Below, one piece after another: positions 1 through 64,000 of a stretch of 64,000 nt of DNA. Where the stretch lies: the NCBI GenBank assembly GCA_016787785.1, contig JAEUTO010000010.1:1-64000 (forward strand), written 5' to 3'. Each line of letters starts with the position of its first letter. Position 1 is the first letter of the stretch. The notes under the pieces were generated by a model. That model saw nothing but the letters and a program-made list of their open reading frames with translations, did no database searches and was not told where the DNA came from. The position numbers and the translations under genes are program-made. Origin of the DNA: Bacteroidia bacterium. GTDB taxonomy: Bacteria; Bacteroidota; Bacteroidia; B-17B0; Aurantibacillaceae.

Positions 1-1
1 A

Positions 2-184
2 TGGCCACAAGTTCATCTAAACACAGCTAAACAGTATTTAGACAAAAAAGGCGAAAATCAGGCAGCAACAGGTGGTTCTGAATGGAAAAAATATTTGCAC
101 CCACAGTTTCAACAACGAAAATTTTTCCCTGAGTTGTGGACAGAACACGAGATATCAGAATGGGGAAAATCAACTAATATTTAA
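2..184 (+). CDS. kynA: Tryptophan 2,3-dioxygenase, C-terminal end only
   Basis: An open frame enters from the left edge and stops with TAA at 182-184, giving the last 60 residues of a protein. It contains an ATGGSEW-KKYL stretch and an RKFFPELW-TE stretch close to the C-terminus. From family knowledge these match the end of bacterial tryptophan 2,3-dioxygenase, where a T-G-G loop contacts the substrate and an FFPELW motif lies near the end. The enzyme is a cytosolic haem protein that opens the indole ring of tryptophan to N-formylkynurenine. The haem ligand and most of the catalytic core lie outside the window, so the call rests on this tail alone. The next gene starts 5 nt after the stop, so the cupin gene is probably co-transcribed. 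Confidence 0.7.
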   Translation, partial: WPQVHLNTAKQYLDKKGENQAATGGSEWKKYLHPQFQQRKFFPELWTEHEISEWGKSTNI

Positions 185-189
185 ATGAA

Positions 190-477
190 ATGAATAAACC
201 AGAAGTAACATTACTCAAAAAAGGGGTCGTATTTAAAATATTACAAGTAACAGGTGAAAAAGATATGCAGATGCCTAAACATATCAGTACCAAAGAAGCA
301 GTTATTGTTATCGAAGAAGGTAATGCAATCATTGAAATAGCCTCCAAAGAGCGTTTATTAAAAAAGGGTGATTCAATGATAATTCCAGCTGCCGTTCCAC
401 ATTCATTATTAGTAATGACTAGTCTTAAAGCAATTGTAATGATGCCAGTTGAATCAGAAATAGAATTTATAAACTAA
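190..477 (+). CDS. Small cupin-domain protein
   Basis: A 95-residue single cupin barrel. The first motif shows His31 and Glu36 and the second shows His71, with the glycine turn KKGDSMIIPA between them as expected. The first histidine of the usual HxH pair is absent, so metal binding may be weaker than in the other cupin of this cluster (1657-1995). It starts 5 nt after the dioxygenase-like stop and is followed 11 nt later by the Ric gene, so all three read as one transcript. No signal peptide, so it should be cytosolic. Substrate unknown; small cupins of this kind are found near haem or iron stress genes, which is only a context argument. Confidence 0.8.
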   Translation: MNKPEVTLLKKGVVFKILQVTGEKDMQMPKHISTKEAVIVIEEGNAIIEIASKERLLKKGDSMIIPAAVPHSLLVMTSLKAIVMMPVESEIEFIN

Positions 478-488
478 AAATTAATAAC

Positions 489-1217
489 ATGAATACCACT
501 AAAGAAAAAACAATTGGTGAAATGGTAGCAGACGATTACCGCACCGCAGGAGTGTTCCAATCATTCGGTATAGATTTTTGCTGCAAAGGCAATCAAACCA
601 TAGATGAAGTTTGTGAAAGCAAAAATATTAGCAAAAGCTTATTGCACAATGATCTCGAAAAAATAAAGGTAAGTGAAGATAATCAAGTAAGTGATTACAA
701 GTCTTGGCCATTAGATTTATTAGCTGATTATATAGAGAAAAAGCATCATAGGTATGTTGAAAATAAAACGCCTATTTTAAAGCAATACCTAGATAAAATT
801 TGCACTGTACATGGCAAAAACCATCCAGAGTTATTTCAAATTAATGATTTATTTAACCAATCTGCGGGCGAACTAGCTGCCCACATGAAAAAAGAAGAGT
901 TGATTTTATTTCCATTTGTAAGAAAAATGGCAATTGCAAAACAAGAAAACCAACCCTCTCCTCAACCTCCATTTGGAACAGTTCAAAGTCCCATAAAAAC
1001 AATGATGCACGAGCATGACACTGAAGGCGAAATATTTAGAAGAATTAAAGAATTAACTAATAATTATACACCACCGCTTGATGCTTGTAATACATATAAA
1101 GTAACCTTTGCTTTACTTAAAGAATTTGAAGAAGATTTGCATCTTCACATTCATTTAGAAAACAACATCCTATTTCCAAAATCAATTGAGATGGAAAAGG
1201 AAGTTGAAAAAGATTAG
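489..1217 (+). CDS. ric: Iron-sulfur cluster repair di-iron protein Ric/ScdA
   Basis: 242 residues, close to the usual family length. The N-terminal ScdA domain holds the double-cysteine motif DFCCKG (Cys31-Cys32). The rest is a hemerythrin-like four-helix domain with His/Glu ligands in HHRYVE, HMKKEELILFP, MHEHDTE and HIHLENNILFP. Members of this family deliver iron to damaged Fe-S clusters after nitric oxide or peroxide exposure, and are cytosolic. The gene sits between two cupins, a ferredoxin and a second hemerythrin protein, which supports a nitrosative or oxidative stress role for the cluster. A good terminator follows at 1242-1281, so the first transcript probably ends here. Confidence 0.93.
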   Translation: MNTTKEKTIGEMVADDYRTAGVFQSFGIDFCCKGNQTIDEVCESKNISKSLLHNDLEKIKVSEDNQVSDYKSWPLDLLADYIEKKHHRYVENKTPILKQYLDKICTVHGKNHPELFQINDLFNQSAGELAAHMKKEELILFPFVRKMAIAKQENQPSPQPPFGTVQSPIKTMMHEHDTEGEIFRRIKELTNNYTPPLDACNTYKVTFALLKEFEEDLHLHIHLENNILFPKSIEMEKEVEKD

Positions 1218-1241
1218 TCAAATATATTTAAGCAAAATTTC

Positions 1242-1281
1242 AATAGGGAAATGTCTTAAAATAGATGTTTCCCTATTTTAT
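1242..1281 (+). terminator. Rho-independent terminator after ric
   Basis: A 10-bp stem (AATAGGGAAA paired with TTTCCCTATT) encloses a 16-nt loop and is followed by a T-rich stretch. It separates the ric gene from the downstream ferredoxin gene. Confidence 0.7.
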
Positions 1282-1315
1282 ATTCTAATACTAATGTCTA
1301 AAATTAAATAATTCA

Positions 1316-1654
1316 TTGTTTTTAATTACCCACGTGAGTCAAAAAAAAGATATAAAAATAATTGTATTTAAAGGGGGCGAAAAAATCCAATTATTCACTT
1401 ACACTAATGAGTATAGAAGCCTGATGGAGCTTTTATCGGATAAATTGTATCTAGAGAATTTTGGCGAATGTAAAGGCATGGGACGTTGTTGTACTTGTCT
1501 GATTAAAATAAATTCTAAATCCCATAAAGTAAGCGATTTTGAAGGAAATGAATTAGCTACTCTTAAAAAACACAATTTTAATAATTTAAATGATAGGCTT
1601 TCTTGCCAGATAATAATTGACCAAAATTTAAAATTAATAGAAATAGAATTATAA
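1316..1654 (+). CDS. 2Fe-2S ferredoxin, adrenodoxin type
   Basis: 112 residues from a TTG start. Four cysteines fit a plant/adrenodoxin-fold 2Fe-2S centre: Cys52-x5-Cys58-x2-Cys61 and Cys97, with an extra Cys59. The x5 spacing is that of adrenodoxin/Isc-type ferredoxins, not the x4 of photosynthetic ones. It should carry one electron to a partner redox enzyme in the cytosol. No ATG is available at the 5' end: the choices are TTG at 1316 and GTG at 1334; GTG would give a 106-residue protein that still contains the whole fold, so the start is uncertain. The cupin gene follows after 2 nt, so the two are surely co-transcribed. Confidence 0.8.
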   Translation: MFLITHVSQKKDIKIIVFKGGEKIQLFTYTNEYRSLMELLSDKLYLENFGECKGMGRCCTCLIKINSKSHKVSDFEGNELATLKKHNFNNLNDRLSCQIIIDQNLKLIEIEL

Positions 1655-1656
1655 TC

Positions 1657-1995
1657 ATGAAAAATAAACTTAAAAATTACAAAGTTGATGTAACTGATTT
1701 AGATTGGAAAACAGGTCAAGTAAAGGGATTTTTAGGAAAGGAATTCATTCAGTTATCAAATGGCGGAGTTAAGTTAATTAAAATTGTTCCTATGTCAGTT
1801 TATCCTGAACATTTACATCCAGATAAAACAGAATATGCCTATGTAGTTTCAGGAAACCCTGAATTTTCTATTGATAATGAATATTTTATTGGCAAGTCAG
1901 GTGATTTTTTTATTTTTCCGTGCAATGTTAAACATTCAATAAAAAGCAATAAAGTCGTTGAATGCCTTGTTTTAATAGGCTCTATTAATAATTAA
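1657..1995 (+). CDS. Cupin-domain protein with complete metal site
   Basis: 112 residues forming one cupin barrel. All four canonical metal ligands are present: His52, His54 and Glu59 in the first motif (EHLHPDKTE) and His93 in the second (NVKHSI). This is a contrast to the other cupin at 190-477, which lacks one ligand. No signal peptide. It lies 2 nt behind the ferredoxin and 11 nt ahead of the hemerythrin gene. A dioxygenase or sensing role is possible, but the substrate cannot be read from the sequence. Confidence 0.82.
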   Translation: MKNKLKNYKVDVTDLDWKTGQVKGFLGKEFIQLSNGGVKLIKIVPMSVYPEHLHPDKTEYAYVVSGNPEFSIDNEYFIGKSGDFFIFPCNVKHSIKSNKVVECLVLIGSINN

Positions 1996-2006
1996 AACTA
2001 GTGATA

Positions 2007-2468
2007 ATGAAAACAGTACCAATTAAAAGAAGCATTGCTTTGCAACCCCTAAGTCGTGAACATCATCATGGCTTACTGCTATGTTGGAAAATAAGAACAG
2101 GGCTAAAGAAAGGTATTGATATCGATAGGATAAAAAAATATTCAGATTGGTTTTTCAAGAACAGTTTGTCAACCCATTTTAATATAGAAGAAGAGTTCGT
2201 TTTTCCACTATTGGGCAATGAACATGAGTTGGTCAAAAAGGCACTAACGGATCACCGAAGATTAAAACGGCTCTTTGAAGACACATCGGATATTGAAAAA
2301 TCTCTAAGCCTGCTTGAAGAGGAACTTGAGAAACATATTCGTTTCGAAGAAAGAGTATTGTTTCCTGCAATAGAAACAATCGCAAATGAAAAAGAACTAC
2401 AGCTCATTATGGAAATTCATTCTGAAGACAGTACTTATGAAGATTGGGGAGATGAATTTTGGAAATAA
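2007..2468 (+). CDS. Hemerythrin HHE-domain protein
   Basis: 153 residues from the ATG at 2007; a GTG two codons earlier at 2001 is also possible. The sequence has four helices with hemerythrin-type ligands: REHHHG near the N-terminus, HFNIEEEFVFP, TDHRRL, and HIRFEERVLFP. Such domains bind a non-haem di-iron centre and sense or bind O2 or NO. Unlike Ric it has no double-cysteine ScdA domain, so the two proteins may share a stress signal but not a mechanism. It is the last intact gene of the cluster; after it the sequence becomes a patch of gene remnants. Confidence 0.85.
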   Translation: MKTVPIKRSIALQPLSREHHHGLLLCWKIRTGLKKGIDIDRIKKYSDWFFKNSLSTHFNIEEEFVFPLLGNEHELVKKALTDHRRLKRLFEDTSDIEKSLSLLEEELEKHIRFEERVLFPAIETIANEKELQLIMEIHSEDSTYEDWGDEFWK

Positions 2469-2474
2469 TGCGGT

Positions 2475-2777
2475 TTAGAATTTTAATTTAGATAATTTAG
2501 AACCCATTAATGAAAGTTGAACACTAAGTCCTTCAATAAGTTTTTGGCAATATTTAACTAGTAGTTCATTCCGTTTCTCAATTAGTTGAATTTGATGACC
2601 TAATTCCTTCATATTCCGTAACTGCTTGCAAGTTATTATTTCAAGATCTTCATTAGTGCATAAAAACTTCTCATTGGGTAGATGTGTAAAGTAGAGTTTT
2701 TGGAAGACGCTAGGCCTGTTTCCTTTAATTTCATAAATACCATTGCAATTTTTGAGGACACGCTTTTCCCTATTGAT
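2475..2777 (-). pseudogene. Remnant of an unidentified protein gene, no start codon
   Basis: On the minus strand an open frame of about 100 codons runs from an in-frame TAA at 2778-2780 to a TAA at 2475-2477. Its translation looks protein-like, with a charged helical second half (ELGHQIQLIEKRNELL). No ATG, GTG or TTG occurs in the first half; the first in-frame ATG is mid-frame. I do not recognise the product. The likeliest reading is a gene that lost its 5' end, consistent with the other remnants up to 4 kb. Confidence 0.3.
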
Positions 2778-2798
2778 TTACGCTAAATTTAGCGTAAA
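2777..2798. repeat. 22-bp perfect palindrome
   Basis: TTTACGCTAAA is followed directly by its exact reverse complement TTTAGCGTAAA, with no spacer. Such spacer-less symmetry is more typical of a protein-binding site or recombination site than of an RNA terminator, which needs a loop. It lies at the open upstream end of the remnant at 2475-2777. Confidence 0.75.
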
Positions 2799-2813
2799 AT
2801 ACGATAACAGCCT

Positions 2814-2960
2814 TCATTTCTGACCAACCCTAAACACCTTACAGAAATGACTTATAGCCCGTAAATCGGCTAAAAATCGCTGAATTTGGGCTTCTTTCAA
2901 TTCTTCAGGGTTTTTGTTGGTTATTTGGTTCGAAGAGGGTAAATTTGAGCCCGCCAAGTA
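2814..2960 (-). pseudogene. Short coding-like remnant, no start codon
   Basis: A minus-strand open frame of about 48 codons ends at TGA 2814-2816. Its translation is protein-like (PEELKEAQIQRFLADLR) but it has no usable start codon; upstream it runs into the hairpin at 2961-2996. It is probably a fragment of a lost mobile-element gene or a spurious frame in an intergenic repeat. No function can be given. Confidence 0.2.
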
Positions 2961-2999
2961 AAACCGTAAACCCGCATGAATAAGGGTTTGCGGTTTTTT
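2961..2999 (+). terminator. Strong hairpin terminator
   Basis: A 13-bp stem with a single G-T wobble (AAACCGTAAACCC against GGGTTTGCGGTTT) and a 10-nt loop, followed by six T. On the plus strand it would end transcripts from the hemerythrin side. The rest of the 2469-3087 interval holds only the two remnants and the palindrome listed here. Confidence 0.65.
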
Positions 3000-3087
3000 A
3001 TTTTGTGTTTAGTCCATATTTAATCCAACTGTTAATAACATTTTTATTTGCCATGCACTTATGTTTGCAAATAGAACAACGTTTAGG

Positions 3088-3315
3088 TTATCTATTTCCC
3101 ATGCGGTACTCGCGTGTACTGTCAGTTAGTAGTTGCATAATCTCACTCTTTTTGAAAAATATCCGCGAATTAATTCGGTAATAAGGAATTCGTCCCTCTC
3201 GAGCCCATTGATTAATTGTAACAAGACTAACCTGAAACATGGCAGCGACATCTTTTCTTCTTAGAATGGCTTCTTCTTCCTTTTTAGTGGCATTTAAAAG
3301 GCTTTTCAACTGCAA
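3088..3315 (-). CDS. Excisionase-family helix-turn-helix protein, apparently frameshifted near its start
   Basis: The 75-codon frame (TTG start) carries a MerR/excisionase-type HTH: RRKDVAAMFQVSLVTINQWAREGRIPYYRI, read in two parts, followed by FFKKSEIMQLL. Proteins of this type in Bacteroidota are usually about 95-100 residues and belong to integrative elements. The missing N-terminus is present in another frame just upstream: an ATG at 3374-3376 opens MKVIVTTTEELTAIINNAV and runs to a stop at 3284-3286, overlapping the HTH frame. Joining the two by one +1 shift near 3300 gives a normal-length protein. So the gene is broken by a single indel, or less likely uses programmed frameshifting. Its function was probably DNA binding for element excision or control. 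Confidence 0.6.
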   Translation of the reverse strand: MQLKSLLNATKKEEEAILRRKDVAAMFQVSLVTINQWAREGRIPYYRINSRIFFKKSEIMQLLTDSTREYRMGNR

Positions 3316-3376
3316 CGGTTACGGCATTGTTTATAATTGCAGTAAGTTCTTCAGTGGTGGTAACAATAACTTTCAT

Positions 3377-3736
3377 AGGTTTTTTATCCAAATCTCCGAT
3401 TTTACCTGAGAATGTATTGAATAAAAAAAGTCCACAAAGTATGGGCAGTATAACGCCTTCCTCTGTGGGCCCTTTCGGTTCTGTTGGTTTTGGTATATTA
3501 TTCTATCGTATTCGTGATCTTATCGTTGAACACTCATTTTACTGGTTATTGCTTTTAAAAACGTTAGCAGAGTAATGATTAAATATTTTACCCATGATAA
3601 AGGGCTCTTATTTGGATATGTAGGTAAAGCATTCATTAGTTTAGGTTTATTGTTTTAAGTAAAGAAAATTAAAAAAAATAAATGCACCACAATTGAGGAA
3701 TTGATTTTGCAAATTATTACTTGACAAATCAGAGTT
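3377..3736. other. Stretch without a convincing gene
   Basis: A plus-strand frame crosses 3327-3575 but begins antisense to the excisionase gene, and only its end is free. A 27-codon frame at 3575-3658 overlaps that stop as TAATG. Neither resembles a known family and both are hydrophobic and low in complexity, so I do not call them genes. The region fits the decayed character of the 2.5-4 kb patch. Confidence 0.4.
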
Positions 3737-3970
3737 CTAATAAAGGTGTATATTCCCGTAAAGAATTGGCTGCCCATTTTTCATAAACTTTCTATTAATT
3801 ACATAATCATTTAATATTGATCCAACCGATTGAAGTCCTTCAGAATCTAATACTACTATTTGAGATTCTTTATTCCTACCCACATTCGGAACTGATTCAC
3901 TTGAACTTTGTATTATTTGCTGCAAAGCATAATCTAAAACGTCGGCAATTCCGTCCGTGGCATCACTCAT
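3737..3970 (-). CDS. Small hypothetical protein
   Basis: 77 codons from ATG at 3968-3970; an upstream TTG at 3974-3976 is an alternative start. The protein is acidic and Ser-rich in the middle (QSSSESVPNVGR) and ends in a Tyr-containing tail. No domain, signal peptide or membrane segment is evident. It starts only 20 nt from the first open codon of the truncated T9SS protein that reads the other way, so its 5' end is close to the presumed breakpoint of that gene. It may be a real orphan gene, a fragment, or chance. Confidence 0.3.
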   Translation of the reverse strand: MSDATDGIADVLDYALQQIIQSSSESVPNVGRNKESQIVVLDSEGLQSVGSILNDYVINRKFMKNGQPILYGNIHLY

Positions 3971-4090
3971 TTTCAACCAGTTTCTCAGTAGAGTGATACG
4001 GCGGTTTATTGGACAGCGGGAACTAATTTTGGGACATGGGTTGGTGCTACTTGTAACGCCACTGATTCTCCTATTTGGTATAAATCATCC

Positions 4091-4987
4091 ATGGCCTTAC
4101 CTACACCTTCTGGAAATGTTGTACCAGGCATGCAATATGGCGCTTCCGGGACATTGAGTCTAACAACGGGATCTTATGACTGCTCTGGTGGCGGCGGGCA
4201 GCGTATGGCGTCACAAAATAATTATAACGAGGGAAATAATAACCCTTCTACAGCTTACCGTGGTAATAATGCTACTTTTGATGCAACACAATATGTAAAT
4301 GAAACAACGCTATACAGGTATATTAATGAATACCCTTCAGCAAAAGATAATAATATTGCTTATACTAACTTTTATAACAGTAAACTAAACACGAGTATTG
4401 ACCAGTTTATGCGGGTAGAAAAAACCTTATATGATCAACAACCTGCGCAAGCAATTGGTATAGTTAATTCAGTGGTAATTAGTAATAATGTAGAAACAAA
4501 TTATAGAAACTTCTATGCGATTTATGCTAAGTGGCAAACAGGCATTTTTACAAGTGCTGATAGTATACTACTGGTTAAACTTGTTAATTTGTGTCCCGGC
4601 CTTGATGGTGAAGTTATATACCAGGCAAGGGCTTTATATAACGCCATCTATAAAACAGTTGTAGCATTTAATGAAAATTGTGATCCGTTAGCACAGGAAA
4701 ATTTAAGAAGTGCTTACATAAATAAGATCAATGTCGAAAATGACTGGACTATTGAGCTTTATCCTAATCCAGCCAATACATTTGTAAATATCGTAAGCAA
4801 TAAAGAAAAAGATCAGCTTAAGGTGGTGGTGGCAGACGTAAACGGAAAGATACTATTTGTTAAACAGGTTATAACAAGCAATTTTATTTGTAACTTAGAA
4901 TTGGATTTATTACCCGGCGCTTATTTTGTTACTATAACCAATGATAAAAACAACAGCACAAATAAAAAACTTATTATTGCAAAATAG
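4091..4987 (+). CDS. T9SS type A sorting-domain protein, 5'-truncated
   Basis: 298 residues from the first available ATG, but with no signal peptide. Protein-like sequence continues in frame upstream to codon 3992, just after a TAG at 3989-3991 (for example TAGTNFGTWVGATC), with no start codon. So this is the C-terminal part of a larger surface protein that lost its front. The C-terminal 80 residues form a type A T9SS tail: an ELYPNPANTFVNI strand, a central VNGKILF strand and a final KKLIIAK. Without a Sec signal the product cannot reach the periplasm, so the gene is probably inactive. The next T9SS gene starts about 40 nt downstream. Confidence 0.7.
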   Translation: MALPTPSGNVVPGMQYGASGTLSLTTGSYDCSGGGGQRMASQNNYNEGNNNPSTAYRGNNATFDATQYVNETTLYRYINEYPSAKDNNIAYTNFYNSKLNTSIDQFMRVEKTLYDQQPAQAIGIVNSVVISNNVETNYRNFYAIYAKWQTGIFTSADSILLVKLVNLCPGLDGEVIYQARALYNAIYKTVVAFNENCDPLAQENLRSAYINKINVENDWTIELYPNPANTFVNIVSNKEKDQLKVVVADVNGKILFVKQVITSNFICNLELDLLPGAYFVTITNDKNNSTNKKLIIAK

Positions 4988-5027
4988 ATATTTCTTTTTT
5001 TTAAAAAAGAAGTGTGTGACCTTTCAC

Positions 5028-6221
5028 ATGCTTCTTTTTCTGTTTTCTTTTTCAACTTTGAACAGTCAAATTGCCAGTTATGTTAGTAATGGTAGTTTTG
5101 AAAGTTTACATTCAAATTCATTGACAACTATGTATAACGTTGTTAAATTTTGGCAGCCAATTGACACGGGAAAAAATAGCAATTACTTAGGTTCAACACA
5201 TCCATCAATTAATAATGCGCCTTATGCGTTTGGATTTCAATATCCGAGAAGTGGGCAAAATTATGTTATATGTACTTTTTTTTGCTCTAACTGTCCTTCT
5301 TATCGAGAATATTTGAGAAATCGTTTAAAACAACCATTACAAGCAGGAAAAACATATTGCGCCAAATATCATATTGTTAATACTAATAATAGCCCATTAG
5401 CCATTGATAAATATGGTATTTATTTTACAAATTCCAATCTAGATACAATCAATTATTGTAATATGCCGCTAACATATATTACTCCTCAAATAGAAAATCA
5501 AACCGGTATTATTACGGATACATTAAACTGGGTGCCTATAACGGGGACTTTTGTTGCAACCGGAAACGAAAAATATATGGTGTTAGGAAATTTTAGAAGC
5601 GATGTAAATACAAATACCTTATTGATCAACCCAACTTTTTCTGCAACGCTTGCCAACGATGTGTGTATTGATGACGTAAGCGTTATAGATATCGATCTAC
5701 CTGCTTACGCTGGGCCTGATATATGGGGTATTCCAGGCAATACAGTATACATTGGTAGACAACAGGACGTTGGCATCGATGAAGCCTGTCAATGGTTTCA
5801 TTTACCTAACACAACTAGCGTAATTGCTACTGCGGCAGGCTTGACGCTAACGGTTACTATTCCAACTAGCACATATATGGTTAAACAAGATATTTGCGGT
5901 GTTATAAAATATGATACTGTTATTGTTTATGCAAGCGGGGTCGGTTTATCGCAACAAGAGATTATTAAGAATAATTTTAACATATTTCCAATTCCTGCAA
6001 AAGATGAGTTAAACATCAGTTTTAGTTTAGACCTTAACAATGAATTTGCAAAAGTTGAAATTTTAAATAGTCTCGGTCAATTATTAAGAGAAGAAGAAAT
6101 TGTTTTTAAAAATAAGAGAGCTCTTATAAAAACTAACGAATTACCGAATGGTGTTTATTTGCTTAATCTAAAAAGTAGCAACTCGTTAAGCGTTAGTAAA
6201 CGATTTGTTGTTGCAAGGTGA
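5028..6221 (+). CDS. Secreted protein with T9SS type A tail, function unknown
   Basis: 397 residues from the ATG at 5028, chosen because it places a signal peptide (MLLFLFSFSTLNSQ) at the very start; the same frame stays open back to 4941, and a GTG at 5016 is an alternative. The mature front (ASYVSNGSFES) is typical of surface proteins with a carbohydrate-binding-like or jelly-roll first domain. Paired cysteines (FFCSNCPS) occur near residue 85. The last 80 residues form a type A sorting tail (NIFPIPAKDELNI to VSKRFVVAR), so the protein should cross the outer membrane by T9SS and be released or anchored. It has no close tie to its neighbours. Confidence 0.8.
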   Translation: MLLFLFSFSTLNSQIASYVSNGSFESLHSNSLTTMYNVVKFWQPIDTGKNSNYLGSTHPSINNAPYAFGFQYPRSGQNYVICTFFCSNCPSYREYLRNRLKQPLQAGKTYCAKYHIVNTNNSPLAIDKYGIYFTNSNLDTINYCNMPLTYITPQIENQTGIITDTLNWVPITGTFVATGNEKYMVLGNFRSDVNTNTLLINPTFSATLANDVCIDDVSVIDIDLPAYAGPDIWGIPGNTVYIGRQQDVGIDEACQWFHLPNTTSVIATAAGLTLTVTIPTSTYMVKQDICGVIKYDTVIVYASGVGLSQQEIIKNNFNIFPIPAKDELNISFSLDLNNEFAKVEILNSLGQLLREEEIVFKNKRALIKTNELPNGVYLLNLKSSNSLSVSKRFVVAR

Positions 6222-6252
6222 ACATTGGCACAATAATTGTTAAAGAAGCGTT

Positions 6253-6354
6253 ATGAGAAAAAACCTACTATTTTTATTTGTTTTTACGTTTTTAATTACA
6301 AAAGCACAGTTACCAAGTTTAACGTTTACGAATGTAACAGGTTCTAGTTGTTAG
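6253..6354 (+). pseudogene. Truncated start of a secreted protein gene
   Basis: A 33-codon frame encodes a textbook signal peptide (MRKNLLFLFVFTFLITKAQ) followed by only 14 residues before a TAG. It looks like the 5' end of an exported-protein gene cut off where the hairpin element at 6357-6377 begins. Confidence 0.45.
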
Positions 6355-6356
6355 AC

Positions 6357-6377
6357 GCACGGATCAAAAATCCGCGC
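6357..6377. repeat. REP-like hairpin element
   Basis: GCACGGAT and ATCCGCGC pair across a CAAAA loop with one mismatch. Short GC-rich hairpins of this style in otherwise AT-rich intergenic DNA resemble the REP sequences handled by REP-associated (RAYT) transposases. Only one copy lies in this window. Confidence 0.45.
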
Positions 6378-6414
6378 TACAGGATAACATAGATGTTAAA
6401 ACAGAAAGCCTGTC

Positions 6415-6837
6415 CTATAAATACCTTAGTTTAATACTCACTGTTTTAATTTCATTTTTTAGGACAAAATCAAAGCTTTCGAACTTTGGCCGTGTCATAC
6501 CAGTATGATAGTAATCCGAAAAGCCAAAGCCTTCTTTTGGTAATACCCAACCGTAATCCATTTTTTGATTACTATTTTCATCATCTAAAATGGCAATTCC
6601 ATAAATGCCCACTTTTATATCTGTATAATTTATCTTCAAAACGCCATTATCCATTCCTGTTTTTGGTTCAATCTTAATTAAAAAGGGTTTTTCTTTTTCA
6701 AAACTTTCCGATGTAGTGTAAAAAGCAAGGCGAATTGTGCCGGAACCATTTCTGATGCCCGAAACATTGATCTTTAAAGATTGTCCGAAAGAAAAAATAC
6801 TTAAAAATAACAGACAGGAAAAAAAAGTAATTTTCAT
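6415..6837 (-). CDS. DUF2141 family exported protein
   Basis: 140 residues with a signal peptide (MKITFFSCLLFLSIFSFGQ). The remainder fits DUF2141: a beta-rich domain with LKINVSGIRNGSGTIRLAFY near the front, then YGIAILDDENSNQKMDYGW and GFGFSDY. These proteins are periplasmic or surface exposed and have no assigned function. The gene lies 45 nt behind the cysteine desulfurase gene on the same strand, so they may share a transcript, although their functions are not obviously linked. Confidence 0.85.
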   Translation of the reverse strand: MKITFFSCLLFLSIFSFGQSLKINVSGIRNGSGTIRLAFYTTSESFEKEKPFLIKIEPKTGMDNGVLKINYTDIKVGIYGIAILDDENSNQKMDYGWVLPKEGFGFSDYYHTGMTRPKFESFDFVLKNEIKTVSIKLRYL

Positions 6838-6882
6838 GGATTAAAAATAGCTAAAAAAACGTTCTTTGGGTTTTTGATCAGA

Positions 6883-8007
6883 TCACAATTTCATAATTTC
6901 TTCTACTATCAACTTCACTTCTTCAAGTGTGTTGTTTTTACCAAAAGAAAATCGGAAAGAATTTTTTACTTCATCATCATTCAGGCCCATAGCTTTTAAA
7001 ACATGCGAAGGTTCAGGGTTTGCAGAAGCACAGGCCGAGCCGCTTGAAAACGCAAATCTATTTAATAAGCTCGTTACCTGTTTATCTTTTGGAAATGTTA
7101 AGTTACTGGTGTTGTAAACACGATGTCTTGTACTACCATTTATTCTTAAACCGTCGATATCTAATAGCTGATGCTCAAAATAATTTTTTAATTTAGAAAC
7201 GTGTGTACCCATTTCCCAGAAATCGTTTGAAAAAATTTCTGCTGCTTTTCCGAAGCCTGCAATTAAGGGCACATTCAAAGTTCCCGAACGTTTTGCATTC
7301 TGGTGTCCGCCACCGTTTATCTGTTCAATTAAATTTACCCGTGGGTCTTTTCTTCTTACATACAACGCGCCAATGCCTTTTGGTCCATACATTTTATGCG
7401 CGCTAAAAGCTATGCAGTGTACACCAAGTTCTATAACATCACAACGTTCTTTGCCTACAAACTGTGTAGCATCACTAAAAAATAAAATATTTTTTTCAAC
7501 ACAGATCTCGGCAATTTTTTCTAATGGCTGTATTACACCTGTTTCGTTATTGGCAGCCATAATACTTACCAGAATAGTTGAGGGTTGTATACTAGCTTTT
7601 AAATCATCAAGATCTATTAAACCTTCTTTATCAACATTAAGGTAGGTGATATTTGCGCCTTTAGTTTCTAAATAAAGGCAGGTATCTAAAACTGCTTTAT
7701 GTTCTGTTTTACTGGTAATAATATGATTGCCTTTTGTGGCATAGGCTTCGTAAATTCCTTTTAAAGCCAAGTTAACCGATTCGGTAGCGCCGGAGGTAAA
7801 TATTATTTCTGAAGGTTCGCAGTTTATTAATCGTGCAATTTGTTCGGTAGCTTTTTCTACTGCAGCCTGTGCTACCCAGCCATGGGCATGAAGTTTACTG
7901 GCAGCATTGCCGTAGTTTTGGTCAAAAAAGGGAAGCATTGTTTCAATAACTTCTTTATCTACTTTTGTCGTAGCGTTATTATCAAAATAAATTAAATTGT
8001 TTATCAT
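6883..8007 (-). CDS. Cysteine desulfurase, NifS/IscS family
   Basis: 374 residues from the ATG at 8005-8007; the frame is open further upstream but would then overlap the divergent EamA gene and its promoter. This is a class V PLP enzyme: His103 (TEH), PLP lysine Lys205 in SAHKMYGPKG, and catalytic Cys326 in the loop SSGSACASA. It releases sulfur from cysteine as a persulfide for Fe-S clusters or thiolation. The length and short active loop fit the IscS/NifS branch, not SufS. No scaffold gene (iscU, sufB) lies nearby, so its exact partner is unknown. It is divergent from the EamA gene with only 33 nt between starts. Confidence 0.9.
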   Translation of the reverse strand: MINNLIYFDNNATTKVDKEVIETMLPFFDQNYGNAASKLHAHGWVAQAAVEKATEQIARLINCEPSEIIFTSGATESVNLALKGIYEAYATKGNHIITSKTEHKAVLDTCLYLETKGANITYLNVDKEGLIDLDDLKASIQPSTILVSIMAANNETGVIQPLEKIAEICVEKNILFFSDATQFVGKERCDVIELGVHCIAFSAHKMYGPKGIGALYVRRKDPRVNLIEQINGGGHQNAKRSGTLNVPLIAGFGKAAEIFSNDFWEMGTHVSKLKNYFEHQLLDIDGLRINGSTRHRVYNTSNLTFPKDKQVTSLLNRFAFSSGSACASANPEPSHVLKAMGLNDDEVKNSFRFSFGKNNTLEEVKLIVEEIMKL

Positions 8008-8026
8008 CTTCAATAAATTATCTTTG
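7997..8026 (+). promoter_or_regulatory. Bacteroidota-type promoter of the EamA gene
   Basis: TATCTTTG at 8019-8026 is a perfect TAnnTTTG -7 element. TTG at 7997-7999 lies 19 nt upstream, the expected distance for the -33 element. Transcription would start near 8033, about 8 nt before the GTG start at 8041. The -33 half overlaps the first codons of the divergent cysteine desulfurase gene. Confidence 0.6.
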
Positions 8027-8040
8027 CATTCATTCTCCCA

Positions 8041-8934
8041 GTGTTTAAAGGTATAAATAAACATTATTTTCTGCTTCATATAATTGTATTTATTTGGGGT
8101 TTTTCTCCTGTTTTAGGAAGATTTATAAGTGCTGATGCCTATCAGTTAGTTTGGTTTCGCATCCTAATAACAGTTGGCGTTATGTTCCTTTACCTTAAGG
8201 TCACAAAACATGAACTAAGAATATCCTCTAAACATCTTTGGCAGTTAAGTGGAATAGGCATCATTATTATGGTTCATTGGCTTATGTTCTATGGCGCTAT
8301 AAAAGAATCAAACATCAGTGTTACTATGGTGGCTTTTAGCACAGGTACGTTGTTTAGCTCAATTATTGAACCTATTCTTTATAAACGCCGTATTCGTTTT
8401 TATGAAGTAGTTATTGGTCTTATTATTATGGGTGCTATTGCTCTTATTTTTTCTATCGAAACGCACTATTGGGTGGGTATATTATTGGGAATTGGCGCAG
8501 CATTTACTTCTTCTTTATTTGGCGTTTTCAATGGTATTATGGCACATAAATTAAGGCCAGGCATTATTAGTTTTTATGAATTAAGTGCAGCGCTTGTTGG
8601 TCTTACCATATTTTTAACTTTAAATGGAAATTTTAGTGCTGATTTTTTTGTGCTGGATAATTATTCAGTTGTTGGACTTTTGCTGTTAAGCCTTGTTTGC
8701 ACGGTTTTTCCTTTTATTGCCTCTGTAGATCTTTCCAAATATATTAGCCCATACACTATTGTGCTTACTGTAAATCTAGAGACCGTTTATGGTATTATTT
8801 GGGCGATATTATTTTATAACGAGAATAAAGAGGTTAAACCTACGTTCTATGTGGGTGTTTTGATCATCTTATTTGCCATCTTTTTAAACTCGTATTTGAA
8901 GCGTGTAAATGATAAAAAAGCCGTTTCAGAATAA
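8041..8934 (+). CDS. EamA/DMT-superfamily transporter
   Basis: 297 residues from a GTG start supported by the promoter just upstream. Ten hydrophobic segments run through the protein in two EamA repeats; the first carries FIWGFSPVLGRFIS and the second GAAFTSSLFGVFNGI. Such proteins export metabolites or amino acids across the inner membrane, but the substrate cannot be deduced. The gene reads toward a family 9 glycosyltransferase that begins 16 nt after its stop, so the two are probably one operon. Confidence 0.88.
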   Translation: MFKGINKHYFLLHIIVFIWGFSPVLGRFISADAYQLVWFRILITVGVMFLYLKVTKHELRISSKHLWQLSGIGIIIMVHWLMFYGAIKESNISVTMVAFSTGTLFSSIIEPILYKRRIRFYEVVIGLIIMGAIALIFSIETHYWVGILLGIGAAFTSSLFGVFNGIMAHKLRPGIISFYELSAALVGLTIFLTLNGNFSADFFVLDNYSVVGLLLLSLVCTVFPFIASVDLSKYISPYTIVLTVNLETVYGIIWAILFYNENKEVKPTFYVGVLIILFAIFLNSYLKRVNDKKAVSE

Positions 8935-8950
8935 ATAATTATCTTTAATT

Positions 8951-9925
8951 GTGAATCCTAAGAAGATCCTTATAATCCGTTTTAGTTCTATTGGCGATAT
9001 TGTTTTAACAACGCCAATAATTCGCTGTGCTAAAAAGCAGTTAAAGGATACAGAAATACATTTTGTTACAAAAGAGGCTTTTAAAAGTGTAGTAATTCAT
9101 AACCCCAATATTGATAAACTATATACCTTTAAAGAAGATGTTTCTGAACTGTACGACCAACTTAAAGCCGAAAAGTACGACGTGCTCATCGATCTTCATA
9201 AGAACCTTCGCAGCCTGCGCTTAAAACAAAAATTAAAAGTAAAGAGTTTTTCGTTCAATAAACTAAACATTCAAAAATTTTTAGCAGTAAAATTAAAACA
9301 GATAAACAAATTACCTGCAATGCATATTGTAGAGCGTTATTTTGAAACCATTGCACCACTTGGCGTTACAAACGATAGCAAAGGGCTTGATTATTTTATT
9401 CATGAAAATGAAAAGGTTGGTGTATCATCCTTACTTAGTACATCAGAAAATAAATTCGTTGCTTTGGTTGTTGGCGGGTCTTATTACACAAAAAAGATCC
9501 CATTAAATAAACTGGCGGAAATTTGTTCTAACATTAAACTGCCTATCATACTCTTGGGTGGTAAAGAGGATAAAGTAATTGCTGATGAATTGCAAAAGAA
9601 ATTTCCGCATATCGCAAATGCGTGTGGTCAATATTCCATTAACCAAAGTGCTTCTATTATCGGGCAGGCTGAATGGGTCATAACTTCAGACACCGGCTTG
9701 ATGCACATAGCGTCGGCTTACAACAAAAAAATAATCTCTGTTTGGGGCAATACCATTCCGGAATTTGGTATGGCGCCTTATTTGCCAAATGCCGAAAATA
9801 AAATACTGGAAGTTAAAGGATTGGATTGTCGCCCTTGCTCCAAACTGGGCTACAAGCATTGCCCTAAAAAGCACTTTAAATGTATGAATGAGATCGATTT
9901 CTCTGTCATTAAAGCCATAAAATAA
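8951..9925 (+). CDS. Glycosyltransferase family 9 (heptosyltransferase-like)
   Basis: 324 residues from a GTG start. The N-terminus (KKILIIRFSSIGDIVLTTP) is the classic GT9 opening, and the second domain carries SDTGLMHIASAY, the nucleotide-sugar binding motif, and a late CRPCSKLGYKHCP cluster of cysteines. Family 9 enzymes (WaaC, WaaF, RfaQ) add heptose to the inner core of lipopolysaccharide at the cytosolic face of the inner membrane. The four late cysteines are common in Bacteroidota members. It ends at a strong terminator (9924-9955). The exact sugar and position are unknown. Confidence 0.9.
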   Translation: MNPKKILIIRFSSIGDIVLTTPIIRCAKKQLKDTEIHFVTKEAFKSVVIHNPNIDKLYTFKEDVSELYDQLKAEKYDVLIDLHKNLRSLRLKQKLKVKSFSFNKLNIQKFLAVKLKQINKLPAMHIVERYFETIAPLGVTNDSKGLDYFIHENEKVGVSSLLSTSENKFVALVVGGSYYTKKIPLNKLAEICSNIKLPIILLGGKEDKVIADELQKKFPHIANACGQYSINQSASIIGQAEWVITSDTGLMHIASAYNKKIISVWGNTIPEFGMAPYLPNAENKILEVKGLDCRPCSKLGYKHCPKKHFKCMNEIDFSVIKAIK

Positions 9926-9955
9926 AAAAGCCGGAAATTTTTTTCCGGCTTTTTA
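9924..9955. terminator. Bidirectional terminator between convergent genes
   Basis: AAAAGCCGGAAA pairs with TTTCCGGCTTTT. T-runs on both sides make it usable from both strands: it ends the glycosyltransferase gene and the subtilase gene (9974-14128) that faces it. Confidence 0.85.
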
Positions 9956-9973
9956 AATGAAATTCATTGCTTA

Positions 9974-12900
9974 TTATTCAATAATTAATTTCTTTCTTAT
10001 TTTATCAGTTCCAATTTCAACTTCAATTAAATAAATGCCTTTTGCATATTCGTTTAAGTTAATAACTGCTTTATCGAGATTGTTCTTGTCTGTAGCAATT
10101 AACTGACCTAAATTATTATATAAGGTATAATTAAATAATACGCCTTGATACTCTATAGTTACATTGGTTTGTGCAGGATTAGGATATACTAATAAAGCTG
10201 CACTGCCTTTAAACGCATTTTGTGATCCAGTGCTAAATCCAACACAAGTTGATGTAGAAACCGAACAACCGTTTGCATCCATTACCACTACTGTATAACA
10301 AATGGGTGCTAAACTGCTTGCTGTTGCAGCGTTACCGCCACTTGGCGACCAGGTATAAGTATATGGCCCAACACCACCTGCAACATTCACATTTACAGCA
10401 CCTGTAGAGCATGTACCGCAAGCCGAATTTGTTACAGTTAAGTTGGTTAAAAGATTATTTGTTGGCGCAGTGATTGAGAAGCTGTTAGAAGTAGTACAAC
10501 CAAATGCATCATTTGTTACCAATGTATAATTACCTGCGCATAAACTGTTACACGGTAATGAGGTACAAGAACCGCCAGTTAAACTATAAGTGTATGGGGC
10601 AGTTCCGGATGATGTTATTCCGTTTGCAATTCCCGAACAAGGATTGGTGCAATTTGCATTTGTAGAAGTTAATGAAGTTAATGGATTATTTTTTACTGTT
10701 ACAGCAACAACGCTAGTGGTTGTACAACCACCGGTGCCACTGGCTGTAACGGTATAGTTAGTAGAAGTTGCAGGTGTTGCAGAATATGCTGACGTTGTTG
10801 CACTTGGTGACGACCAGGTGTAAACGGAGTAAAATCCGCTAGCAGTCATTGTAACCGATTTACCGGCACAAATTGTAGGTGAAGGCGAAGTTACAATTGC
10901 AAAAGATGGAGTAGGTATTATACTAACTGTTGCTGTTGTAGACCCTGTACACGCTCCACTTGAACCTACCAAAGTATATGTAGTTGTAATTGGTTGGTTA
11001 ACCACTATTGATGTTGCAGTTGATGCACCGGGAGTCCAGGTATAATTTGTTGCGCCACTCGCCGATAATGTAGATGATCCGGCCGCACATTTTGAAGCAG
11101 GGTTAGCTGTAATAAGAACCGATAAAGAACTTCCAACAGTTACACTAACGGTTTTAGTATTGGTGCAACCTAAAGTTGTACCTATTACATTATAAGTAGT
11201 GGTTACGGCAGGCGAAACAATCAAAGGATTACCTGTAAAGCTGGTGCTCCAGGAATATGAAGCTGCACCACTGGCGGTAATTGTTGCAGTACCACCTGGG
11301 CAAATGGTTTGATTGTTTACAGTTACTGTTGGGTTGGGATTAGCAACAATAGTTGCTGTTTTAATTGTTGAACAACCTCCATTATTACCTGTTACAGTGT
11401 AAACAGTAGTTACAGATGGCGATGCAGTAATGCTGGCTGTAAATGGGCCTGCTGTCCACGTATAATTGGTGGCGCCAGTGGCTGTTAAAGTTGCTGGCGA
11501 TGAAGCGCATATTGTTGGTGTGTTTACATTTATTACCGGTCCTGTTGTAATTACTATTGTAGCAGTTTGAATACTTGAACAGGTTCCGTTACTGCCCGTA
11601 ACAGTGTAAACCGTTGTTGTAACAGGGTTTGCAGTCATGCTTGGTGCAGTTGGTCCTGCTGTCCATGTATAACTACTGGCGCCACTTGCAGTTAAAGTAG
11701 CAGTTTGTCCAACACAAATACTTGGGGTGTTTACCGTAATTGTTGGACCATTTATTACACTTACGGTTTTTGTGATAGACGAAGTAACGTTACCATTTAT
11801 ACCTACTAGAGTAATACTGTAAATTCCCGTTGCGGCATAAGATACAGTAGGGTTAGTAGCGGTTGACGTGGCTGGTGTTCCGCCCGTCATTGTCCACGTA
11901 TAGCTTGATGCACCAACACTGGTATTCAATAAATTCATCGGGGCGCCAACACAAATTGTTGGCGTAAGGTTAAAGTTTACTGTTGGCGTTGGAAAAGCTA
12001 AATTAATATTATCTAAATAAAGCGCCTGGCCATAGTGACCGCGGTTTACAAAACTAAACATCACATTTCCTTGTCCAGCAGTTAAAGCAGAAACGTCAAC
12101 GGTATCTTTACGCCATTGTGCGGCAGTAGGAGTGAATGTATTTGCTTGTAAAGTCCCGGCAGAAGTAGAAAGTACAGAACCTCCTTTAGAATAAATGCTT
12201 GTCCAGCTTACCCCACAATTGGTTGAAAGTCTTACTTCGAGTGTATCTGAGAATTGATTGTCATATTGTTTATAAGCAACATCAAATCTTAAACGTGCAC
12301 TTGCCACATTACTAAACACATATTTTGGCGTTCGCATTTCATCCCTATCGGGTGCGGCATCAATATTATAATTATCATAGGTTGCACAAGCTGTACTTGT
12401 TCCAAAGCCACCAAGTGTTGCTCCGGTTACGCGTGTGTAATAGTTTGCATCATTGTATACATTATATGGTGTCCAGTTGGCTGGTAAAAATGTTGTAGCC
12501 TGAAATCCCTCTTGCAGTGGTAAAGCAATTGGGCCAGCAATGGTAATATACGACAGTTTAACTTTCGTATTAGTTCCGTTTGCATTTCCGGCGATCAACG
12601 AAACCGAGTACGTACCCGGTGTTGCCCAGAAAACGCTGGGGTTAGAAGATGTTGATGTAGCAGGTGTTCCACCTTGAAAGGTCCAGGTAAAATTGGTTGG
12701 GGCATATAATGAACTGTCAATAAAAGAAATATTTACGTTCGGACAGGTATTTCTTGTAAGCGTATAAAAATTAGCAATGGGCGCATACGTTAAAAATGAA
12801 GCAGCGCAATTCATTGCTTGGAAAGCTTCGATCCTTCCGGCTCCTAATTGATTCCCGGCAGAATAAGCTGAATTAGCTGCAATAGTATAAATATTCGCAG

Positions 12901-14128
12901 CGCTTGAAGAGATACAATTTAAAACATCTGTTTGCGACATGAAAGGGCATTTAGATAACATTAACCCTGCAAGACCAGCAACCAAAGGGGTGGCCATCGA
13001 CGTTCCTGATGAACCAAAATAGTTGTTGCTCGTACCTGTACTTGTAATATTTTCTCCCGGAGCAGATATATCAACCCAAGTACCAAAGCATGAAAAACCT
13101 GATTTAACATTACTTGTTGCAACCGACGCAACGCAATAAACATTGTTATAAGCTCCAGGATAGTGAAGTACACTATTACCATCGTTACCCGCAGCGCAAA
13201 TAACAATGCAACCTCTGTTCCAGGCATAATCAATAACCGATTGCTCGGCTGATGATGCAGTGCTTGCGCCACCCCATGAACAAGAGATCACACGTGCTTT
13301 CATTTTTGCAGCATAAATAATACCCTGGTAACCTGCAGAAATACCGGTTGTACTGCCGGTATTATTTTGACATTTAACGGGAATTATTTTTATATTCCAA
13401 CCAATAGATGCAACTCCGTTATTATTATCTGTTCTTGCGCCGGCTATACCTGCACAATGCGATCCGTGGTTCATGCCAAGATTGGAAGGGATAGTGTTGT
13501 TGTCGCCATCAGCAACATCATAACCATTAACGTCATCCACGTAACCGTTACCATCATCGTCAATTGAATTCGCAGGAATCTCGAGTGTATTTGTAAAAGT
13601 ATTGGCAACAAGATCGCTATGTGTCCAGGCTACTGCATTATCACAAATAGCAACTGTAATGTTTGAATTGCCGTTGGCTGTGCTGTTAAACACATTCCAG
13701 GCGTTTTGCGCGTTTATTTGTGTTAAGTGTACGCCAAAAGTTGGATCGTTAGGTGTAACGTCAACCGTATTTAAACTAACTTTTTCAGCATATTCAACAC
13801 CTGTTACATTTCTTATTTCATTAATAAAAGCTTCTACTTTATTGATTTGAGAGAACTCAAATTTAAGGATGTAAGGGAGCTTAGCATCATCATCTGCCTG
13901 ATAAAAAGGTTTGTAAGCTCTTGTAACGCCATATTTGGCTAATAGTTTACTAACCGACGTTAATTTTGAGAGTGGAATATTATTGGGGTTTTCTTTCGAA
14001 ACTTCTTTTAAGGCGCCTTTTGTGAATTTTACATAAATTTCGCCATCAACCTGGTGTTTATAAACTGTTTGCGCAAACAAAGGGTTTAAGCACAAGCAAA
14101 GAATTATTGCTGATAAAAGTTTTTTCAT
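9974..14128 (-). CDS. Large secreted subtilisin-like peptidase with Ig-like, PKD and SprB-type repeats and a T9SS tail
   Basis: 1384 residues. Order: signal peptide 1-20; fervidolysin-like propeptide about 25-120; S8 catalytic domain about 135-430 with His221 (NHGSHCAG), oxyanion Asn314 (AAGNDG) and Ser377 (SGTSMATP); PKD domain; a jelly-roll domain about 540-700; a second PKD; a run of Ig-like repeats of about 85 residues each ending in xATLTAxGAxxYTW; two SprB-type repeats; and a type A sorting tail (LLVYPNPAQTNVTIEYQG to KLIIE). The catalytic Asp is Asp163 in AICDNAVAW instead of the usual D-T/S-G. It should be exported through T9SS and cut proteins or host and prey material outside the cell. 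It has its own promoter at 14157-14187. Confidence 0.92.
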   Translation of the reverse strand: MKKLLSAIILCLCLNPLFAQTVYKHQVDGEIYVKFTKGALKEVSKENPNNIPLSKLTSVSKLLAKYGVTRAYKPFYQADDDAKLPYILKFEFSQINKVEAFINEIRNVTGVEYAEKVSLNTVDVTPNDPTFGVHLTQINAQNAWNVFNSTANGNSNITVAICDNAVAWTHSDLVANTFTNTLEIPANSIDDDGNGYVDDVNGYDVADGDNNTIPSNLGMNHGSHCAGIAGARTDNNNGVASIGWNIKIIPVKCQNNTGSTTGISAGYQGIIYAAKMKARVISCSWGGASTASSAEQSVIDYAWNRGCIVICAAGNDGNSVLHYPGAYNNVYCVASVATSNVKSGFSCFGTWVDISAPGENITSTGTSNNYFGSSGTSMATPLVAGLAGLMLSKCPFMSQTDVLNCISSSAANIYTIAANSAYSAGNQLGAGRIEAFQAMNCAASFLTYAPIANFYTLTRNTCPNVNISFIDSSLYAPTNFTWTFQGGTPATSTSSNPSVFWATPGTYSVSLIAGNANGTNTKVKLSYITIAGPIALPLQEGFQATTFLPANWTPYNVYNDANYYTRVTGATLGGFGTSTACATYDNYNIDAAPDRDEMRTPKYVFSNVASARLRFDVAYKQYDNQFSDTLEVRLSTNCGVSWTSIYSKGGSVLSTSAGTLQANTFTPTAAQWRKDTVDVSALTAGQGNVMFSFVNRGHYGQALYLDNINLAFPTPTVNFNLTPTICVGAPMNLLNTSVGASSYTWTMTGGTPATSTATNPTVSYAATGIYSITLVGINGNVTSSITKTVSVINGPTITVNTPSICVGQTATLTASGASSYTWTAGPTAPSMTANPVTTTVYTVTGSNGTCSSIQTATIVITTGPVINVNTPTICASSPATLTATGATNYTWTAGPFTASITASPSVTTVYTVTGNNGGCSTIKTATIVANPNPTVTVNNQTICPGGTATITASGAASYSWSTSFTGNPLIVSPAVTTTYNVIGTTLGCTNTKTVSVTVGSSLSVLITANPASKCAAGSSTLSASGATNYTWTPGASTATSIVVNQPITTTYTLVGSSGACTGSTTATVSIIPTPSFAIVTSPSPTICAGKSVTMTASGFYSVYTWSSPSATTSAYSATPATSTNYTVTASGTGGCTTTSVVAVTVKNNPLTSLTSTNANCTNPCSGIANGITSSGTAPYTYSLTGGSCTSLPCNSLCAGNYTLVTNDAFGCTTSNSFSITAPTNNLLTNLTVTNSACGTCSTGAVNVNVAGGVGPYTYTWSPSGGNAATASSLAPICYTVVVMDANGCSVSTSTCVGFSTGSQNAFKGSAALLVYPNPAQTNVTIEYQGVLFNYTLYNNLGQLIATDKNNLDKAVINLNEYAKGIYLIEVEIGTDKIRKKLIIE

Positions 14129-14156
14129 ATTGTGTAATAAGGTTAGTTAGATATTA

Positions 14157-14187
14157 TAAATATAGTGAAATGAACCAAAAAACCAAA
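14157..14187 (-). promoter_or_regulatory. Promoter of the subtilase gene
   Basis: On the minus strand TTTG (14184-14187) is followed after 19 nt by TATATTTA (14157-14164), which matches TAnnTTTG at seven of eight positions. The start codon is about 28 nt downstream of the -7 element. Confidence 0.5.
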
Positions 14188-14219
14188 GATTTGTATTAAA
14201 AAAGCGTTATTTTTAACAA

Positions 14220-15161
14220 ATGAGATTGGCTGTAATAGATTGCGGAACAAACACCTTTAATTTACTAATTGTAGAGTTCAACAGTCAAAAAAAATATTCA
14301 AAAGTATTTAACTCACGTATCCCGGTAAAGCTTGGCCAGGGCTCTATTAACAAGGGTTTTATTGGTGACGAACCTTTTAAAAGAGGGGTAGACGCCATGA
14401 AAATATTGAATCACGAGATCTCCAAATATAATGTATCTAAAATTTTAGCTTTTGCCACTTCGGCGGTAAGGGATGCCGATAATGGCAAACAATTTGTTGA
14501 GGAAGTAAAAAGACAGACCAATATAGATGTTGAAATAATTAACGGCGATCGCGAAGCGGAATTAATTTATTTAGGAAATAAAGCTGCCGTCGATCTTAAT
14601 GATAACGTGTCGTTAATTATGGACATAGGTGGTGGTAGCAACGAATTTATTCTGGCTAATAATAAAGGGTTGTTATGGAAACAAAGTTTTCCGATTGGCG
14701 CTGCACGTATGCTCGAAAAATTTTCACCTTCCGATCCGATCACTCTTAAAGAAATTGCAGATATAAAAGAATACATGAAAGTGCAGTTGGCTCCGTTGAT
14801 AGAAGCTGCAAAAGAATTTATGCCGATGGAGCTCATCGGTTCTTCCGGCGCATTTGATTCTGTTGTTGAAATAATTCATGGGGAATTAAACGGTGAGCCA
14901 ATAAGCGAAACAAAGACCTGTTATGATATTAATATGAATGATTATCTTCATGTTTCAAAATTGATAAAACACTCTACACTCGAAGAAAGAAAGAATATTA
15001 AAGGATTAGTAGCTATGCGTTTTGATATGATCGTTATATCCTGTTTAATGATAGATGTTGTAATAAAAGCTTTCAACATTCCTCAAATGCGCGTATCAAC
15101 CTATTCGTTAAAAGAAGGTGCGTTAATTGACCATATTATAAAATCCGGTAAAATAATTTAA
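14220..15161 (+). CDS. Ppx/GppA exopolyphosphatase-pppGpp phosphatase family protein
   Basis: 313 residues, about the length of the short Ppx/GppA proteins. It has the ASKHA nucleotide-binding fold: a first phosphate loop (AVIDCGTNTFNLLI), a second (MDIGGGSNEFIL) and GSSGAFDS late in the sequence. Such enzymes remove terminal phosphate from polyphosphate or pppGpp in the cytosol. It lacks the C-terminal HD-like domain of long GppA. A sigma-54 response regulator gene starts 6 nt after its stop and a TPR-SpoIIE phosphatase follows 4 nt after that, so three signalling proteins are made together. The partnership hints at a stress or nutrient circuit. Confidence 0.88.
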   Translation: MRLAVIDCGTNTFNLLIVEFNSQKKYSKVFNSRIPVKLGQGSINKGFIGDEPFKRGVDAMKILNHEISKYNVSKILAFATSAVRDADNGKQFVEEVKRQTNIDVEIINGDREAELIYLGNKAAVDLNDNVSLIMDIGGGSNEFILANNKGLLWKQSFPIGAARMLEKFSPSDPITLKEIADIKEYMKVQLAPLIEAAKEFMPMELIGSSGAFDSVVEIIHGELNGEPISETKTCYDINMNDYLHVSKLIKHSTLEERKNIKGLVAMRFDMIVISCLMIDVVIKAFNIPQMRVSTYSLKEGALIDHIIKSGKII

Positions 15162-15167
15162 AAGAAA

Positions 15168-16319
15168 ATGGCAAAAATATTAGTGATAGATGATGAGAAA
15201 GCGATCCGCCGCTCAATAAAAGAAATTCTCGAATTTGAAAAGCATATTATTGACGAAGCAGAAGATGGACAAATGGCATTAGAGATGGCTTTAAAAAATA
15301 ATTACGATATTATTTTAAGTGATATAAAAATGCCTAAGTTGGACGGAATAGAATTATTACAAAAGCTGGTAGATAATAAAGTGAACAGTTCCATCATTAT
15401 GATGAGCGGCCATGGTACCATAGAGACTGCTGTTGACGCAGTAAAAAATGGCGCTTACGATTATCTTGCAAAACCGATAGACCTTAACCGTTTATTGGTT
15501 TCTGTTAGAAATGCCTTAGAAAAAGGAGATCTGGTAACCGAAACAAAAGTTCTTAAAAAGAAGATCACCAAAAGTGTAGACATGATCGGCAATTCAAAAG
15601 CCATTCAAAACATAAAAGATATTATTGAGAAAGTTGCACCCACCGATGCAAAGGTTTTAATTACCGGCAGCAATGGTAGCGGTAAAGAATTAGTTGCAAA
15701 ATGGCTGCACGAAAAAAGTAACCGCGCTAACGGTCCGCTTATTGAAGTAAACTGTGCCGCCATTCCATCAGAGTTAATTGAGAGTGAATTATTCGGGCAC
15801 GAAAAAGGTTCGTTCACCAGCGCAGTAGCACAGCGCAAAGGAAAATTTGAATTGGCAGAGGGCGGTACTTTATTTTTAGACGAGATTGGCGATATGAGCT
15901 TAAGCGCGCAGGCAAAAGTATTACGCGCTTTGCAGGAAAACAAAATAACAAGAGTAGGGGGCGATAAAGAAATAAAAGTGAACGTAAGAGTTGTTGCTGC
16001 AACGAATAAAAATTTAGAGAAAGAAATTGAGAAAGAAACGTTTCGCCAGGATTTGTTTCACCGTTTAAGTGTTATTCCTATTCACGTGCCTTCGTTAGAC
16101 GAGCGTAAAGACGATATTCCTTTACTGGCCGATTATTTTTTAGATATGATCTGCGAAGAAATGGGCATCGCTAAAAAAACATTTTCTAAAGATGCGTTAA
16201 AGGCAATGCAAGACAGGAACTGGCCGGGTAATATTCGCGAATTTAGAAACGTTATTGAGCGCTTAATTATTTTGGGTGGAAAAGAAATTACCGTTTCGGA
16301 CGTAAAACAATTTAGCTGA
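15168..16319 (+). CDS. Sigma-54-dependent response regulator without a DNA-binding domain
   Basis: 383 residues. The receiver domain spans about 1-120, with acid pocket Asp8-Asp9, phosphoacceptor Asp52 (SDIKMP) and a Lys in AKPID near 105. An AAA+ domain follows, with Walker A GSNGSGKE, the sigma-54 contact loop as GSFTSA (the usual form is GAFTGA) and Walker B LFLDEIGDM. The protein ends right after the AAA+ lid (NWPGNIREFRN...), so the Fis-type HTH domain is missing. It can therefore act on sigma-54 RNA polymerase from solution or through a partner. No histidine kinase gene is adjacent. The GSFTSA form and lack of a HTH are, as I recall, common in this phylum. Confidence 0.9.
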   Translation: MAKILVIDDEKAIRRSIKEILEFEKHIIDEAEDGQMALEMALKNNYDIILSDIKMPKLDGIELLQKLVDNKVNSSIIMMSGHGTIETAVDAVKNGAYDYLAKPIDLNRLLVSVRNALEKGDLVTETKVLKKKITKSVDMIGNSKAIQNIKDIIEKVAPTDAKVLITGSNGSGKELVAKWLHEKSNRANGPLIEVNCAAIPSELIESELFGHEKGSFTSAVAQRKGKFELAEGGTLFLDEIGDMSLSAQAKVLRALQENKITRVGGDKEIKVNVRVVAATNKNLEKEIEKETFRQDLFHRLSVIPIHVPSLDERKDDIPLLADYFLDMICEEMGIAKKTFSKDALKAMQDRNWPGNIREFRNVIERLIILGGKEITVSDVKQFS

Positions 16320-16323
16320 CCTC

Positions 16324-18594
16324 ATGAAAAAAAGTGATTTTACTAAAATACTGGTTTTTGTGTTATGGTTGTTATCTTTTATTTTTTATGGCCAAAATGG
16401 CAAAAAATTAAACATCGATTCTTTAAAGAAAGTAATTGCAACAGCAAAATATGATACAACAAAAATAAATTCACTCTGTGTTTTAGCTAATGAATTAAGG
16501 CGTAAGCAATTGGACGAAGCTTTGGAGCGTCTTTCGGAGGCCATCAAATTATCAGAAAAGATAAATTACAAGTCAGGCCTGGGTAAAGCTTACAGAATAA
16601 AAGGCATTATCCTAAAAGAAAAAGAAAATCCTGAAATTATACTTGGATTATATAGAAACTCACTTAAAAATTATACAGAAGCCAAAGACGAAAAAGGTCT
16701 TTCCGAAATAAATACAAGTTTGGCCAATTATTATAGAGATCAAGGAAATCTTGACTCCGCTTTTTATTTTTATGATGTTGCGGAAATAATTTCGGTAAAA
16801 TCAAAAGATAGTGTTCGTCTTGCTGCTATCTATCACGATAAAGGGGCTGCGTACAGTAAAATGTTTGATTTTGCCACTGCAACTTTATTTTATTTAAGAT
16901 CACTTGATATCTCGGTTAAAATAAAAGATAAGATCTTCGAAGCAAATTGTCTTAACAGTTTGGGCGGTGTTTATTATAATCAAAAAAATTATAAAAAAGC
17001 CGAAGAGTATATTTTAAAAGTAATAACCTTACGAACAGAACTTAATCAACAAGCTGAAATAGGAAAAGCACTTGGTAATCTTGCAAAACTATATGCACGT
17101 ACGCAAAGATTAGCCCAGGCTTTTGAAGCTTACGACAGAGCTGAAAATATCTTCATAAATCTGAAAGATTCTGCAGGATACATCTCTATTAAAGTGCAAC
17201 AACTGCCATTATACGATAAGTTAAATGAAAGCGAAAAAGTAATTGATATTGGAACAAAATTAGCGCCTTTTGTTTCCGCTTTAAAACCCGCCAATTACAT
17301 TTCATTGCATTTGGGTTTGGCTAAAGCTTACAGGCACCTTAAAAAGAACGATCTGGCCTTAAAAGAGCTTAATATGGCCATGGTTGTTGCTGATAAAATA
17401 AATAATGCAGATGCTTTAATGCATGGTTACGACGAAATGTATAGGGTTTACCAAGCAAAGAATGATTACAAGAATGCATTTATTTATCTTGAACAATATT
17501 CGATCTTAAAAGACAGTTCATTAAATGCCGAATCGGCAAAACAAATTGCAGAAATGGATACGAAGTATCAAACAGAAAAAAGAAAATTAGAAATAAAAAC
17601 GTTGAATACCGAAAAATCGCTTCAGGATGCAGAGTTGACCCGAAAGAATGAAGAAGCCAAACGTCGGAATTTTCAATTGTTGGTATTTGCTTTAGGTTTT
17701 TTAATTGCACTTGGTTTATCTGTTATCATTTATCGTAACCTGCAAAAGAACAAACGTTATAGCCGTATTATCGAAGCGCAAAAAGAAGAGGTGGAGAGGC
17801 AAAAGATTGAGGTAATGCATCAAAAAGAAGTAGTGGAAGAGAAGAATAAAGAAATTACAGATAGTATAACTTATGCATTAAGAATTCAATCAGCTATTTT
17901 ACCACCTGTTAATTATGTAAAAGAATATTTACCCGAAAGTTTTATTTTTTACCAACCAAAAGATATTGTTGCAGGTGATTTTTACTGGATGCATGTTTTT
18001 GGTGAAAAGATTTTTATTGCCGCGGCGGATTCAACCGGTCATGGTGTTCCGGGTGCATTGGTATCTGTAGTTTGCGCAAACGCTCTTAATAGAACAGTAA
18101 ACGAATTTGGTGTTAAAGAAACAGGGAAGATATTAGATAAAACCCGCGAACTTGTTATTGAAACTTTTGCAAAAAGTGTTAGTGATGTAAAAGATGGAAT
18201 GGATATTTCTTTTATGAGTATTGATAAAAGCAGGAAAGAAGTATGCTGGAGCGGCGCTAATAGCCCTTTGTGGTATATTTTTAATAATGAAGTAACTGAG
18301 CTTAAAGGCGATAAACAACCCATTGGTAAAAGTGATGATGTCAAGCCGTTTACAACCCAAACTATTAAATATCAAACAAACACCGTTTTTTATTTATTTA
18401 CTGATGGATATGCCGATCAGTTTGGTGGCGATAGGGGAAAAAAATTTAAGTATAAACAATTAGAGACGTTATTACTGAACATTAATAATAAACCGCTTTC
18501 ACAGCAAGAAAGTGAACTAAAAAATGTATTTAATAAGTGGAAAGGTGAATTAGAACAGGTTGACGACGTTTGCATCATCGGAATAAAACTTTAG
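16324..18594 (+). CDS. TPR-transmembrane-SpoIIE phosphatase, signalling protein
   Basis: 756 residues. Signal peptide or anchor at 1-23, TPR repeats about 55-400 (periplasmic), a membrane segment near 450-471, a coiled coil (KEEVERQKIEVMHQKEV) and a PP2C-like SpoIIE phosphatase domain from about 520. The phosphatase motifs are complete: KDIVAGDFYW, ADSTGHGVPGA, YTDGYADQFGG and QVDDVCIIGI. Such proteins bind a signal or partner through the TPRs and dephosphorylate an anti-sigma antagonist or a similar phosphoprotein in the cytosol. It is the last gene of an operon with the Ppx/GppA and sigma-54 regulator genes. A paralogue lies at 54505-56703. Confidence 0.9.
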   Translation: MKKSDFTKILVFVLWLLSFIFYGQNGKKLNIDSLKKVIATAKYDTTKINSLCVLANELRRKQLDEALERLSEAIKLSEKINYKSGLGKAYRIKGIILKEKENPEIILGLYRNSLKNYTEAKDEKGLSEINTSLANYYRDQGNLDSAFYFYDVAEIISVKSKDSVRLAAIYHDKGAAYSKMFDFATATLFYLRSLDISVKIKDKIFEANCLNSLGGVYYNQKNYKKAEEYILKVITLRTELNQQAEIGKALGNLAKLYARTQRLAQAFEAYDRAENIFINLKDSAGYISIKVQQLPLYDKLNESEKVIDIGTKLAPFVSALKPANYISLHLGLAKAYRHLKKNDLALKELNMAMVVADKINNADALMHGYDEMYRVYQAKNDYKNAFIYLEQYSILKDSSLNAESAKQIAEMDTKYQTEKRKLEIKTLNTEKSLQDAELTRKNEEAKRRNFQLLVFALGFLIALGLSVIIYRNLQKNKRYSRIIEAQKEEVERQKIEVMHQKEVVEEKNKEITDSITYALRIQSAILPPVNYVKEYLPESFIFYQPKDIVAGDFYWMHVFGEKIFIAAADSTGHGVPGALVSVVCANALNRTVNEFGVKETGKILDKTRELVIETFAKSVSDVKDGMDISFMSIDKSRKEVCWSGANSPLWYIFNNEVTELKGDKQPIGKSDDVKPFTTQTIKYQTNTVFYLFTDGYADQFGGDRGKKFKYKQLETLLLNINNKPLSQQESELKNVFNKWKGELEQVDDVCIIGIKL

Positions 18595-18641
18595 CGTTTC
18601 TTCTCTTCTTTTAGCAAAGCCTTAATAGGCACAATATCCAT

Positions 18642-21038
18642 TCATTTGGCTTCTGGACAAGTTCCCCTGTAAACTTTTTTAACCTCAGGGTTTTCCAATA
18701 CCTGAAAGGTCATAAATGGTTCTCCAAATAACTTACAGTATCTATCCTGATTCTTGCTTTTGGCAATTTCTAATGCTCTGGCAAATGTTCTTGAATAATA
18801 TTTTTCCTGCAATCTGCTGGCCGCAGCTATATACATAAATACTAAATTCTCATTTACATCGGGCGCGCTTAAATACGGTTCTAATACTGTAGACGAGTAT
18901 CTAAAATCTTTTGCTCTCGAAAATACATATGATAGCTTTAACGCATTTTGCCAGCTGGCATCTTTAATATTATAGAACGATTTTATACGGGCAATACAGG
19001 CGTCAATTAAAGCATCCGCATTTTCCATGGTATCTAAACTTTCCATGATCTTAAATTGCCACTCAATATTTAAACCGTTCACCAGGTTACTATCCAGTTT
19101 GCCATACAAGCCATCAATGGTTTGTTGCACTTTTGACTGGTGTTCCTGGTTACCGGCGTTACTATCTAGTTTAAGCTGGCAATACACTTTGTTGTATTGT
19201 AAAATAGGATTTACTGGTTCAAGTTTTAACAAACGATCAAAGGTGGCTTCGTCATCTTCGTCAACTGTGTTGTTTGCCTGGTATTTATAATACACACGGT
19301 TGTTTATGAGAGGAACTGTTTTTGCGTTTTCTTCAATTTTTATACTATCGTAAATATTTACAGAGTATTTATTTTCGGCAACACGCTTATTCATGAACTC
19401 CATTATTTTGTAAGCCTGGTTGTAATTACCGGCTTTTAAAGCACGCTCAAAACTTACTTTAGAGAATTTTTCTTCTTTTGCGCCACTTACATCATAAGTA
19501 ATATCCATGATCATTTGTGCAAAACGTTCTTTTGCCAGTATCGGTTCCAGCTCTTCTTGTAATTTTTTATCTGAATTAATTTGAGCAATGGCTTTGCGCT
19601 TTCCTTGTGCAACAAGGTTGGCGTATTTACCATCTTCGTTCTCTAATAAAAATAATCCCCAGCTGTCTTTTGTTTCAATGGTTGGATTGATCTTATTTTT
19701 TTGGAAACTTTGTAATACACCCAAAACACTTTCACCACGTTTGCGTTGTAGTTTGGCATTGGCAACAGAATCTCCTTCAATAGAAGAGTAGGCGTAGATG
19801 TATAATCCGTCAATAATAAAATCGGGCTCGTTCAACGCTTTAATAAATGGTTGAATGTCTTCTGTTTTATATTCAAATTTATTTTTCTCAAAAGGAATAG
19901 TAAAATTAATGATAGAGCTTTCTGATTTTGGTTCAAATGGCGGTTTTAAACCTGTTGTATTATTGTACGGCAATAAACCAATTGGCGTTTTACTGTCTAT
20001 TCTTCCATTCTCGTAATAACCTCTCGTAATTGTTCTGCAAACCCTTCCGTCTTGTATCACAACTAAATTCACTTCGTAAGGCCCTGTAATTTTTGTTTCA
20101 AATTTACCAAGCTCAACCTCAATACCTTTTGCACGGTTCTTACGATTTACTTTAGGATCTTTACTTATTAAAATATTCTTTTTAAATAATTTCTCTTTAT
20201 AAACTACTTTGCTCATAATACCTTTGTTGTAAAGGTTATTATCTACAATGTTGTAATCGGCGTTAATGTATTGCTCGCGTTGCACAATATCAAAGGCCAA
20301 GCCATCTTTTGTTTTTTTAAGCAGGCGACGAAGGTCTTTAGCATTTGGATATTTTAACCACACTTTACCATTTTCAACATACACACCTTTTTCAAGTACG
20401 TCGTAATTACGCCAGCGATCACAATTCTTGCAGAATTTTGTTTCAGGTCCTTTTAATTTTTTTGATTTTGTATTGAAGGGAATAGCTAATTGTTTTTTAT
20501 AGATCACGCCACCATTTGTAATATCGTAACCTCCAAATACAGCACTAACAAAAACTTTTTTTCCACTTTCACCTAGTTCGCAAGAGATACCAACCAATGT
20601 ATATTTTGGATTCAATAAAATGGGTAAGGTTTTTTGGTAACTTTCCCATCGGTTATAAATTGTTTTGGCAATATCTTCTGTCTTATAGTTTTCGCGGCCT
20701 TTACTAATGGCTGCTTTCATGGTCAATTCCTCACCACGTTTTGTAGCTCCCGCTTTTTTTAAATTTTTTTGAGTGGTTTTAACTTCAATTTTATCTTTTC
20801 CTGAGCTGCCCATTTTATCAGCACTTAACTGCGCCGAGAATTGAAGCATTTCGCTCATTTCCAGAGAATCCAGACCTTTGCTTTTTCTAAAGCGGTTCAA
20901 TTCTTTTAAAATTACACGGGGTAATTCTTCAATGTTAAAGTTGTCGTCGGTACCCATTGCCATTTGGGTGGTTGACACCTGCGCAGAAAAATTGAGCGAC
21001 AAGAACGCAACAAATAAAAATAAAAGAAAACGTTTCAT
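18642..21038 (-). CDS. Exported protein with CAP-like front and OmpA-like centre
   Basis: 798 residues from the ATG at 21036-21038, chosen because it starts a clear signal peptide (MKRFLLFLFVAFLSLNFSAQ); the frame is open 48 nt further upstream. Residues about 35-180 resemble a CAP/SCP domain (VILKELNRFRKSKGLDSLEM, and the LSADKM helix). A middle part holds an OmpA-like motif (FEYKTEDIQPFIKAL followed by YAYSSIEGD and KLQRKRGESVLGVL). The C-terminal third is helical and repeat-like, possibly TPR. It has no sorting tail, so it may stay in the periplasm bound to peptidoglycan. The assignment of all three parts is by eye and only moderately sure. Confidence 0.6.
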   Translation of the reverse strand: MKRFLLFLFVAFLSLNFSAQVSTTQMAMGTDDNFNIEELPRVILKELNRFRKSKGLDSLEMSEMLQFSAQLSADKMGSSGKDKIEVKTTQKNLKKAGATKRGEELTMKAAISKGRENYKTEDIAKTIYNRWESYQKTLPILLNPKYTLVGISCELGESGKKVFVSAVFGGYDITNGGVIYKKQLAIPFNTKSKKLKGPETKFCKNCDRWRNYDVLEKGVYVENGKVWLKYPNAKDLRRLLKKTKDGLAFDIVQREQYINADYNIVDNNLYNKGIMSKVVYKEKLFKKNILISKDPKVNRKNRAKGIEVELGKFETKITGPYEVNLVVIQDGRVCRTITRGYYENGRIDSKTPIGLLPYNNTTGLKPPFEPKSESSIINFTIPFEKNKFEYKTEDIQPFIKALNEPDFIIDGLYIYAYSSIEGDSVANAKLQRKRGESVLGVLQSFQKNKINPTIETKDSWGLFLLENEDGKYANLVAQGKRKAIAQINSDKKLQEELEPILAKERFAQMIMDITYDVSGAKEEKFSKVSFERALKAGNYNQAYKIMEFMNKRVAENKYSVNIYDSIKIEENAKTVPLINNRVYYKYQANNTVDEDDEATFDRLLKLEPVNPILQYNKVYCQLKLDSNAGNQEHQSKVQQTIDGLYGKLDSNLVNGLNIEWQFKIMESLDTMENADALIDACIARIKSFYNIKDASWQNALKLSYVFSRAKDFRYSSTVLEPYLSAPDVNENLVFMYIAAASRLQEKYYSRTFARALEIAKSKNQDRYCKLFGEPFMTFQVLENPEVKKVYRGTCPEAK

Positions 21039-21061
21039 AAACGGATTTTGAGAGTGTAAAA

Positions 21062-21088
21062 TAAAAAATATTGCTTGAGGAAGCAATT
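21062..21088 (-). terminator. Terminator after the MauE/DoxX-thioredoxin gene
   Basis: ATTGCTT and AAGCAAT pair around a 4-nt loop, and on the minus strand a T-rich run follows. It lies in the leader of the CAP/OmpA-like gene, so it could also attenuate that gene. Confidence 0.45.
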
Positions 21089-21155
21089 ATTTGTTAAAAA
21101 AGATTTAAAGGTAAGGAATTAAGGTTAAGGGCCAGTGAATTCAAGCTTTACAAGG

Positions 21156-22109
21156 TTATTGTACCTTGCCGGTCTTAAGCCATTCTTCTATGTTGTATTG
21201 GTTCAACTCGTAATAATCTACTTTTTTAACCAAAATGCCATTATCTAAATAATAGATCCTGGGTAGGTTAGGTCCGGTAAAGTTTATGAATGTTTTGCCA
21301 AGGCAAAAAGTTCCAGGAATATTATCGGCATGCGTGTCTTCAATAAATTCTTTCAATTTTGGCTTGTCGCCATTCAAAACAAAATAAATTGGCAGATCGG
21401 GATTATTCTTTTTTATAAGTCTGAATTTTTTTGCGGCAATACGGCAATGCGGACAAGATAAACTTAAAAACGCAACAACGTGTTTACCTTTACGAAGGTC
21501 AACTGTCGGAATTTCGACTTTAGACGTGTCTTCCGGCTCGTAAAGTGTATTTAACTCTAAAGGGTAATTTACCTTCTCATCTAAGTTATTTGACGTGTAA
21601 GTATAATCAACGGTATTAAATATAAAAGGAACAAGTGCTGCTGTTATGAACACAAAACTTAACAACAGTTTGTTATATTTTATTTTCCAGCCATCGAATA
21701 AAAAATACACTATCACGCAAGCGGCTATCATTATAACATTTTTAATAATGGCCTCTAAAGGTGTCATTTTAAGATGTTCGCCAAAACAACCACAATTGCC
21801 GTTGTTGCCACTTGATGCGATCTGAATAACTAAATAAATAATAAAGAATAATAATAAACCAATTGTAAATGGTAGTGTGAATTTTTTAAGATTGTAATTC
21901 ATTATCAAAAGCAACCCAAGAAAAAACTCCAGGCCAATTAATAAGCGTGCAATAATAGGGGCAGCGTACCAGTTAGCAATACCAATTTCTACAAAGGTAA
22001 ACTCAAAGGTCTCTATAACCGGTAATAATTTGGTGTAACCAGAATAGATGAAAACAAGTCCCAGTCCAATGGAAAGAAGTATGGCAATTATTTTTTTTAC
22101 GATCTGCAT
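21156..22109 (-). CDS. MauE/DoxX-like membrane protein fused to a thioredoxin-like domain
   Basis: 317 residues. Five hydrophobic segments fill about 1-185 and include the motif NCGCFGEHLKMTPLEAIIKN, typical of the MauE/DoxX-like family. The C-terminal half is a thioredoxin-like domain with a SCPHC active site (near 220). The segment KHVVAFLSLSCPHC places the redox domain after the membrane domain, probably in the periplasm. Such fusions are thought to pass electrons or disulfide between the membrane and periplasmic proteins. The pair of cysteines in NCGC could exchange with the thioredoxin pair. Its promoter is at 22120-22150. Confidence 0.8.
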   Translation of the reverse strand: MQIVKKIIAILLSIGLGLVFIYSGYTKLLPVIETFEFTFVEIGIANWYAAPIIARLLIGLEFFLGLLLIMNYNLKKFTLPFTIGLLLFFIIYLVIQIASSGNNGNCGCFGEHLKMTPLEAIIKNVIMIAACVIVYFLFDGWKIKYNKLLLSFVFITAALVPFIFNTVDYTYTSNNLDEKVNYPLELNTLYEPEDTSKVEIPTVDLRKGKHVVAFLSLSCPHCRIAAKKFRLIKKNNPDLPIYFVLNGDKPKLKEFIEDTHADNIPGTFCLGKTFINFTGPNLPRIYYLDNGILVKKVDYYELNQYNIEEWLKTGKVQ

Positions 22110-22119
22110 TTAGAGGATG

Positions 22120-22150
22120 TAAAGCTAAACAACTGCTATGTTTAATCAAA
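22120..22150 (-). promoter_or_regulatory. Promoter of the MauE/DoxX-thioredoxin gene
   Basis: TTTG (22147-22150) and TAGCTTTA (22120-22127) on the minus strand are 19 nt apart, close to the TTTG-N19-TAnnTTTG consensus; one base of the -7 element differs. Confidence 0.5.
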
Positions 22151-22177
22151 AAATAGTTTTGTTAATGAATACAAAAC

Positions 22178-22210
22178 AAAAAGCCCCTTACACTGCTGTA
22201 AAGGGCTTCT
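22178..22210 (-). terminator. Terminator of rpoD
   Basis: AAGCCCCTTACA and TGTAAAGGGCTT form a 12-nt stem with one mismatch and a CTGC loop; on the minus strand a T-run follows. It ends the rpoD transcript 18 nt after its stop. Confidence 0.8.
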
Positions 22211-22228
22211 CAAAAAAAGAAAGGAGAT

Positions 22229-23095
22229 TTATTGTCCTAAATATTGTTGTAATAATTTGCTACGGCTGCTATGACGTAAACGACGGATAGCTTTTTCTTT
22301 GATCTGGCGAACACGTTCGCGGGTAAGATCAAATTTATCGCCAATTTCTTCTAAGGTTAAACCGTGGTTTAAACCAATTCCGAAAAATAATTTTACTACA
22401 TCGCGCTCTCTTTCAGTTAAAGTGCTCAAAGCACGGTCAATTTCTTTGCTTAACGATTCGTTCATTAAACCTGTATCGGCTTTTGGCGAATCTAAGTTTA
22501 CCAATACATCCAATAAGCTACTTTCTTCACCATTGGCAAACGGCGCATCCATGCTCACATGACGGCCCGAAACTTTCATGGTATCAGAAACCTTATCAAT
22601 TGGCAGATCTAAAACATCAGCTAATTCTTCAGCACTTGGCTCACGCTCAAATTCCTGTTCTAATTTGCTATATGCCTTATTAATTTTATTTAATGAACCT
22701 ACTTGATTTAACGGCAAACGTACGATACGACTTTGTTCTGCTAAAGCCTGTAATATACTTTGACGGATCCACCAAACGGCGTAAGAGATAAATTTAAAAC
22801 CACGGGTCTCATCAAAACGACGAGCCGCTTTTATCAAACCTAAGTTTCCTTCGTTAATAAGATCGGGTAAACTTAAACCTTGATTTTGGTATTGTTTTGC
22901 CACCGAAACCACGAAACGTAAGTTAGCACGGGTTAACTTCTCAAGAGCACTTTGATCACCGTCCTTAATTTTCTTAGCTAAAATTACTTCTTCTTCAGCT
23001 GTGATCAATTCTTCACGACCAATTTCTTGTAAGTATTTATCTAAGGATGCACTTTCACGATTTGTGATGGACTTGGTAATTTTAAGTTGTCTCAT
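22229..23095 (-). CDS. rpoD: Primary RNA polymerase sigma factor, short Bacteroidota form
   Basis: 288 residues, much shorter than the E. coli protein because regions 1.1 and the long non-conserved insert are absent. Region 1.2 opens at about 15 ([10 protein letters not shown]), region 2 contains [20 protein letters not shown] and [10 protein letters not shown], region 3 spans about 130-200, and region 4 carries [14 protein letters not shown] and [21 protein letters not shown]. These are the hallmarks of the principal sigma factor of the phylum, which reads the TTTG / TAnnTTTG promoters found in this window. The gene is monocistronic, with a terminator behind it and a 452-nt gene-free gap in front. 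Confidence 0.95.
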
Positions 23096-23547
23096 GGGTT
23101 TGTGTTGGAATTAAGAGGATAAAGTTATATAAAAAACAGCAATATTTAAAGTATTTATACCTGTATAACGCATTAAAAAGCAAAAAGTTTCTCTTTTTTG
23201 TTAAAAAACTGACAAATTTTCTTAATTCTGCTTTAAGAAGTAAATCTAATCAGCCTTGCTTGTAAATTAATTGTGAGCAGGTTAGACGTCCACTCACAAA
23301 ATTATTTTTAAACTTTTTGTTTAAAACGCAAACATTTTAACGCCATATTTTTAGCAATATTCGGGCTAAATAGAATTGAAAAGTCTTGTAAGCCAATAAA
23401 ATCGGGCATTTCAAAGATCACGTAATTAACAATCGACTCTTAATAACGCGGAGGGTAATTAACATTATTGTGTTTAATCATAATGGCGCCGTAGGGTTTT
23501 ATGCCTCTATTAGTTATCTATTTTTATAAAAATCAAAACACGAATTA
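23096..23547. other. 452-nt gene-free interval between rpoD and the coiled-coil gene
   Basis: Divergent promoter region for rpoD and the coiled-coil gene. No clear TAnnTTTG element could be placed. One inverted repeat is visible: TTGTGAG (23271-23277) and CTCACAA (23293-23299) around a 15-nt loop, followed by T-rich sequence, which could end a small RNA. No open frame on either strand is convincing. Confidence 0.5.
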
Positions 23548-25872
23548 ATGAACGCAGAAAGTTTAAAAACCGAATTACAGCAAGTTTTAGAAAACGATTT
23601 AGTATTGCGCAAGGAATTTAATGAGCTAAAACGCTCGTTAAGCGACTACCGCAACCAGCTAATAATGCGCGATGAAGACTGCAAGCGCCTGCAGGTAACC
23701 ATTGATGTTTTAAACACCAAACTGGTTGTGATGGAACGCGACAACACCAATTACAAAGGTGAATTAGCCTCGTTCAAAGAATTGCGCGGCTCAATAAAAG
23801 AACAATTACACGCAAAGCAAGAAGAGATAGAGCAACGTTTAGCCGAAATAGAAAGTTTAAAATCTGATCTTAACACCATTTCTGCCGACTACGAATTAAA
23901 AATTGAAGGTATTAAAGCTGAAGCAGCAACAAATTTAGAATCAGTTAAACAGGAATACAGAACTCAAATTGAAGAACTTCGCTCTAACTCATATTACAAA
24001 GAAGCTGGTATTAAAGAAGAATTTGAGAACCGTGTAAATGAATTAACCGCAAACTTAGCTGACAAAGAACAATCGTTAGCACTTAATCACCAGGAAGAAA
24101 TTTCTAATATTAAGTTATCTTACGAACAGCAAATTACTTTTTTAAAGAATGATTATAACTCGCAGATATCTAACTTAACTTCAACCAGTCAAAGCGATAT
24201 CAATGCGTTGAAGATCTCGAGCCAACATGCTATCGAAACTTTAGAAACTAGTTATACGCAAAAAATTGAGAGTTTAGAATTCTCTTATAAAACAGAAATT
24301 TCAGGATTAAAATTAGAGTTAGAAGAACAACGCAATACTTTAACTCACGATTTTACTTCTAAATTAGAAACTGCAACTTCCGAATTTGCTACTAAAGAAG
24401 CCGATCTTATTGCATCTTACGAAAAACAAATTGAAGAACTGAAGTTAACTACCAATTCTTCTTCTGAAGAGTTATCTGCTTCTTTCCAAAATCAAATTAA
24501 TACATTAAAATCTGAGCACGAAACCTTTGTAAGTGAATTAACACGTTCACATACATCGCAAATTCAAGAGATCACCAGTGGTTACGAAGATAAATTATCT
24601 AACGCATTAATTCACTCAAACGGCCAAAACACAAGACTTAGCGAGGAATTAACAAAAGTACAGTTAGAGAACGATCAGGCTAAAGAAAAAATAAAAGAGC
24701 TGGTAATACATATAGATTCTCAAAATTCAGAATTCGAAAATTTAACAGGGCAATTAAACAACTACCAGTACCAGTTAAAAACCGAAGCTGAGAAATTTTT
24801 AGCGTTAACCAACGAGTTTGATGCTTTTAAACAAACCTCATCTTTATCAAACAGCGAGCAGGTTACAGAGCTTACTACGCAAATTGAGAATTTAAATACA
24901 GAGTTAAGTAACTTAACCGCTGTAGTGGAGACTACTAATAATACATTAGGTGAAACAGAGGTTTCTTTAGAATTAAAAACATCTGAATTAGAAAACGCTT
25001 CGCAACAAATTGAAAGTTTAAATGAGCAAATTGCTACTTTAGTGAATGCCATTGCTAATAAAGAAAAAGAATTAGAAAATGTTAGAGCTGAAATTGAAGA
25101 AGCCGTTAAACAACAATTCTTAGATAAAGAAATTGAATTCCAAAAATTATTGGTTGAGAATACAAGCCTTATAGTTGAAATAGATGCTGCACAAGATAAA
25201 GTTGAAGCACAGGAAGCTGAGCTTACTTTAATAAAAGCAGAATTAGAGGAAATAAGAACTATTAGTGCTGCAAAAACGGAAGAATTTAACGAAATTTTAT
25301 CGGTTAAGAATTTTAATGCTACTAACTTAGAAGGCCAAAATGCTGCTTTATCTGAAGAGATCTCACATTTAAAATCTGAAGTTGCTCAATTACAAGCCGG
25401 GTTTGACCAATTGAATTCTGAAAAATTGGATCTTTTAACACAATTAACCGGATTGCAATCTTGTATCTCTGATCTCAATTCCACAGTTTCTACCTTAAAC
25501 GAAAAGATCGCAGGTTACGAAACCGAGATCGCTACTTTATCAGCAGCCACAAGCACTACAGTGACTGAAGAGCAGGACGCCTATGTAGACAGGCTGTTTA
25601 AGCAGATCGATGCCCTGAATGACGAGCGCTTAGTGCTTTTAGACGAAAAAGAGCAAATGGCAACTCAGTTGTTAAAAATGAATGATGTTATAGGCGAACT
25701 ATCTCAAAACATTGATAGTCAGAGTATTGATGTAACAGACTTGAATAATCACAGAAAGAATATTATCTTAGCCAATAATTCAGGTGGGAAGAGTGAAAAG
25801 TCTCAAATGAAAAAACAAATAAACGATTTGGTGCGTGAAATTGATAAGTGCATTACGTTATTAAGTGCTTAA
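23548..25872 (+). CDS. Large coiled-coil protein upstream of zapA
   Basis: 774 residues, almost all predicted coiled coil: heptads rich in E, K, S, N and L from residue 1, no signal peptide, no membrane segment. A middle part (about 170-300) is built of repeated units such as SYEQQI, SYTQKIESLE and SYKTEISGL of about 20-25 residues. The last 40 residues (KKQINDLVREIDKCITLLSA) are non-coiled and resemble, as I recall, the C-terminus of a much shorter coiled-coil protein found upstream of zapA in Bacteroidota. It ends 20 nt before zapA, so a cell-division role with ZapA is likely but inferred. The family is not one I can name. Confidence 0.75.
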   Translation: MNAESLKTELQQVLENDLVLRKEFNELKRSLSDYRNQLIMRDEDCKRLQVTIDVLNTKLVVMERDNTNYKGELASFKELRGSIKEQLHAKQEEIEQRLAEIESLKSDLNTISADYELKIEGIKAEAATNLESVKQEYRTQIEELRSNSYYKEAGIKEEFENRVNELTANLADKEQSLALNHQEEISNIKLSYEQQITFLKNDYNSQISNLTSTSQSDINALKISSQHAIETLETSYTQKIESLEFSYKTEISGLKLELEEQRNTLTHDFTSKLETATSEFATKEADLIASYEKQIEELKLTTNSSSEELSASFQNQINTLKSEHETFVSELTRSHTSQIQEITSGYEDKLSNALIHSNGQNTRLSEELTKVQLENDQAKEKIKELVIHIDSQNSEFENLTGQLNNYQYQLKTEAEKFLALTNEFDAFKQTSSLSNSEQVTELTTQIENLNTELSNLTAVVETTNNTLGETEVSLELKTSELENASQQIESLNEQIATLVNAIANKEKELENVRAEIEEAVKQQFLDKEIEFQKLLVENTSLIVEIDAAQDKVEAQEAELTLIKAELEEIRTISAAKTEEFNEILSVKNFNATNLEGQNAALSEEISHLKSEVAQLQAGFDQLNSEKLDLLTQLTGLQSCISDLNSTVSTLNEKIAGYETEIATLSAATSTTVTEEQDAYVDRLFKQIDALNDERLVLLDEKEQMATQLLKMNDVIGELSQNIDSQSIDVTDLNNHRKNIILANNSGGKSEKSQMKKQINDLVREIDKCITLLSA

Positions 25873-25892
25873 TTTTTAACGTCCCTCTTTAA

Positions 25893-26201
25893 ATGAGTGA
25901 AGTAAACATAAAAGTTGAAATTGCCGGAAGTGTTTTTCCCTTAAAGGTAAACGCTGATGACGAAGTAAACATTAAAGAGGCCGTTAAACTAATAAATACA
26001 AAAATTGCAGAGTTTGAAAAAAACTACGCAGTTAAAGATAGAAAAGATGTGTTGACCATGGTGATGTTACAATTAGTAGCAGAACTCTACAAAAAGGCCA
26101 ACACTGCAGAGGGAGAATTAAGTCATTTAAAACAACTATTTTCAAGTGTGGAGGATATGTTAAAACAACATATGCAAGACATTAAAAATATTAACGAATA
26201 G
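25893..26201 (+). CDS. zapA: Cell division protein ZapA
   Basis: 102 residues. The N-terminal half is the ZapA globular fold (VNIKVEIAGSVFPLKVNADDE) and the C-terminal half is the helix (VMLQLVAELYKKANTAEGELSHLK) by which ZapA dimers cross-link FtsZ filaments at the Z-ring. It follows the large coiled-coil gene by 20 nt and precedes rny, with a strong terminator between. Confidence 0.9.
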   Translation: MSEVNIKVEIAGSVFPLKVNADDEVNIKEAVKLINTKIAEFEKNYAVKDRKDVLTMVMLQLVAELYKKANTAEGELSHLKQLFSSVEDMLKQHMQDIKNINE

Positions 26202-26226
26202 GTAAACTACGGTTTACAAACTTACA

Positions 26227-26269
26227 CGCACAAAATTTGAGATACGTCTTAAATTTTTGTGCGTTTTTT
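26227..26269 (+). terminator. Strong terminator after zapA
   Basis: A stem of about 16 bp (CGCACAAAATTTGAGA against TCTTAAATTTTTGTGCG, one bulge, one wobble) is capped by a TACG tetraloop of the stable UNCG class and followed by six T. It separates the coiled-coil-zapA unit from rny. Confidence 0.85.
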
Positions 26270-26303
26270 ATTTTTATGAATGTGTAATTAAAACGAAGGA
26301 AAG

Positions 26304-27854
26304 ATGGATATATTAACAATTGGATTTATAGCAGGGGCCCTGATTCTTGGAATTGTGGCAGGATTTATACTGGCGGGCAGCAAAATAAATGCCAGTGCCA
26401 AAAAAGAAAAAGAGAACTTAATTAAGGAAGCCGAAGTAAAGGCAGAATCTATAAAACAGGAAAAGATCTTACAGGCCAAAGAAAAATTCTTACAATTAAA
26501 GTCAGAGCACGATAAATCTATTCAGGAAAAGAACGCCCATATTTTGCAAACCGAAAATAAGGTAAAACAAAAAGAAGGCGAGATAAATAAAAAGATAGAA
26601 GAGCTTAACCGCAAAGATAAAGAAGCCGAAACGTTAAAGAACCAGGCGCAACAACAAATAGATCTTTACAAACACCGTTTGGATGAGGTTGAAAAAGGTC
26701 ACCGCAAACAGGTAGAGATGTTGGAGAAGATAAGCGGGCTAAAAGCCGATGACGCCAAGTTACAATTGGTAGAATCTATTAAGGCCGAAGCAAAAACACA
26801 ATCCATGTCTTATGTAAAAGATATTATGGATGAGGCAAAATTAACTGCCAATAAAGAAGCGAAGAAAATTGTACTGCAAACCATACAGCGTGTGGCTACG
26901 GAAACAGCTATAGAAAATTCCATCTCTGTTTTTCATATTGAAGGTGACGAAACAAAAGGACGCATCATTGGTCGTGAAGGCCGTAACATCCGTGCATTGG
27001 AGGCTGCTACAGGCGTTGAGATCATAGTAGATGATACACCGGATGCAATTACTTTATCGTGTTTTGATTCTATAAGAAGAGAAATTTGCCGTTTAGCACT
27101 TCACCAATTAGTAACGGATGGACGTATTCACCCGGCGCGTATTGAAGAAGTAGTTGAGAAAACGAAGAAAATGCTGGAAGAAGAAATTATCGAAACTGGT
27201 AAACGTACTTGCATCGATCTTGGTATTCACGGTTTACATCCGGAGTTAATTCGTATGGTTGGCCGTATGAAATACCGTTCATCTTACGGACAAAATTTAT
27301 TACAACATAGCCGCGAGGTTGCTAACCTTTGCGCTACCATGGCTTCTGAAATGGGCTTAAACCCTAAGGTTGCCAAGCGTGCAGGTTTATTACACGATAT
27401 TGGAAAAGTACCTGATAGCGAACCGGAATTACCACATGCTTTATTAGGTATGAAGCTGGCCGAACAGTACAAAGAAAAACCGGAAGTATGTAATGCTATT
27501 GGTGCCCATCACGATGAAATTGAAATGAATACGTTATATGCACCCATCATTCAGGTGTGTGATGCTATCAGCGGTGCCCGTCCGGGTGCTCGTCGTGAGA
27601 TCGCAGAACAATACATGAAGCGTTTAAAAGATCTTGAAGCATTAGCTTTAAGTTATGATGGTGTAGAAAAAACGTATGCAATACAAGCAGGACGTGAAGT
27701 GCGTGTAATTGTATCCAGCGATAAAGTAACAGATGGCAGAGCAGAAGAATTAGCATTTGAAATTTCGCAACGCATTCAAACAGAAATGACCTATCCGGGA
27801 CAAGTAAAAGTTACGGTTATCCGCGAAACCCGCGCAACAGGTTACGCGAAATAA
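26304..27854 (+). CDS. rny: Ribonuclease Y
   Basis: 516 residues, the usual family length. Membrane anchor at about 5-25 ([19 protein letters not shown]), coiled coil about 30-190, KH domain about 205-270 ([20 protein letters not shown]) and HD phosphohydrolase domain with His in HSREVANL and the His-Asp pair in LLHDIGKV. RNase Y starts mRNA decay by endonucleolytic cleavage at the inner face of the membrane. It has its own upstream terminator and a repeat-containing terminator behind, so it is transcribed alone. Confidence 0.95.
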
Positions 27855-27859
27855 ATCCC

Positions 27860-27937
27860 GTCATTCCGGGCTTGACCCGGAATCTCAGTACTCAAGCGTT
27901 GTTAAGTGCTGAGATTCTGAATCAAGTTCAGAATGAC
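27860..27937. repeat. 78-nt imperfect palindromic repeat element
   Basis: A left arm of 33 nt (GTCATTCCGGGCTTGACC...) pairs with a right arm ending ...CAAGTTCAGAATGAC. Where the arms differ, most changes are transitions that keep each arm itself palindromic (CCGGG/CCCGG and CTGAA/TTCAG around TTGA). Elements with a GTCATTC... outline are widespread intergenic repeats in bacteria. It sits 6 nt after the rny stop. Confidence 0.6.
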
Positions 27938-27959
27938 CTGCAATCTTAAAAACATATTC

Positions 27960-27988
27960 AAAACCCACATTTATTAATGTGGGTTTTC
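27960..27988 (+). terminator. Terminator downstream of rny, first copy of a direct repeat
   Basis: AAAACCCACAT and ATGTGGGTTTT pair around TTATTA and are followed by T-rich sequence. The hairpin plus the 13 nt after it (to 28001) recur almost unchanged at 29191-29233. Confidence 0.85.
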
Positions 27989-28087
27989 TTTTATATTTGA
28001 TTTGACCGTTTTTACCATAAATACAACCAAAGGTTGTCAAAAAGCAACTATAAGTAGCATAATTACAACAGTAAGTAGCTGGTTTTA

Positions 28088-28120
28088 TTTGCATTAAAGC
28101 AGCAGGTAGAAATAACTTTG
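28088..28120 (+). promoter_or_regulatory. Promoter of the XRE-pentapeptide gene
   Basis: TTTG (28088-28091), 21-nt spacer, TAACTTTG (28113-28120): a full match to the Bacteroidota consensus. Transcription would begin near 28127, 20 nt before the ATG. Confidence 0.7.
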
Positions 28121-28146
28121 TAGCATAAAATTTTTAAAATAGTAAG

Positions 28147-29046
28147 ATGCTAAATTCAAAATCAATCGGCAATAAAATTGCCACAGCCAGAAAGAAAACT
28201 AATCTTTCACAAGCAGAGCTTGCCCAGCAAGTATCTATAAGTTCTCAAGCGGTCGGTAAATGGGAGCGTGGCGAGTCCGTGCCCGACATCATGACATTAA
28301 ACCGGCTTGCAGAAATTTTTGGAGTTGACCTTAACTATTTCTCTGAGAGTTTTAAGGTCAACGAAATGAACACCAACAGTAATTTTGACAAACAAAGTAT
28401 AGAAAATCCAGACACTTTATCAAAAAAGAAATTTGATTGGAACTGGGATATGTCAAAAGGCAACTGGGCAGATGCTGACTTCTCCGGTCTTAAGAATTTG
28501 AAAGAAAAGTTCAGTTCTTCAAATATGAAGAACTGCAAGTTTATGAACTCAGACCTATCGGGACTTGTACTTGGAAATAATAATATTGAGGTCTGTGATT
28601 TTTCATCTTCCGATCTGCGAGACAGTAAAATTCAATCCTCGAATTTATTAAATAATCAATTTAATAAGTGTTCTTTTATTGACGCTGAATTTTTGAAAAA
28701 TAATATTGAAAAATGTGATTTCTCTAACGCCAACCTTTCAGGCGCAGAGTTTTCAGGAGTAAATTTCGAGAATAATATCATAAAAGAAGTTACATGGAAA
28801 TTTACATCCTTTAAAAGAACAAATTTAAGTAACGTTGTTTTTGAAGGACTCCTGGAAGATTGTCATTTTGAACATTGTTCATTCTATAACGTTAAATTTG
28901 AAGGTGCAACAATTTTAAATACTTTTTTTAAGTACAACGAAAAATTTAAACGGGTTCAGTTTATCGATTGCAAAGTGGATAAGATCACCTACGCCTTTTT
29001 AAAGAATAACCAGGCAAATTTAACCGGAATTACAGTATTAGAGTGA
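28147..29046 (+). CDS. XRE-family HTH regulator fused to pentapeptide repeats
   Basis: 299 residues. An HTH of the Cro/C1 (XRE) class covers about 8-62 (NLSQAELAQQVSISSQAVGKWERGE). From about 105 to 285 the protein is made of pentapeptide-like repeats (SSDLRDSKIQSSNLLNNQF, CDFSNANLSGAEF), which should fold as a right-handed beta-helix. So a DNA-binding head is joined to a rigid helical arm; such an arm can mimic DNA or form a dimer platform. No ligand domain is present. The gene has a clear promoter and lies between two copies of a repeated terminator. Function unknown; a repressor with an unusual oligomer domain is my guess. Confidence 0.8.
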   Translation: MLNSKSIGNKIATARKKTNLSQAELAQQVSISSQAVGKWERGESVPDIMTLNRLAEIFGVDLNYFSESFKVNEMNTNSNFDKQSIENPDTLSKKKFDWNWDMSKGNWADADFSGLKNLKEKFSSSNMKNCKFMNSDLSGLVLGNNNIEVCDFSSSDLRDSKIQSSNLLNNQFNKCSFIDAEFLKNNIEKCDFSNANLSGAEFSGVNFENNIIKEVTWKFTSFKRTNLSNVVFEGLLEDCHFEHCSFYNVKFEGATILNTFFKYNEKFKRVQFIDCKVDKITYAFLKNNQANLTGITVLE

Positions 29047-29054
29047 TATAGTTT

Positions 29055-29145
29055 TGGTGCCCGAGCCAAGTCGGAATTTAGGCAAACAGTATCCTCCTTT
29101 GGAGGTCTTGCCAAGCAAAATGGAGTTCGGAGAGTGGGGAGGAGG
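29055..29145. repeat. Probable dispersed intergenic repeat
   Basis: A GC-richer stretch with the palindrome CCTCCTTTGGAGG inside. Its reverse strand reads as a short open frame that looks like the spurious proteins often annotated from a common Bacteroidota repeat. I recognise the style, not a named family. Confidence 0.3.
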
Positions 29146-29152
29146 GCCGAAT

Positions 29153-29179
29153 CGGTCATTTCGACAAGCTCAATGACCG
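29153..29179. repeat. Palindromic element with GGTCATT/AATGACC arms
   Basis: CGGTCATT and AATGACCG are exact complements around an 11-nt loop (TCGACAAGCTC). The same arm core (GTCATT) opens the element at 27860. Confidence 0.5.
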
Positions 29180-29190
29180 CATAATATTTT

Positions 29191-29219
29191 AAAACCCACA
29201 TTTATTAATGTGGGTTTTT
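29191..29219 (+). terminator. Terminator, second copy of the direct repeat
   Basis: The same hairpin as at 27960-27988, again followed by T-rich sequence and TTTTATATTTGAT. It ends the XRE-pentapeptide transcript. Confidence 0.85.
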
Positions 29220-29338
29220 GTTTTATATTTGATAGACGAGGAAAACAACTGGAGACATTACATTATTTATAAAGGGATCTGCGAAGGTTAACTAAGAACC
29301 AACTACAAAGTGTAGAACGTTATTGTAAAACAAATAAG

Positions 29339-29974
29339 ATGAAAATAACAGTATTATTATATATTTTGACTTTATTTCAAGTGTCAGACACTCCTGATCA
29401 TATCGGAACTCGAAGCATCAACACCGATTATTTCTGGAACAATGATCGTAACTTAAGACTGCTAAAATCTAAAACAAATATTCTTATCGATAGTATTAAA
29501 AGAGGTTATTACGGAGACAAAGAATACTTGACTTTTAAAGACAAAAAACTCAGCGGTATAAAATATTTAAAGAATGGCAAGATCAATTTTGTGTCAACAA
29601 TTGTTGATGGAAAGGGATATTTGGTTAATAATGACGACACAATTTATATCGATGACGGAAAATTAAACGGAAAATCCTTTTTCCATTCTTTTTACCTTGC
29701 TAAACAAAGGCCCTTACAAACTAAAGGCGAACTATCCAAGGCTGGAGAAAAGTATATAATGAATTTTAAAGACAATTTTTTAAAAAGCATGTTAGTTTAT
29801 AGAGAGGGTATATTAATTTACGAAGCATACTATAGCAAATATGACTTCATAAAAGAAAATAGAGACCTTGTCAAATCCGAATTTAAATTTCAAGATAGTA
29901 TTTTAAAGGTCTTTAATGCTGACGGCTCTATCAGACGTTCTACTAAATATAAAAACGGCAAAATAATTAAATAG
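29339..29974 (+). CDS. Hypothetical exported protein
   Basis: 211 residues. The first 16 residues are hydrophobic (ITVLLYILTLFQVS) and may be a signal peptide. The body is beta-rich with repeats that resemble MORN-like toxin or surface units (KEYLTFKDKKLSGIKYLKNGKI, then RSTKYKNGKIIK at the end). Short Y-x-NG-K motifs recur at least three times. No catalytic motif is evident. It stands alone between the repeat block and the phzF-like gene, with only 27 nt before the latter. I do not recognise the family. Confidence 0.6.
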   Translation: MKITVLLYILTLFQVSDTPDHIGTRSINTDYFWNNDRNLRLLKSKTNILIDSIKRGYYGDKEYLTFKDKKLSGIKYLKNGKINFVSTIVDGKGYLVNNDDTIYIDDGKLNGKSFFHSFYLAKQRPLQTKGELSKAGEKYIMNFKDNFLKSMLVYREGILIYEAYYSKYDFIKENRDLVKSEFKFQDSILKVFNADGSIRRSTKYKNGKIIK

Positions 29975-30001
29975 TTAAAACTTTTTTTAATTTTATTTTT
30001 C

Positions 30002-30790
30002 ATGAAACAAAAAATATACCAGGTAGATGCATTTACTGCTGAGGTTTTTGGCGGTAACCCCGCGGCTGTTTGTCCGCTTGATAAATGGTTAGGCGATGAG
30101 CTCTTGCAAAAAATTGCCATGGAAAATAATTTGGCTGAAACAGCCTTTTATGTAAAGAAGGATAATGTGTACGAGATCCGTTGGTTTACACCAACCGTTG
30201 AGGTAGACCTTTGCGGGCATGCCACGCTGGCTGCGGCCTTTGTATTATTTAATAACGAAGGCCATGTAGGAAATGAAATTAATTTTTTCTCGCACCGCAG
30301 TGGTAAATTAAATGTGTGTAAAAAAGGCGAGTACTTAACTTTAAATTTTCCAACCGATGTTTTTGAAAAAGCAGAATTATCGGATATATTAACTGCCGGC
30401 TTTAATATAAAACCAAAAGAAGCTTACAAAGGCAAAACAGATTATATGTTTGTTTTTGAGAATGAAAAAGAAATAAAAGAGCTTGTTCCCAATTTTGAAA
30501 AGATAAACAAGATAGATGTGCGTGGTGTCATTGTAACTGCAAAAGGTAATAACGTTGATTTCGTTTCCCGCTTCTTCGCGCCGCAGTCAGGCATTAACGA
30601 AGATCCTGTAACGGGTTCCGCGCATACAACGTTGACGCCTTATTGGTCAAAACAATTAAATATAACAGAGCTAAGCGCCATTCAGCTTTCGGAGCGTAAA
30701 GGTTATTTAAATTGTAAATATTTAGGCGATAGGGTAGAGATCAGCGGTCTGGCAAAATTGTATTTAATTGGCGAAATATTTGTAAATTAA
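30002..30790 (+). CDS. PhzF-family isomerase
   Basis: 262 residues. The PhzF fold is clear: QVDAFTAEVFGGNPAAV at the start, catalytic Glu46 in NNLAETAF, the EVDLCGHATLAAAF loop, and EDPVTGSAHTTL in the second domain. Members isomerise or epimerise small metabolites; the named one, PhzF, acts in phenazine synthesis, but most bacterial members have unknown substrates and no other phenazine gene is here. Cytosolic. It is the first of a short run of genes with small gaps (24 nt to the next). Confidence 0.9.
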   Translation: MKQKIYQVDAFTAEVFGGNPAAVCPLDKWLGDELLQKIAMENNLAETAFYVKKDNVYEIRWFTPTVEVDLCGHATLAAAFVLFNNEGHVGNEINFFSHRSGKLNVCKKGEYLTLNFPTDVFEKAELSDILTAGFNIKPKEAYKGKTDYMFVFENEKEIKELVPNFEKINKIDVRGVIVTAKGNNVDFVSRFFAPQSGINEDPVTGSAHTTLTPYWSKQLNITELSAIQLSERKGYLNCKYLGDRVEISGLAKLYLIGEIFVN

Positions 30791-30814
30791 TGTAATTATT
30801 TTAAAAAGAATAAC

Positions 30815-31396
30815 ATGAGTTTTTTCAAGAAATTATTTTCGGGCGAGAAAAAAGAGAACGAAAAAGTTAAAGAGCAGGAAACTGCTTTTGCAGGTGTTTA
30901 TACCGACGAGCATTTTAATAAACGTTACACCGAAGAGAATATAAAAGAAAACCCAATAATTTTAGATGGCTGTTTAAAAATGGTAGAGAGTTACTATTTA
31001 GAATATAAATTCGATAAAAAAATAGAGAAGCCCCTGAACCACCCCGCTAACCTGGATCAGGTAGTGAATGAGGGCATAGGCTTTCATCTCTATTGCAAAC
31101 AATTTCAACTCGAAGACAGTCAGGTGATCATGTTCTTATCGTATGCCTTCAGTGATTTTTTAATAAATACTTATGGCTTTAAATATTATAAAGACAGCAC
31201 ACCCGAATTTCCATTCCGTGCAATAACCTTAAAATATAATAGGAACGGAACCGTTCTGTCATTATATCCATTTGAGTACGCTTTAAAAGTATTAAATAAA
31301 GAATCAACCTTCGAAAGTTTGTACAGCAGGATAGACCAACAGTTAGAAACCTTGCCAAGTGCAGATGAAATTATTAAAGGCTTTACAAAAGAATGA
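30815..31396 (+). CDS. Conserved hypothetical protein
   Basis: 193 residues, no signal peptide; the first 20 residues are strongly basic and acidic (FFKKLFSGEKKENEKVKEQE). The rest is a mixed alpha/beta domain with an aromatic-rich centre (ESYYLEYKF, VIMFLSYAFSDFLINTYGFKYY). The stop TGA overlaps the ATG of the next gene (ATGA at 31393-31396), so translation is coupled to the two-helix membrane protein that follows. I cannot name the family; the pair probably works together. Confidence 0.6.
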   Translation: MSFFKKLFSGEKKENEKVKEQETAFAGVYTDEHFNKRYTEENIKENPIILDGCLKMVESYYLEYKFDKKIEKPLNHPANLDQVVNEGIGFHLYCKQFQLEDSQVIMFLSYAFSDFLINTYGFKYYKDSTPEFPFRAITLKYNRNGTVLSLYPFEYALKVLNKESTFESLYSRIDQQLETLPSADEIIKGFTKE

Positions 31397-32085
31397 CGTC
31401 CTACAAAAATTTAAATATTGATAAGATCACCGAAGCAATTCATATTCTTTCGTTAAGGATCAACGATCGCTTTCCGGAAGCCGGTCTGTTGAAAGTATGC
31501 AACGAATTAAAAGCTTTATCTATTGCCAGCAAAGCAAACATTGAACGCATTAATAAACCCTATATTTTTTTTAGAATTGCTTTTTACCTTTTGGTGTTGG
31601 TAGCAGCTGCAGCGGTATATTATACGTTTTTTCATATCAAACCCGATCCTTCCTTAAGTAGTTTTGCAAACCTCATAACGGTTAGCGAAGCTTTTATCAG
31701 TGAAACCGCCACCATAGGCGCCTGCTTTTATTTTTTATATAAGCTCGAAGATATTATCAAACAAAAACATGTTTTAAATGCGCTTCACGAATTACGCACA
31801 ATTGCACACGTAATAGATATGCACCAGTTGACAAAAGACCCCACTTATATTTTAACAGACAAAACAAAACACTCGCCCACAAGAGATCTTACAAAAAATG
31901 ATCTGAGTCGTTATTTGGATTACTGCTGCGAGATGTTGTCGTTAACCTCAAAAGTAGCGGCCAATTATGCCAATAATAATAAAGATGAAGTAGTTTTAAA
32001 TACCATTAATGATATTGAGATCCTTACAACTAATCTCTCAAGCAAGATCTGGCAAAAGATAGAACTGAATAAACTTCTAAAATAA
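31393..32085 (+). CDS. Conserved membrane protein of unknown function
   Basis: 230 residues with two membrane segments (about 58-78, IAFYLLVLVAAAAVYYTFF; and about 98-116, ISETATIGACFYFLYKL). The C-terminal half is soluble and helical, with LRTIAHVIDMHQLTKDP and RYLDYCCEMLSL. I recall a similar conserved family across several phyla, without an assigned function. It overlaps the previous gene by 4 nt. A repeat element (32100-32223) follows it. Confidence 0.65.
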   Translation: MTSYKNLNIDKITEAIHILSLRINDRFPEAGLLKVCNELKALSIASKANIERINKPYIFFRIAFYLLVLVAAAAVYYTFFHIKPDPSLSSFANLITVSEAFISETATIGACFYFLYKLEDIIKQKHVLNALHELRTIAHVIDMHQLTKDPTYILTDKTKHSPTRDLTKNDLSRYLDYCCEMLSLTSKVAANYANNNKDEVVLNTINDIEILTTNLSSKIWQKIELNKLLK

Positions 32086-32099
32086 ATGATGTATAATTT

Positions 32100-32223
32100 T
32101 TAACACATAGACATATAGAAGAAAGTAAAATAAAAGTTCACATAGTTTCTTCGCGTCGCGAAGAAAAACCTATGTTTTTGAGCTCCGCCTTTTTTCTTAA
32201 ATCTCTATGTGCCTATGTGTTAA
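32100..32223. repeat. Intergenic palindromic element, copy A
   Basis: 124 nt with terminal inverted repeats (TTAACACATAGACATATAG at the left, CTATGTGCCTATGTGTTAA at the right). The core holds TTCTTCGCGTCGCGAAGAA, itself a palindrome, and AACCTATGTTTTTGAGCTCCGCC. A second copy (B) lies at 32741-32870. Confidence 0.8.
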
Positions 32224-32239
32224 TTTTTTTTTATTTAAT

Positions 32240-32719
32240 ATGGAACCACGAATAGAAATACTCACCGAAAAAAAACTTATTGGTAAACAGGTTAAGATGT
32301 CTATTGCCAACAATCGTGTTGCAAGCCTTTGGCAGGGCTTTATGCCGCGCCGGCATGAAATTAAAAATAAAATAAATTCAGATCTTATCTCTATGAGTGT
32401 TTATGGTCCCGCATTTGATTTTAAACACTTTGATGTTACCGCTGAATTTGAAAAATGGGCGGCAGTTGAGGTAAGTGACCTTGATGCTGTTCCTTCTGAA
32501 ATGGAAACATTTGTTTTACTTGGCGGCCTGTATGCTGTTTTCTTTTATAAGGGTTTAAATACGGACCCAACAATTTTTCAATACATTTATGGTACCTGGT
32601 TACCGGCTTCAAATTATAGTTTAGATAACCGACCGCATTTTGAAATCCTGGGCGAGAAGTATAAAAATAACGATCCAAATTCTGAAGAAGAGATCTGGAT
32701 ACCGATTAAGGCAAAATAA
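32240..32719 (+). CDS. GyrI/effector-binding-domain protein
   Basis: 159 residues from the ATG at 32240; the frame is open 33 nt further but that would begin inside repeat copy A. The sequence is one GyrI-like (bacterial effector-binding) domain of alternating strands and helices, with SMSVYGPAFDFKHFDVTAEFEKW early and HFEILGEKYKNNDPNSEEEIWIPI at the end. Such stand-alone domains bind small hydrophobic molecules or DNA gyrase. No DNA-binding part is attached. It is enclosed by two copies of the same repeat. Confidence 0.85.
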   Translation: MEPRIEILTEKKLIGKQVKMSIANNRVASLWQGFMPRRHEIKNKINSDLISMSVYGPAFDFKHFDVTAEFEKWAAVEVSDLDAVPSEMETFVLLGGLYAVFFYKGLNTDPTIFQYIYGTWLPASNYSLDNRPHFEILGEKYKNNDPNSEEEIWIPIKAK

Positions 32720-32740
32720 TCACAAAAGTGCTATATGTTT

Positions 32741-32870
32741 TTAACCACATAGACACATAGATTAAGTTAAAACATAGGGTCACAGAGTTTTCTTGGCGTC
32801 GCGAAGAAAAACCTATGTTTTTGCGCTCCGCCTTTTTTTTTGTAAAATCTCTATGTGCCTATGTGGTTAA
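32741..32870. repeat. Intergenic palindromic element, copy B
   Basis: 130 nt, terminal inverted repeats TTAACCACATAGACACATAG and CTATGTGCCTATGTGGTTAA. The core (GTCGCGAAGAAAAACCTATG and GCTCCGCC) matches copy A. Relative to copy A each end has one extra base, and the two changes are complementary (C at the left end, G at the right), so the hairpin is preserved. Confidence 0.8.
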
Positions 32871-32900
32871 TTTTTTATATTTTTATCTGATACTTTGGTC

Positions 32901-33335
32901 TTGTCAAATGGTTTTACATACACAAAAAATACCCTCATCAAAGCCTCTGTTAATAAGGTCTGGGCGGTATTGACGGATCCTGTTTGTATTCCGAAATATT
33001 ATTTTGGAATGGAATGGAAAACAAATTGGCAAAAGGGGAGTTCGATAATTTTTAGCGGTGATTACGATCATCAAAAATTTGAAGACAAAGGAACTATTTT
33101 AGATATTGAAAAAGAAAAATTTATCTTATTTAATTATTTCAATCCTGAGTGGAAAAAAGAGGATGTCCCGGAAAATTATACTACCATGCGTTTTGAACTG
33201 GAGCCTAAAGATAACGAGACAATTTTTACCGTTTTTGAATATGGTTTTGAAAGCGAAGATAAGTTTAACACAGTTGTGACAAAATGGGATTCTCTTTTGT
33301 ACACGGTAAAACAAGAAGCTGAAGTTTATAAATGA
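32901..33335 (+). CDS. SRPBCC/START-like (AHSA1-type) protein
   Basis: 144 residues from a TTG at 32901 (another TTG at 32895 is possible; no ATG is near). The sequence is a single helix-grip fold: KASVNKVWAVLTDP, then YYFGMEWKTNWQKG and the closing helix TVVTKWDSLLYTVKQEAE. Such domains bind hydrophobic ligands or act as activators of other proteins. Repeat copy B ends 30 nt before the start. The stop overlaps the next ATG (ATGA at 33332-33335), so it is coupled to the DUF2233 gene. Confidence 0.75.
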   Translation: MSNGFTYTKNTLIKASVNKVWAVLTDPVCIPKYYFGMEWKTNWQKGSSIIFSGDYDHQKFEDKGTILDIEKEKFILFNYFNPEWKKEDVPENYTTMRFELEPKDNETIFTVFEYGFESEDKFNTVVTKWDSLLYTVKQEAEVYK

Positions 33336-34072
33336 AAAACAATAGACATAGTTTATTTTTCGTTTTTGTGTTTGCGGCAATTTTCGCCTGTATCGCTTTT
33401 ACATTAAAAACAAATGCGGAAGATGAACGTTTTATTACCAGAATAGTTGATCCTGCAACGGAAGAATTAAAATTGTATTGGAAAGACGATAAAGGCGAAA
33501 TAATAAAAAGTCTGCAAGGGTTAGCTAACTTTGTGGAGACTAAGAACAAAAGTCTTGTGTTTGCTATGAACGGCGGCATGTACATGGAAGATAACACACC
33601 ATTAGGATTGTATATTGAAAATGGGAAAACAATACGAAAATTAAATACTGGCAAGGGTAGCGGCAATTTTCATTTAAAGCCAAACGGCGTTTTTTATATC
33701 ACAAACGACAAAGTGCCAGAGGTTTGTACTACTGAGAATTTCAAAGCAGACGCAAAAATAAAATACGCTACACAATCCGGTCCTATGCTTTTGATAGATG
33801 GCAAGATCCACTCTGCTTTCACAAAAGGCTCTGAGAATTTAAATATCAGAAATGGCGTAGGTATTTTACCAAACAATAAAATTCTATTTGCCATGTCAAA
33901 GGGCATGGTTAATTTTTACGACTTTGCCGATTTCTTTTTGAAACAAGGTTGTAAAAATGCTCTATATTTGGATGGATTTGTATCGAGAACCTATTTACCG
34001 GATAAAAATTTTACTCAAAAAGATGGTAACTTCGGTGTTATTATTGGAGTTACAAAAGTCAAGAAGAAATAA
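33332..34072 (+). CDS. DUF2233 / phosphodiester glycosidase family exported protein
   Basis: 246 residues with a signal peptide or anchor (FFVFVFAAIFACIAFTL). The body matches the NAGPA/DUF2233 fold: FAMNGGMYMEDNTPLGLYIE, SGNFHLKPNGVFYI, ATQSGPMLLIDGK and ALYLDGFVSRTYLP. The family includes the uncovering enzyme that cleaves N-acetylglucosamine from phosphodiesters; bacterial members are thought to act in the periplasm on glycan-linked phosphodiesters. Its start overlaps the SRPBCC gene by 4 nt. Confidence 0.85.
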   Translation: MKNNRHSLFFVFVFAAIFACIAFTLKTNAEDERFITRIVDPATEELKLYWKDDKGEIIKSLQGLANFVETKNKSLVFAMNGGMYMEDNTPLGLYIENGKTIRKLNTGKGSGNFHLKPNGVFYITNDKVPEVCTTENFKADAKIKYATQSGPMLLIDGKIHSAFTKGSENLNIRNGVGILPNNKILFAMSKGMVNFYDFADFFLKQGCKNALYLDGFVSRTYLPDKNFTQKDGNFGVIIGVTKVKKK

Positions 34073-34121
34073 AAAGAGGATTTTTAAATCCTATAACAAA
34101 ATAGATTGCTAAATTGTAGAA

Positions 34122-34406
34122 ATGGATATCATACAAAATAACAAAGAGCAGAAAGGTAACTTTCTTGCCATTGAAAATGGCGTTCAGGCAGGTATAATTA
34201 CTTATGTATGGGAGGGTGCTAATAAAATAATTGTTGAGCATACTGTTGTAGAACCTCAATTTGAAGGTAAAGGCGTTGGCAAACAACTGGTAATGGCCGT
34301 AGTAAAATTTGCAAGAGAAAATAAAATCAAAATAGTACCGTTATGTTCATATACAAAGCGTGTATTTGATAAAGATCCCGAGGCATTTAAAGATGTTTTA
34401 GCTTAA
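34122..34406 (+). CDS. Small GNAT-fold N-acetyltransferase-like protein (YjdJ type)
   Basis: 94 residues, shorter than typical GNAT enzymes. The acetyl-CoA loop is present (VEPQFEGKGVGKQLVMAVVKFAREN), followed by VPLCSYTKRVF, which matches the YjdJ group. Substrate unknown. It lies 49 nt after the DUF2233 gene and 52 nt before the TPR gene. Confidence 0.85.
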   Translation: MDIIQNNKEQKGNFLAIENGVQAGIITYVWEGANKIIVEHTVVEPQFEGKGVGKQLVMAVVKFARENKIKIVPLCSYTKRVFDKDPEAFKDVLA

Positions 34407-34458
34407 TTAAAGTGATGGTTGAAGAACCTTGTTACGCTGTCATTAAAAAGATAAAGAG

Positions 34459-36036
34459 ATGAAATTAAAGAAACATAGTTTATTTTTTTTATTCATGGCA
34501 ATAAGTTGCAATTTTTTTTCTCAAACCGACTATGTGGATACTTCCAATTACGCTGATCTTAGAGGAAGAATTAAAAGCCAGAATTTTTTTATAAAAATGG
34601 ATCCTAATAATGTAGATGCCTATTTAAGAAGAGGTGTTTACAAATTACAATTAAGAGATTATACCGGTGCCATTGAAGATAATTTGGAGGTAATAAAAAT
34701 AGCGGGTGATAAAGCCGATGCTTATAATAATATTGCCATGGCGCAGGTTGGTCAGCGCGATTCGATTAATGCGTTAAAGAATTTTGAGAAGGCCATTGAA
34801 CTGGAACCCAAGGCAGCTATGGGTTATCTTAATATCGCCTATGGAAAAGCAACTTTTAGAGATTATAAAGGTGCCATTAAAGATCTTACAAAAGCTATTG
34901 AATTAAAACCCGATTATGCAAAGGCATACCACAACCGTGGTTTTAATAAAAATTTAATGGGCGATACAAAAGGGGCGTTAGAAGATTATAACAAAACACT
35001 GGAAGTAAAACCTGATTATTTTGAAGCCTACTATAACCGCGCCAACGTGCTGGCAAAACTGGGAAAGTTTGAAGACGCTGTAAAAGATTTTAATACCGCA
35101 GTAGTTATTAATCCCGGGTTCTATCCGGCTATCATAGACAGGGCTTCTGTAAAGGCCGAGATGAAAGATTATGATGGTGCAATAAAAGATCTTGATGCTG
35201 TATCTGAGATGGACCCATCTAACGTTACGGTATTTGCCGGAAGAGGAAAAATAAAGATCGATACCAAAGATTATGCAGGGGCCTTAAAAGATCTTGATAA
35301 GGCGATGGAGTTAGAACCAAGATATACTTCATTGCGTTATTATACAGGTGCTATAAAGAACGAGCTCAAAGATTTTAAAGGAGCAATAGAAGATCTTGAT
35401 AAATACATTATCGAAAATCCAAACGACACGATGGCTTATTTATTTAGGGGCGTTGCTAAAATGGGGTCTTTTGATAATAAGGGAGCGTTAAAAGATTTTA
35501 CCAAAACAATTGAGTTGGATCGCAAGAATGCCGTTGCCTACAACAACCGTGGTGTTATACGGAAACGTTTGAACGATATCGACGGCGCGCTCTCTGACCT
35601 GAACAAGTGTATCGAACTAAAAAAAGATTATGCTAAAGCTTATGCCAATCGTGCCAGTATAAAAAACGAATTAAAAAAGTACGATGATGCAATGGAAGAT
35701 TTTAATAAGAGCGTTGCGTTAGATCCAAAAGATGTTGAAACGTTAAGTAACCGTGGATTGTGTAAATACAATAAAGGCGAAACAAAAGAAGCTATTAAAG
35801 ACTATAATAAAGCTATTGAAATAGATCCTAATGTTGCCGTAACCTATAATAACCGCGCTTTAGCAAAACATGAGTTAAAAGATTACGCAGGTGCTATTGA
35901 AGATTACACAAAGGCGCTTGCATTAGATCCTTTTTTAGATAAAATATATTCTTATCGCGCACTGAGTTACGAAAAGATCGGCGATCTTAAAAATGCAAAA
36001 CTCGATAACGAAAAAGCTGCTTCGATGAAGAAGTAA
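34459..36036 (+). CDS. Exported tetratricopeptide-repeat protein
   Basis: 525 residues: signal peptide (MKLKKHSLFFLFMAISCNFFSQ), then about 13-14 TPR units of 34 residues to the end. Repeats such as AIKDLTKAIELKPDYAKAY and ALKDFTKTIELDRKNAVAY are very regular, with few substitutions. No other domain follows, so the protein is a pure scaffold in the periplasm or outer membrane. It converges with the MFS gene, whose stop is only 3 nt away. Confidence 0.9.
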   Translation: MKLKKHSLFFLFMAISCNFFSQTDYVDTSNYADLRGRIKSQNFFIKMDPNNVDAYLRRGVYKLQLRDYTGAIEDNLEVIKIAGDKADAYNNIAMAQVGQRDSINALKNFEKAIELEPKAAMGYLNIAYGKATFRDYKGAIKDLTKAIELKPDYAKAYHNRGFNKNLMGDTKGALEDYNKTLEVKPDYFEAYYNRANVLAKLGKFEDAVKDFNTAVVINPGFYPAIIDRASVKAEMKDYDGAIKDLDAVSEMDPSNVTVFAGRGKIKIDTKDYAGALKDLDKAMELEPRYTSLRYYTGAIKNELKDFKGAIEDLDKYIIENPNDTMAYLFRGVAKMGSFDNKGALKDFTKTIELDRKNAVAYNNRGVIRKRLNDIDGALSDLNKCIELKKDYAKAYANRASIKNELKKYDDAMEDFNKSVALDPKDVETLSNRGLCKYNKGETKEAIKDYNKAIEIDPNVAVTYNNRALAKHELKDYAGAIEDYTKALALDPFLDKIYSYRALSYEKIGDLKNAKLDNEKAASMKK

Positions 36037-36039
36037 AAA

Positions 36040-37308
36040 CTAATTTGCTTTTGCAGCTTCTCTTGATTTAACTGTTGTGCTTACACGATACACCGCATAA
36101 ATGCCAATTAAAGAAAGAATAGAAATTACAATACCCAACGTATTATAATGCTCAAGCGGACTGAACTTATCCTTTTGCACAACGATCAATCCACCAACAC
36201 CTGCGGCAACGCCACCGGCAATTTGTTGCAAAGAAGAGTTGATGCTCATAAAGGCACCGCGATCGTGCATTTCAGGAAGAGCCGTAACAAGTGCCATGCT
36301 TGGCACCATACGACTCATAATACCTATCATCATAGCAATATTAAATATCATAATTACCCATAACGGTACAGGCGTTAGGTTAGTATAAATTAAAACTACC
36401 AGTATCATCCAGATAGATGCAATAGCGAATAAAATATTCTTATCCATTTTATCGCTGAGTTTACCCACAATTGGCATAATAAATAAAGTGCTTACACCGG
36501 CCACCATAAATAATAATGGAAGTTGCTCTGGAGTGACATGCAAATTATTTACTGCAAAAGCGCTTCCCCAGGGCATCATCATAAAACCACCTAGAGAGAG
36601 TAAGGCAGTTGCAAAAAAACCAATGCGATAATGACGCTGCTTAATGGTATGCCAAAGATGGCTAAGTGCATTGCGATCATTTTTTACATCAAGATGTTTA
36701 TTAATTGGCTCCAACTTTATCATAATCAAGATCCAGATAATAGTTGCCAAACCAACGATCATTAAAAATGGCGCTTTCCAATCCCAAACATTAGCAAGAT
36801 ATAAGCTAATGGGAATACCTAACACCTGACTGATACCAAAACCCATTTGCATAAAGCCCATTACGCGACCGCGTTGCTGTAACACAAAAATATCTGCTAC
36901 AATTGCCATAGAGATAGAACCTATAACACCGCCAAATATGCCTGTAATGATGCGGGCTGCAATAAGCATTGGATAATTAGTTGAAAGGCCGCAAAACAAA
37001 GTCCCTAAAATAAAACCAACGTAAAACACCATTAATAATTTTTTACGATCGAACATGTCTGCAAAACCAGCAGTGAGTAAACCGGAGATACCCGCACTGA
37101 AAGCATATGCAGAAACTACCATTCCAAATTGACCTGTTGTGAGGCTCATCGATTTCATTAGCATATCGCCAAGCGGGGACATGACCATAAAATCTAACAC
37201 AACTGTGAATTGCGTTAAAGCAAGTAATACAATAACAGAAATTTGATAAGGCGTGAATTTTATTTTTTCCGCTTTTGCAGGTTTTATTATTTGTGCTGTT
37301 TCTTCCAT
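36040..37308 (-). CDS. MFS transporter, drug/metabolite efflux type
   Basis: 422 residues with 12 hydrophobic segments. The signature DRKKLL occurs between the second and third segments (FADMFDRKKLLMVFYVGF), and a central loop is found near residue 205. Such transporters export drugs or metabolites using the proton gradient. It follows the HMA-like gene directly (stop TAA abuts ATG) and the TetR gene upstream, so all three form an efflux operon controlled by the TetR protein. Confidence 0.88.
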   Translation of the reverse strand: MEETAQIIKPAKAEKIKFTPYQISVIVLLALTQFTVVLDFMVMSPLGDMLMKSMSLTTGQFGMVVSAYAFSAGISGLLTAGFADMFDRKKLLMVFYVGFILGTLFCGLSTNYPMLIAARIITGIFGGVIGSISMAIVADIFVLQQRGRVMGFMQMGFGISQVLGIPISLYLANVWDWKAPFLMIVGLATIIWILIMIKLEPINKHLDVKNDRNALSHLWHTIKQRHYRIGFFATALLSLGGFMMMPWGSAFAVNNLHVTPEQLPLLFMVAGVSTLFIMPIVGKLSDKMDKNILFAIASIWMILVVLIYTNLTPVPLWVIMIFNIAMMIGIMSRMVPSMALVTALPEMHDRGAFMSINSSLQQIAGGVAAGVGGLIVVQKDKFSPLEHYNTLGIVISILSLIGIYAVYRVSTTVKSREAAKAN

Positions 37309-37578
37309 TTAATTTAGTTCTTCGCAGAAAAATCCTGCTTGTGTAATTGTTTTAATTATTTTTTTTGTAATGTCATTCGTAGATTCAATGCGTAATACTT
37401 TGTCAATGTCTTCGCGGTCAACATGCCAGTCAATTACTTCACCATGTTCTTCCATACAAAGCTCAACTAGCTTTAGATCTTTTTTGTGTTCAATATTGGT
37501 TTTAAATATTAAAATGTAAGCGTCTTCATTGTATTTTGAAGTGGCCATTACCGGTTCTTTACTTAAATAAATGCTCAT
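37309..37578 (-). CDS. Small HMA-like fold protein
   Basis: 89 residues. The pattern of strands and helices (AYILIFKTNIEHKKDLKLVELCMEEHGEVIDWHVDRED, in two parts) resembles a ferredoxin-like HMA domain, but the CxxC metal motif is absent. Proteins of this size are often found between TetR and MFS genes in Bacteroidota, I believe. Function unknown. It lies 18 nt downstream of the TetR gene and touches the MFS start. Confidence 0.65.
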   Translation of the reverse strand: MSIYLSKEPVMATSKYNEDAYILIFKTNIEHKKDLKLVELCMEEHGEVIDWHVDREDIDKVLRIESTNDITKKIIKTITQAGFFCEELN

Positions 37579-37596
37579 TTTTTCTGATTTTAAAAA

Positions 37597-38184
37597 TTAA
37601 GGTTTAAGTGCTTTAATTACCATATCAAATGCAGTTCTCATTTTTGGCTCAGTTAATTTAAAAGTGTTGCCCATCATAGAAATTTGCTGTAAATGAAATT
37701 TTACCATAGAATAAAGTGTTCCATAAGCAACAGACCAGAATATTTCAGGCTCCATTTTTTTCATTTCACCCTTTTTAATTGCATTCATTACAAACAATTT
37801 CATGTTCTCTTTAAAATGAGCAAGATTGATGTCGGAGTGATTGATGCAGGGCGAATTTCTGAATTGTTCGTAGAATTGAAAATGAATGGGGTATTTTAAA
37901 ATAAATTTTAAACGGTTCTTCCACTGTATCCACAAACCTTCTTCAAAAGACAAGTTCGGGTTAAAGCCTTCAAGCGCTACTTCATGAAAGGTTTGTTGAA
38001 CATAATTAAAAAGCTGGTTCAATAGGTCCTCGCGGTTCTTATAATAAATATATATCGTAGCAGGAGACACCCCGGCTGCTTTGGCCAGTTTTTGCATACT
38101 TAAACCGTCAAAACCCTCGTCTACGATCATTTGCATGGCTTTTTCACGTATAGCAGACTCTTTATTTTCGTCTCTTGTTCTCAT
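37597..38184 (-). CDS. TetR-family transcriptional repressor
   Basis: 195 residues. The N-terminal HTH covers about 8-55 (IREKAMQMIVDEGFDGLSMQKLAKAAGVSPATIYIYYKNREDLLN in parts), followed by a helical ligand-binding domain. The gene heads the HMA-like/MFS operon. Its own promoter at 38194-38225 contains the inverted repeat TGAATG-TT-CATTCA exactly between the -33 and -7 elements, so the repressor probably blocks its own operon until an inducer binds. Confidence 0.92.
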   Translation of the reverse strand: MRTRDENKESAIREKAMQMIVDEGFDGLSMQKLAKAAGVSPATIYIYYKNREDLLNQLFNYVQQTFHEVALEGFNPNLSFEEGLWIQWKNRLKFILKYPIHFQFYEQFRNSPCINHSDINLAHFKENMKLFVMNAIKKGEMKKMEPEIFWSVAYGTLYSMVKFHLQQISMMGNTFKLTEPKMRTAFDMVIKALKP

Positions 38185-38193
38185 TTACGGGAG

Positions 38194-38225
38194 CAAATAT
38201 AAATGAATGTTCATTCACTTACAAA
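38194..38225 (-). promoter_or_regulatory. Promoter of the TetR-HMA-MFS operon
   Basis: On the minus strand TTTG (38222-38225), a 20-nt spacer, then TATATTTG (38194-38201): a complete match to the Bacteroidota consensus. The start codon is about 10 nt downstream of the -7 element, so the leader is very short. Confidence 0.8.
38204..38217. promoter_or_regulatory. Probable TetR operator inside the promoter spacer
   Basis: TGAATG and CATTCA are exact complements separated by TT. The site lies wholly within the 20-nt spacer of the promoter, where a bound dimer would exclude RNA polymerase. Confidence 0.7.
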
Positions 38226-38363
38226 TTTATTTTAAATTCTTAATATTTATTTAACCTTTCCCTGGTCAAATATAGATACGGGATACGATCTGTAAAATCA
38301 AGAATCGGTGAATGGAAATTGGGAGGGGGTGAGAGAAGAAAATAACAGGTAAACGAAATTGAC

Positions 38364-38371
38364 TAACTTTG
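38364..38371 (+). promoter_or_regulatory. -7 element upstream of the HPP gene
   Basis: TAACTTTG matches TAnnTTTG; no matching -33 TTTG is at the expected distance. It lies 17 nt before the ATG. Confidence 0.4.
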
Positions 38372-38388
38372 GTATTTAATAAACGTGT

Positions 38389-38997
38389 ATGAACCGAAAG
38401 AAATTTAGAAGAAGCGTCAGACTTTCGCGCTATGTTATTTACAAAGAAACCTTGGTTGATCTTAAAGAACATTTTTGGGCATTTTTAGGATCATTCATTG
38501 GTATTGGTTTAATTGCATTTATGCAAAGCCGTGTTTTAGGTACGAATGATAATCTTTTTTTAATTGGCTCTTTTGGCGCATCCAGCGTATTAATTTATGG
38601 CGCCATTCAAAGTCCGTTGGCGCAACCACGTAATTTAATTGGCGGACATTTGGTGAGCGCATTAATTGGTGTGACTATAAATACTTTTTTGCCCGATATT
38701 ATCTGGCTCACAGCGCCACTTGCAGTCTCACTTTCTATTGTTTTAATGCAGGTAACTAAAACACTTCACCCGCCAGGAGGTGCTACAGCATTGATAGCAG
38801 TAATTGGTTCTGAGAAGATAAAAGCGTTGGGTTATTTATATGTTCTATCTCCGGTATTAAGCGGCAGTTTGATTTTGCTATTAGTAGCCTTGGTGTTTAA
38901 TAATCTAACCGAAAATAGGAAATACCCTTCCAATAAAAAATACACACGAATAATTCAGAGAATGCTATTCCGTAGGTCTAACCACCAAAACAATTAA
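38389..38997 (+). CDS. HPP-family membrane protein
   Basis: 202 residues with four to five hydrophobic segments and the family motif TKTLHPPGGATALIAVIG. A cytosolic basic tail (KKYTRIIQRMLFRRSNH) follows. HPP proteins are inner-membrane proteins; in cyanobacteria and plants members take part in nitrite transport, but the role elsewhere is not settled. It is divergent from the TetR operon and separately transcribed. Confidence 0.88.
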   Translation: MNRKKFRRSVRLSRYVIYKETLVDLKEHFWAFLGSFIGIGLIAFMQSRVLGTNDNLFLIGSFGASSVLIYGAIQSPLAQPRNLIGGHLVSALIGVTINTFLPDIIWLTAPLAVSLSIVLMQVTKTLHPPGGATALIAVIGSEKIKALGYLYVLSPVLSGSLILLLVALVFNNLTENRKYPSNKKYTRIIQRMLFRRSNHQNN

Positions 38998-39070
38998 GCG
39001 AACTCCGAGTTTTCTTACAGCTGTTTTTGATCTTTGAAAAAAAAACTTTGTATACTTTGTGGTTAAATGT

Positions 39071-40129
39071 CTACTGTTTAACAAACTTAAAATTTGATAC
39101 TGCTTTTGGATTGCTTATCGAAATAAAATAAATACCATTTTGCCACTGAGTGCAATCAATTGGTTTTATATCCTCACTTAAAATTATTTTTTCTTCAATT
39201 ATCTTTCCGCTTATATCGGTTACTTTTAAGAATGAGATTTCTGAATTGTTCAAATAATTGATCACTTTAATTTGATCGGATGATGGATTTGGATAAATTG
39301 AAAATGAATTTGAAAACAGCAATGCTTCAAATAACCCCGTAGTACTTGCCCAAACACTGTCTGCCCATTGTGGATTGTCAATATATGGGTTACGATTATT
39401 TTGGTAACTCGAATAAATAATATTATTTCTTGCGATCTCTTTCGCGCTTACCGGATCCTGGTGATGCCATTGTAACAACACAGTTAATTGCCAGGGTAAA
39501 ATATCTGCTTTATTGGTAGCGTCTGACGAACTCCAGCTTGCATCTTCGGAATAATAGCGGGTGCTCATATAAAAGTAACCTCTTGCAACATCGCCTTTGT
39601 ATTCGTTAATAGGTTCAAAAACTGTTTGCGTGTAACCTGCATTTGCGCAAGGCCCAAGTTTACCGCCATTCATACTCGTCCAACTTGGATTACTTACATT
39701 GCCATAAGGGTAATCGCTGCGCTTTCCATTTACTTCGCCGTCGGTTGGATAAATATGAAAAAGATCTGATACTGGTCCGCTAACCGAATTAAACCAGCTT
39801 TGCGGCCAACTGTGTTCGCGGTTATAACAATCGGCTTCAGAATTATAATTACCACACTGGTCGGTTATAAACGTATACTCGTAGGGTTGTGCGCCACTAG
39901 GGTTATGGCTGTAAATATCCCAAACTTTATTATTGGTCTTTGCATCGGTTTGCGGAAAAGCAGACCATAAACCGGCGTAGGTTATTTGCGTGTGATTTTT
40001 AATAATGTTGTGCAAAGCAACTTTTAAATTTGTACCGGTTAATCCTTGTGCAGAATTATAATAACCTGTTGGGATCTGTGCAAATGCAAAAGCGGAAATA
40101 AAAATAAAGGCAGTAAATATCTTTTTCAT
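39071..40129 (-). CDS. Secreted endonuclease I with T9SS type A tail
   Basis: 352 residues. Signal peptide (MKKIFTAFIFISAFAFAQ), endonuclease I domain about 25-255 with the catalytic region NREHSWPQSW and DLFHIYPTDGEVNGKRSDYPYG, and a type A sorting tail (FSIYPNPSSDQIKVI to NFKFVKQ). The enzyme degrades DNA and would act outside the cell or on the surface. It is the last gene of the operon 39071-51681, 19 nt after the GlmU-like gene. Secreted DNase could feed the cell or clear extracellular DNA. Confidence 0.9.
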   Translation of the reverse strand: MKKIFTAFIFISAFAFAQIPTGYYNSAQGLTGTNLKVALHNIIKNHTQITYAGLWSAFPQTDAKTNNKVWDIYSHNPSGAQPYEYTFITDQCGNYNSEADCYNREHSWPQSWFNSVSGPVSDLFHIYPTDGEVNGKRSDYPYGNVSNPSWTSMNGGKLGPCANAGYTQTVFEPINEYKGDVARGYFYMSTRYYSEDASWSSSDATNKADILPWQLTVLLQWHHQDPVSAKEIARNNIIYSSYQNNRNPYIDNPQWADSVWASTTGLFEALLFSNSFSIYPNPSSDQIKVINYLNNSEISFLKVTDISGKIIEEKIILSEDIKPIDCTQWQNGIYFISISNPKAVSNFKFVKQ

Positions 40130-40148
40130 GATAAGAGTTTTTTGGAAT

Positions 40149-41324
40149 TTAGCTTCTAAACTCTTTGGTCATTTCAAAAACTGAAGAAAGAATTTCTTTT
40201 TCGGTATTATCGAGTTTCATACTTCTGCGCCCAAATACTTTTTCTGCTGTTTCAAATAATTTATCCAATTTGTAAGTTTCAAAACCATCACTACCACCCC
40301 AGCTAAAGCTTGGTATATGGGTTGCGGGAAAACTACCACCGTAAATATTTGCACCAACACCTACAACAGTTCCCGTATTAAGCATCGTATTAATTCCTGT
40401 TTTAGAATGGTCGCCCATTATTAAACCGCAAAATTGCAAGCCGCTGTCAACCATTTTATTTTGTGCGTAATTAAATAATTTTACGTTACCGTAATTGTTC
40501 TTCAAATTACTGTTATTGGTATCTGCACCTAAATTACACCATTCACTTACAACAGAGTTTCCTAAAAAGCCATCGTGTGCTTTGTTACTAAATCCAAAAA
40601 TAACTGAGTTGTTTACTTCGCCACCCACTTTGCAATGTGGACCAATGGTTGTTGGGCCATAGATCTTGGTACATAATTTTAATGCACTGTGCTCGCCTAA
40701 GGCAAAAGGGCCACGCACCGCAGAACCTTCCATTATTTCGGCATCTTTGGCTAAATAAATTGGTCCGCTTGTTGTGTTTAAAATGCAGGCTTCGGCCTTT
40801 GCACCTTCTTCTAAAAAAATAAGTTCTTTATTTCCGATAACTGTAACAGAACTACTAAGAGCTTGTGATTTTTTGTTTTTTGTTAGTAATTCAAAATCCA
40901 GTTTTAAAGCCTCGCCATTTTTTTGAAACACATCCCAAACATTTGCAACATTTAAAATATCCTGCTTAAATTCAATTTTTTCATGATCAAGCAGAGCTTT
41001 CACATGCTTTGCTTCGCCAACAAGCGCCAGTACCTCATTGTTTTTTACAAGGGCCTGCATAGGTTTTAATTTTTTTATTTCAGCAGCTAAAGCCGAAGTA
41101 GGGCATAAGCTTGCATTTATAAAAAGAGAATCGGGCTGCTCTTTTATTGGAAATTTTTTTGATAAGTAACTTTTTGTAGAATGGCTGCAGTTAGTATTTA
41201 ACTCCTTATCCCATTTTTGTTTAATGGTTAAAATACCAATTCTAATTTCGGAAACCGGACGCGTATAAGTTAATGGCAATAAATTTTTCCAGGACTGTTC
41301 TACGTCGAATAAAATAACGTTCAT
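40149..41324 (-). CDS. GlmU-family sugar nucleotidyltransferase/acetyltransferase, Bacteroidota form
   Basis: 391 residues. The N-terminal part (NVILFDVEQSWKNLLPLTYTRPVSEIRIG) and the C-terminal left-handed beta-helix (GPIYLAKDAEIMEGSAVRGPFAL, GPTTIGPHCKVGGEVNNSVIF) match the alternative bacterial GlmU. It would make UDP-N-acetylglucosamine from glucosamine-1-phosphate for cell wall and lipopolysaccharide. Its position 2 nt after the PorE-like gene and inside the T9SS operon is unexpected for a housekeeping enzyme and may link sugar supply to surface glycosylation; that link is inferred. Confidence 0.85.
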   Translation of the reverse strand: MNVILFDVEQSWKNLLPLTYTRPVSEIRIGILTIKQKWDKELNTNCSHSTKSYLSKKFPIKEQPDSLFINASLCPTSALAAEIKKLKPMQALVKNNEVLALVGEAKHVKALLDHEKIEFKQDILNVANVWDVFQKNGEALKLDFELLTKNKKSQALSSSVTVIGNKELIFLEEGAKAEACILNTTSGPIYLAKDAEIMEGSAVRGPFALGEHSALKLCTKIYGPTTIGPHCKVGGEVNNSVIFGFSNKAHDGFLGNSVVSEWCNLGADTNNSNLKNNYGNVKLFNYAQNKMVDSGLQFCGLIMGDHSKTGINTMLNTGTVVGVGANIYGGSFPATHIPSFSWGGSDGFETYKLDKLFETAEKVFGRRSMKLDNTEKEILSSVFEMTKEFRS

Positions 41325-41326
41325 AA

Positions 41327-43993
41327 TTATAAGTTAGGCTGTTCGTTAATTTTAAATTCAGTACGACGATTGATCTTATGTTCATCATCAGTACACTCAA
41401 TATTATTAGCGCACTTGTTCAATAATTTTGTTTCGCCATAACCAATGGCTTTTAAACGTGTTTTGTTAATGCCCTTTGCAACCATGTAACTCACTACAAA
41501 ATCGGCGCGTTTTTTTGACAGCGTTAAATTAAAAGCATCGCTCGAGCGCGAATCTGTGTGTGAACTAACTTCGATCACAAGTTTTGGATTGGTGTTTAAC
41601 ACAGTAATAATTTTATCCATTACTTTTTGCCCTGCATCATCAAATTTAAAATCCCCAAAAGCGTAATAGATATTCTCTACAATAGTTAATTCTGCTTTTT
41701 CTTTGTTCTTCATTTCTAAAACCGCTAACCACGGATCGTCTACCACAAACTCTCCCATTGCGGCTTTATCAGCGTCTAATAATTTAAAGATAAATTTACC
41801 CGCGCCATTTTTATCCAACACTTTATAGATCCTTCCTTTGCTATCGGCAATGTAAATGCGTGTTACACCTTTAAAATTGGGGTCATTCTCATCTACTTCA
41901 AATAAATAATTCTTATCGCCTTTTAAATTCCTAAAATTAAATTTTCCTTTTTCGGAAGACGAAACTTCTTTTACTTCACCGCCGGTAATATCTTCTTTAA
42001 TTTTTAGCTTGGCATTAGCAATTGGCTTTTTATTTTGGTCGTACATATAACCATACACGTCCATCACAAGGTTTGCATCTTCGGCATTCATTTCCTCCAA
42101 TAGATTTTTCTCAGAGCTTAAGATCTTAAAGTTGAATTTATCTTTACCGGTATAAAACGTTTTTAATTCCTTACCGCTTTTGTTAGTTAATGTTACTTTT
42201 GTATTTGGTGGTAAAGAAATATCCGACTCTACAATAGAGATCATATAATTTTGATCGGCCGGGATATTCCTAAAAGCAAAAGCGCCAAATTCATTGGTAG
42301 TTGTTTCTTCTATCACATCACCAAAATCATTCACAAGTTTCAGGCGTGTATTCTTAATAGCTTTACTCGGATTTTCGCCATACAATAAATTTCCTGCTAA
42401 GGTTAAATTGTCGTCGGTATACATGTCGGGTAAGCCATTTGGATCAAAAGGTAAATTTTTAAACACAAATTTATCGCCGTTAACTGTATTTGTAACACGA
42501 TGGATCGTTCCTTTTTTATCGGCCAGGTAATAACGCGCTTTGCCTGTAAATTGAGGGTTGGTCTCATCAATAGAAGCCATGTATGTTTTTTCGGCATCCA
42601 AATTTTTAAATTCAAAATTACCTTCGCTGTCTGTTTTAGTGCTATCAATTGCAACGCCATTCTCATCCATTAAAACAACCTTTACTTTCGACGCAGGGTC
42701 TAGCGGATTTTCTGTCAAGAGAACGGTACCGGAAAGCGTCATTGCTTTATTGGTGAATTGATACCAGTAAATATCGTCCTTACCTTTTCCGCCTTCGCGG
42801 TTAGACGAGAAGTAACCAATAGAATCGTTCAGGAAAGTAATTCCAAAATCGTCAAGGTTGCTGTTAAGGTTCATACCTTCATTACGGTTCAACAGCCATT
42901 TATTATCAACCGGTCTTGCAGTATAAATATCCAAACCACCAAAGCCCGGTAATCCATTCGAAGAAAAATAAAGTATGCCATCTTTGCGAATGCTTGGGAA
43001 CATTTCGTCGCCACTTGTATTAATATCCGGACCAAGATTAACAGGTTTGCCCCATGTTTCACCGGTCTTCACACACATCCAAATATCTTTACCACCAAGG
43101 CCTCCGGGCATATCGCTGGTAAAAAATAATTTTGAGTTATCGTGACTGATGCTTGGGTGCGCTATTGAATAATTATCACTATTAAATTCAAATGGTTTTA
43201 TATTTCCCCAGGTTCTATCTTCGCCAACGGCTACATAGATCTTGGCAGTATTCACAAAATCTTTTTTCTTTTTATATTCAACACGTGTAAAATATAATGT
43301 TTTACCATCTGAACTTAAACATGCCGGGCCATCGTGGTAGTCGGTATTTATTTTTTTTGATAAAGACTTCGACTTATCAGCTTGTACTCCTTTTATCTCG
43401 GTAACATACATATTAAGATAAGGTTCGCCATTATAATCGTTAACAGTATAATCTACAAAGTTGAAGGATTCTCTTTCTGCAACAAACATTAATTTGTTGT
43501 TGATAATGAAGGGAGAGAATTCTGATTTTGATGAATTTATTTTTTCAATATTCTTTACTTCATACTCAATGGGCTTTGAAGTGTAATATTTTATCTCTTT
43601 ACAGAACTTAATTGCATTTTTTGCATTTGCATCATTTGGGCTAAGCTTAATGTAATTGGTGTATTGTTCAACCGCTTCAGTATACTTGTTATTGGCCTTT
43701 AATACCTGTGCGTAGTTGTAATGAACTTCAGCAGGCACCTTAGTTTCAACGGCCAAAGCATTGCGGTAAGCCAGTTCGGCGTTAGTGTAATCGTTTATTT
43801 TTTTATAACTGTCTCCTAATTTTATATAGGCCTGTTGTTTTATTGGCGAAGGGGCTGATGTTGCTTTTTTATAATACGAGATCGCTTTAATGAACTGGTA
43901 TTTATCATAATATTTATCACCCTTACTTATTTGAGAAAATAAAGGTGTTATAAATAGAACAAAAAGGAACAGATAAAGTATTTTCTTTAACAT
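41327..43993 (-). CDS. PorE-like OmpA-family protein (TPR, beta-propeller, regulatory-like domains, OmpA)
   Basis: 888 residues. Signal peptide (LYLFLFVLFITPLFSQ); TPR about 20-130; WD40/PD40 propeller about 150-410 with repeats such as HDNSKLFFTSDMPGGLGGKDI; three carboxypeptidase-regulatory-like domains about 415-490, 530-610 and 650-720 (each with a LSGTVL/LAGNLLY/MDVYGYM start and an FEFKNL/FAFRNI/FNFRNL strand); OmpA peptidoglycan-binding domain about 780-888 (VIEVSSHTDSRSSDAFNL, LSKKRADFVVSY, INRRTEF). The TPR-propeller-CRD-OmpA order is that of PorE of P. gingivalis T9SS, but PorE, as I recall, has one CRD. It stands 6 nt behind the PorP/SprF gene. Confidence 0.85.
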   Translation of the reverse strand: MLKKILYLFLFVLFITPLFSQISKGDKYYDKYQFIKAISYYKKATSAPSPIKQQAYIKLGDSYKKINDYTNAELAYRNALAVETKVPAEVHYNYAQVLKANNKYTEAVEQYTNYIKLSPNDANAKNAIKFCKEIKYYTSKPIEYEVKNIEKINSSKSEFSPFIINNKLMFVAERESFNFVDYTVNDYNGEPYLNMYVTEIKGVQADKSKSLSKKINTDYHDGPACLSSDGKTLYFTRVEYKKKKDFVNTAKIYVAVGEDRTWGNIKPFEFNSDNYSIAHPSISHDNSKLFFTSDMPGGLGGKDIWMCVKTGETWGKPVNLGPDINTSGDEMFPSIRKDGILYFSSNGLPGFGGLDIYTARPVDNKWLLNRNEGMNLNSNLDDFGITFLNDSIGYFSSNREGGKGKDDIYWYQFTNKAMTLSGTVLLTENPLDPASKVKVVLMDENGVAIDSTKTDSEGNFEFKNLDAEKTYMASIDETNPQFTGKARYYLADKKGTIHRVTNTVNGDKFVFKNLPFDPNGLPDMYTDDNLTLAGNLLYGENPSKAIKNTRLKLVNDFGDVIEETTTNEFGAFAFRNIPADQNYMISIVESDISLPPNTKVTLTNKSGKELKTFYTGKDKFNFKILSSEKNLLEEMNAEDANLVMDVYGYMYDQNKKPIANAKLKIKEDITGGEVKEVSSSEKGKFNFRNLKGDKNYLFEVDENDPNFKGVTRIYIADSKGRIYKVLDKNGAGKFIFKLLDADKAAMGEFVVDDPWLAVLEMKNKEKAELTIVENIYYAFGDFKFDDAGQKVMDKIITVLNTNPKLVIEVSSHTDSRSSDAFNLTLSKKRADFVVSYMVAKGINKTRLKAIGYGETKLLNKCANNIECTDDEHKINRRTEFKINEQPNL

Positions 43994-43999
43994 ATAGTA

Positions 44000-44947
44000 C
44001 TATAAAAATCTTGGGTTTAACATTTTTGCTTTTGTGCCTGAAAAATCAAAGCCTATCATTATTTCGTGACTAGGGCCTAATCTTCTTGCATCCTTTAATC
44101 CTGTATCGTATGAATAACCCACTCTAAATTTATTGGAGATATAATATTGAAATAAAAAGCCGGGGCCGTATCCACCTCTCATAAAAAAGCCCAGCCATAA
44201 TTTGCTGTATAGGAAAAAATTAAGGTTTAGATCACCACTACCATTAGTGCCAACACGACGTGTCATAATAGTTGGAGCAAAAATCACATCATCGCTAAGC
44301 TTAAAAGATTTGCCAATAGTAAACATCGTGTGGGTTCTTAATCTGTAACTTACATTGAAAGATCCGGTTTGCCCTGTATCAGCCACAATTTCATAATTAT
44401 AAAGAGTCTTATTCTGAAGGTGCGTAGAACTAAGACCGACAAAGAATGTATTTGATCTCAGGTAGAAGCCTGCATTAATATCTAAAGCATTATAAGTTTG
44501 ATTTTGCAGAACAAAAGAATTGTTTTCGGTTGTTTTAAAAGTTACGTCTCTAAAATCAAACTGAAAACGGTTATAACCCGCGTTAACACCAAAGGATAAC
44601 TTCCAGTTTGAATTTAGTTTTAAAATGTAAGCTACGTTTCCATAAACACCCACCATGTTGCGTGGACCCATAGCATCGCTTATTACAGTTAGGCCAACTC
44701 CAAGGTTCTTATTTAGGACCGGCCCGTGTAAACTTAAGCAGTTTGTTTTTGGTGCCCCTTTAAAGCCGGCCCATTGGTCGCGCCGCGATAACACTACAGA
44801 TAAACCGTCTCTTGCGCCAGCGTACGCAGGATTAATTACCATTTGATTGAACTGGTATAAATTGTACTGTGGATCTTGCTGTGCATTTGCAGCGAAAGCA
44901 AATACAAAACTAAATAGCAATAATATATGTTTTTTCATTATCATCAA
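44000..44947 (-). CDS. PorP/SprF-family outer-membrane protein
   Basis: 315 residues; the best start is the ATG at 44936-44938, which begins the signal peptide MKKHILLLFSFVFAFAANAQ, but ATGs at 44947 and 44944 overlap the upstream stop. The family signature is plain: DPQYNLYQFNQMVINPAYAGARDGLSVVLSRRDQW (in two parts), then alternating membrane strands to GYSYDTGLKDARRLGPSHEIMIGFDF. SprF-type proteins are required for secretion of type B cargo such as SprB. Its gene overlaps the gene of a type B protein by 4 nt and adjoins the PorE-like gene, so the three should act together. Confidence 0.92.
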   Translation of the reverse strand: MMIMKKHILLLFSFVFAFAANAQQDPQYNLYQFNQMVINPAYAGARDGLSVVLSRRDQWAGFKGAPKTNCLSLHGPVLNKNLGVGLTVISDAMGPRNMVGVYGNVAYILKLNSNWKLSFGVNAGYNRFQFDFRDVTFKTTENNSFVLQNQTYNALDINAGFYLRSNTFFVGLSSTHLQNKTLYNYEIVADTGQTGSFNVSYRLRTHTMFTIGKSFKLSDDVIFAPTIMTRRVGTNGSGDLNLNFFLYSKLWLGFFMRGGYGPGFLFQYYISNKFRVGYSYDTGLKDARRLGPSHEIMIGFDFSGTKAKMLNPRFL

Positions 44948-47193
44948 TTTTTCATTAATTCAAGCCAACCTTTTTGTAGTTCAGTACCGTCTCCAAAATT
45001 TATTACATAAAAATAAGTAGATGGTGCAAGGTTACTCAAATCATTGGGTGTTGGCCAGTAATTTGTTTTGTTATCATAGTTAATTGTATTAAATATTTCT
45101 TTACCCCAACGATTATAGATTTTTACGGTGTTGCCTTTAAATTTTTCAATATTCTCTATTTCAAAAAAATCGTTATTACCATCGCCGTTCACGGTAATAC
45201 CGGTATAAATTTTTGGACTGCATCTTGGATCAATATCCACTGTTATGGTTTTTGCCGAATTGCAACCATTTAGATCGGTAAATACTAACGTGTAAACGCT
45301 AATTGCAGTAGGTGTAACAGTTGTAACAGCACTTGTACTCCCGTTACTCCAAATATAAGTGGATGCAGTTGGCATAGATAATGAAACCGCATCGCCAATG
45401 CAGGCGGGGTTTTTAGAAGCACTGATCACATCGGTGTTAAGTGGATATAAATTTAAACTAACCGTATTTGTTCCTTTACAGCCATTTGTAAGTGAACCAG
45501 TAACGGTAAATACGGCAGAAGATAATACCTGTATAGAAAATGTTGGGCCAAAGAAAATTGGTGAAGCTGATGGAGATACCCATGTATACGTTGCTGCGCC
45601 AGAAGCACCGGTGGTTGCATAATCGCCGTAGCATACGGTTGTGTTTTGCGGCGAAACGGTAATTACGGGTGTATTAGAAATAACTTTTATGGTGTCGGAT
45701 TTTAAGGTACATGTATTACCTGAATACATATTAAAATCAACTAAAATTTTATACTCATCTGGTATATTGGTTGTAAAACTTGCCGAGCTACTCACTAAAG
45801 TTCCCGTTGAAGTACTTTCCCAATTATAATTTAATGACAAGGTGTTTGTAGGATTTAAATTTACAGATAACGTTGCAGGCAAAGTACCGCAAATTACAGA
45901 CGGCGTTGCTTTAGCAGAAACACTGAAAGAAAAATTTGGTATCAAATAAGTTTTGTCAAAGTTAGCTTTCCAGGGTTTGGTAACAAGATCATTTATTCCA
46001 TTTTGATCAACGTCGGTAACTACTAACTCATCAGGCCTCATAGTATTGTTAGTAAAAGTAACTGTAATTGGTGGATCAAAATAACTGGATGTGGCATTGC
46101 CCGGATATATAGCTATGCCCGAAAACGAAGTGGAAATGTAGTTACCAACACCAATAAAATCTTTTATGGCATCACTATTAATATCTTCTATTTTAAAATC
46201 ATTAACGTTAACACCGCTGATAGGAATATTGATCGGAAGGAATAAACTAAACACATTAATTCCGGGATAAACCACGATCTTATTTCCTGTAGCACATTTG
46301 CCGGAAAAAATAAAATCCAGCTTGTTATCGCTATTAACATCGGCGAGTTCTGAACAAGTAATGGTAAAATCTGGTGAAGTGAATGCAGAAGGAGGAGCTA
46401 AGAAGACCGGGATTTTGTTAAAGGACAAAAATGATGCAGTAGAAGTATTCTCAAGAAAAAAAACAGAATCAGGAACGTTATCATACGTGATCATAAGATC
46501 TTTTAAACCATCCGGATCGGCTTTAACGTTGCCTATACTTATGTCAAGCGAAGCACCTAACAAATTTCCGGAGCTTTTAAAAATGGTATGTGAAGGTTCG
46601 GGTGTGATCGTACTTGCGCTATTAATATATGGAATAATGGTTACGCCGGGTCCTACAGATGTGTTTGAACTGATCAAATAAAATTCGTCATCTCCAAGAT
46701 TATTAATATTATCTACCCGCAAATAATGTTCCTGAGACACAAAATTAGCCGGAAGCGGAATTTTATATAATTGCGTAAAAGAAAAAGTGCCGTTGTTTTT
46801 AAATACGTAGATAGAACTATCAGTTGTAAAAACGATATCGGTGCGCGTATCGCCGGTAAATTCTCCGGCGCCTATTGCTCTGTGTTTGCCAACACCAAAA
46901 GAGCCGGGTGCATTTATTAAAGTTTGAAAAGAAAAAGTGGCGGTAGCCGGAATGAAACTGTAAATTTTAACAATATCTGCGGCAGCATCGGCCACAAGCA
47001 CTTCTTTAACTGCAGAGCCACCAAGATCGGCAACAACTAAATTTTTTGGATTACCTAAAGGATTTGCATTAACATTTATGAGTTCGTCTAAACAGATATT
47101 ATCCTGCACCAATGGAAGCAAACCCTGAGATCTTAGAACAGATGTTAGGCCACAAAATAAAATATATAACGCTATTTTTCTTTTTATTTTCAC
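44944..47193 (-). CDS. Secreted FG-GAP/Ig-like protein with T9SS type B (gliding-type) tail
   Basis: 749 residues. Signal peptide (KIALYILFCGLTSVLRSQG), then FG-GAP-like propeller repeats about 50-410 (VVADLGGSAVKEVLVAD, GAGEFTGDTRTDIVF, DINSDAIKDFI), Ig-like repeats about 430-655 (TYTWVSPSASPIFFG, TYIWSNGSTSAVTTV) and a C-terminal type B CTD (YTGITVNGDGNNDFFEIENI, KIYNRWGKEIF, GWLELMKN). Type B cargo is exported through T9SS with a PorP/SprF partner; the partner gene follows directly. The protein is probably an adhesin or a filament part. Confidence 0.9.
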   Translation of the reverse strand: MKIKRKIALYILFCGLTSVLRSQGLLPLVQDNICLDELINVNANPLGNPKNLVVADLGGSAVKEVLVADAAADIVKIYSFIPATATFSFQTLINAPGSFGVGKHRAIGAGEFTGDTRTDIVFTTDSSIYVFKNNGTFSFTQLYKIPLPANFVSQEHYLRVDNINNLGDDEFYLISSNTSVGPGVTIIPYINSASTITPEPSHTIFKSSGNLLGASLDISIGNVKADPDGLKDLMITYDNVPDSVFFLENTSTASFLSFNKIPVFLAPPSAFTSPDFTITCSELADVNSDNKLDFIFSGKCATGNKIVVYPGINVFSLFLPINIPISGVNVNDFKIEDINSDAIKDFIGVGNYISTSFSGIAIYPGNATSSYFDPPITVTFTNNTMRPDELVVTDVDQNGINDLVTKPWKANFDKTYLIPNFSFSVSAKATPSVICGTLPATLSVNLNPTNTLSLNYNWESTSTGTLVSSSASFTTNIPDEYKILVDFNMYSGNTCTLKSDTIKVISNTPVITVSPQNTTVCYGDYATTGASGAATYTWVSPSASPIFFGPTFSIQVLSSAVFTVTGSLTNGCKGTNTVSLNLYPLNTDVISASKNPACIGDAVSLSMPTASTYIWSNGSTSAVTTVTPTAISVYTLVFTDLNGCNSAKTITVDIDPRCSPKIYTGITVNGDGNNDFFEIENIEKFKGNTVKIYNRWGKEIFNTINYDNKTNYWPTPNDLSNLAPSTYFYVINFGDGTELQKGWLELMKN

Positions 47194-47196
47194 CGG

Positions 47197-47964
47197 TTAA
47201 TCTTTTAAAAGTTCTATCCAACCTTTTATTGGCCCGCTACCATCACCTAAATTTAAAATATAAAAATAGGTTGTAGAGTTAAGTTTTGTGGTTTCATCTT
47301 TTCTAGGCCAAAATTTTGTAACATTATCGTAGCCACTTTCATCATAAATTTGTTGCCCCCAGCGGTTATAAATAGAAAGACGGTTGTTAGGAAATTCGCT
47401 AATATTATCAATTGTAAAAACATCGTTTGCACCATCTCCGTTAGCGGTAACACCGTTATAAATTTTTACTTTGCAAGGTCCGTTAACATCATCTATTACT
47501 ACTTGGCTTACAAAGATCGTATCACGCTGTACCGCACCAACGGTATAAGAAATTGTTACGGCTACAGTATAAGTTCCGGGTTTTAAACTATCCACACGAC
47601 TGCAATTGTTGGCAGGACATATGGATTGCGGTTGCCAGGAGTAAGACACAACATATGAAGTTAAGTTTGTTGAAACAGAAGTTGAAATAAATCCATCGTT
47701 CTTATCCTTACAGGTAAGTCCTGCATATGCAACAGGAACACTGAATAGGTTAGGTATTACAAAATTCTGTAAGAACCCCTGTGTAATAGTATTGTTGCCA
47801 TTGGATATAGTTGTAATAAATGGCTCGCCAACATTATCTGAGATGGTTGTACCGTTAGGCAGCACCCAATTACCGCCAGCCGAATTTATTACCTGAGGTG
47901 TAATCGTTTGTCCAATTAGCCTTATGGTGGTGAAAAATAAAAGTATCAAAAATATTTTTTTCAT
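47197..47964 (-). CDS. Short secreted protein with T9SS type B tail
   Basis: 255 residues. Signal peptide (KKIFLILLFFTTIRLIGQT), a front domain (NSAGGNWVLPNGTTISDNVGEP) and a single SprB-like or Ig-like middle, then a type B CTD nearly identical in style to that of the next gene: YNGVTANGDGANDVF, SIYNRWGQQIYDESGYDN, GWIELLKD. It is about one third of the size of its neighbour and may be its small companion or tip protein. Gaps are 3 nt downstream and 7 nt upstream. Confidence 0.88.
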   Translation of the reverse strand: MKKIFLILLFFTTIRLIGQTITPQVINSAGGNWVLPNGTTISDNVGEPFITTISNGNNTITQGFLQNFVIPNLFSVPVAYAGLTCKDKNDGFISTSVSTNLTSYVVSYSWQPQSICPANNCSRVDSLKPGTYTVAVTISYTVGAVQRDTIFVSQVVIDDVNGPCKVKIYNGVTANGDGANDVFTIDNISEFPNNRLSIYNRWGQQIYDESGYDNVTKFWPRKDETTKLNSTTYFYILNLGDGSGPIKGWIELLKD

Positions 47965-47971
47965 TTAATTA

Positions 47972-50014
47972 CTAAGGTTTAATTATCATATAATTAATAG
48001 TAAAATTACTGGCCGCTGGCACTGATCCATTAATTAAAGCGCCAAGCGTTATCTCCAAATTGTTTGCCACAGAAACGATGGCCGTAGTTATAAAAACACC
48101 GTGAGAAACTGTATTTGCGTTTGGAGTAAGAGTAACATATACCCTGTCTCCTGGGTTAATTCCTGATATAGAAATATTTAAAGGGCTCGAAATACCGGGT
48201 ACAGAAATTGCGGAAGGTAATGTAACACTTGCGATTCCATGAATTAAATTTGTTACCGGAGTTCCGTTAGCGCCTAATTTCGTATTTCCATTTACGTCAA
48301 GTAAAGCGGTTGGGGTGGGCGTATTTATTCCAACTCTACCATCCCAGGTGATTCTCATTTTTTCATTTATGTTGCCCGGGTCTCGCGTTAAAAATATTAA
48401 GTTGCCTTTTAAATTGCTTGCAAGATGGTCCACATTTTCGCTCACTATTTGTGATGCGGAATAAATCCCAAAACTAGAACTCAAAGATGTAAAATCTATT
48501 GAAGAATAATTATTATTGGTGCCATTGTTGTTAAGAATTGTAAGCCTTGTATCCGCAGAGTTCGAGTATGGGTAACCTGTATTGCCATTGGTTCCAACCA
48601 AAGTAAGTTTGCTGGTTTGGCTAGATGTTCCAATACCCACAAAACCATCATTCCTTACAGAAAATAGATCTGTATTAACGCCATCTTTCGCCAAAAAACT
48701 ATAGGCCGTTGGTAAACTATTTTTTCCTTTCGAAATTAATCCACCATCAAAAAAACCGGCATAAGCACTGGGCGACGAGTTTCCCTGATATGCGCTGATG
48801 GCATAACCAGAACCTTTTACTTCAGTATATAACGCCGGTTTTGTGCCGTTTAATTGTGAGATTATAACTGTAGTATCAGAACTATTTGTAGCACTATTCA
48901 CAACAGTGAACCTGCTTTGAAAGGGGAATCCTCCGGCTGGGTAAGGAACACCAAAAACGATCTTGTTTGTAGTGAACGAGGGAGCTGCATGTATATAATT
49001 TGCAGAACTTGTAAATGGACCGCTTCCGGCAGCTCCAGGTGCTTGCCATCTTACTTTTCCGGTAGAACTTCTGGTTAACACATCACCAAAGTTTCCGGGG
49101 TTTGCAGTAGATCCTAAAAACAAAGAATCACTTATAAAAACTTTTCCTTTGTCAAAAACTGCTGCAAAATTATCACCACTAGGAAGTGGAGAAGATGCAT
49201 ACAAACCAATTGCCCTTCCGGTAGAATTTGTAACTGTTGCTATTCCTGCTAAACCAATAGCGAGACTATCCCCAAGGCCTTGACCATAAGACCCAACTGC
49301 AACGCCCGGGCCGCTATTAATTCCAAAATATTGAGAACCGAAAATTGCTGTTGAAAATGGATTACCGCTGTTAGATGGACTACTGCCACTTGCAATACCT
49401 CTGGCAGCGGCGGTTTTTGATGTTGCGTTAAGGTGTACACTAAAAACAACAGAACTGTCATTCGGATCTAAAGTCGTAACATGTAGTCTGTTTTTTAAAC
49501 CCGCGGGAATTATTCCAATACCAACGTGGGTACCATCATTAGTTAGATTGTTATCTATTTTCCATGATGGAGGTAAAGCAAAGTTATCCCAATAAAGCGT
49601 TTGCCCGTTTACCGTACCCGTAGGTAAAGCATTACCAGCTTTTAGCGCATATAAGGCATAAGGAACACTTGCTAGCGTTTGTGTTGCTAAAGGAGTGAAG
49701 CCGCTACCATCATTTATTGACACGGTTAAGATAACAGGCAGATCCTCCCAACCGTTTAGAGGTAACGGATTTATTTCACCAATTTTAGTTGCAAATAACC
49801 CAAATGAATTTGTTGGAACCGAAGGCTGCGTTTCGTTATATAAATTAGAATTGGTAGAGGTGGAAATTTTAAATTGCAAACCAATACTTTGGTTTGCGAT
49901 AGGATTACCACTAGCATTTCTTGCAACGCCTTGATAGTTAATTTTATTAGGCACCTGCGAAAAAACCGGAAGTGCAATTAGCGCGAAAAATAATATGTGA
50001 AAGTATCTTTTCAT
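47972..50014 (-). CDS. Large exported tail-fibre-like protein
   Basis: 680 residues. Signal peptide (YFHILFFALIALPVFSQ), then NKINYQGVARNASGNPIANQSIGLQF, a beginning shared with the protein of the upstream gene, and a long series of beta-rich, Gly/Ser/Asn-rich stretches with tail-fibre character: FVSISDSLFLGSTANPG, NDGFVGIGTSSQTSKLTLVG, DGRVGINTPTPTALLDVNG. No T9SS tail at the C-terminus (it ends NYMIIKP). In phage-type fibres, such IGT/VG modules build a trimeric beta-helix. It probably forms a surface fibre with its upstream paralogue. Confidence 0.75.
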   Translation of the reverse strand: MKRYFHILFFALIALPVFSQVPNKINYQGVARNASGNPIANQSIGLQFKISTSTNSNLYNETQPSVPTNSFGLFATKIGEINPLPLNGWEDLPVILTVSINDGSGFTPLATQTLASVPYALYALKAGNALPTGTVNGQTLYWDNFALPPSWKIDNNLTNDGTHVGIGIIPAGLKNRLHVTTLDPNDSSVVFSVHLNATSKTAAARGIASGSSPSNSGNPFSTAIFGSQYFGINSGPGVAVGSYGQGLGDSLAIGLAGIATVTNSTGRAIGLYASSPLPSGDNFAAVFDKGKVFISDSLFLGSTANPGNFGDVLTRSSTGKVRWQAPGAAGSGPFTSSANYIHAAPSFTTNKIVFGVPYPAGGFPFQSRFTVVNSATNSSDTTVIISQLNGTKPALYTEVKGSGYAISAYQGNSSPSAYAGFFDGGLISKGKNSLPTAYSFLAKDGVNTDLFSVRNDGFVGIGTSSQTSKLTLVGTNGNTGYPYSNSADTRLTILNNNGTNNNYSSIDFTSLSSSFGIYSASQIVSENVDHLASNLKGNLIFLTRDPGNINEKMRITWDGRVGINTPTPTALLDVNGNTKLGANGTPVTNLIHGIASVTLPSAISVPGISSPLNISISGINPGDRVYVTLTPNANTVSHGVFITTAIVSVANNLEITLGALINGSVPAASNFTINYMIIKP

Positions 50015-51681
50015 TAATGTCCTATTACCATATAAGTGTATTGAAAATTACTGGATGTTGGAGGAGAACCTGGAAAGAATATTGAAAAACCGCCGACCGA
50101 TGGAACTACAAAAAAACCATAGCTTGCCGCCGTAGCATTTCGAGGTGTAACAACTACCGATGGAACATTATCATATTGTCGTGCAAAAATAACTTTTACA
50201 ACTTCAAAAGGTGATGTTCCTGATATAGGTGTTTGTGTATTAAAACTTAATTCACCTGCCACGTCAGTTGTAATACCGGAGCCCCCAATTGTAGCATTAC
50301 CCACAGCGGCGCCTTTACTAACTGTTGCCGAAACTGTTTGTACTGCTTTTATGTGCCCGTTATCAACTAATAACGATAAGGCTGATGTAGTTGCTATTCC
50401 TGCAGCAGCATGCACTGCTGCACCGGTACCCTGCGTTATGGCTAGTACGGCGTCGCCAGCGTTGCTAGCAGATTGTATCTCAAATTTACCTGCAACACCA
50501 ATTGTTACAGAAGCGTTTTTTACGCCACGTATGGATGGGCCCGCGCTTGTGTTTTCTCCTAAAACCCCTGCAGCATTTGAATTCGTAGAATTTGTTTTAC
50601 CATAAATACCAGAACCGTTACCGGTATTATTACCAAATACACCTGATGCATTAACATCCGAATTACTTGTTTCTCCTAAAATACCCATAGCCGCGCTACT
50701 TCCGGCAGCACTTGTGTTTTTAGCTGTTATTGCCGGCGTTGACGCTGAGGCTTCAAGTACATCCAATTTAGTATTTGGCGATAGTGTTCCAATACCAACG
50801 TTTCCTCCGGTTTTTATTGTCATTTTTGTTGTACCACTTGTTCTAATTGATAGGTCTACAGCATCACTTGTACCAATATAGTTGGCAGCTGCGCTGGTAC
50901 CGCTATTACCTTGCAAACTCCATCCGGCAGGAGGTAATGCTAAAAGGCTCGGTGTCCACGCTGTACCATTATACATTAAAACCTGACTGGAAATTGGTGT
51001 TACATTGGCAACAGGAATATTTTGTAAAGCAGTAACGGTGGTTGTAGAACTTGGGCCAAAAACATCGCCACTAATAGTTGGATTGAAAGGGCTTGACGAG
51101 GTAACGAATGTGCCTTGTGAATAAATTAATGTATTGCCGGAAAAATTTAATGCTGGAGTTGGCACGTTAACGGTGTATAGTGGACCAGTGTTTGGATTTA
51201 CGGTAACCAGTCCTGTGCCATTGATAGTAGGTGTAGCAGCAGATCCGCCGGTAATGTTGTAAGAGTTGGCACCAATTGTTAACACACTGTTTGTATAAGA
51301 AGAAGGAACATCATTAGCAAATAACGCATAAGGAACACTAACTATTTGTTGACTTCCGATTGGCGTAAAAGTTGCACCTGTTTTTATGGATACATCTAAC
51401 TGTAAAGAGCTACTGCCCCAGCCGGTGTAAGTAAAGGTAGGTGACATGCCTATTTTGGTAGAAAAAAGGCCTAAACTATTTGGCTGGATATTATTTTGGG
51501 TTTCGAAATGAACAATCTGTGTAAGATCTTTAATGATAAATTGAATATCAAATGGAGTTGTTATCGGAACGTTATTAGCATCACGGGCAACGCCCTGGTA
51601 GTTGATGAATTTTGGCGCTGAAGTTTGCGCACCTATTTGAAAAATTGCAAAGAGAAATAAAACAGTTAAAAGCCTTAGCAT
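50014..51681 (-). CDS. Exported tail-fibre-like protein, first gene of the operon
   Basis: 555 residues. Signal peptide (LRLLTVLFLFAIFQIGAQ), then KFINYQGVARDANNVPITTPFDIQFIIK, and tail-fibre-type motifs such as TGGNVGIGTLSPNTKLDVLEA and ASGVFGNNTGNGSGIYGKTN, with the C-terminal part VIFARQYDNVPSVVVTP. It is a paralogue of the 680-residue protein that follows, whose ATG overlaps this stop by one base (TAATG). Both lack a T9SS tail, so their export beyond the outer membrane must rely on another route or on the co-encoded type B proteins. Confidence 0.75.
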   Translation of the reverse strand: MLRLLTVLFLFAIFQIGAQTSAPKFINYQGVARDANNVPITTPFDIQFIIKDLTQIVHFETQNNIQPNSLGLFSTKIGMSPTFTYTGWGSSSLQLDVSIKTGATFTPIGSQQIVSVPYALFANDVPSSYTNSVLTIGANSYNITGGSAATPTINGTGLVTVNPNTGPLYTVNVPTPALNFSGNTLIYSQGTFVTSSSPFNPTISGDVFGPSSTTTVTALQNIPVANVTPISSQVLMYNGTAWTPSLLALPPAGWSLQGNSGTSAAANYIGTSDAVDLSIRTSGTTKMTIKTGGNVGIGTLSPNTKLDVLEASASTPAITAKNTSAAGSSAAMGILGETSNSDVNASGVFGNNTGNGSGIYGKTNSTNSNAAGVLGENTSAGPSIRGVKNASVTIGVAGKFEIQSASNAGDAVLAITQGTGAAVHAAAGIATTSALSLLVDNGHIKAVQTVSATVSKGAAVGNATIGGSGITTDVAGELSFNTQTPISGTSPFEVVKVIFARQYDNVPSVVVTPRNATAASYGFFVVPSVGGFSIFFPGSPPTSSNFQYTYMVIGH

Positions 51682-51709
51682 GAAATTAAAAATATATAGC
51701 TAAAGATAT

Positions 51710-51752
51710 AAAAAAAGAGGATAGATGCCAAATTTTAGGGCATAAATCCTCT
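51710..51752 (-). terminator. Terminator of clpB
   Basis: AAGAGGAT pairs with ATCCTCTT, with an inner ATGCC/GGCAT stem; on the minus strand a run of seven T follows. It separates clpB from the operon that starts at 51681. Confidence 0.8.
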
Positions 51753-51777
51753 TCGTGTAGCTTATTTGTTAAAAGGC

Positions 51778-54372
51778 TTAGTTCCTGAATACGAACTTAT
51801 TATCGAACATATCTAAAATAATCTCTTTTTCCTTATTTATTTTACCTGCAAGTATTTGTTTAGACAGCTCATTTAAGATCTGTTTTTGGATAACACGTTT
51901 TACCGGTCTTGCTCCAAATTGCGGATCATACCCTAATTGTGCTAACCAATCAATTGCTTCATTCGTTATTGTTATTCTAACGTTTTGCTGAGCCAATAAT
52001 TCCTGAATGTGATCGAACTGAATTTTCACAATTTCAGTAACATTTTCTCTTGTTAAAGGTTCAAACATGATCACTTCATCTATCCTGTTTAAAAATTCAG
52101 GACGAATAGATTTTTTTAATAACTCAAACACTTCAATTTTTGTTTTCGCTAACACCTCTTCTTTGTTCTTTTCAGTTATTTTATCAAAACTTTCCTGAAT
52201 AATATGCGAACCAATATTACTGGTCATGATGATAATTGTATTTTTAAAATTAACCACCCTGCCTTTATTGTCTGTCAACCTTCCATCATCCAATACTTGC
52301 AATAAAATATTAAAAACATCAGGATGCGCCTTTTCTATCTCGTCTAATAAAATAACAGAGTAGGGGCGTCTTCTTACTGCCTCGGTCAATTGCCCGCCTT
52401 CATCGTATCCTACATAACCCGGAGGTGCACCAATTAATCTGCTAACGGCATGGCGCTCCTGGTACTCACTCATGTCTATACGTGTCATAGAATTTTCATT
52501 ATTGAATAAAAATTCAGCGAGTGCTTTTGCTAATTCTGTTTTACCAACACCGGTTGTTCCTAAAAAAATAAAAGAGCCTATTGGTCGTTTACTATCCTGT
52601 AAACCCGCTTTGCTGCGGCGAACTGCATCGGCAATACTTTCAATTGCCTCGTGCTGACCAACCACACGTTTGTGTAGCTCATCTTCTAATAAAAGTAATT
52701 TCTCTTTTTCGCTTTGCAACATTCGGCTTACGGGTATGCCTGTCCAGGCACTAATTACAGCTGCAATATCTTCGCTATCAACTTCTTCTTTTAATAATTG
52801 CGAACCGTTTTCTTTTGCTTCTGCTAATTTTGTTTCAAAATCGGTTAATTTTGCTTCGGCTTCTTTTACCTTACCATAGCGAATTTCAGCCACCTTACCG
52901 TAGTCGCCCTGCTTTTCGAAATTATTTGCTTGCTGTTTTAATTCTTCAATTTCTAATTTTATTTTTTGAACACCTTCAATAACTTCTTTTTCAGATTGCC
53001 ATCTGGCTCTTAAGATCGTTCTTTTCTCTTGCCAGTTGGCGATCTCCTTGTTTAATGCGTTTATTCTCGCCTCATCATTATCACGTTTAATCGCTTCGCG
53101 TTCAATTTCTAATTGCATTATTTTGCGTTCAGCTTCATCCAATTCAATTGGCATGGAGTTGATCTGCATTCTTAATTTCGAGGCAGCTTCATCCATTAAG
53201 TCAATTGCTTTATCCGGCAAAAAGCGGTCGCTTATGTAACGCTGACTTTGTTCAACAGCTGCAATAATAGCTTCATCCTTTATCCTTACTTTGTGGTGCG
53301 CTTCGTATTTTTCTTTTATACCACGTAATATAGAAATGGCATCTTCTGTGCTTGGTTCATCTACCATTACTTTTTGAAAACGACGCTCTAGTGCTTTATC
53401 TTTTTCAAAATATTTTTGATATTCGTTTAGGGTTGTTGCTCCAATAGCTCTTAGCTCACCACGGGCCAATGCAGGTTTTAAAATATTTGCTGCGTCCATG
53501 GCACCCTCGCCACCACCACCAGCACCTACTAAAGTATGTATCTCATCAATAAATAAGATCACATCACCGTTGCTGCTAATAACTTCTTTTATCACAGATT
53601 TTAAGCGCTCTTCGAACTCACCTTTAAATTTTGCGCCAGCGATCAACGCTCCCATATCTAAAGCATAAACCTGTTTGGATTTTAAATTCTCAGGCACATC
53701 ACCATTAATGATGCGGTGTGCCAACCCCTCAGCTATAGCAGTTTTACCAACACCAGGTTCGCCAACTAAAATTGGATTGTTTTTTGAGCGACGTGAAAGT
53801 ATTTGAAGAACCCGGCGAATTTCATCGTCGCGACCAATAACGGGATCCAGCTTGCCGTTTCTGGCCTGCTGATTTAAATTAATGGCAAATTTATTTAAAC
53901 TGTTATAGGTCTCTTCTGCCGATTGACTTGTAACCCTTTCGCCTTTTCTTAATTCAGTAATGGCAGCTTTTAGGTCTTTTTCTTTTAATCCTGCATCCTT
54001 CATCAGGTTAGACGTGCTATCGCCGGCCCCTAACAGACCCAATAATAAATGTTCTATAGACACATACTCATCTTTGTATTCTTTTAAAAAAGATGCAGCT
54101 TTTGCAAGTGCCTGATTGGCTGCGTTTGAAAGATATGGTTGGCCACCGCTAACTTTTGGGTAAGAATTAATAACACTATCAATTAACCGTGTAAACGTTA
54201 CCTGATTAACATTTAATTTTTTTAATATAAATGGTGTAACATTCTCATCCGTTTCAAGAATAGCCTTTAAAATGTGGCCTGTTTCAATTGCCTGGTTGCC
54301 ATTAATAGTTGCTAATTGCAAAGCTTGTTGAATGGCTTCCTGAGATTTTATTGTATAATTATTTAAGTTCAT
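51778..54372 (-). CDS. clpB: ClpB disaggregase
   Basis: 864 residues, standard length. Clp N domain 1-145; NBD1 with Walker [11 protein letters not shown] (near 207) and Walker [11 protein letters not shown]; coiled-coil middle domain about 395-530; NBD2 with Walker [14 protein letters not shown] (near 607), [16 protein letters not shown] and Walker [13 protein letters not shown]. It uses ATP to thread aggregated protein with DnaK. An imperfect inverted repeat, TGACGGATTGTC at 54455-54466, lies 83 nt upstream of the start and may be a heat-shock operator; this is not tested. Confidence 0.97.
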
Positions 54373-54454
54373 AGTGGTAATATTTACGAATAGCCAAGCA
54401 TAAAACGTTCCAATTTAAATTCGGGAAAATAAGGCATGTTTTTTGAAAATAATC

Positions 54455-54466
54455 TGACGGATTGTC
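54455..54466. promoter_or_regulatory. Possible operator upstream of clpB
   Basis: TGACGGATTGTC is an imperfect inverted repeat (GAC...GTC arms). It sits where a repressor of clpB could bind. I have only the symmetry to go on. Confidence 0.25.
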
Positions 54467-54504
54467 TTCTAATTGACTAAAATTATGACGAAATTACTGT
54501 TTGA

Positions 54505-56703
54505 TCAGAGCTCGATCCCTATAATACAAATATCATCTACCTGCTCAAGATCGCCTTTCCATTCCTGAAATTTTTGGCCTAAAATTTCAGCTTGTTTATC
54601 TAAAGGAACGTTATTAATAGAAACAAGTAAATCGTTCAAAGGTTTATACTTAAATTTTTTACCTTTTGGCCCGCCAAACTGATCTGCAAAACCGTCGGTG
54701 TATAAATACAATCGCTCTGTCTTTTTACAATCAATTTTGTAGAGGTTAAATTCGCTTTCTTTTTCACCTTTTCCAACGGGCATTTTATCAAAATCTAATT
54801 TAATTATTTCTTGTTTTAAATTTATTAGTATTGGTGCGTTGTTAGCTGCAGCATAAGAAATAGTGTTTGTTAACTTATCCATGCACAATAGAATGCCATC
54901 AAAGCCATCCTTCTGATCTTCTTTACTAATAGACGTTATCAATCGTTTACGTACGTAATTAAAAACTTTATGTGGCTCGTAGATATTTTTCTCATTAATA
55001 GCTTCATTTAAAAAATTGGTGTTTAATAAACTCATAAAAGCGCCGGGAACACCATGGCCCGTGGAGTCGCAAACCGCAATAAAAAAGAGATCTGTTTTTT
55101 CTGTTTTTACAGAACTTGTCCAATAAAAATCACCGCTGATAATATCTTTTGGTTTAAACAAAATAAAGTGATTCTTTAAATTTTTCGCCATTACTTCTTT
55201 ATCCGCAAGTAAAGCATTTTGAATGCGTTTGGCATAATTGATACTGTCAACTATTTCTTTTTGTTTTTCCTCAACTAAATGTTTTTGATCTTCAACTTCT
55301 TGTTTTTGATTAGAGATAATAACATTCTTTTGTTTGGTGGTCTTAAATGATTTAAAAATGAAGAAAGAAAAAATAAGTGTGAGTAGTAAAATAAAAGAGA
55401 TAGCAAATGTGATTATTTTTTGTTTTTGTTTTTCTTCTCTGACTTTTTCATCTTTTAACGCTTGTTCAATTTTAAATTCCTGTTCTTTTTTTGCGTATTC
55501 GAATTCATAATCTTTTCTCATCGCATCTCGTTTTAGTTCAGATCCGTTAACAAATCTGTTTATTTGATGCTGTCTTCTATGCATTTCCAATTCTTTTGAT
55601 TTATCGCCTACATTAAAATACAAAACAATAAGGTTTGTAATTATTTTCATTTCATCTTGTAATGAGCCTACTCCGCGTGTGAGTTTCAAGGCTTTTTCAA
55701 ACTCTAAGATCGCTGCTTTTTCATCGTTTAAGGATGAATACAATTGCCCTTTGGCAGAATGATACAATGCTTGCACCTGGGTATTATCTGTTTTTGATGC
55801 CAATAAACCTACTTCATCCATGTATTGCTGGGCAAGTGTGTAATTTTTTTCGATCATATAAAGTACCGCAATATTTATCTTTGATTTACAAACACCCGGA
55901 ATATCACCTATCTCTTCACGAAGAGCTAATGCTTTTTTCAAACAAACAAAGGCATAGTTTTTTTGACCACGGTTATTGGTTAATATTCCCATGTTTTGAA
56001 ATTCTTGTGCAATGATACGTTTATCGCCACTTTCTATGGCGGTGGATAAAGCTCTTTTTATATACACATATGCTTTAGTTGTATCGCCTAAGAATAAATA
56101 CACCTCGCCAAGGTTATTTAGGAGTGGTGTTAACCCAATATTGTTTTTAAGTTCTTCGTGAATTTTTATTGTTTTATGATAGATATCAATTGCTTCCAGT
56201 ATTTTTCCTTTGTCATATAATACGTTGGCAATATTATTGCTTGTTACAGCCAGATTTAATTTATCACCTATTTCTTCCTGGATCTTGGCCGCCTCTTTAT
56301 AATAATTTAAACTACCACTTAAATTATCTGTATAATTTTGAATGTAATAACCATAATTATTTATGGCTGTTGCTTTTTTAGAAAGATATTTATTTTTTAA
56401 AAAAGGATCAGTTTCCTTTGCGGCAAGACTGTTTGCCATTCGGTACATCAAGCGATTGTATTTTGTCCAGATATTTTCATCATTCGAACTCTCAATAATC
56501 TCGTATAAAAGATTGAGTTTAAAAGTATCTGATTTTGCGGTTTTGTATAGTTTTAAGTTAGCGTCGAGTAAAATAAAATCATTTTTATTTGTGGCCGTTT
56601 TCTCTATGGAATCAACCAAATAAAATTCTTTATCTAAAAACTGTGCTTGATCTTTTAGAGCAATGATACATAGTATAAAAACAAATAAGGTTTTCTTTAA
56701 CAT
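54505..56703 (-). CDS. TPR-transmembrane-SpoIIE phosphatase, second copy
   Basis: 732 residues with the same plan as the protein at 16324-18594: signal segment (LFVFILCIIALKDQAQ), TPRs about 70-380 (NIANVLYDKGKILEAIDIYHK), a membrane segment near 427-449, a coiled coil (NQKQEVEDQKHLVEEKQKEI) and a SpoIIE phosphatase domain from about 495 with KDIISGDFYW, CDSTGHGVPGAFM, YTDGFADQFGG and QVDDICIIGI. It would dephosphorylate a regulator in the cytosol in response to something sensed by the TPRs. It precedes recR by 41 nt in gene order but is read after it on this strand. Confidence 0.9.
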   Translation of the reverse strand: MLKKTLFVFILCIIALKDQAQFLDKEFYLVDSIEKTATNKNDFILLDANLKLYKTAKSDTFKLNLLYEIIESSNDENIWTKYNRLMYRMANSLAAKETDPFLKNKYLSKKATAINNYGYYIQNYTDNLSGSLNYYKEAAKIQEEIGDKLNLAVTSNNIANVLYDKGKILEAIDIYHKTIKIHEELKNNIGLTPLLNNLGEVYLFLGDTTKAYVYIKRALSTAIESGDKRIIAQEFQNMGILTNNRGQKNYAFVCLKKALALREEIGDIPGVCKSKINIAVLYMIEKNYTLAQQYMDEVGLLASKTDNTQVQALYHSAKGQLYSSLNDEKAAILEFEKALKLTRGVGSLQDEMKIITNLIVLYFNVGDKSKELEMHRRQHQINRFVNGSELKRDAMRKDYEFEYAKKEQEFKIEQALKDEKVREEKQKQKIITFAISFILLLTLIFSFFIFKSFKTTKQKNVIISNQKQEVEDQKHLVEEKQKEIVDSINYAKRIQNALLADKEVMAKNLKNHFILFKPKDIISGDFYWTSSVKTEKTDLFFIAVCDSTGHGVPGAFMSLLNTNFLNEAINEKNIYEPHKVFNYVRKRLITSISKEDQKDGFDGILLCMDKLTNTISYAAANNAPILINLKQEIIKLDFDKMPVGKGEKESEFNLYKIDCKKTERLYLYTDGFADQFGGPKGKKFKYKPLNDLLVSINNVPLDKQAEILGQKFQEWKGDLEQVDDICIIGIEL

Positions 56704-56744
56704 GCAAAGACTAAAGTACAGAAATTTAAGAAAAAAATGAGAAA

Positions 56745-57362
56745 TTATTTTTTCATTAGAGAGTCAAAAGGGATCCTGTTTGTGATCGAACGGCCAAGGG
56801 TAACTTCGTCGGCATATTCTAACTCGTCACCAACAGCAATTCCCCGGGCAATAGCGCTCAACTTAATTTTGTAGGGTGCCAGCTTTCTGAAAATATAAAA
56901 AGAGGTTGTTTCGCCTTCCATAGTGCCGTTTAATGCAAGGATGATCTCAGCTACATTACCCGAACTTACTTTAGCAACAAGGGTCTCAATATTTAAACTG
57001 GAGGGCGTTACACCATCAAGTGGTGAAATAATACCCCCTAAAATATGATAGTGGCCTTTATAAAGTCCGGTATTTTCAATGGCCATTACATCTCTGTAAT
57101 CCTGCACAATACAAATTGTACTTTCATCGCGTAAAGGATTTAAGCAGATCTCGCAGATATTTTGCTCAGAAATATTGTGGCATTTTTGGCAAAATTTAAG
57201 ATCGGTCTTTAGTTGCGAAATTAATTTTCCTAAGGCCTCAGCTTGTTGTTTGTCTTGCTTAATAACATGCAAAACATAACGTAAAGCCGTCTTCTTGCCA
57301 ACGCCTGGTAATTGGGCAAAAGCCTCAACTGCCTGTTCTATTATTTTTGAGCTGAACTCCAC
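56745..57362 (-). CDS. recR: Recombination protein RecR
   Basis: 205 residues. Helix-hairpin-helix at the start ([18 protein letters not shown]), four-cysteine zinc site ([19 protein letters not shown]), Toprim domain ([19 protein letters not shown]) and Walker-B-like end. With RecO and RecF it loads RecA at gaps in DNA. It is divergent from the symporter gene. Confidence 0.95.
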
Positions 57363-57482
57363 TAGCGTAAAATTAATTAATCTATCAGTAATAATGGCTT
57401 TATTTATTCACTTTATAATTGTTTAGAACTATTTTAACATACAGGCATTCAAACTCTAAAAAATCAAATCTTTGTAAGGAAG

Positions 57483-59012
57483 ATGTCGCCCACCTTACTT
57501 TTTATATTCGTCATTTCTTATTTTCTGATCTTACTTGCTGTTGCGTGGGTTACGGGTAGAAATTCTACCAACGAATCTTTCTTTATTGGTAATAAGAACA
57601 GTAACTGGATGCTGGTGGCGTTTGGGATGATAGGAACCAGTTTAAGTGGGGTTACATTTGTGAGCGTACCGGGTGGAGTGGGTAGCGGCAATTTTTATTA
57701 TTTCCAGATCGTGCTTGGTTATTTGTTGGGCTATTTGGTAATCGCGTTTGTGTTAATACCACTTTACTACAAATTAAATCTTACTTCCATTTATACTTAC
57801 CTCGAAAAACGCTTTGGAGTTAACGCACACAAAGCGGGCGCTTTCTTTTTTATCTTGTCGCGTTTGGTTGGCGCAACAGCTCGCTTGTATTTGGTGATAA
57901 GTGTACTGCAGGTTTTTATTTTTGATAAATTAAATATTCCTTTTGAATTGACTGCGCTGGTAATTCTGGTGCTTATTTTGCTTTATACCTTTGAAGGTGG
58001 CGTAAAAACGATCATTTATACAGATACTTTACAAACTACCGGAATGTTGTGCGGACTTGTTGTTTGCATAATTGTTATTGTAAAAGCAATGGGTTTGGAT
58101 TTTTCGGGTGCAATAACCCTTATGAATGAAAAGGGTTTTACAAAGATATTTAATACAGATGTAAAGGCGGGTTCTTATTTTTTAAAGCATATTATTGGAG
58201 GTATGTTCATTGCTATTGCTATGACAGGGCTGGATCAGGAAATGATGCAAAAGAACATTAGTGTAAAAACCATTAAAGATTCTCAAAAAAATATAATTTC
58301 ATTTTCAATAGTATTAGTTGTAGTTAATTTGTTATTCCTGTTTTTAGGAGGCATCCTTTATTTGTACGCAAGTCAAAATTCAATTTCGGTTCCTCCCGAT
58401 GACCTTTTTCCAACAATTGCTTTAAGCGATACCTTTAGCGGGGTTATCGGAATTATTTTTATCATCGCATTGATCTCAGCGCTATTCCCAAGTGTTGACG
58501 GTGCAATTACGTCTATAACCTCTTGTTTTTGTATAGATATTTTAAGTATAAACAAACGTTCGGCAACTGAAAAAGAGAATAAGAGAACGCGGTTAAAAGT
58601 GCATTTTTCTTTTGCAGTAATATTTTTTATTATGGTATTGATCTTTAAAGCGATTAATGATAAACTCATCATTGATTTTATCTTAAAGTTCGCAAGCATA
58701 ACTTATGGTCCTTTACTGGGTTTGTTTTCTTTTGGTATTCTTACCAATAAAAATTTAAATGATAAACTTATCTGGCTGGTTTGTATTATTGCACCTGTAT
58801 TGGCTTTGAGTCTTGATGTATTGTGCAGTCCGGAGTGGTACGAGAAAAAATTGCATATTTCATTAGGTTTAAAGTCTTTATCAGAAAACATTTTCGGTGG
58901 TTATAAAATCGGGAATGAATTGATCCTAATAAACGGCATCTTAACTTTTTTAGGATTGTTCTTTATCTCAACAAAAACGCCACAAACTGAAGCGGAACAA
59001 AACGCTTTTTAG
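57483..59012 (+). CDS. Sodium:solute symporter family protein
   Basis: 509 residues with about 13 membrane segments. The opening fits the family (NESFFIGNKNSNWMLVAFGMIGTSLSGVTFVSVPG in parts), and the LYTFEGGVKTIIYTDTLQT segment is the SSSF core. It would import a solute with Na+; the substrate is unknown. The ATG is close to a weak -7 element (AATCTTTG at about 57468-57475). Its stop overlaps the stop of the convergent glycosyltransferase gene by 4 nt. Confidence 0.92.
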   Translation: MSPTLLFIFVISYFLILLAVAWVTGRNSTNESFFIGNKNSNWMLVAFGMIGTSLSGVTFVSVPGGVGSGNFYYFQIVLGYLLGYLVIAFVLIPLYYKLNLTSIYTYLEKRFGVNAHKAGAFFFILSRLVGATARLYLVISVLQVFIFDKLNIPFELTALVILVLILLYTFEGGVKTIIYTDTLQTTGMLCGLVVCIIVIVKAMGLDFSGAITLMNEKGFTKIFNTDVKAGSYFLKHIIGGMFIAIAMTGLDQEMMQKNISVKTIKDSQKNIISFSIVLVVVNLLFLFLGGILYLYASQNSISVPPDDLFPTIALSDTFSGVIGIIFIIALISALFPSVDGAITSITSCFCIDILSINKRSATEKENKRTRLKVHFSFAVIFFIMVLIFKAINDKLIIDFILKFASITYGPLLGLFSFGILTNKNLNDKLIWLVCIIAPVLALSLDVLCSPEWYEKKLHISLGLKSLSENIFGGYKIGNELILINGILTFLGLFFISTKTPQTEAEQNAF

Positions 59013-60052
59013 CTATTAAAAAAACGATCTTTTTCCAGATCGGTAAATTTTTTCTTGCCTTTTAAAAAATGATCAAATACAATGTTTCCTTTATAGGTAA
59101 AACTTCTGTTGTACTTAAAATTAGGCGAATTCTTTTGTTTTTTTCTTTTAGAAAGTGTTTGCGGTAATAAATAATAGTAAGCAAAATGCGATCTTATAAC
59201 TGCCCAAAAGTGTTTTGGTTGTGCAGCAAATAAGAACTTTAAGGCAGCAATGCCATCTAAGGAAAGGCGATAAAATATTTTTAAGAATAAAATATTTGAT
59301 GGATGATTTTTTGTGAGTGTGATGAGGTTATTTCTGAAATTTAAGAAAGTTTTGCGCGATGATACTTTATTTAACGTGCCGCCGCCAACATGATAAACAA
59401 TTGATGTAGGTTCTACATAAATAGAGTAACCTACATTCTTTAAACGCCAGCACAGATCTATTTCTTCCATGTGTGCGAAATAATCTTCATCCAAACCGCC
59501 AACTTCCCAAAATGCATTTGCATTCACAAAAAGACATGCGCCCGTTGCCCAAAAAACTTCGGTGCTGTTATTATATTGACCGTTGTCTTTTTCCAGTGAA
59601 TTAAAGATCCGCCCCCGGCAAAACGGGTAGCCATAAGTGTCAATAAAACCACCAGATGCGCCAGCATATTCAAAAAGTTCTCTGTGTTTAAAATCAAGTA
59701 ATTTGGGTTGGCAGGCGGCAATTTTTTTATTCTTTTGCATCAGTTCAATAATTGGTTCTACCCAATTAGCGGTAACTTCTACATCGCTATTCAACAACAC
59801 ATAATAATCAGCTGCTATTTGTTTTAAAGCCGTATTATAACCTTTTGCATAACCGCAATTGTCTTTTATTGCAATAACATTAACCTGCGGAAAATTTGTA
59901 TTTAAATATCTGATAGAGTCGTCAGTGCTTCCGTTATCAGCAACATGTATCTTATGGCCGGAAGAATGTTTAAGAATGCCCGGTAAAAATTTTTCGAGAA
60001 AATTTTTACCGTTAAAATTTAAAATTACAATGGCTACGCTTGTTACGTTCAT
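59009..60052 (-). CDS. Glycosyltransferase family 2
   Basis: 347 residues. Opens with VAIVILNFNGKNFLEKFLPG, then VADNGSTDDSI, LLNSDVEVTANWVEPI (the metal-binding D-x-D region) and HMEEIDLCWRLKNVGY. The C-terminal third is a short membrane-anchoring or interface region. Such enzymes use a nucleotide sugar to extend a surface glycan. It lies 3 nt after the GWxTD gene and is probably co-transcribed with it. Confidence 0.92.
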   Translation of the reverse strand: MNVTSVAIVILNFNGKNFLEKFLPGILKHSSGHKIHVADNGSTDDSIRYLNTNFPQVNVIAIKDNCGYAKGYNTALKQIAADYYVLLNSDVEVTANWVEPIIELMQKNKKIAACQPKLLDFKHRELFEYAGASGGFIDTYGYPFCRGRIFNSLEKDNGQYNNSTEVFWATGACLFVNANAFWEVGGLDEDYFAHMEEIDLCWRLKNVGYSIYVEPTSIVYHVGGGTLNKVSSRKTFLNFRNNLITLTKNHPSNILFLKIFYRLSLDGIAALKFLFAAQPKHFWAVIRSHFAYYYLLPQTLSKRKKQKNSPNFKYNRSFTYKGNIVFDHFLKGKKKFTDLEKDRFFNS

Positions 60053-60055
60053 AAA

Positions 60056-61561
60056 CTAGCGCGGGTTGTTATAAATTTCATTAAACTGATTGAATTCGGT
60101 ATCCGATGGGTTTACATTATCAGGGTTAGCAATACCGTTATTATTTCTACGCGTTACCTCAAATCGCCACCTGTCATTATAAAGTTCTCCCCTCATATCG
60201 CTGTGAACGAGTACATGACAATCATCACCAAGGTTCTTATTTACGAATACAAACTTACGATTGTTAAAGAACTGCCCGTTTACACCATCAGTAAGTCTAT
60301 AATATTGCCATATCTCGTAAGGAAAAGTGTTTGCTTCGGTATTCTGAATACTACGTTGATCAGGCTTGCCATATTGAAGGTAAACACGTCCCCGTTCTGT
60401 GTAATAACCTTTTTGTTTACCACATTTAAACAGCACCATGGCTTCTTGTACACTTTTATAATATCTGCCCCACATTTTTAGCGCGTTGCCTGTATCTCCG
60501 GCACGGCGCTGCCAAAAATCAACTGCAAAATTTTTCATTAGCTCCGGATCTTTTTTTATTGCCTGGTTAATTATTCGTTCTTTATCAACACCATCCGCAA
60601 TTGGCCATAAACATTCTACAAACATTTTTAAAGTATCAACATTGTTGCAGGAGCCAAAATATTCGGCAATTGTTTTTTTCTCGCTGTATTCATATAAAGC
60701 AACAATGTCTACCGATTTGTTCAAACGCTGGAAAAAAAATTTCTTTTGTAAGTGCACAATATTTTTTTCATCCTTAACTTCTAAAACTAAATTGTAGTTT
60801 CCGCTTCCAAGCGTACTGATATTCATTTTTGCAAGAATAGGATTTACTTTACCTGTAGTTTGTTTTTTAAAATCGCCATAAGTATTTAATTTGGTCAGAT
60901 TGTCGCTGTTTTCAATGTAATACACATAAACAAAAGGCTTATTTTTTCCAAAAACAGTATCCGTATTATACGTTTCAAAATAAAAATTAAGTTCTTTTGT
61001 TGTTTCCGGAAAATAGTTAACGTTGTAAGGAATGAGATCGAAACCGCTTTTTGAAATGGAGGTAGGGCTTGTGGTTTTTTTATAGCTCTCTAATATCTGT
61101 ATGCTTGATGATTGAATGTTTTTTTGATCAAAAGCAATTAAAATAGTTTGTTTTATAAGTGTAGGTTTTTTTTTAGGTTGATTTTTATCACTTAAAGACA
61201 TCTCAAGCGTATAGATTCCGTTGGGCAAGGCATAGCGCTGATTATCAATAAACGAAGGTCTGTTTAATGTGTCTGTGTAAGAGGGGCCAATCAGATTGTA
61301 TTTGTTTGCTTTTACGATATTTGAATCCTTAAGTATCTTAACCTCAATATTAACCTCGTTTTGATAGTGACCGTCTGTTTTTTTTGATGAAAGTGAATTC
61401 CCAACAATTGTCAAATAAGTCTCTATATAAGGCTGATTTGAAGGCGTATTAAAGGCCCCAACATTAAAATAAGAGATAACCTGGCTGTTTGCCGAAAAAG
61501 ACAAAACAACTGTAAATACCAGAATAATAAGCTGTTTTGGGATATTTTGTTGTTGAATCAT
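60056..61561 (-). CDS. GWxTD-domain exported protein
   Basis: 501 residues from the ATG at 61559-61561, chosen because the signal peptide (PKQLIILVFTVVLSFSANSQ) follows it. The frame is open 36 nt further. The C-terminal GWxTD domain is recognisable (DFWQRRAGDTGNALKMWGRYY, then RGRVYLQYGKPDQRSI and FEVTRRNNNGI), though the GW pair appears as FW. The middle is beta-rich. Such proteins are common in Bacteroidota and are thought to stay in the periplasm or outer membrane. Role unknown. Confidence 0.85.
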   Translation of the reverse strand: MIQQQNIPKQLIILVFTVVLSFSANSQVISYFNVGAFNTPSNQPYIETYLTIVGNSLSSKKTDGHYQNEVNIEVKILKDSNIVKANKYNLIGPSYTDTLNRPSFIDNQRYALPNGIYTLEMSLSDKNQPKKKPTLIKQTILIAFDQKNIQSSSIQILESYKKTTSPTSISKSGFDLIPYNVNYFPETTKELNFYFETYNTDTVFGKNKPFVYVYYIENSDNLTKLNTYGDFKKQTTGKVNPILAKMNISTLGSGNYNLVLEVKDEKNIVHLQKKFFFQRLNKSVDIVALYEYSEKKTIAEYFGSCNNVDTLKMFVECLWPIADGVDKERIINQAIKKDPELMKNFAVDFWQRRAGDTGNALKMWGRYYKSVQEAMVLFKCGKQKGYYTERGRVYLQYGKPDQRSIQNTEANTFPYEIWQYYRLTDGVNGQFFNNRKFVFVNKNLGDDCHVLVHSDMRGELYNDRWRFEVTRRNNNGIANPDNVNPSDTEFNQFNEIYNNPR

Positions 61562-61638
61562 GGTATAAAATATAAAGTTATCGATTTTTTTTTGCAAAAG
61601 TAGCTTGAGAAATTAAAAAAAATAGTAATTTTACCCCC

Positions 61639-61723
61639 GGAGAAATGGCAGAGTGGTCGATTGCGGCAGTCTTGAAAACTGTTGTACCGCGAGGTACCTG
61701 GGGTTCGAATCCCTATTTCTCCG
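61639..61723 (+). tRNA. tRNA-Ser (UGA anticodon)
   Basis: 85 nt with full cloverleaf: acceptor stem GGAGAAA/TTTCTCC, D-arm with GCAGAGTGGTCGATTGCGGC, anticodon loop CTTGAAA (anticodon TGA, reads UCA), a long variable arm (GTACCGCGAGGTAC) as in all tRNA-Ser, and T-arm GGGTTCGAATCCC. The CCA end is not encoded. The serine recombinase gene ends inside its T-arm. Confidence 0.97.
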
Positions 61724-63299
61724 CTGAAAGGGACTTAGGCTCAAAAAGAGAACTAAGTCCCTTTTTTATTAAAGCCAAATCGCCCGTGTGTCGGGCGATT
61801 TGTGCAATTATAAAGTTGATTTCAGAGGTTCGAAATGCTCCGTTTTTCTTGTCATATACCAAACCGTTAGGAAAGAGTAAATTTTGCAATCCTTCTTTCA
61901 TTGCTATACCGCCATCTTGCCACAGTTGGCGCAGGTTTCGGCAAAGAATTACGGCTTCATTTATCATTTCTTTTAGGTTCGAAATGGAAATCCCACAAGT
62001 CGCTATTTCCTTTCGGATATTATCAAATTCCTTAGTGTATTTTACTCTAAATCGTTCGTAGGTTTCCTTTGACATTTCCTCTTTTATGAAGTGCTTCTCT
62101 TCTAGGGTTTCAATATCCTTGGTTAGTTCGACAATTCTCGCCTTAAGGATCACTTCCTTTTCAACGGAGTCTTTATTCAGTTCGTGGTAGGTACTTTCTA
62201 ATTCAATTTTAATCGCCTCTGTTAATTCAGGCTTTACTTCATATTTCTCAAGTTCCTCTGAAAACAAACGGTGCATTTCTTTTGCGCTTTTATTGCACTT
62301 ACAGCCGTTTGTTCTGCATTTGTAGTAGTACAAGTTCTTCTTCTTTACGATATAGCCTGTAAAGGGCTGATTACAATCCGAGCATTTAATGAAAACCTTA
62401 AGGGGAATATTTACATCTTCTGCTTTGTGCGGTACTCCGAACTTAGTTGAAGATGAAATTACCTCATTCACTTTCATAAAGGTTTCTTTAGAAATCATTT
62501 TTTCATGCACTCCTTCAACCACTTTTCCATTCAGCATTCCGTGCGAAACTAATCCGCAATAAAAAGGGTTAATGAATATTTTATGCAATTGCTGTTTGTA
62601 CATTTTTACACCGATAGCTTGAAGCTTCAAAATAATTTCTTCATTCTTCATGCCCATTAGTTTCCATTCCCATGCTTTTTTTATTTTCTTTCCATCCGCA
62701 TTCACAACAATTTTACGTTCACCACTTGTTCTTACAATATCATAACCCTGCGGTGGTTTCACAACCCAAATTCCTTTTTCAAATTTGGCTTTCATTCCTG
62801 CCATTGCAACTTGCTTTCGTTGATCATTATCCCATCGCCCAAACAACAATTGCATATCGTGAAATAAAACACCACTTGCATTAGAAGTATCAATTGGTTC
62901 AGTTACTGCCTTAATATGCACTCCATGTTTTTCTCTTAATTCATCAGCAATGGAAATAGCTTTACCTCCTGTTCTGCTAAAGCGAGTCATTTTGTAAACC
63001 AAGATGGTGCTTATTTTTCCTTTGCTTGTATTCACAAAACTCAGCATTCGCTGAAACTCTTTCCTCGCATCGGTTTTAGCACTTTCATAAGTATCACCAA
63101 ACGCTGAAACAATTGTGAGATTGTTTCTCTTGGCATATTCTTCAATTGATTTACGCTGGGTTTCCAAAGACTCGTTTTTATCAAACTGCCCTTTGCCGGA
63201 AACCCTTGTGTACATCACCGCCAAATTAGATGTGGATTGTTTTACTTCCTTTTTTCCAAACCGCCCAAAACGGTTGTCGATTATTTGTTCTTCTGTCAT
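61713..63299 (-). CDS. Large serine recombinase (resolvase-recombinase-zinc ribbon)
   Basis: 528 residues. Resolvase domain about 25-175 with catalytic Ser34 (YTRVSGKG) and MTRFSRTGG; recombinase domain about 185-290; zinc ribbon (KCSDCNQPFTGYIV, YYKCRTNGCKC) about 315-355; coiled coil about 375-445. It catalyses integration and excision of the mobile element. The stop lies in the T-arm of tRNA-Ser (TAG, 61713-61715), so 11 nt are shared. An AAAGGAGG Shine-Dalgarno sequence sits 6 nt before the ATG. The last 25 codons read through the two hairpins that end the tRNA transcript. The gene is the left boundary of the element. Confidence 0.92.
   Translation of the reverse strand: MTEEQIIDNRFGRFGKKEVKQSTSNLAVMYTRVSGKGQFDKNESLETQRKSIEEYAKRNNLTIVSAFGDTYESAKTDARKEFQRMLSFVNTSKGKISTILVYKMTRFSRTGGKAISIADELREKHGVHIKAVTEPIDTSNASGVLFHDMQLLFGRWDNDQRKQVAMAGMKAKFEKGIWVVKPPQGYDIVRTSGERKIVVNADGKKIKKAWEWKLMGMKNEEIILKLQAIGVKMYKQQLHKIFINPFYCGLVSHGMLNGKVVEGVHEKMISKETFMKVNEVISSSTKFGVPHKAEDVNIPLKVFIKCSDCNQPFTGYIVKKKNLYYYKCRTNGCKCNKSAKEMHRLFSEELEKYEVKPELTEAIKIELESTYHELNKDSVEKEVILKARIVELTKDIETLEEKHFIKEEMSKETYERFRVKYTKEFDNIRKEIATCGISISNLKEMINEAVILCRNLRQLWQDGGIAMKEGLQNLLFPNGLVYDKKNGAFRTSEINFIIAQIARHTGDLALIKKGLSSLFEPKSLSAEK
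61728..61767 (+). terminator. Terminator of tRNA-Ser
   Basis: AAGGGACTTAG pairs with CTAAGTCCCTT; six T follow. It lies within the last codons of the recombinase gene on the other strand. Confidence 0.8.
61777..61801. repeat. Perfect hairpin within the recombinase tail
   Basis: AAATCGCCCG and CGGGCGATTT form a 10-bp stem with a TGTGT loop. It encodes IARHTGDL on the minus strand, so the symmetry is under two constraints at once. Confidence 0.7.
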
Positions 63300-63312
63300 T
63301 TTGCCTCCTTTC
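63300..63312 (-). promoter_or_regulatory. Strong Shine-Dalgarno site of the recombinase gene
   Basis: On the minus strand AAAGGAGGCAAA precedes the ATG. Most genes in this window have no such site, as expected in Bacteroidota, so this one stands out. Confidence 0.7.
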
Positions 63313-63325
63313 TTTTTATTATTTA

Positions 63326-63586
63326 TTATGCTTGTTTTCTGTATTCAATTTCTGAATTATTATTTTCAGTATTCAACGAAATTATTTTCGCACTTCCTGA
63401 ATTATTTAATTCATCGATCTCATTTCTCTTTTTTAGTTTTGAAAGATGCTCGCATATAAGAACAGCCAGTTTTTTGATTGATAATACAATCTTGTTTGCC
63501 TGTTCATCGCTTACACTTTCATAACCTTTTATCATCCGTAGTTTTTCAACCGTTAATCCTTTGTTATTTTCGCTCTCACTTTTCAT
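63326..63586 (-). CDS. Small helical protein of the mobile element
   Basis: 86 residues from the ATG at 63584-63586; a TTG 33 nt upstream is an alternative start. The sequence is charged and helical (TVEKLRMIKGYESVSDEQANKIV, ICEHLSKLKKRNE), with no known domain. It ends 26 nt before the recombinase start and is probably in one transcript with it. Small proteins next to serine recombinases can direct excision, but nothing in the sequence shows that here. Confidence 0.5.
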   Translation of the reverse strand: MKSESENNKGLTVEKLRMIKGYESVSDEQANKIVLSIKKLAVLICEHLSKLKKRNEIDELNNSGSAKIISLNTENNNSEIEYRKQA

Positions 63587-63640
63587 TTCTCTTTTTTGCT
63601 TTCTCGCACGTTCGTTCAATCCTTATTTTATCTTATTATT

Positions 63641-63657
63641 ATATTGACTATCAATAT
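63641..63657. promoter_or_regulatory. Inverted repeat, possible operator
   Basis: ATATTGA and TCAATAT are exact complements around CTA, 55 nt upstream of the small helical gene. It could be the operator of the recombinase transcript. Confidence 0.35.
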
Positions 63658-63811
63658 GATAGCTAATTTACGTACATCTTTTGGAATAAAGAAATCCCAC
63701 TAATGCGCCCTAAATCCGCCTGTATTTCGGCATCGTTTTATGACCATTTTTCGGAACACTTTATCCTGCCATAATTAGCAAGGAGATCTGATTTTAATTT
63801 TCTGGTTCATA

Positions 63812-64000
63812 TTATGCTGCTTTATTTTGTTGTTGATTTTTTAATAATCCTTGTCGTTTTAATGATTCGTATCTGTATCGCCAATCACTCTTTTTTTCTG
63901 TTTCGTTTTTACCGGAGATGAATTGCTGTACTTTTTCTTCATGCGTTTTTACTTCCATAAAATCAATTTCAGAAAATTTTATTTCCGGTGTGTGATACAT
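63812..64000 (-). CDS. Hypothetical protein, cut by the window edge
   Basis: 62 codons to a TAA at 63812-63814; a possible ATG is at the last three bases of the window, but the frame may start further out. The protein is charged and ends in a Gln-rich tail (SLKRQGLLKNQQQNKAA). No domain is recognised. It belongs to the mobile element by position. Confidence 0.45.
   Translation of the reverse strand: MYHTPEIKFSEIDFMEVKTHEEKVQQFISGKNETEKKSDWRYRYESLKRQGLLKNQQQNKAA

Follow-up and report, generated by a model that had tools for sequence, protein, structure and literature searches.

In E. coli, the 81-aa coiled-coil protein ZapB (Pfam PF06005) acts on the Z-ring through ZapA. It is described as a ZapA partner at this site (PMC4388696), and ZapA itself as a tetramer (PMC12754632). 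In Caulobacter, ZauP is a ZapA partner at the Z-ring that has been called a functional homologue of ZapB (PMC7188993). Streptococcus pneumoniae has ZapJ, a lineage-specific partner of ZapA other than ZapB with a mass of ~24 kDa; the part of that report cited here places its gene upstream of murC and not adjoining zapA (PMC8687745). FilP and Scy of Actinobacteria are rods that grew by addition of 11-residue units, their heptads being "gradually expanded by hendecads" in the cited part of PMC9858780. Coiled-coil spacers are treated in PMC5082667 and PMC4350178, in the cited parts of which the terms 'indel' and 'hendecad' are absent. Among the matches listed from the open-licence PMC literature, there was no description of a ZapA partner in Bacteroidota or of an experiment on a member of the family presented here.

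We analyzed a stretch of DNA of 64,000 nucleotides from a Bacteroidia bacterium (the window) that contains a gene for a long coiled-coil rod protein just upstream of zapA. By analogy, this protein resembles ZapB as a coiled coil that would act on the Z-ring through ZapA. The ZapB model gave no match to the full long protein (E 0.001) or to its C-terminal 100 aa (E 0.1), and one match among three short relatives (19.2 bits, cut-off 31.5). The likeness to ZauP is one of functional description, and ZauP is proteobacterial, unlike the Bacteroidia rod. Compared with FilP and Scy, the rod has no DivIVA match (Pfam, full protein at E 0.001 and aa 1-100 at E 0.1), its core is aromatic rather than alanine-rich, and its gene is linked to zapA. 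The protein is a candidate member of the functional class of ZapB, ZauP and ZapJ, as gene linkage and joint loss indirectly suggest. The order-specific rod, with a predicted reach of ~100 nm and a length that nearly always changes by whole structural repeats, suggests a division-ring scaffold or tether.

Organization of the rod gene locus

The rod gene is located at 23548..25872 on the + strand, stop codon included, and is delimited by its open reading frame and by comparison with close relatives. The predicted protein is 774 aa long and contains no proline and no tryptophan. Against three close relatives, dN/dS for the whole gene was 0.032, 0.036 and 0.075, indicating that the gene is real and that purifying selection on it is strong. 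The zapA gene (25893..26201, + strand) encodes a protein of 102 aa that matches Pfam PF05164 (ZapA) with 56.3 bits (cut-off 23.8, E 4.1e-15). It starts 20 nt after the stop codon of the rod gene, the distance given in an earlier note on this DNA. That note had also assigned one terminator to both genes, and a terminator-like hairpin with arms ACGCAC...GTGCGT followed by a T-run is indeed present 3' of zapA (26226..26275, + strand; folding energy of the region -24.3 kcal/mol, z -4.8 against shuffles). On the + strand between 22900 and 26500, scanning for consensus terminators gave no hits, so this hairpin too was missed. The rod gene and zapA are flanked downstream by the hairpin and then by rny, predicted to encode RNase Y (26304..27854, + strand; Pfam RNase_Y_N), a neighbor conserved in the same order in relatives. 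Upstream of the rod gene and divergent from it is a sigma-70 gene (22229-23095). TAnnTTTG, a promoter motif of the Bacteroidota type, does not occur at 23101-23560 on the + strand. The single Rfam match in the window is a tRNA far from the rod locus. The rod gene and zapA may be co-transcribed.

Scanning named genomes, we found 63 rod loci, all in MAGs labeled mostly as Bacteroidetes, Bacteroidota, Bacteroidia or Sphingobacteriaceae bacterium, with a few under genus names, among them Chitinophaga and Sediminibacterium; UBA2475 (DDPF01000018.1, 98%) is the nearest. Leaving out five partial loci (L085, L095, L117, L122 and L128), zapA begins 13-25 nt after the rod-gene stop in 58/58 complete named relatives. 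The order rod-zapA-rny holds at every rod locus that reaches rny, except in genus g19.

Homology of the C-terminus to a short zapA-linked protein

ZapA was found in 38 of 41 genomes searched, and the region upstream was read in all 38. At all 14 zapA loci from other Bacteroidia families, this region has an open reading frame of 89-104 aa, which bears out the coiled coil of about 100 residues that the earlier note had placed here in relatives. The window's genus contributed 24 loci, the window included; 22 of these encode 564-885 aa after start correction, and L036 and L040, which are cut by contig ends, were dropped from the alignments of this genus. The short proteins were aligned as 13 of the 14, with L057 left out because it has no C-terminal motif.

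A similar C-terminus in the short relatives had been anticipated, and the preset comparison detected it. The last 100 residues of the 22 rods aligned with the 13 short proteins at an hhalign probability of 98.5% (E 2.4e-15, 88 columns). Six other 100-residue slices of the rod gave 0.6-16.4%, but for slice 601-700, part of which lies within the C-terminal piece, the value was 80.9%. Coil similarity inflates profile scores, and a share of the signal has to be put down to it. We delimit this homologous C-terminal domain as aa 675-774 (25570..25869, + strand). It contains a LVREIDKCITLL motif at aa 761-772 (25828..25863, + strand), which the alignments and its loss in the zapA-less genus g19 mark as the probable ZapA dock.

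The long protein and the short one share their place upstream of zapA, the C-terminal ~100 residues and a INELVREIDKCIALL motif, which alignment A2 locates in the C-terminal domain of the long protein. Like the short genes, the window gene immediately precedes zapA and has the same orientation. By contrast, the short protein is ~97 aa long and has neither head nor hendecad rod; the long form is 415-910 aa, and the window protein falls outside the ~90-105 aa range of the short family. Neither the window protein nor three short members matched a Pfam or NCBIfam family above its cut-off. The short protein is predicted to fold as one helix (pLDDT 88.1) that does not reproduce the helix breaks predicted, with low confidence, in the C-terminus of the long protein, and we base no structural conclusion on these breaks. 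Searched against solved structures, the C-terminal profile gave 34 matches at E <= 0.1, with designed or generic coiled coils first (best E 6.5e-6, protein origami).

Distribution of the long and short forms

The C-terminal profile A2 matched 81/87 genomes of the order, all 87 belonging to one family. Five of these matches need care: those in G009, G019, G057 and G081 begin a contig and seem to be truncated, and that in G059 is a chance match to a different gene (L145). In the remaining 76 genomes the open frames are 335-911 aa, and the long form (415-910 aa) is present in all nine genera of the order where zapA was found. Across the class, A2 matched 254/296 Bacteroidia genomes sampled. Among the 150 class-wide matches with places listed, 13 are in the family (434-889 aa) and 137 outside it (92-182 aa); no long form outside the order was seen among these 137, drawn from 241 matching genomes outside the family. 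These matches suggest that a candidate ZapA partner is common in Bacteroidia, a class of the major phylum Bacteroidota, and that one order carries a giant rod version of it. The head profile A3 matched 4/119 genomes at E 1e-5, all from the window's genus; 20 of the 115 negatives were listed and all are from other families. Because A3 represents the window's genus alone, diverged heads of basal genera may have escaped it.

ZapA was present in all partner-positive genomes tested outside the family (36/36, of 241), and in the 23 with both places listed the short partner and zapA are adjacent and on the same strand. It was also present in 11 of 20 partner-negative Bacteroidia genomes tested (of 42) and was not found in the other nine, so ZapA does not need a recognizable partner. 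The 11 are G104, G113, G150, G157, G182, G204, G205, G220, G222, G230 and G040, the last of which (locus L057) has an 89-aa open reading frame without the motif upstream of zapA.

Architecture of the rod

Conservation is highest in the N-terminal head (aa 1-90; 23548..23817, + strand), with 88% mean column identity among 22 relatives and no amino acid changes against three close relatives, and lowest in the middle of the protein. The head profile matched nothing among solved structures better than E 0.012.

The earlier note had described internal repeats of 20-25 residues. Repeats are present, and their length is better described as 11 residues: the hydrophobic residues recur with a period of 3.5 in the head, of 3.67 at aa ~121-390, the mark of hendecads, and mostly of 3.51-3.59 beyond. 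The power at 3.67 residues in the window protein is 16.2, compared with a maximum of 9.1 in 1000 shuffles. Among 31 hendecad-type proteins tested the peak is 10.5-25.5, and in nine from genera g25, g20 and g22 it is 2.3-5.1. The core of the hendecad zone, whose length is quantized according to anchor distances, spans aa 150-345 (23995..24582, + strand). The three core positions are occupied by I/L, L and Y/F/H, and alanine makes up 0-3% at each of them in 57 proteins. According to the cited part of PMC9858780, a hendecad coil escapes clashes either through small residues in its core, chiefly alanine, or through assembly into a higher oligomer; by this rule the bulky core hints at more than a dimer. 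No DNA tandem repeats were found in the coil, which would make the protein repeats old.

AlphaFold2 predicts helices at 3-430, 441-450, 458-665, 677-722, 730-742 and 753-773, with low overall confidence (mean pLDDT 70.8, pTM 0.21) and a further low stretch at 169-185. A break in the rod is predicted at aa 431-457 (24838..24918, + strand), where the only helix is the short one at 441-450 and pLDDT is below 50 from 426 to 466. It is followed by a rod of heptad type at aa 458-665 (24919..25542, + strand), assigned from periodicity and AlphaFold2, in which length shifts are more often than not multiples of 7. At a coiled-coil rise of 0.15 nm per residue, the main predicted helices sum to ~110 nm.

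Length changes and the origin of the rod

We compared rod lengths in a pool of 63 distinct proteins with anchors placed by profile HMMs, counting identical proteins once because many of the named loci come from genomes that also carry a G handle. The pool leaves out the early-branching genera (L131-L140), the chance match L145 and two g19 proteins, and the head-to-mid distance was unusable in two of the 63. In the remaining 61 proteins, the window's included, the distance from head to mid-rod takes 15 lengths between 154 and 436 residues. It agrees with the window modulo 11 in 59/61, the exceptions being L141 (off by 2) and L149, and from the anchor at 150 to the mid anchor all 57 proteins fit modulo 11 over 12 distances. 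Modulo 7, the head-to-mid distances are spread over all seven classes. Beyond the mid anchor there is a weaker modulo-7 rule, followed by 48/61 and 43/63 proteins in two variable zones and by 30/61 over the entire stretch between the mid anchor and the C-terminal domain. In pairwise alignments of at least 70% identity, gaps in the hendecad zone are 11, 22, 44 and 132 residues long, and gaps elsewhere 1, 4, 7, 8, 18, 25, 29 and 33 residues. L141 (G075, genus g24) is the one full-length rod clearly out of the 11-residue step.

On an RNase Y tree, the head-to-mid lengths require 25 changes over 55 labeled tips, with the two exceptions included. Of the 67 tips, the other 12 carry no length: L131-L140 were left unlabeled on purpose, and in L112 and L115 the mid anchor scored too low. 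Such register-keeping indels fit a working coiled coil. As far as can be judged from sequence, the rod is continuous and used and its exact length is free. Total length among hendecad-bearing proteins is 540-910 aa, a drift that indicates no requirement for exact spacing.

Proteins of g25, g20 and g22 are 415-561 aa long and have no hendecad zone, and by eye their tail looks closer to the short protein. The protein of g18 is 665 aa long with a weak 3.67 signal (8.6). These four genera are outside the hendecad-bearing clade of the RNase Y tree when it is rooted, by our choice, on g25. With that root, lengthening would have come first and hendecad expansion later, and the origin of the rod may run parallel to the hendecad expansion of FilP and Scy.

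A genus without zapA

We found ZapA in none of the four g19 genomes, which are 96, 89, 85 and 78% complete; absence in the latter two says little. FtsZ was found in three of the four and rny in two. In both genomes with rny, a coiled-coil gene lies just upstream of it (727 aa in G059, 672 aa in G058) with gaps of 268 and 254 nt, respectively, which are too short for zapA. A search of these two loci with 36 ZapA queries gave nothing better than E 0.14. The tails keep NLDAHRKSTIFA (G059) and NLDADRKNTIFA (G058), the counterpart of LNNHRKNIILA. In both intact loci other residues stand in place of LVREIDKCIALL, and the head lacks its beginning as well. The g19 rods match the family profiles with E 4.4e-25 and 5.9e-19 and a bias larger than the score, so that homology here rests mainly on gene place and the kept part of the tail. 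The pair is 53% identical (349/660), with pN 0.295 compared with pS 0.63, indicating that the rods are still constrained. The tree places g19 inside the hendecad clade with weak support. Two loci from one genus count as one event.

Loss of LVREIDKCIALL where zapA was not found and the rod is kept indicates that the tail tracks ZapA and that the rod can persist alone, and it supports the LVREIDKCIALL motif as the putative ZapA dock. The g19 rod may have a ZapA-independent use or may be in slow decay. Together with the quantized lengths, this genus provides natural variants for asking what sets the distance from ring to cell interior. In zapA's place, overlapping the end of the rod gene, both loci have an open reading frame of 64-66 aa with an MKNS start and a hydrophobic N-terminus (L163:4531-4725, L164:4681-4881) that may be due to chance.

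Proposed function of the rod protein

We propose, with a probability of roughly 0.7, that the protein is an elongated ZapA partner, docked on ZapA by its C-terminus and bearing a conserved head on a long rod of ~100 nm reach. Binding to ZapA and location at the Z-ring, like the oligomeric state and the partner of the head, are what we infer. The last ~100 residues correspond to the old coiled-coil protein that is linked to zapA in Bacteroidia, and their most likely role is to dock on ZapA, itself located on FtsZ filaments. Ahead of these residues, the lineage-specific rod consists of heptads, ~20 hendecads and again heptads, with two predicted breaks, and ends in the very conserved head of ~90 residues. 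Given the ~110 nm helix sum, one molecule could span from the Z-ring to the deep cytoplasm or connect ZapA-coated filaments that lie far apart. A second partner, or the head of another rod, is probably what the head binds, and the ring would so be held together over distance. The Z-ring scaffold imagined in the earlier note draws support from the C-terminal homology, from the adjacency to zapA and from the motif loss in g19. The persistence of the g19 rod without zapA counts against it, and the protein may do more than scaffold the Z-ring.

A narrower version, possible and on the whole unlikely in our judgment, is a single-molecule linkage of the Ter type with the C-terminus on ZapA and the head on a nucleoid or terminus protein, so that one ~110 nm molecule does the work of the E. 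coli ZapA-ZapB-MatP layers. The E. coli layers are spaced such that ZapB is ~40 nm interior to FtsZ/ZapA and MatP another ~30 nm inward (PMC4388696), a distance that the rod could span, and ZauP and ZapT have been proposed to act alike in Caulobacter (PMC7188993). That the head is the most conserved part of the protein also fits. We looked for MinC_C in eight family genomes, among them that of the window, and found it in none, so the ring does not seem to be placed by MinC. Against the Ter-type linkage, the head contains no known DNA-binding domain (three Pfam matches to aa 1-100 at E 0.1, all below cut-off, best E 0.013), and the length of the rod is not fixed. With these E. coli distances, a nucleoid tether is the boldest reading. 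Taken furthest, it would make the protein a new class of Z-ring linker, a ~110 nm molecule with its C-terminus on ZapA-decorated FtsZ and its head on a second structure, perhaps the nucleoid. Its reach would evolve by whole 11-residue units, it would stand in for ZapA-ZapB-MatP layering, and in one genus the connection to the ring would have been severed, with zapA and the docking motif both lost. We offer this as speculation and think it rather doubtful.

The protein could instead assemble by itself into a cytoskeletal filament in the manner of FilP, Scy or crescentin, with its tail only loosely tied to ZapA. In favor of such a filament former are the many hendecads of the rod, a trait it has in common with FilP and Scy (PMC9858780), a weak Pfam Filament match (23.1 bits) and the persistence of the rod gene in g19. 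However, no DivIVA-like domain was found, the core is I-L-aromatic with at most 3% alanine compared with the alanine-rich cores of FilP and Scy (PMC9858780), and zapA follows the rod gene in every complete named relative. We weigh self-assembly as a serious alternative that is probably wrong. Neutral elongation, in which the C-terminal dock alone is of importance and drift has lengthened the coil, would account for the wide variation in length and the low conservation of the middle. It is improbable given dN/dS of 0.01-0.09 in rod segments, a register kept through 25 length changes, a nearly invariant head and a long form in all nine genera of the order where zapA was found. An SMC- or Rad50-like protein, suggested by a weak NCBIfam SMC match, is virtually impossible, as that match reaches 55.3 bits against a cut-off of 567 with its best stretch (479-739) in the coil, and no two glycines lie five apart, so there is no P-loop and no P-loop ATPase head. 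The intermediate-filament match was also rejected, being confined to the coil and below its cut-off (23.1 vs 40 bits).

Other features were seen in the window. Against L068 and L069, dS is 0.13-0.29 in the head, the C-terminal domain and zapA, compared with 0.43-0.59 in the rod; these lower-dS stretches (23548-23817 and 25618-26201) could reflect codon constraint or short-sequence noise. Downstream of rny, an open reading frame of 299 aa (28147-29046) has an HTH-like start followed, by eye, by pentapeptide-like repeats.
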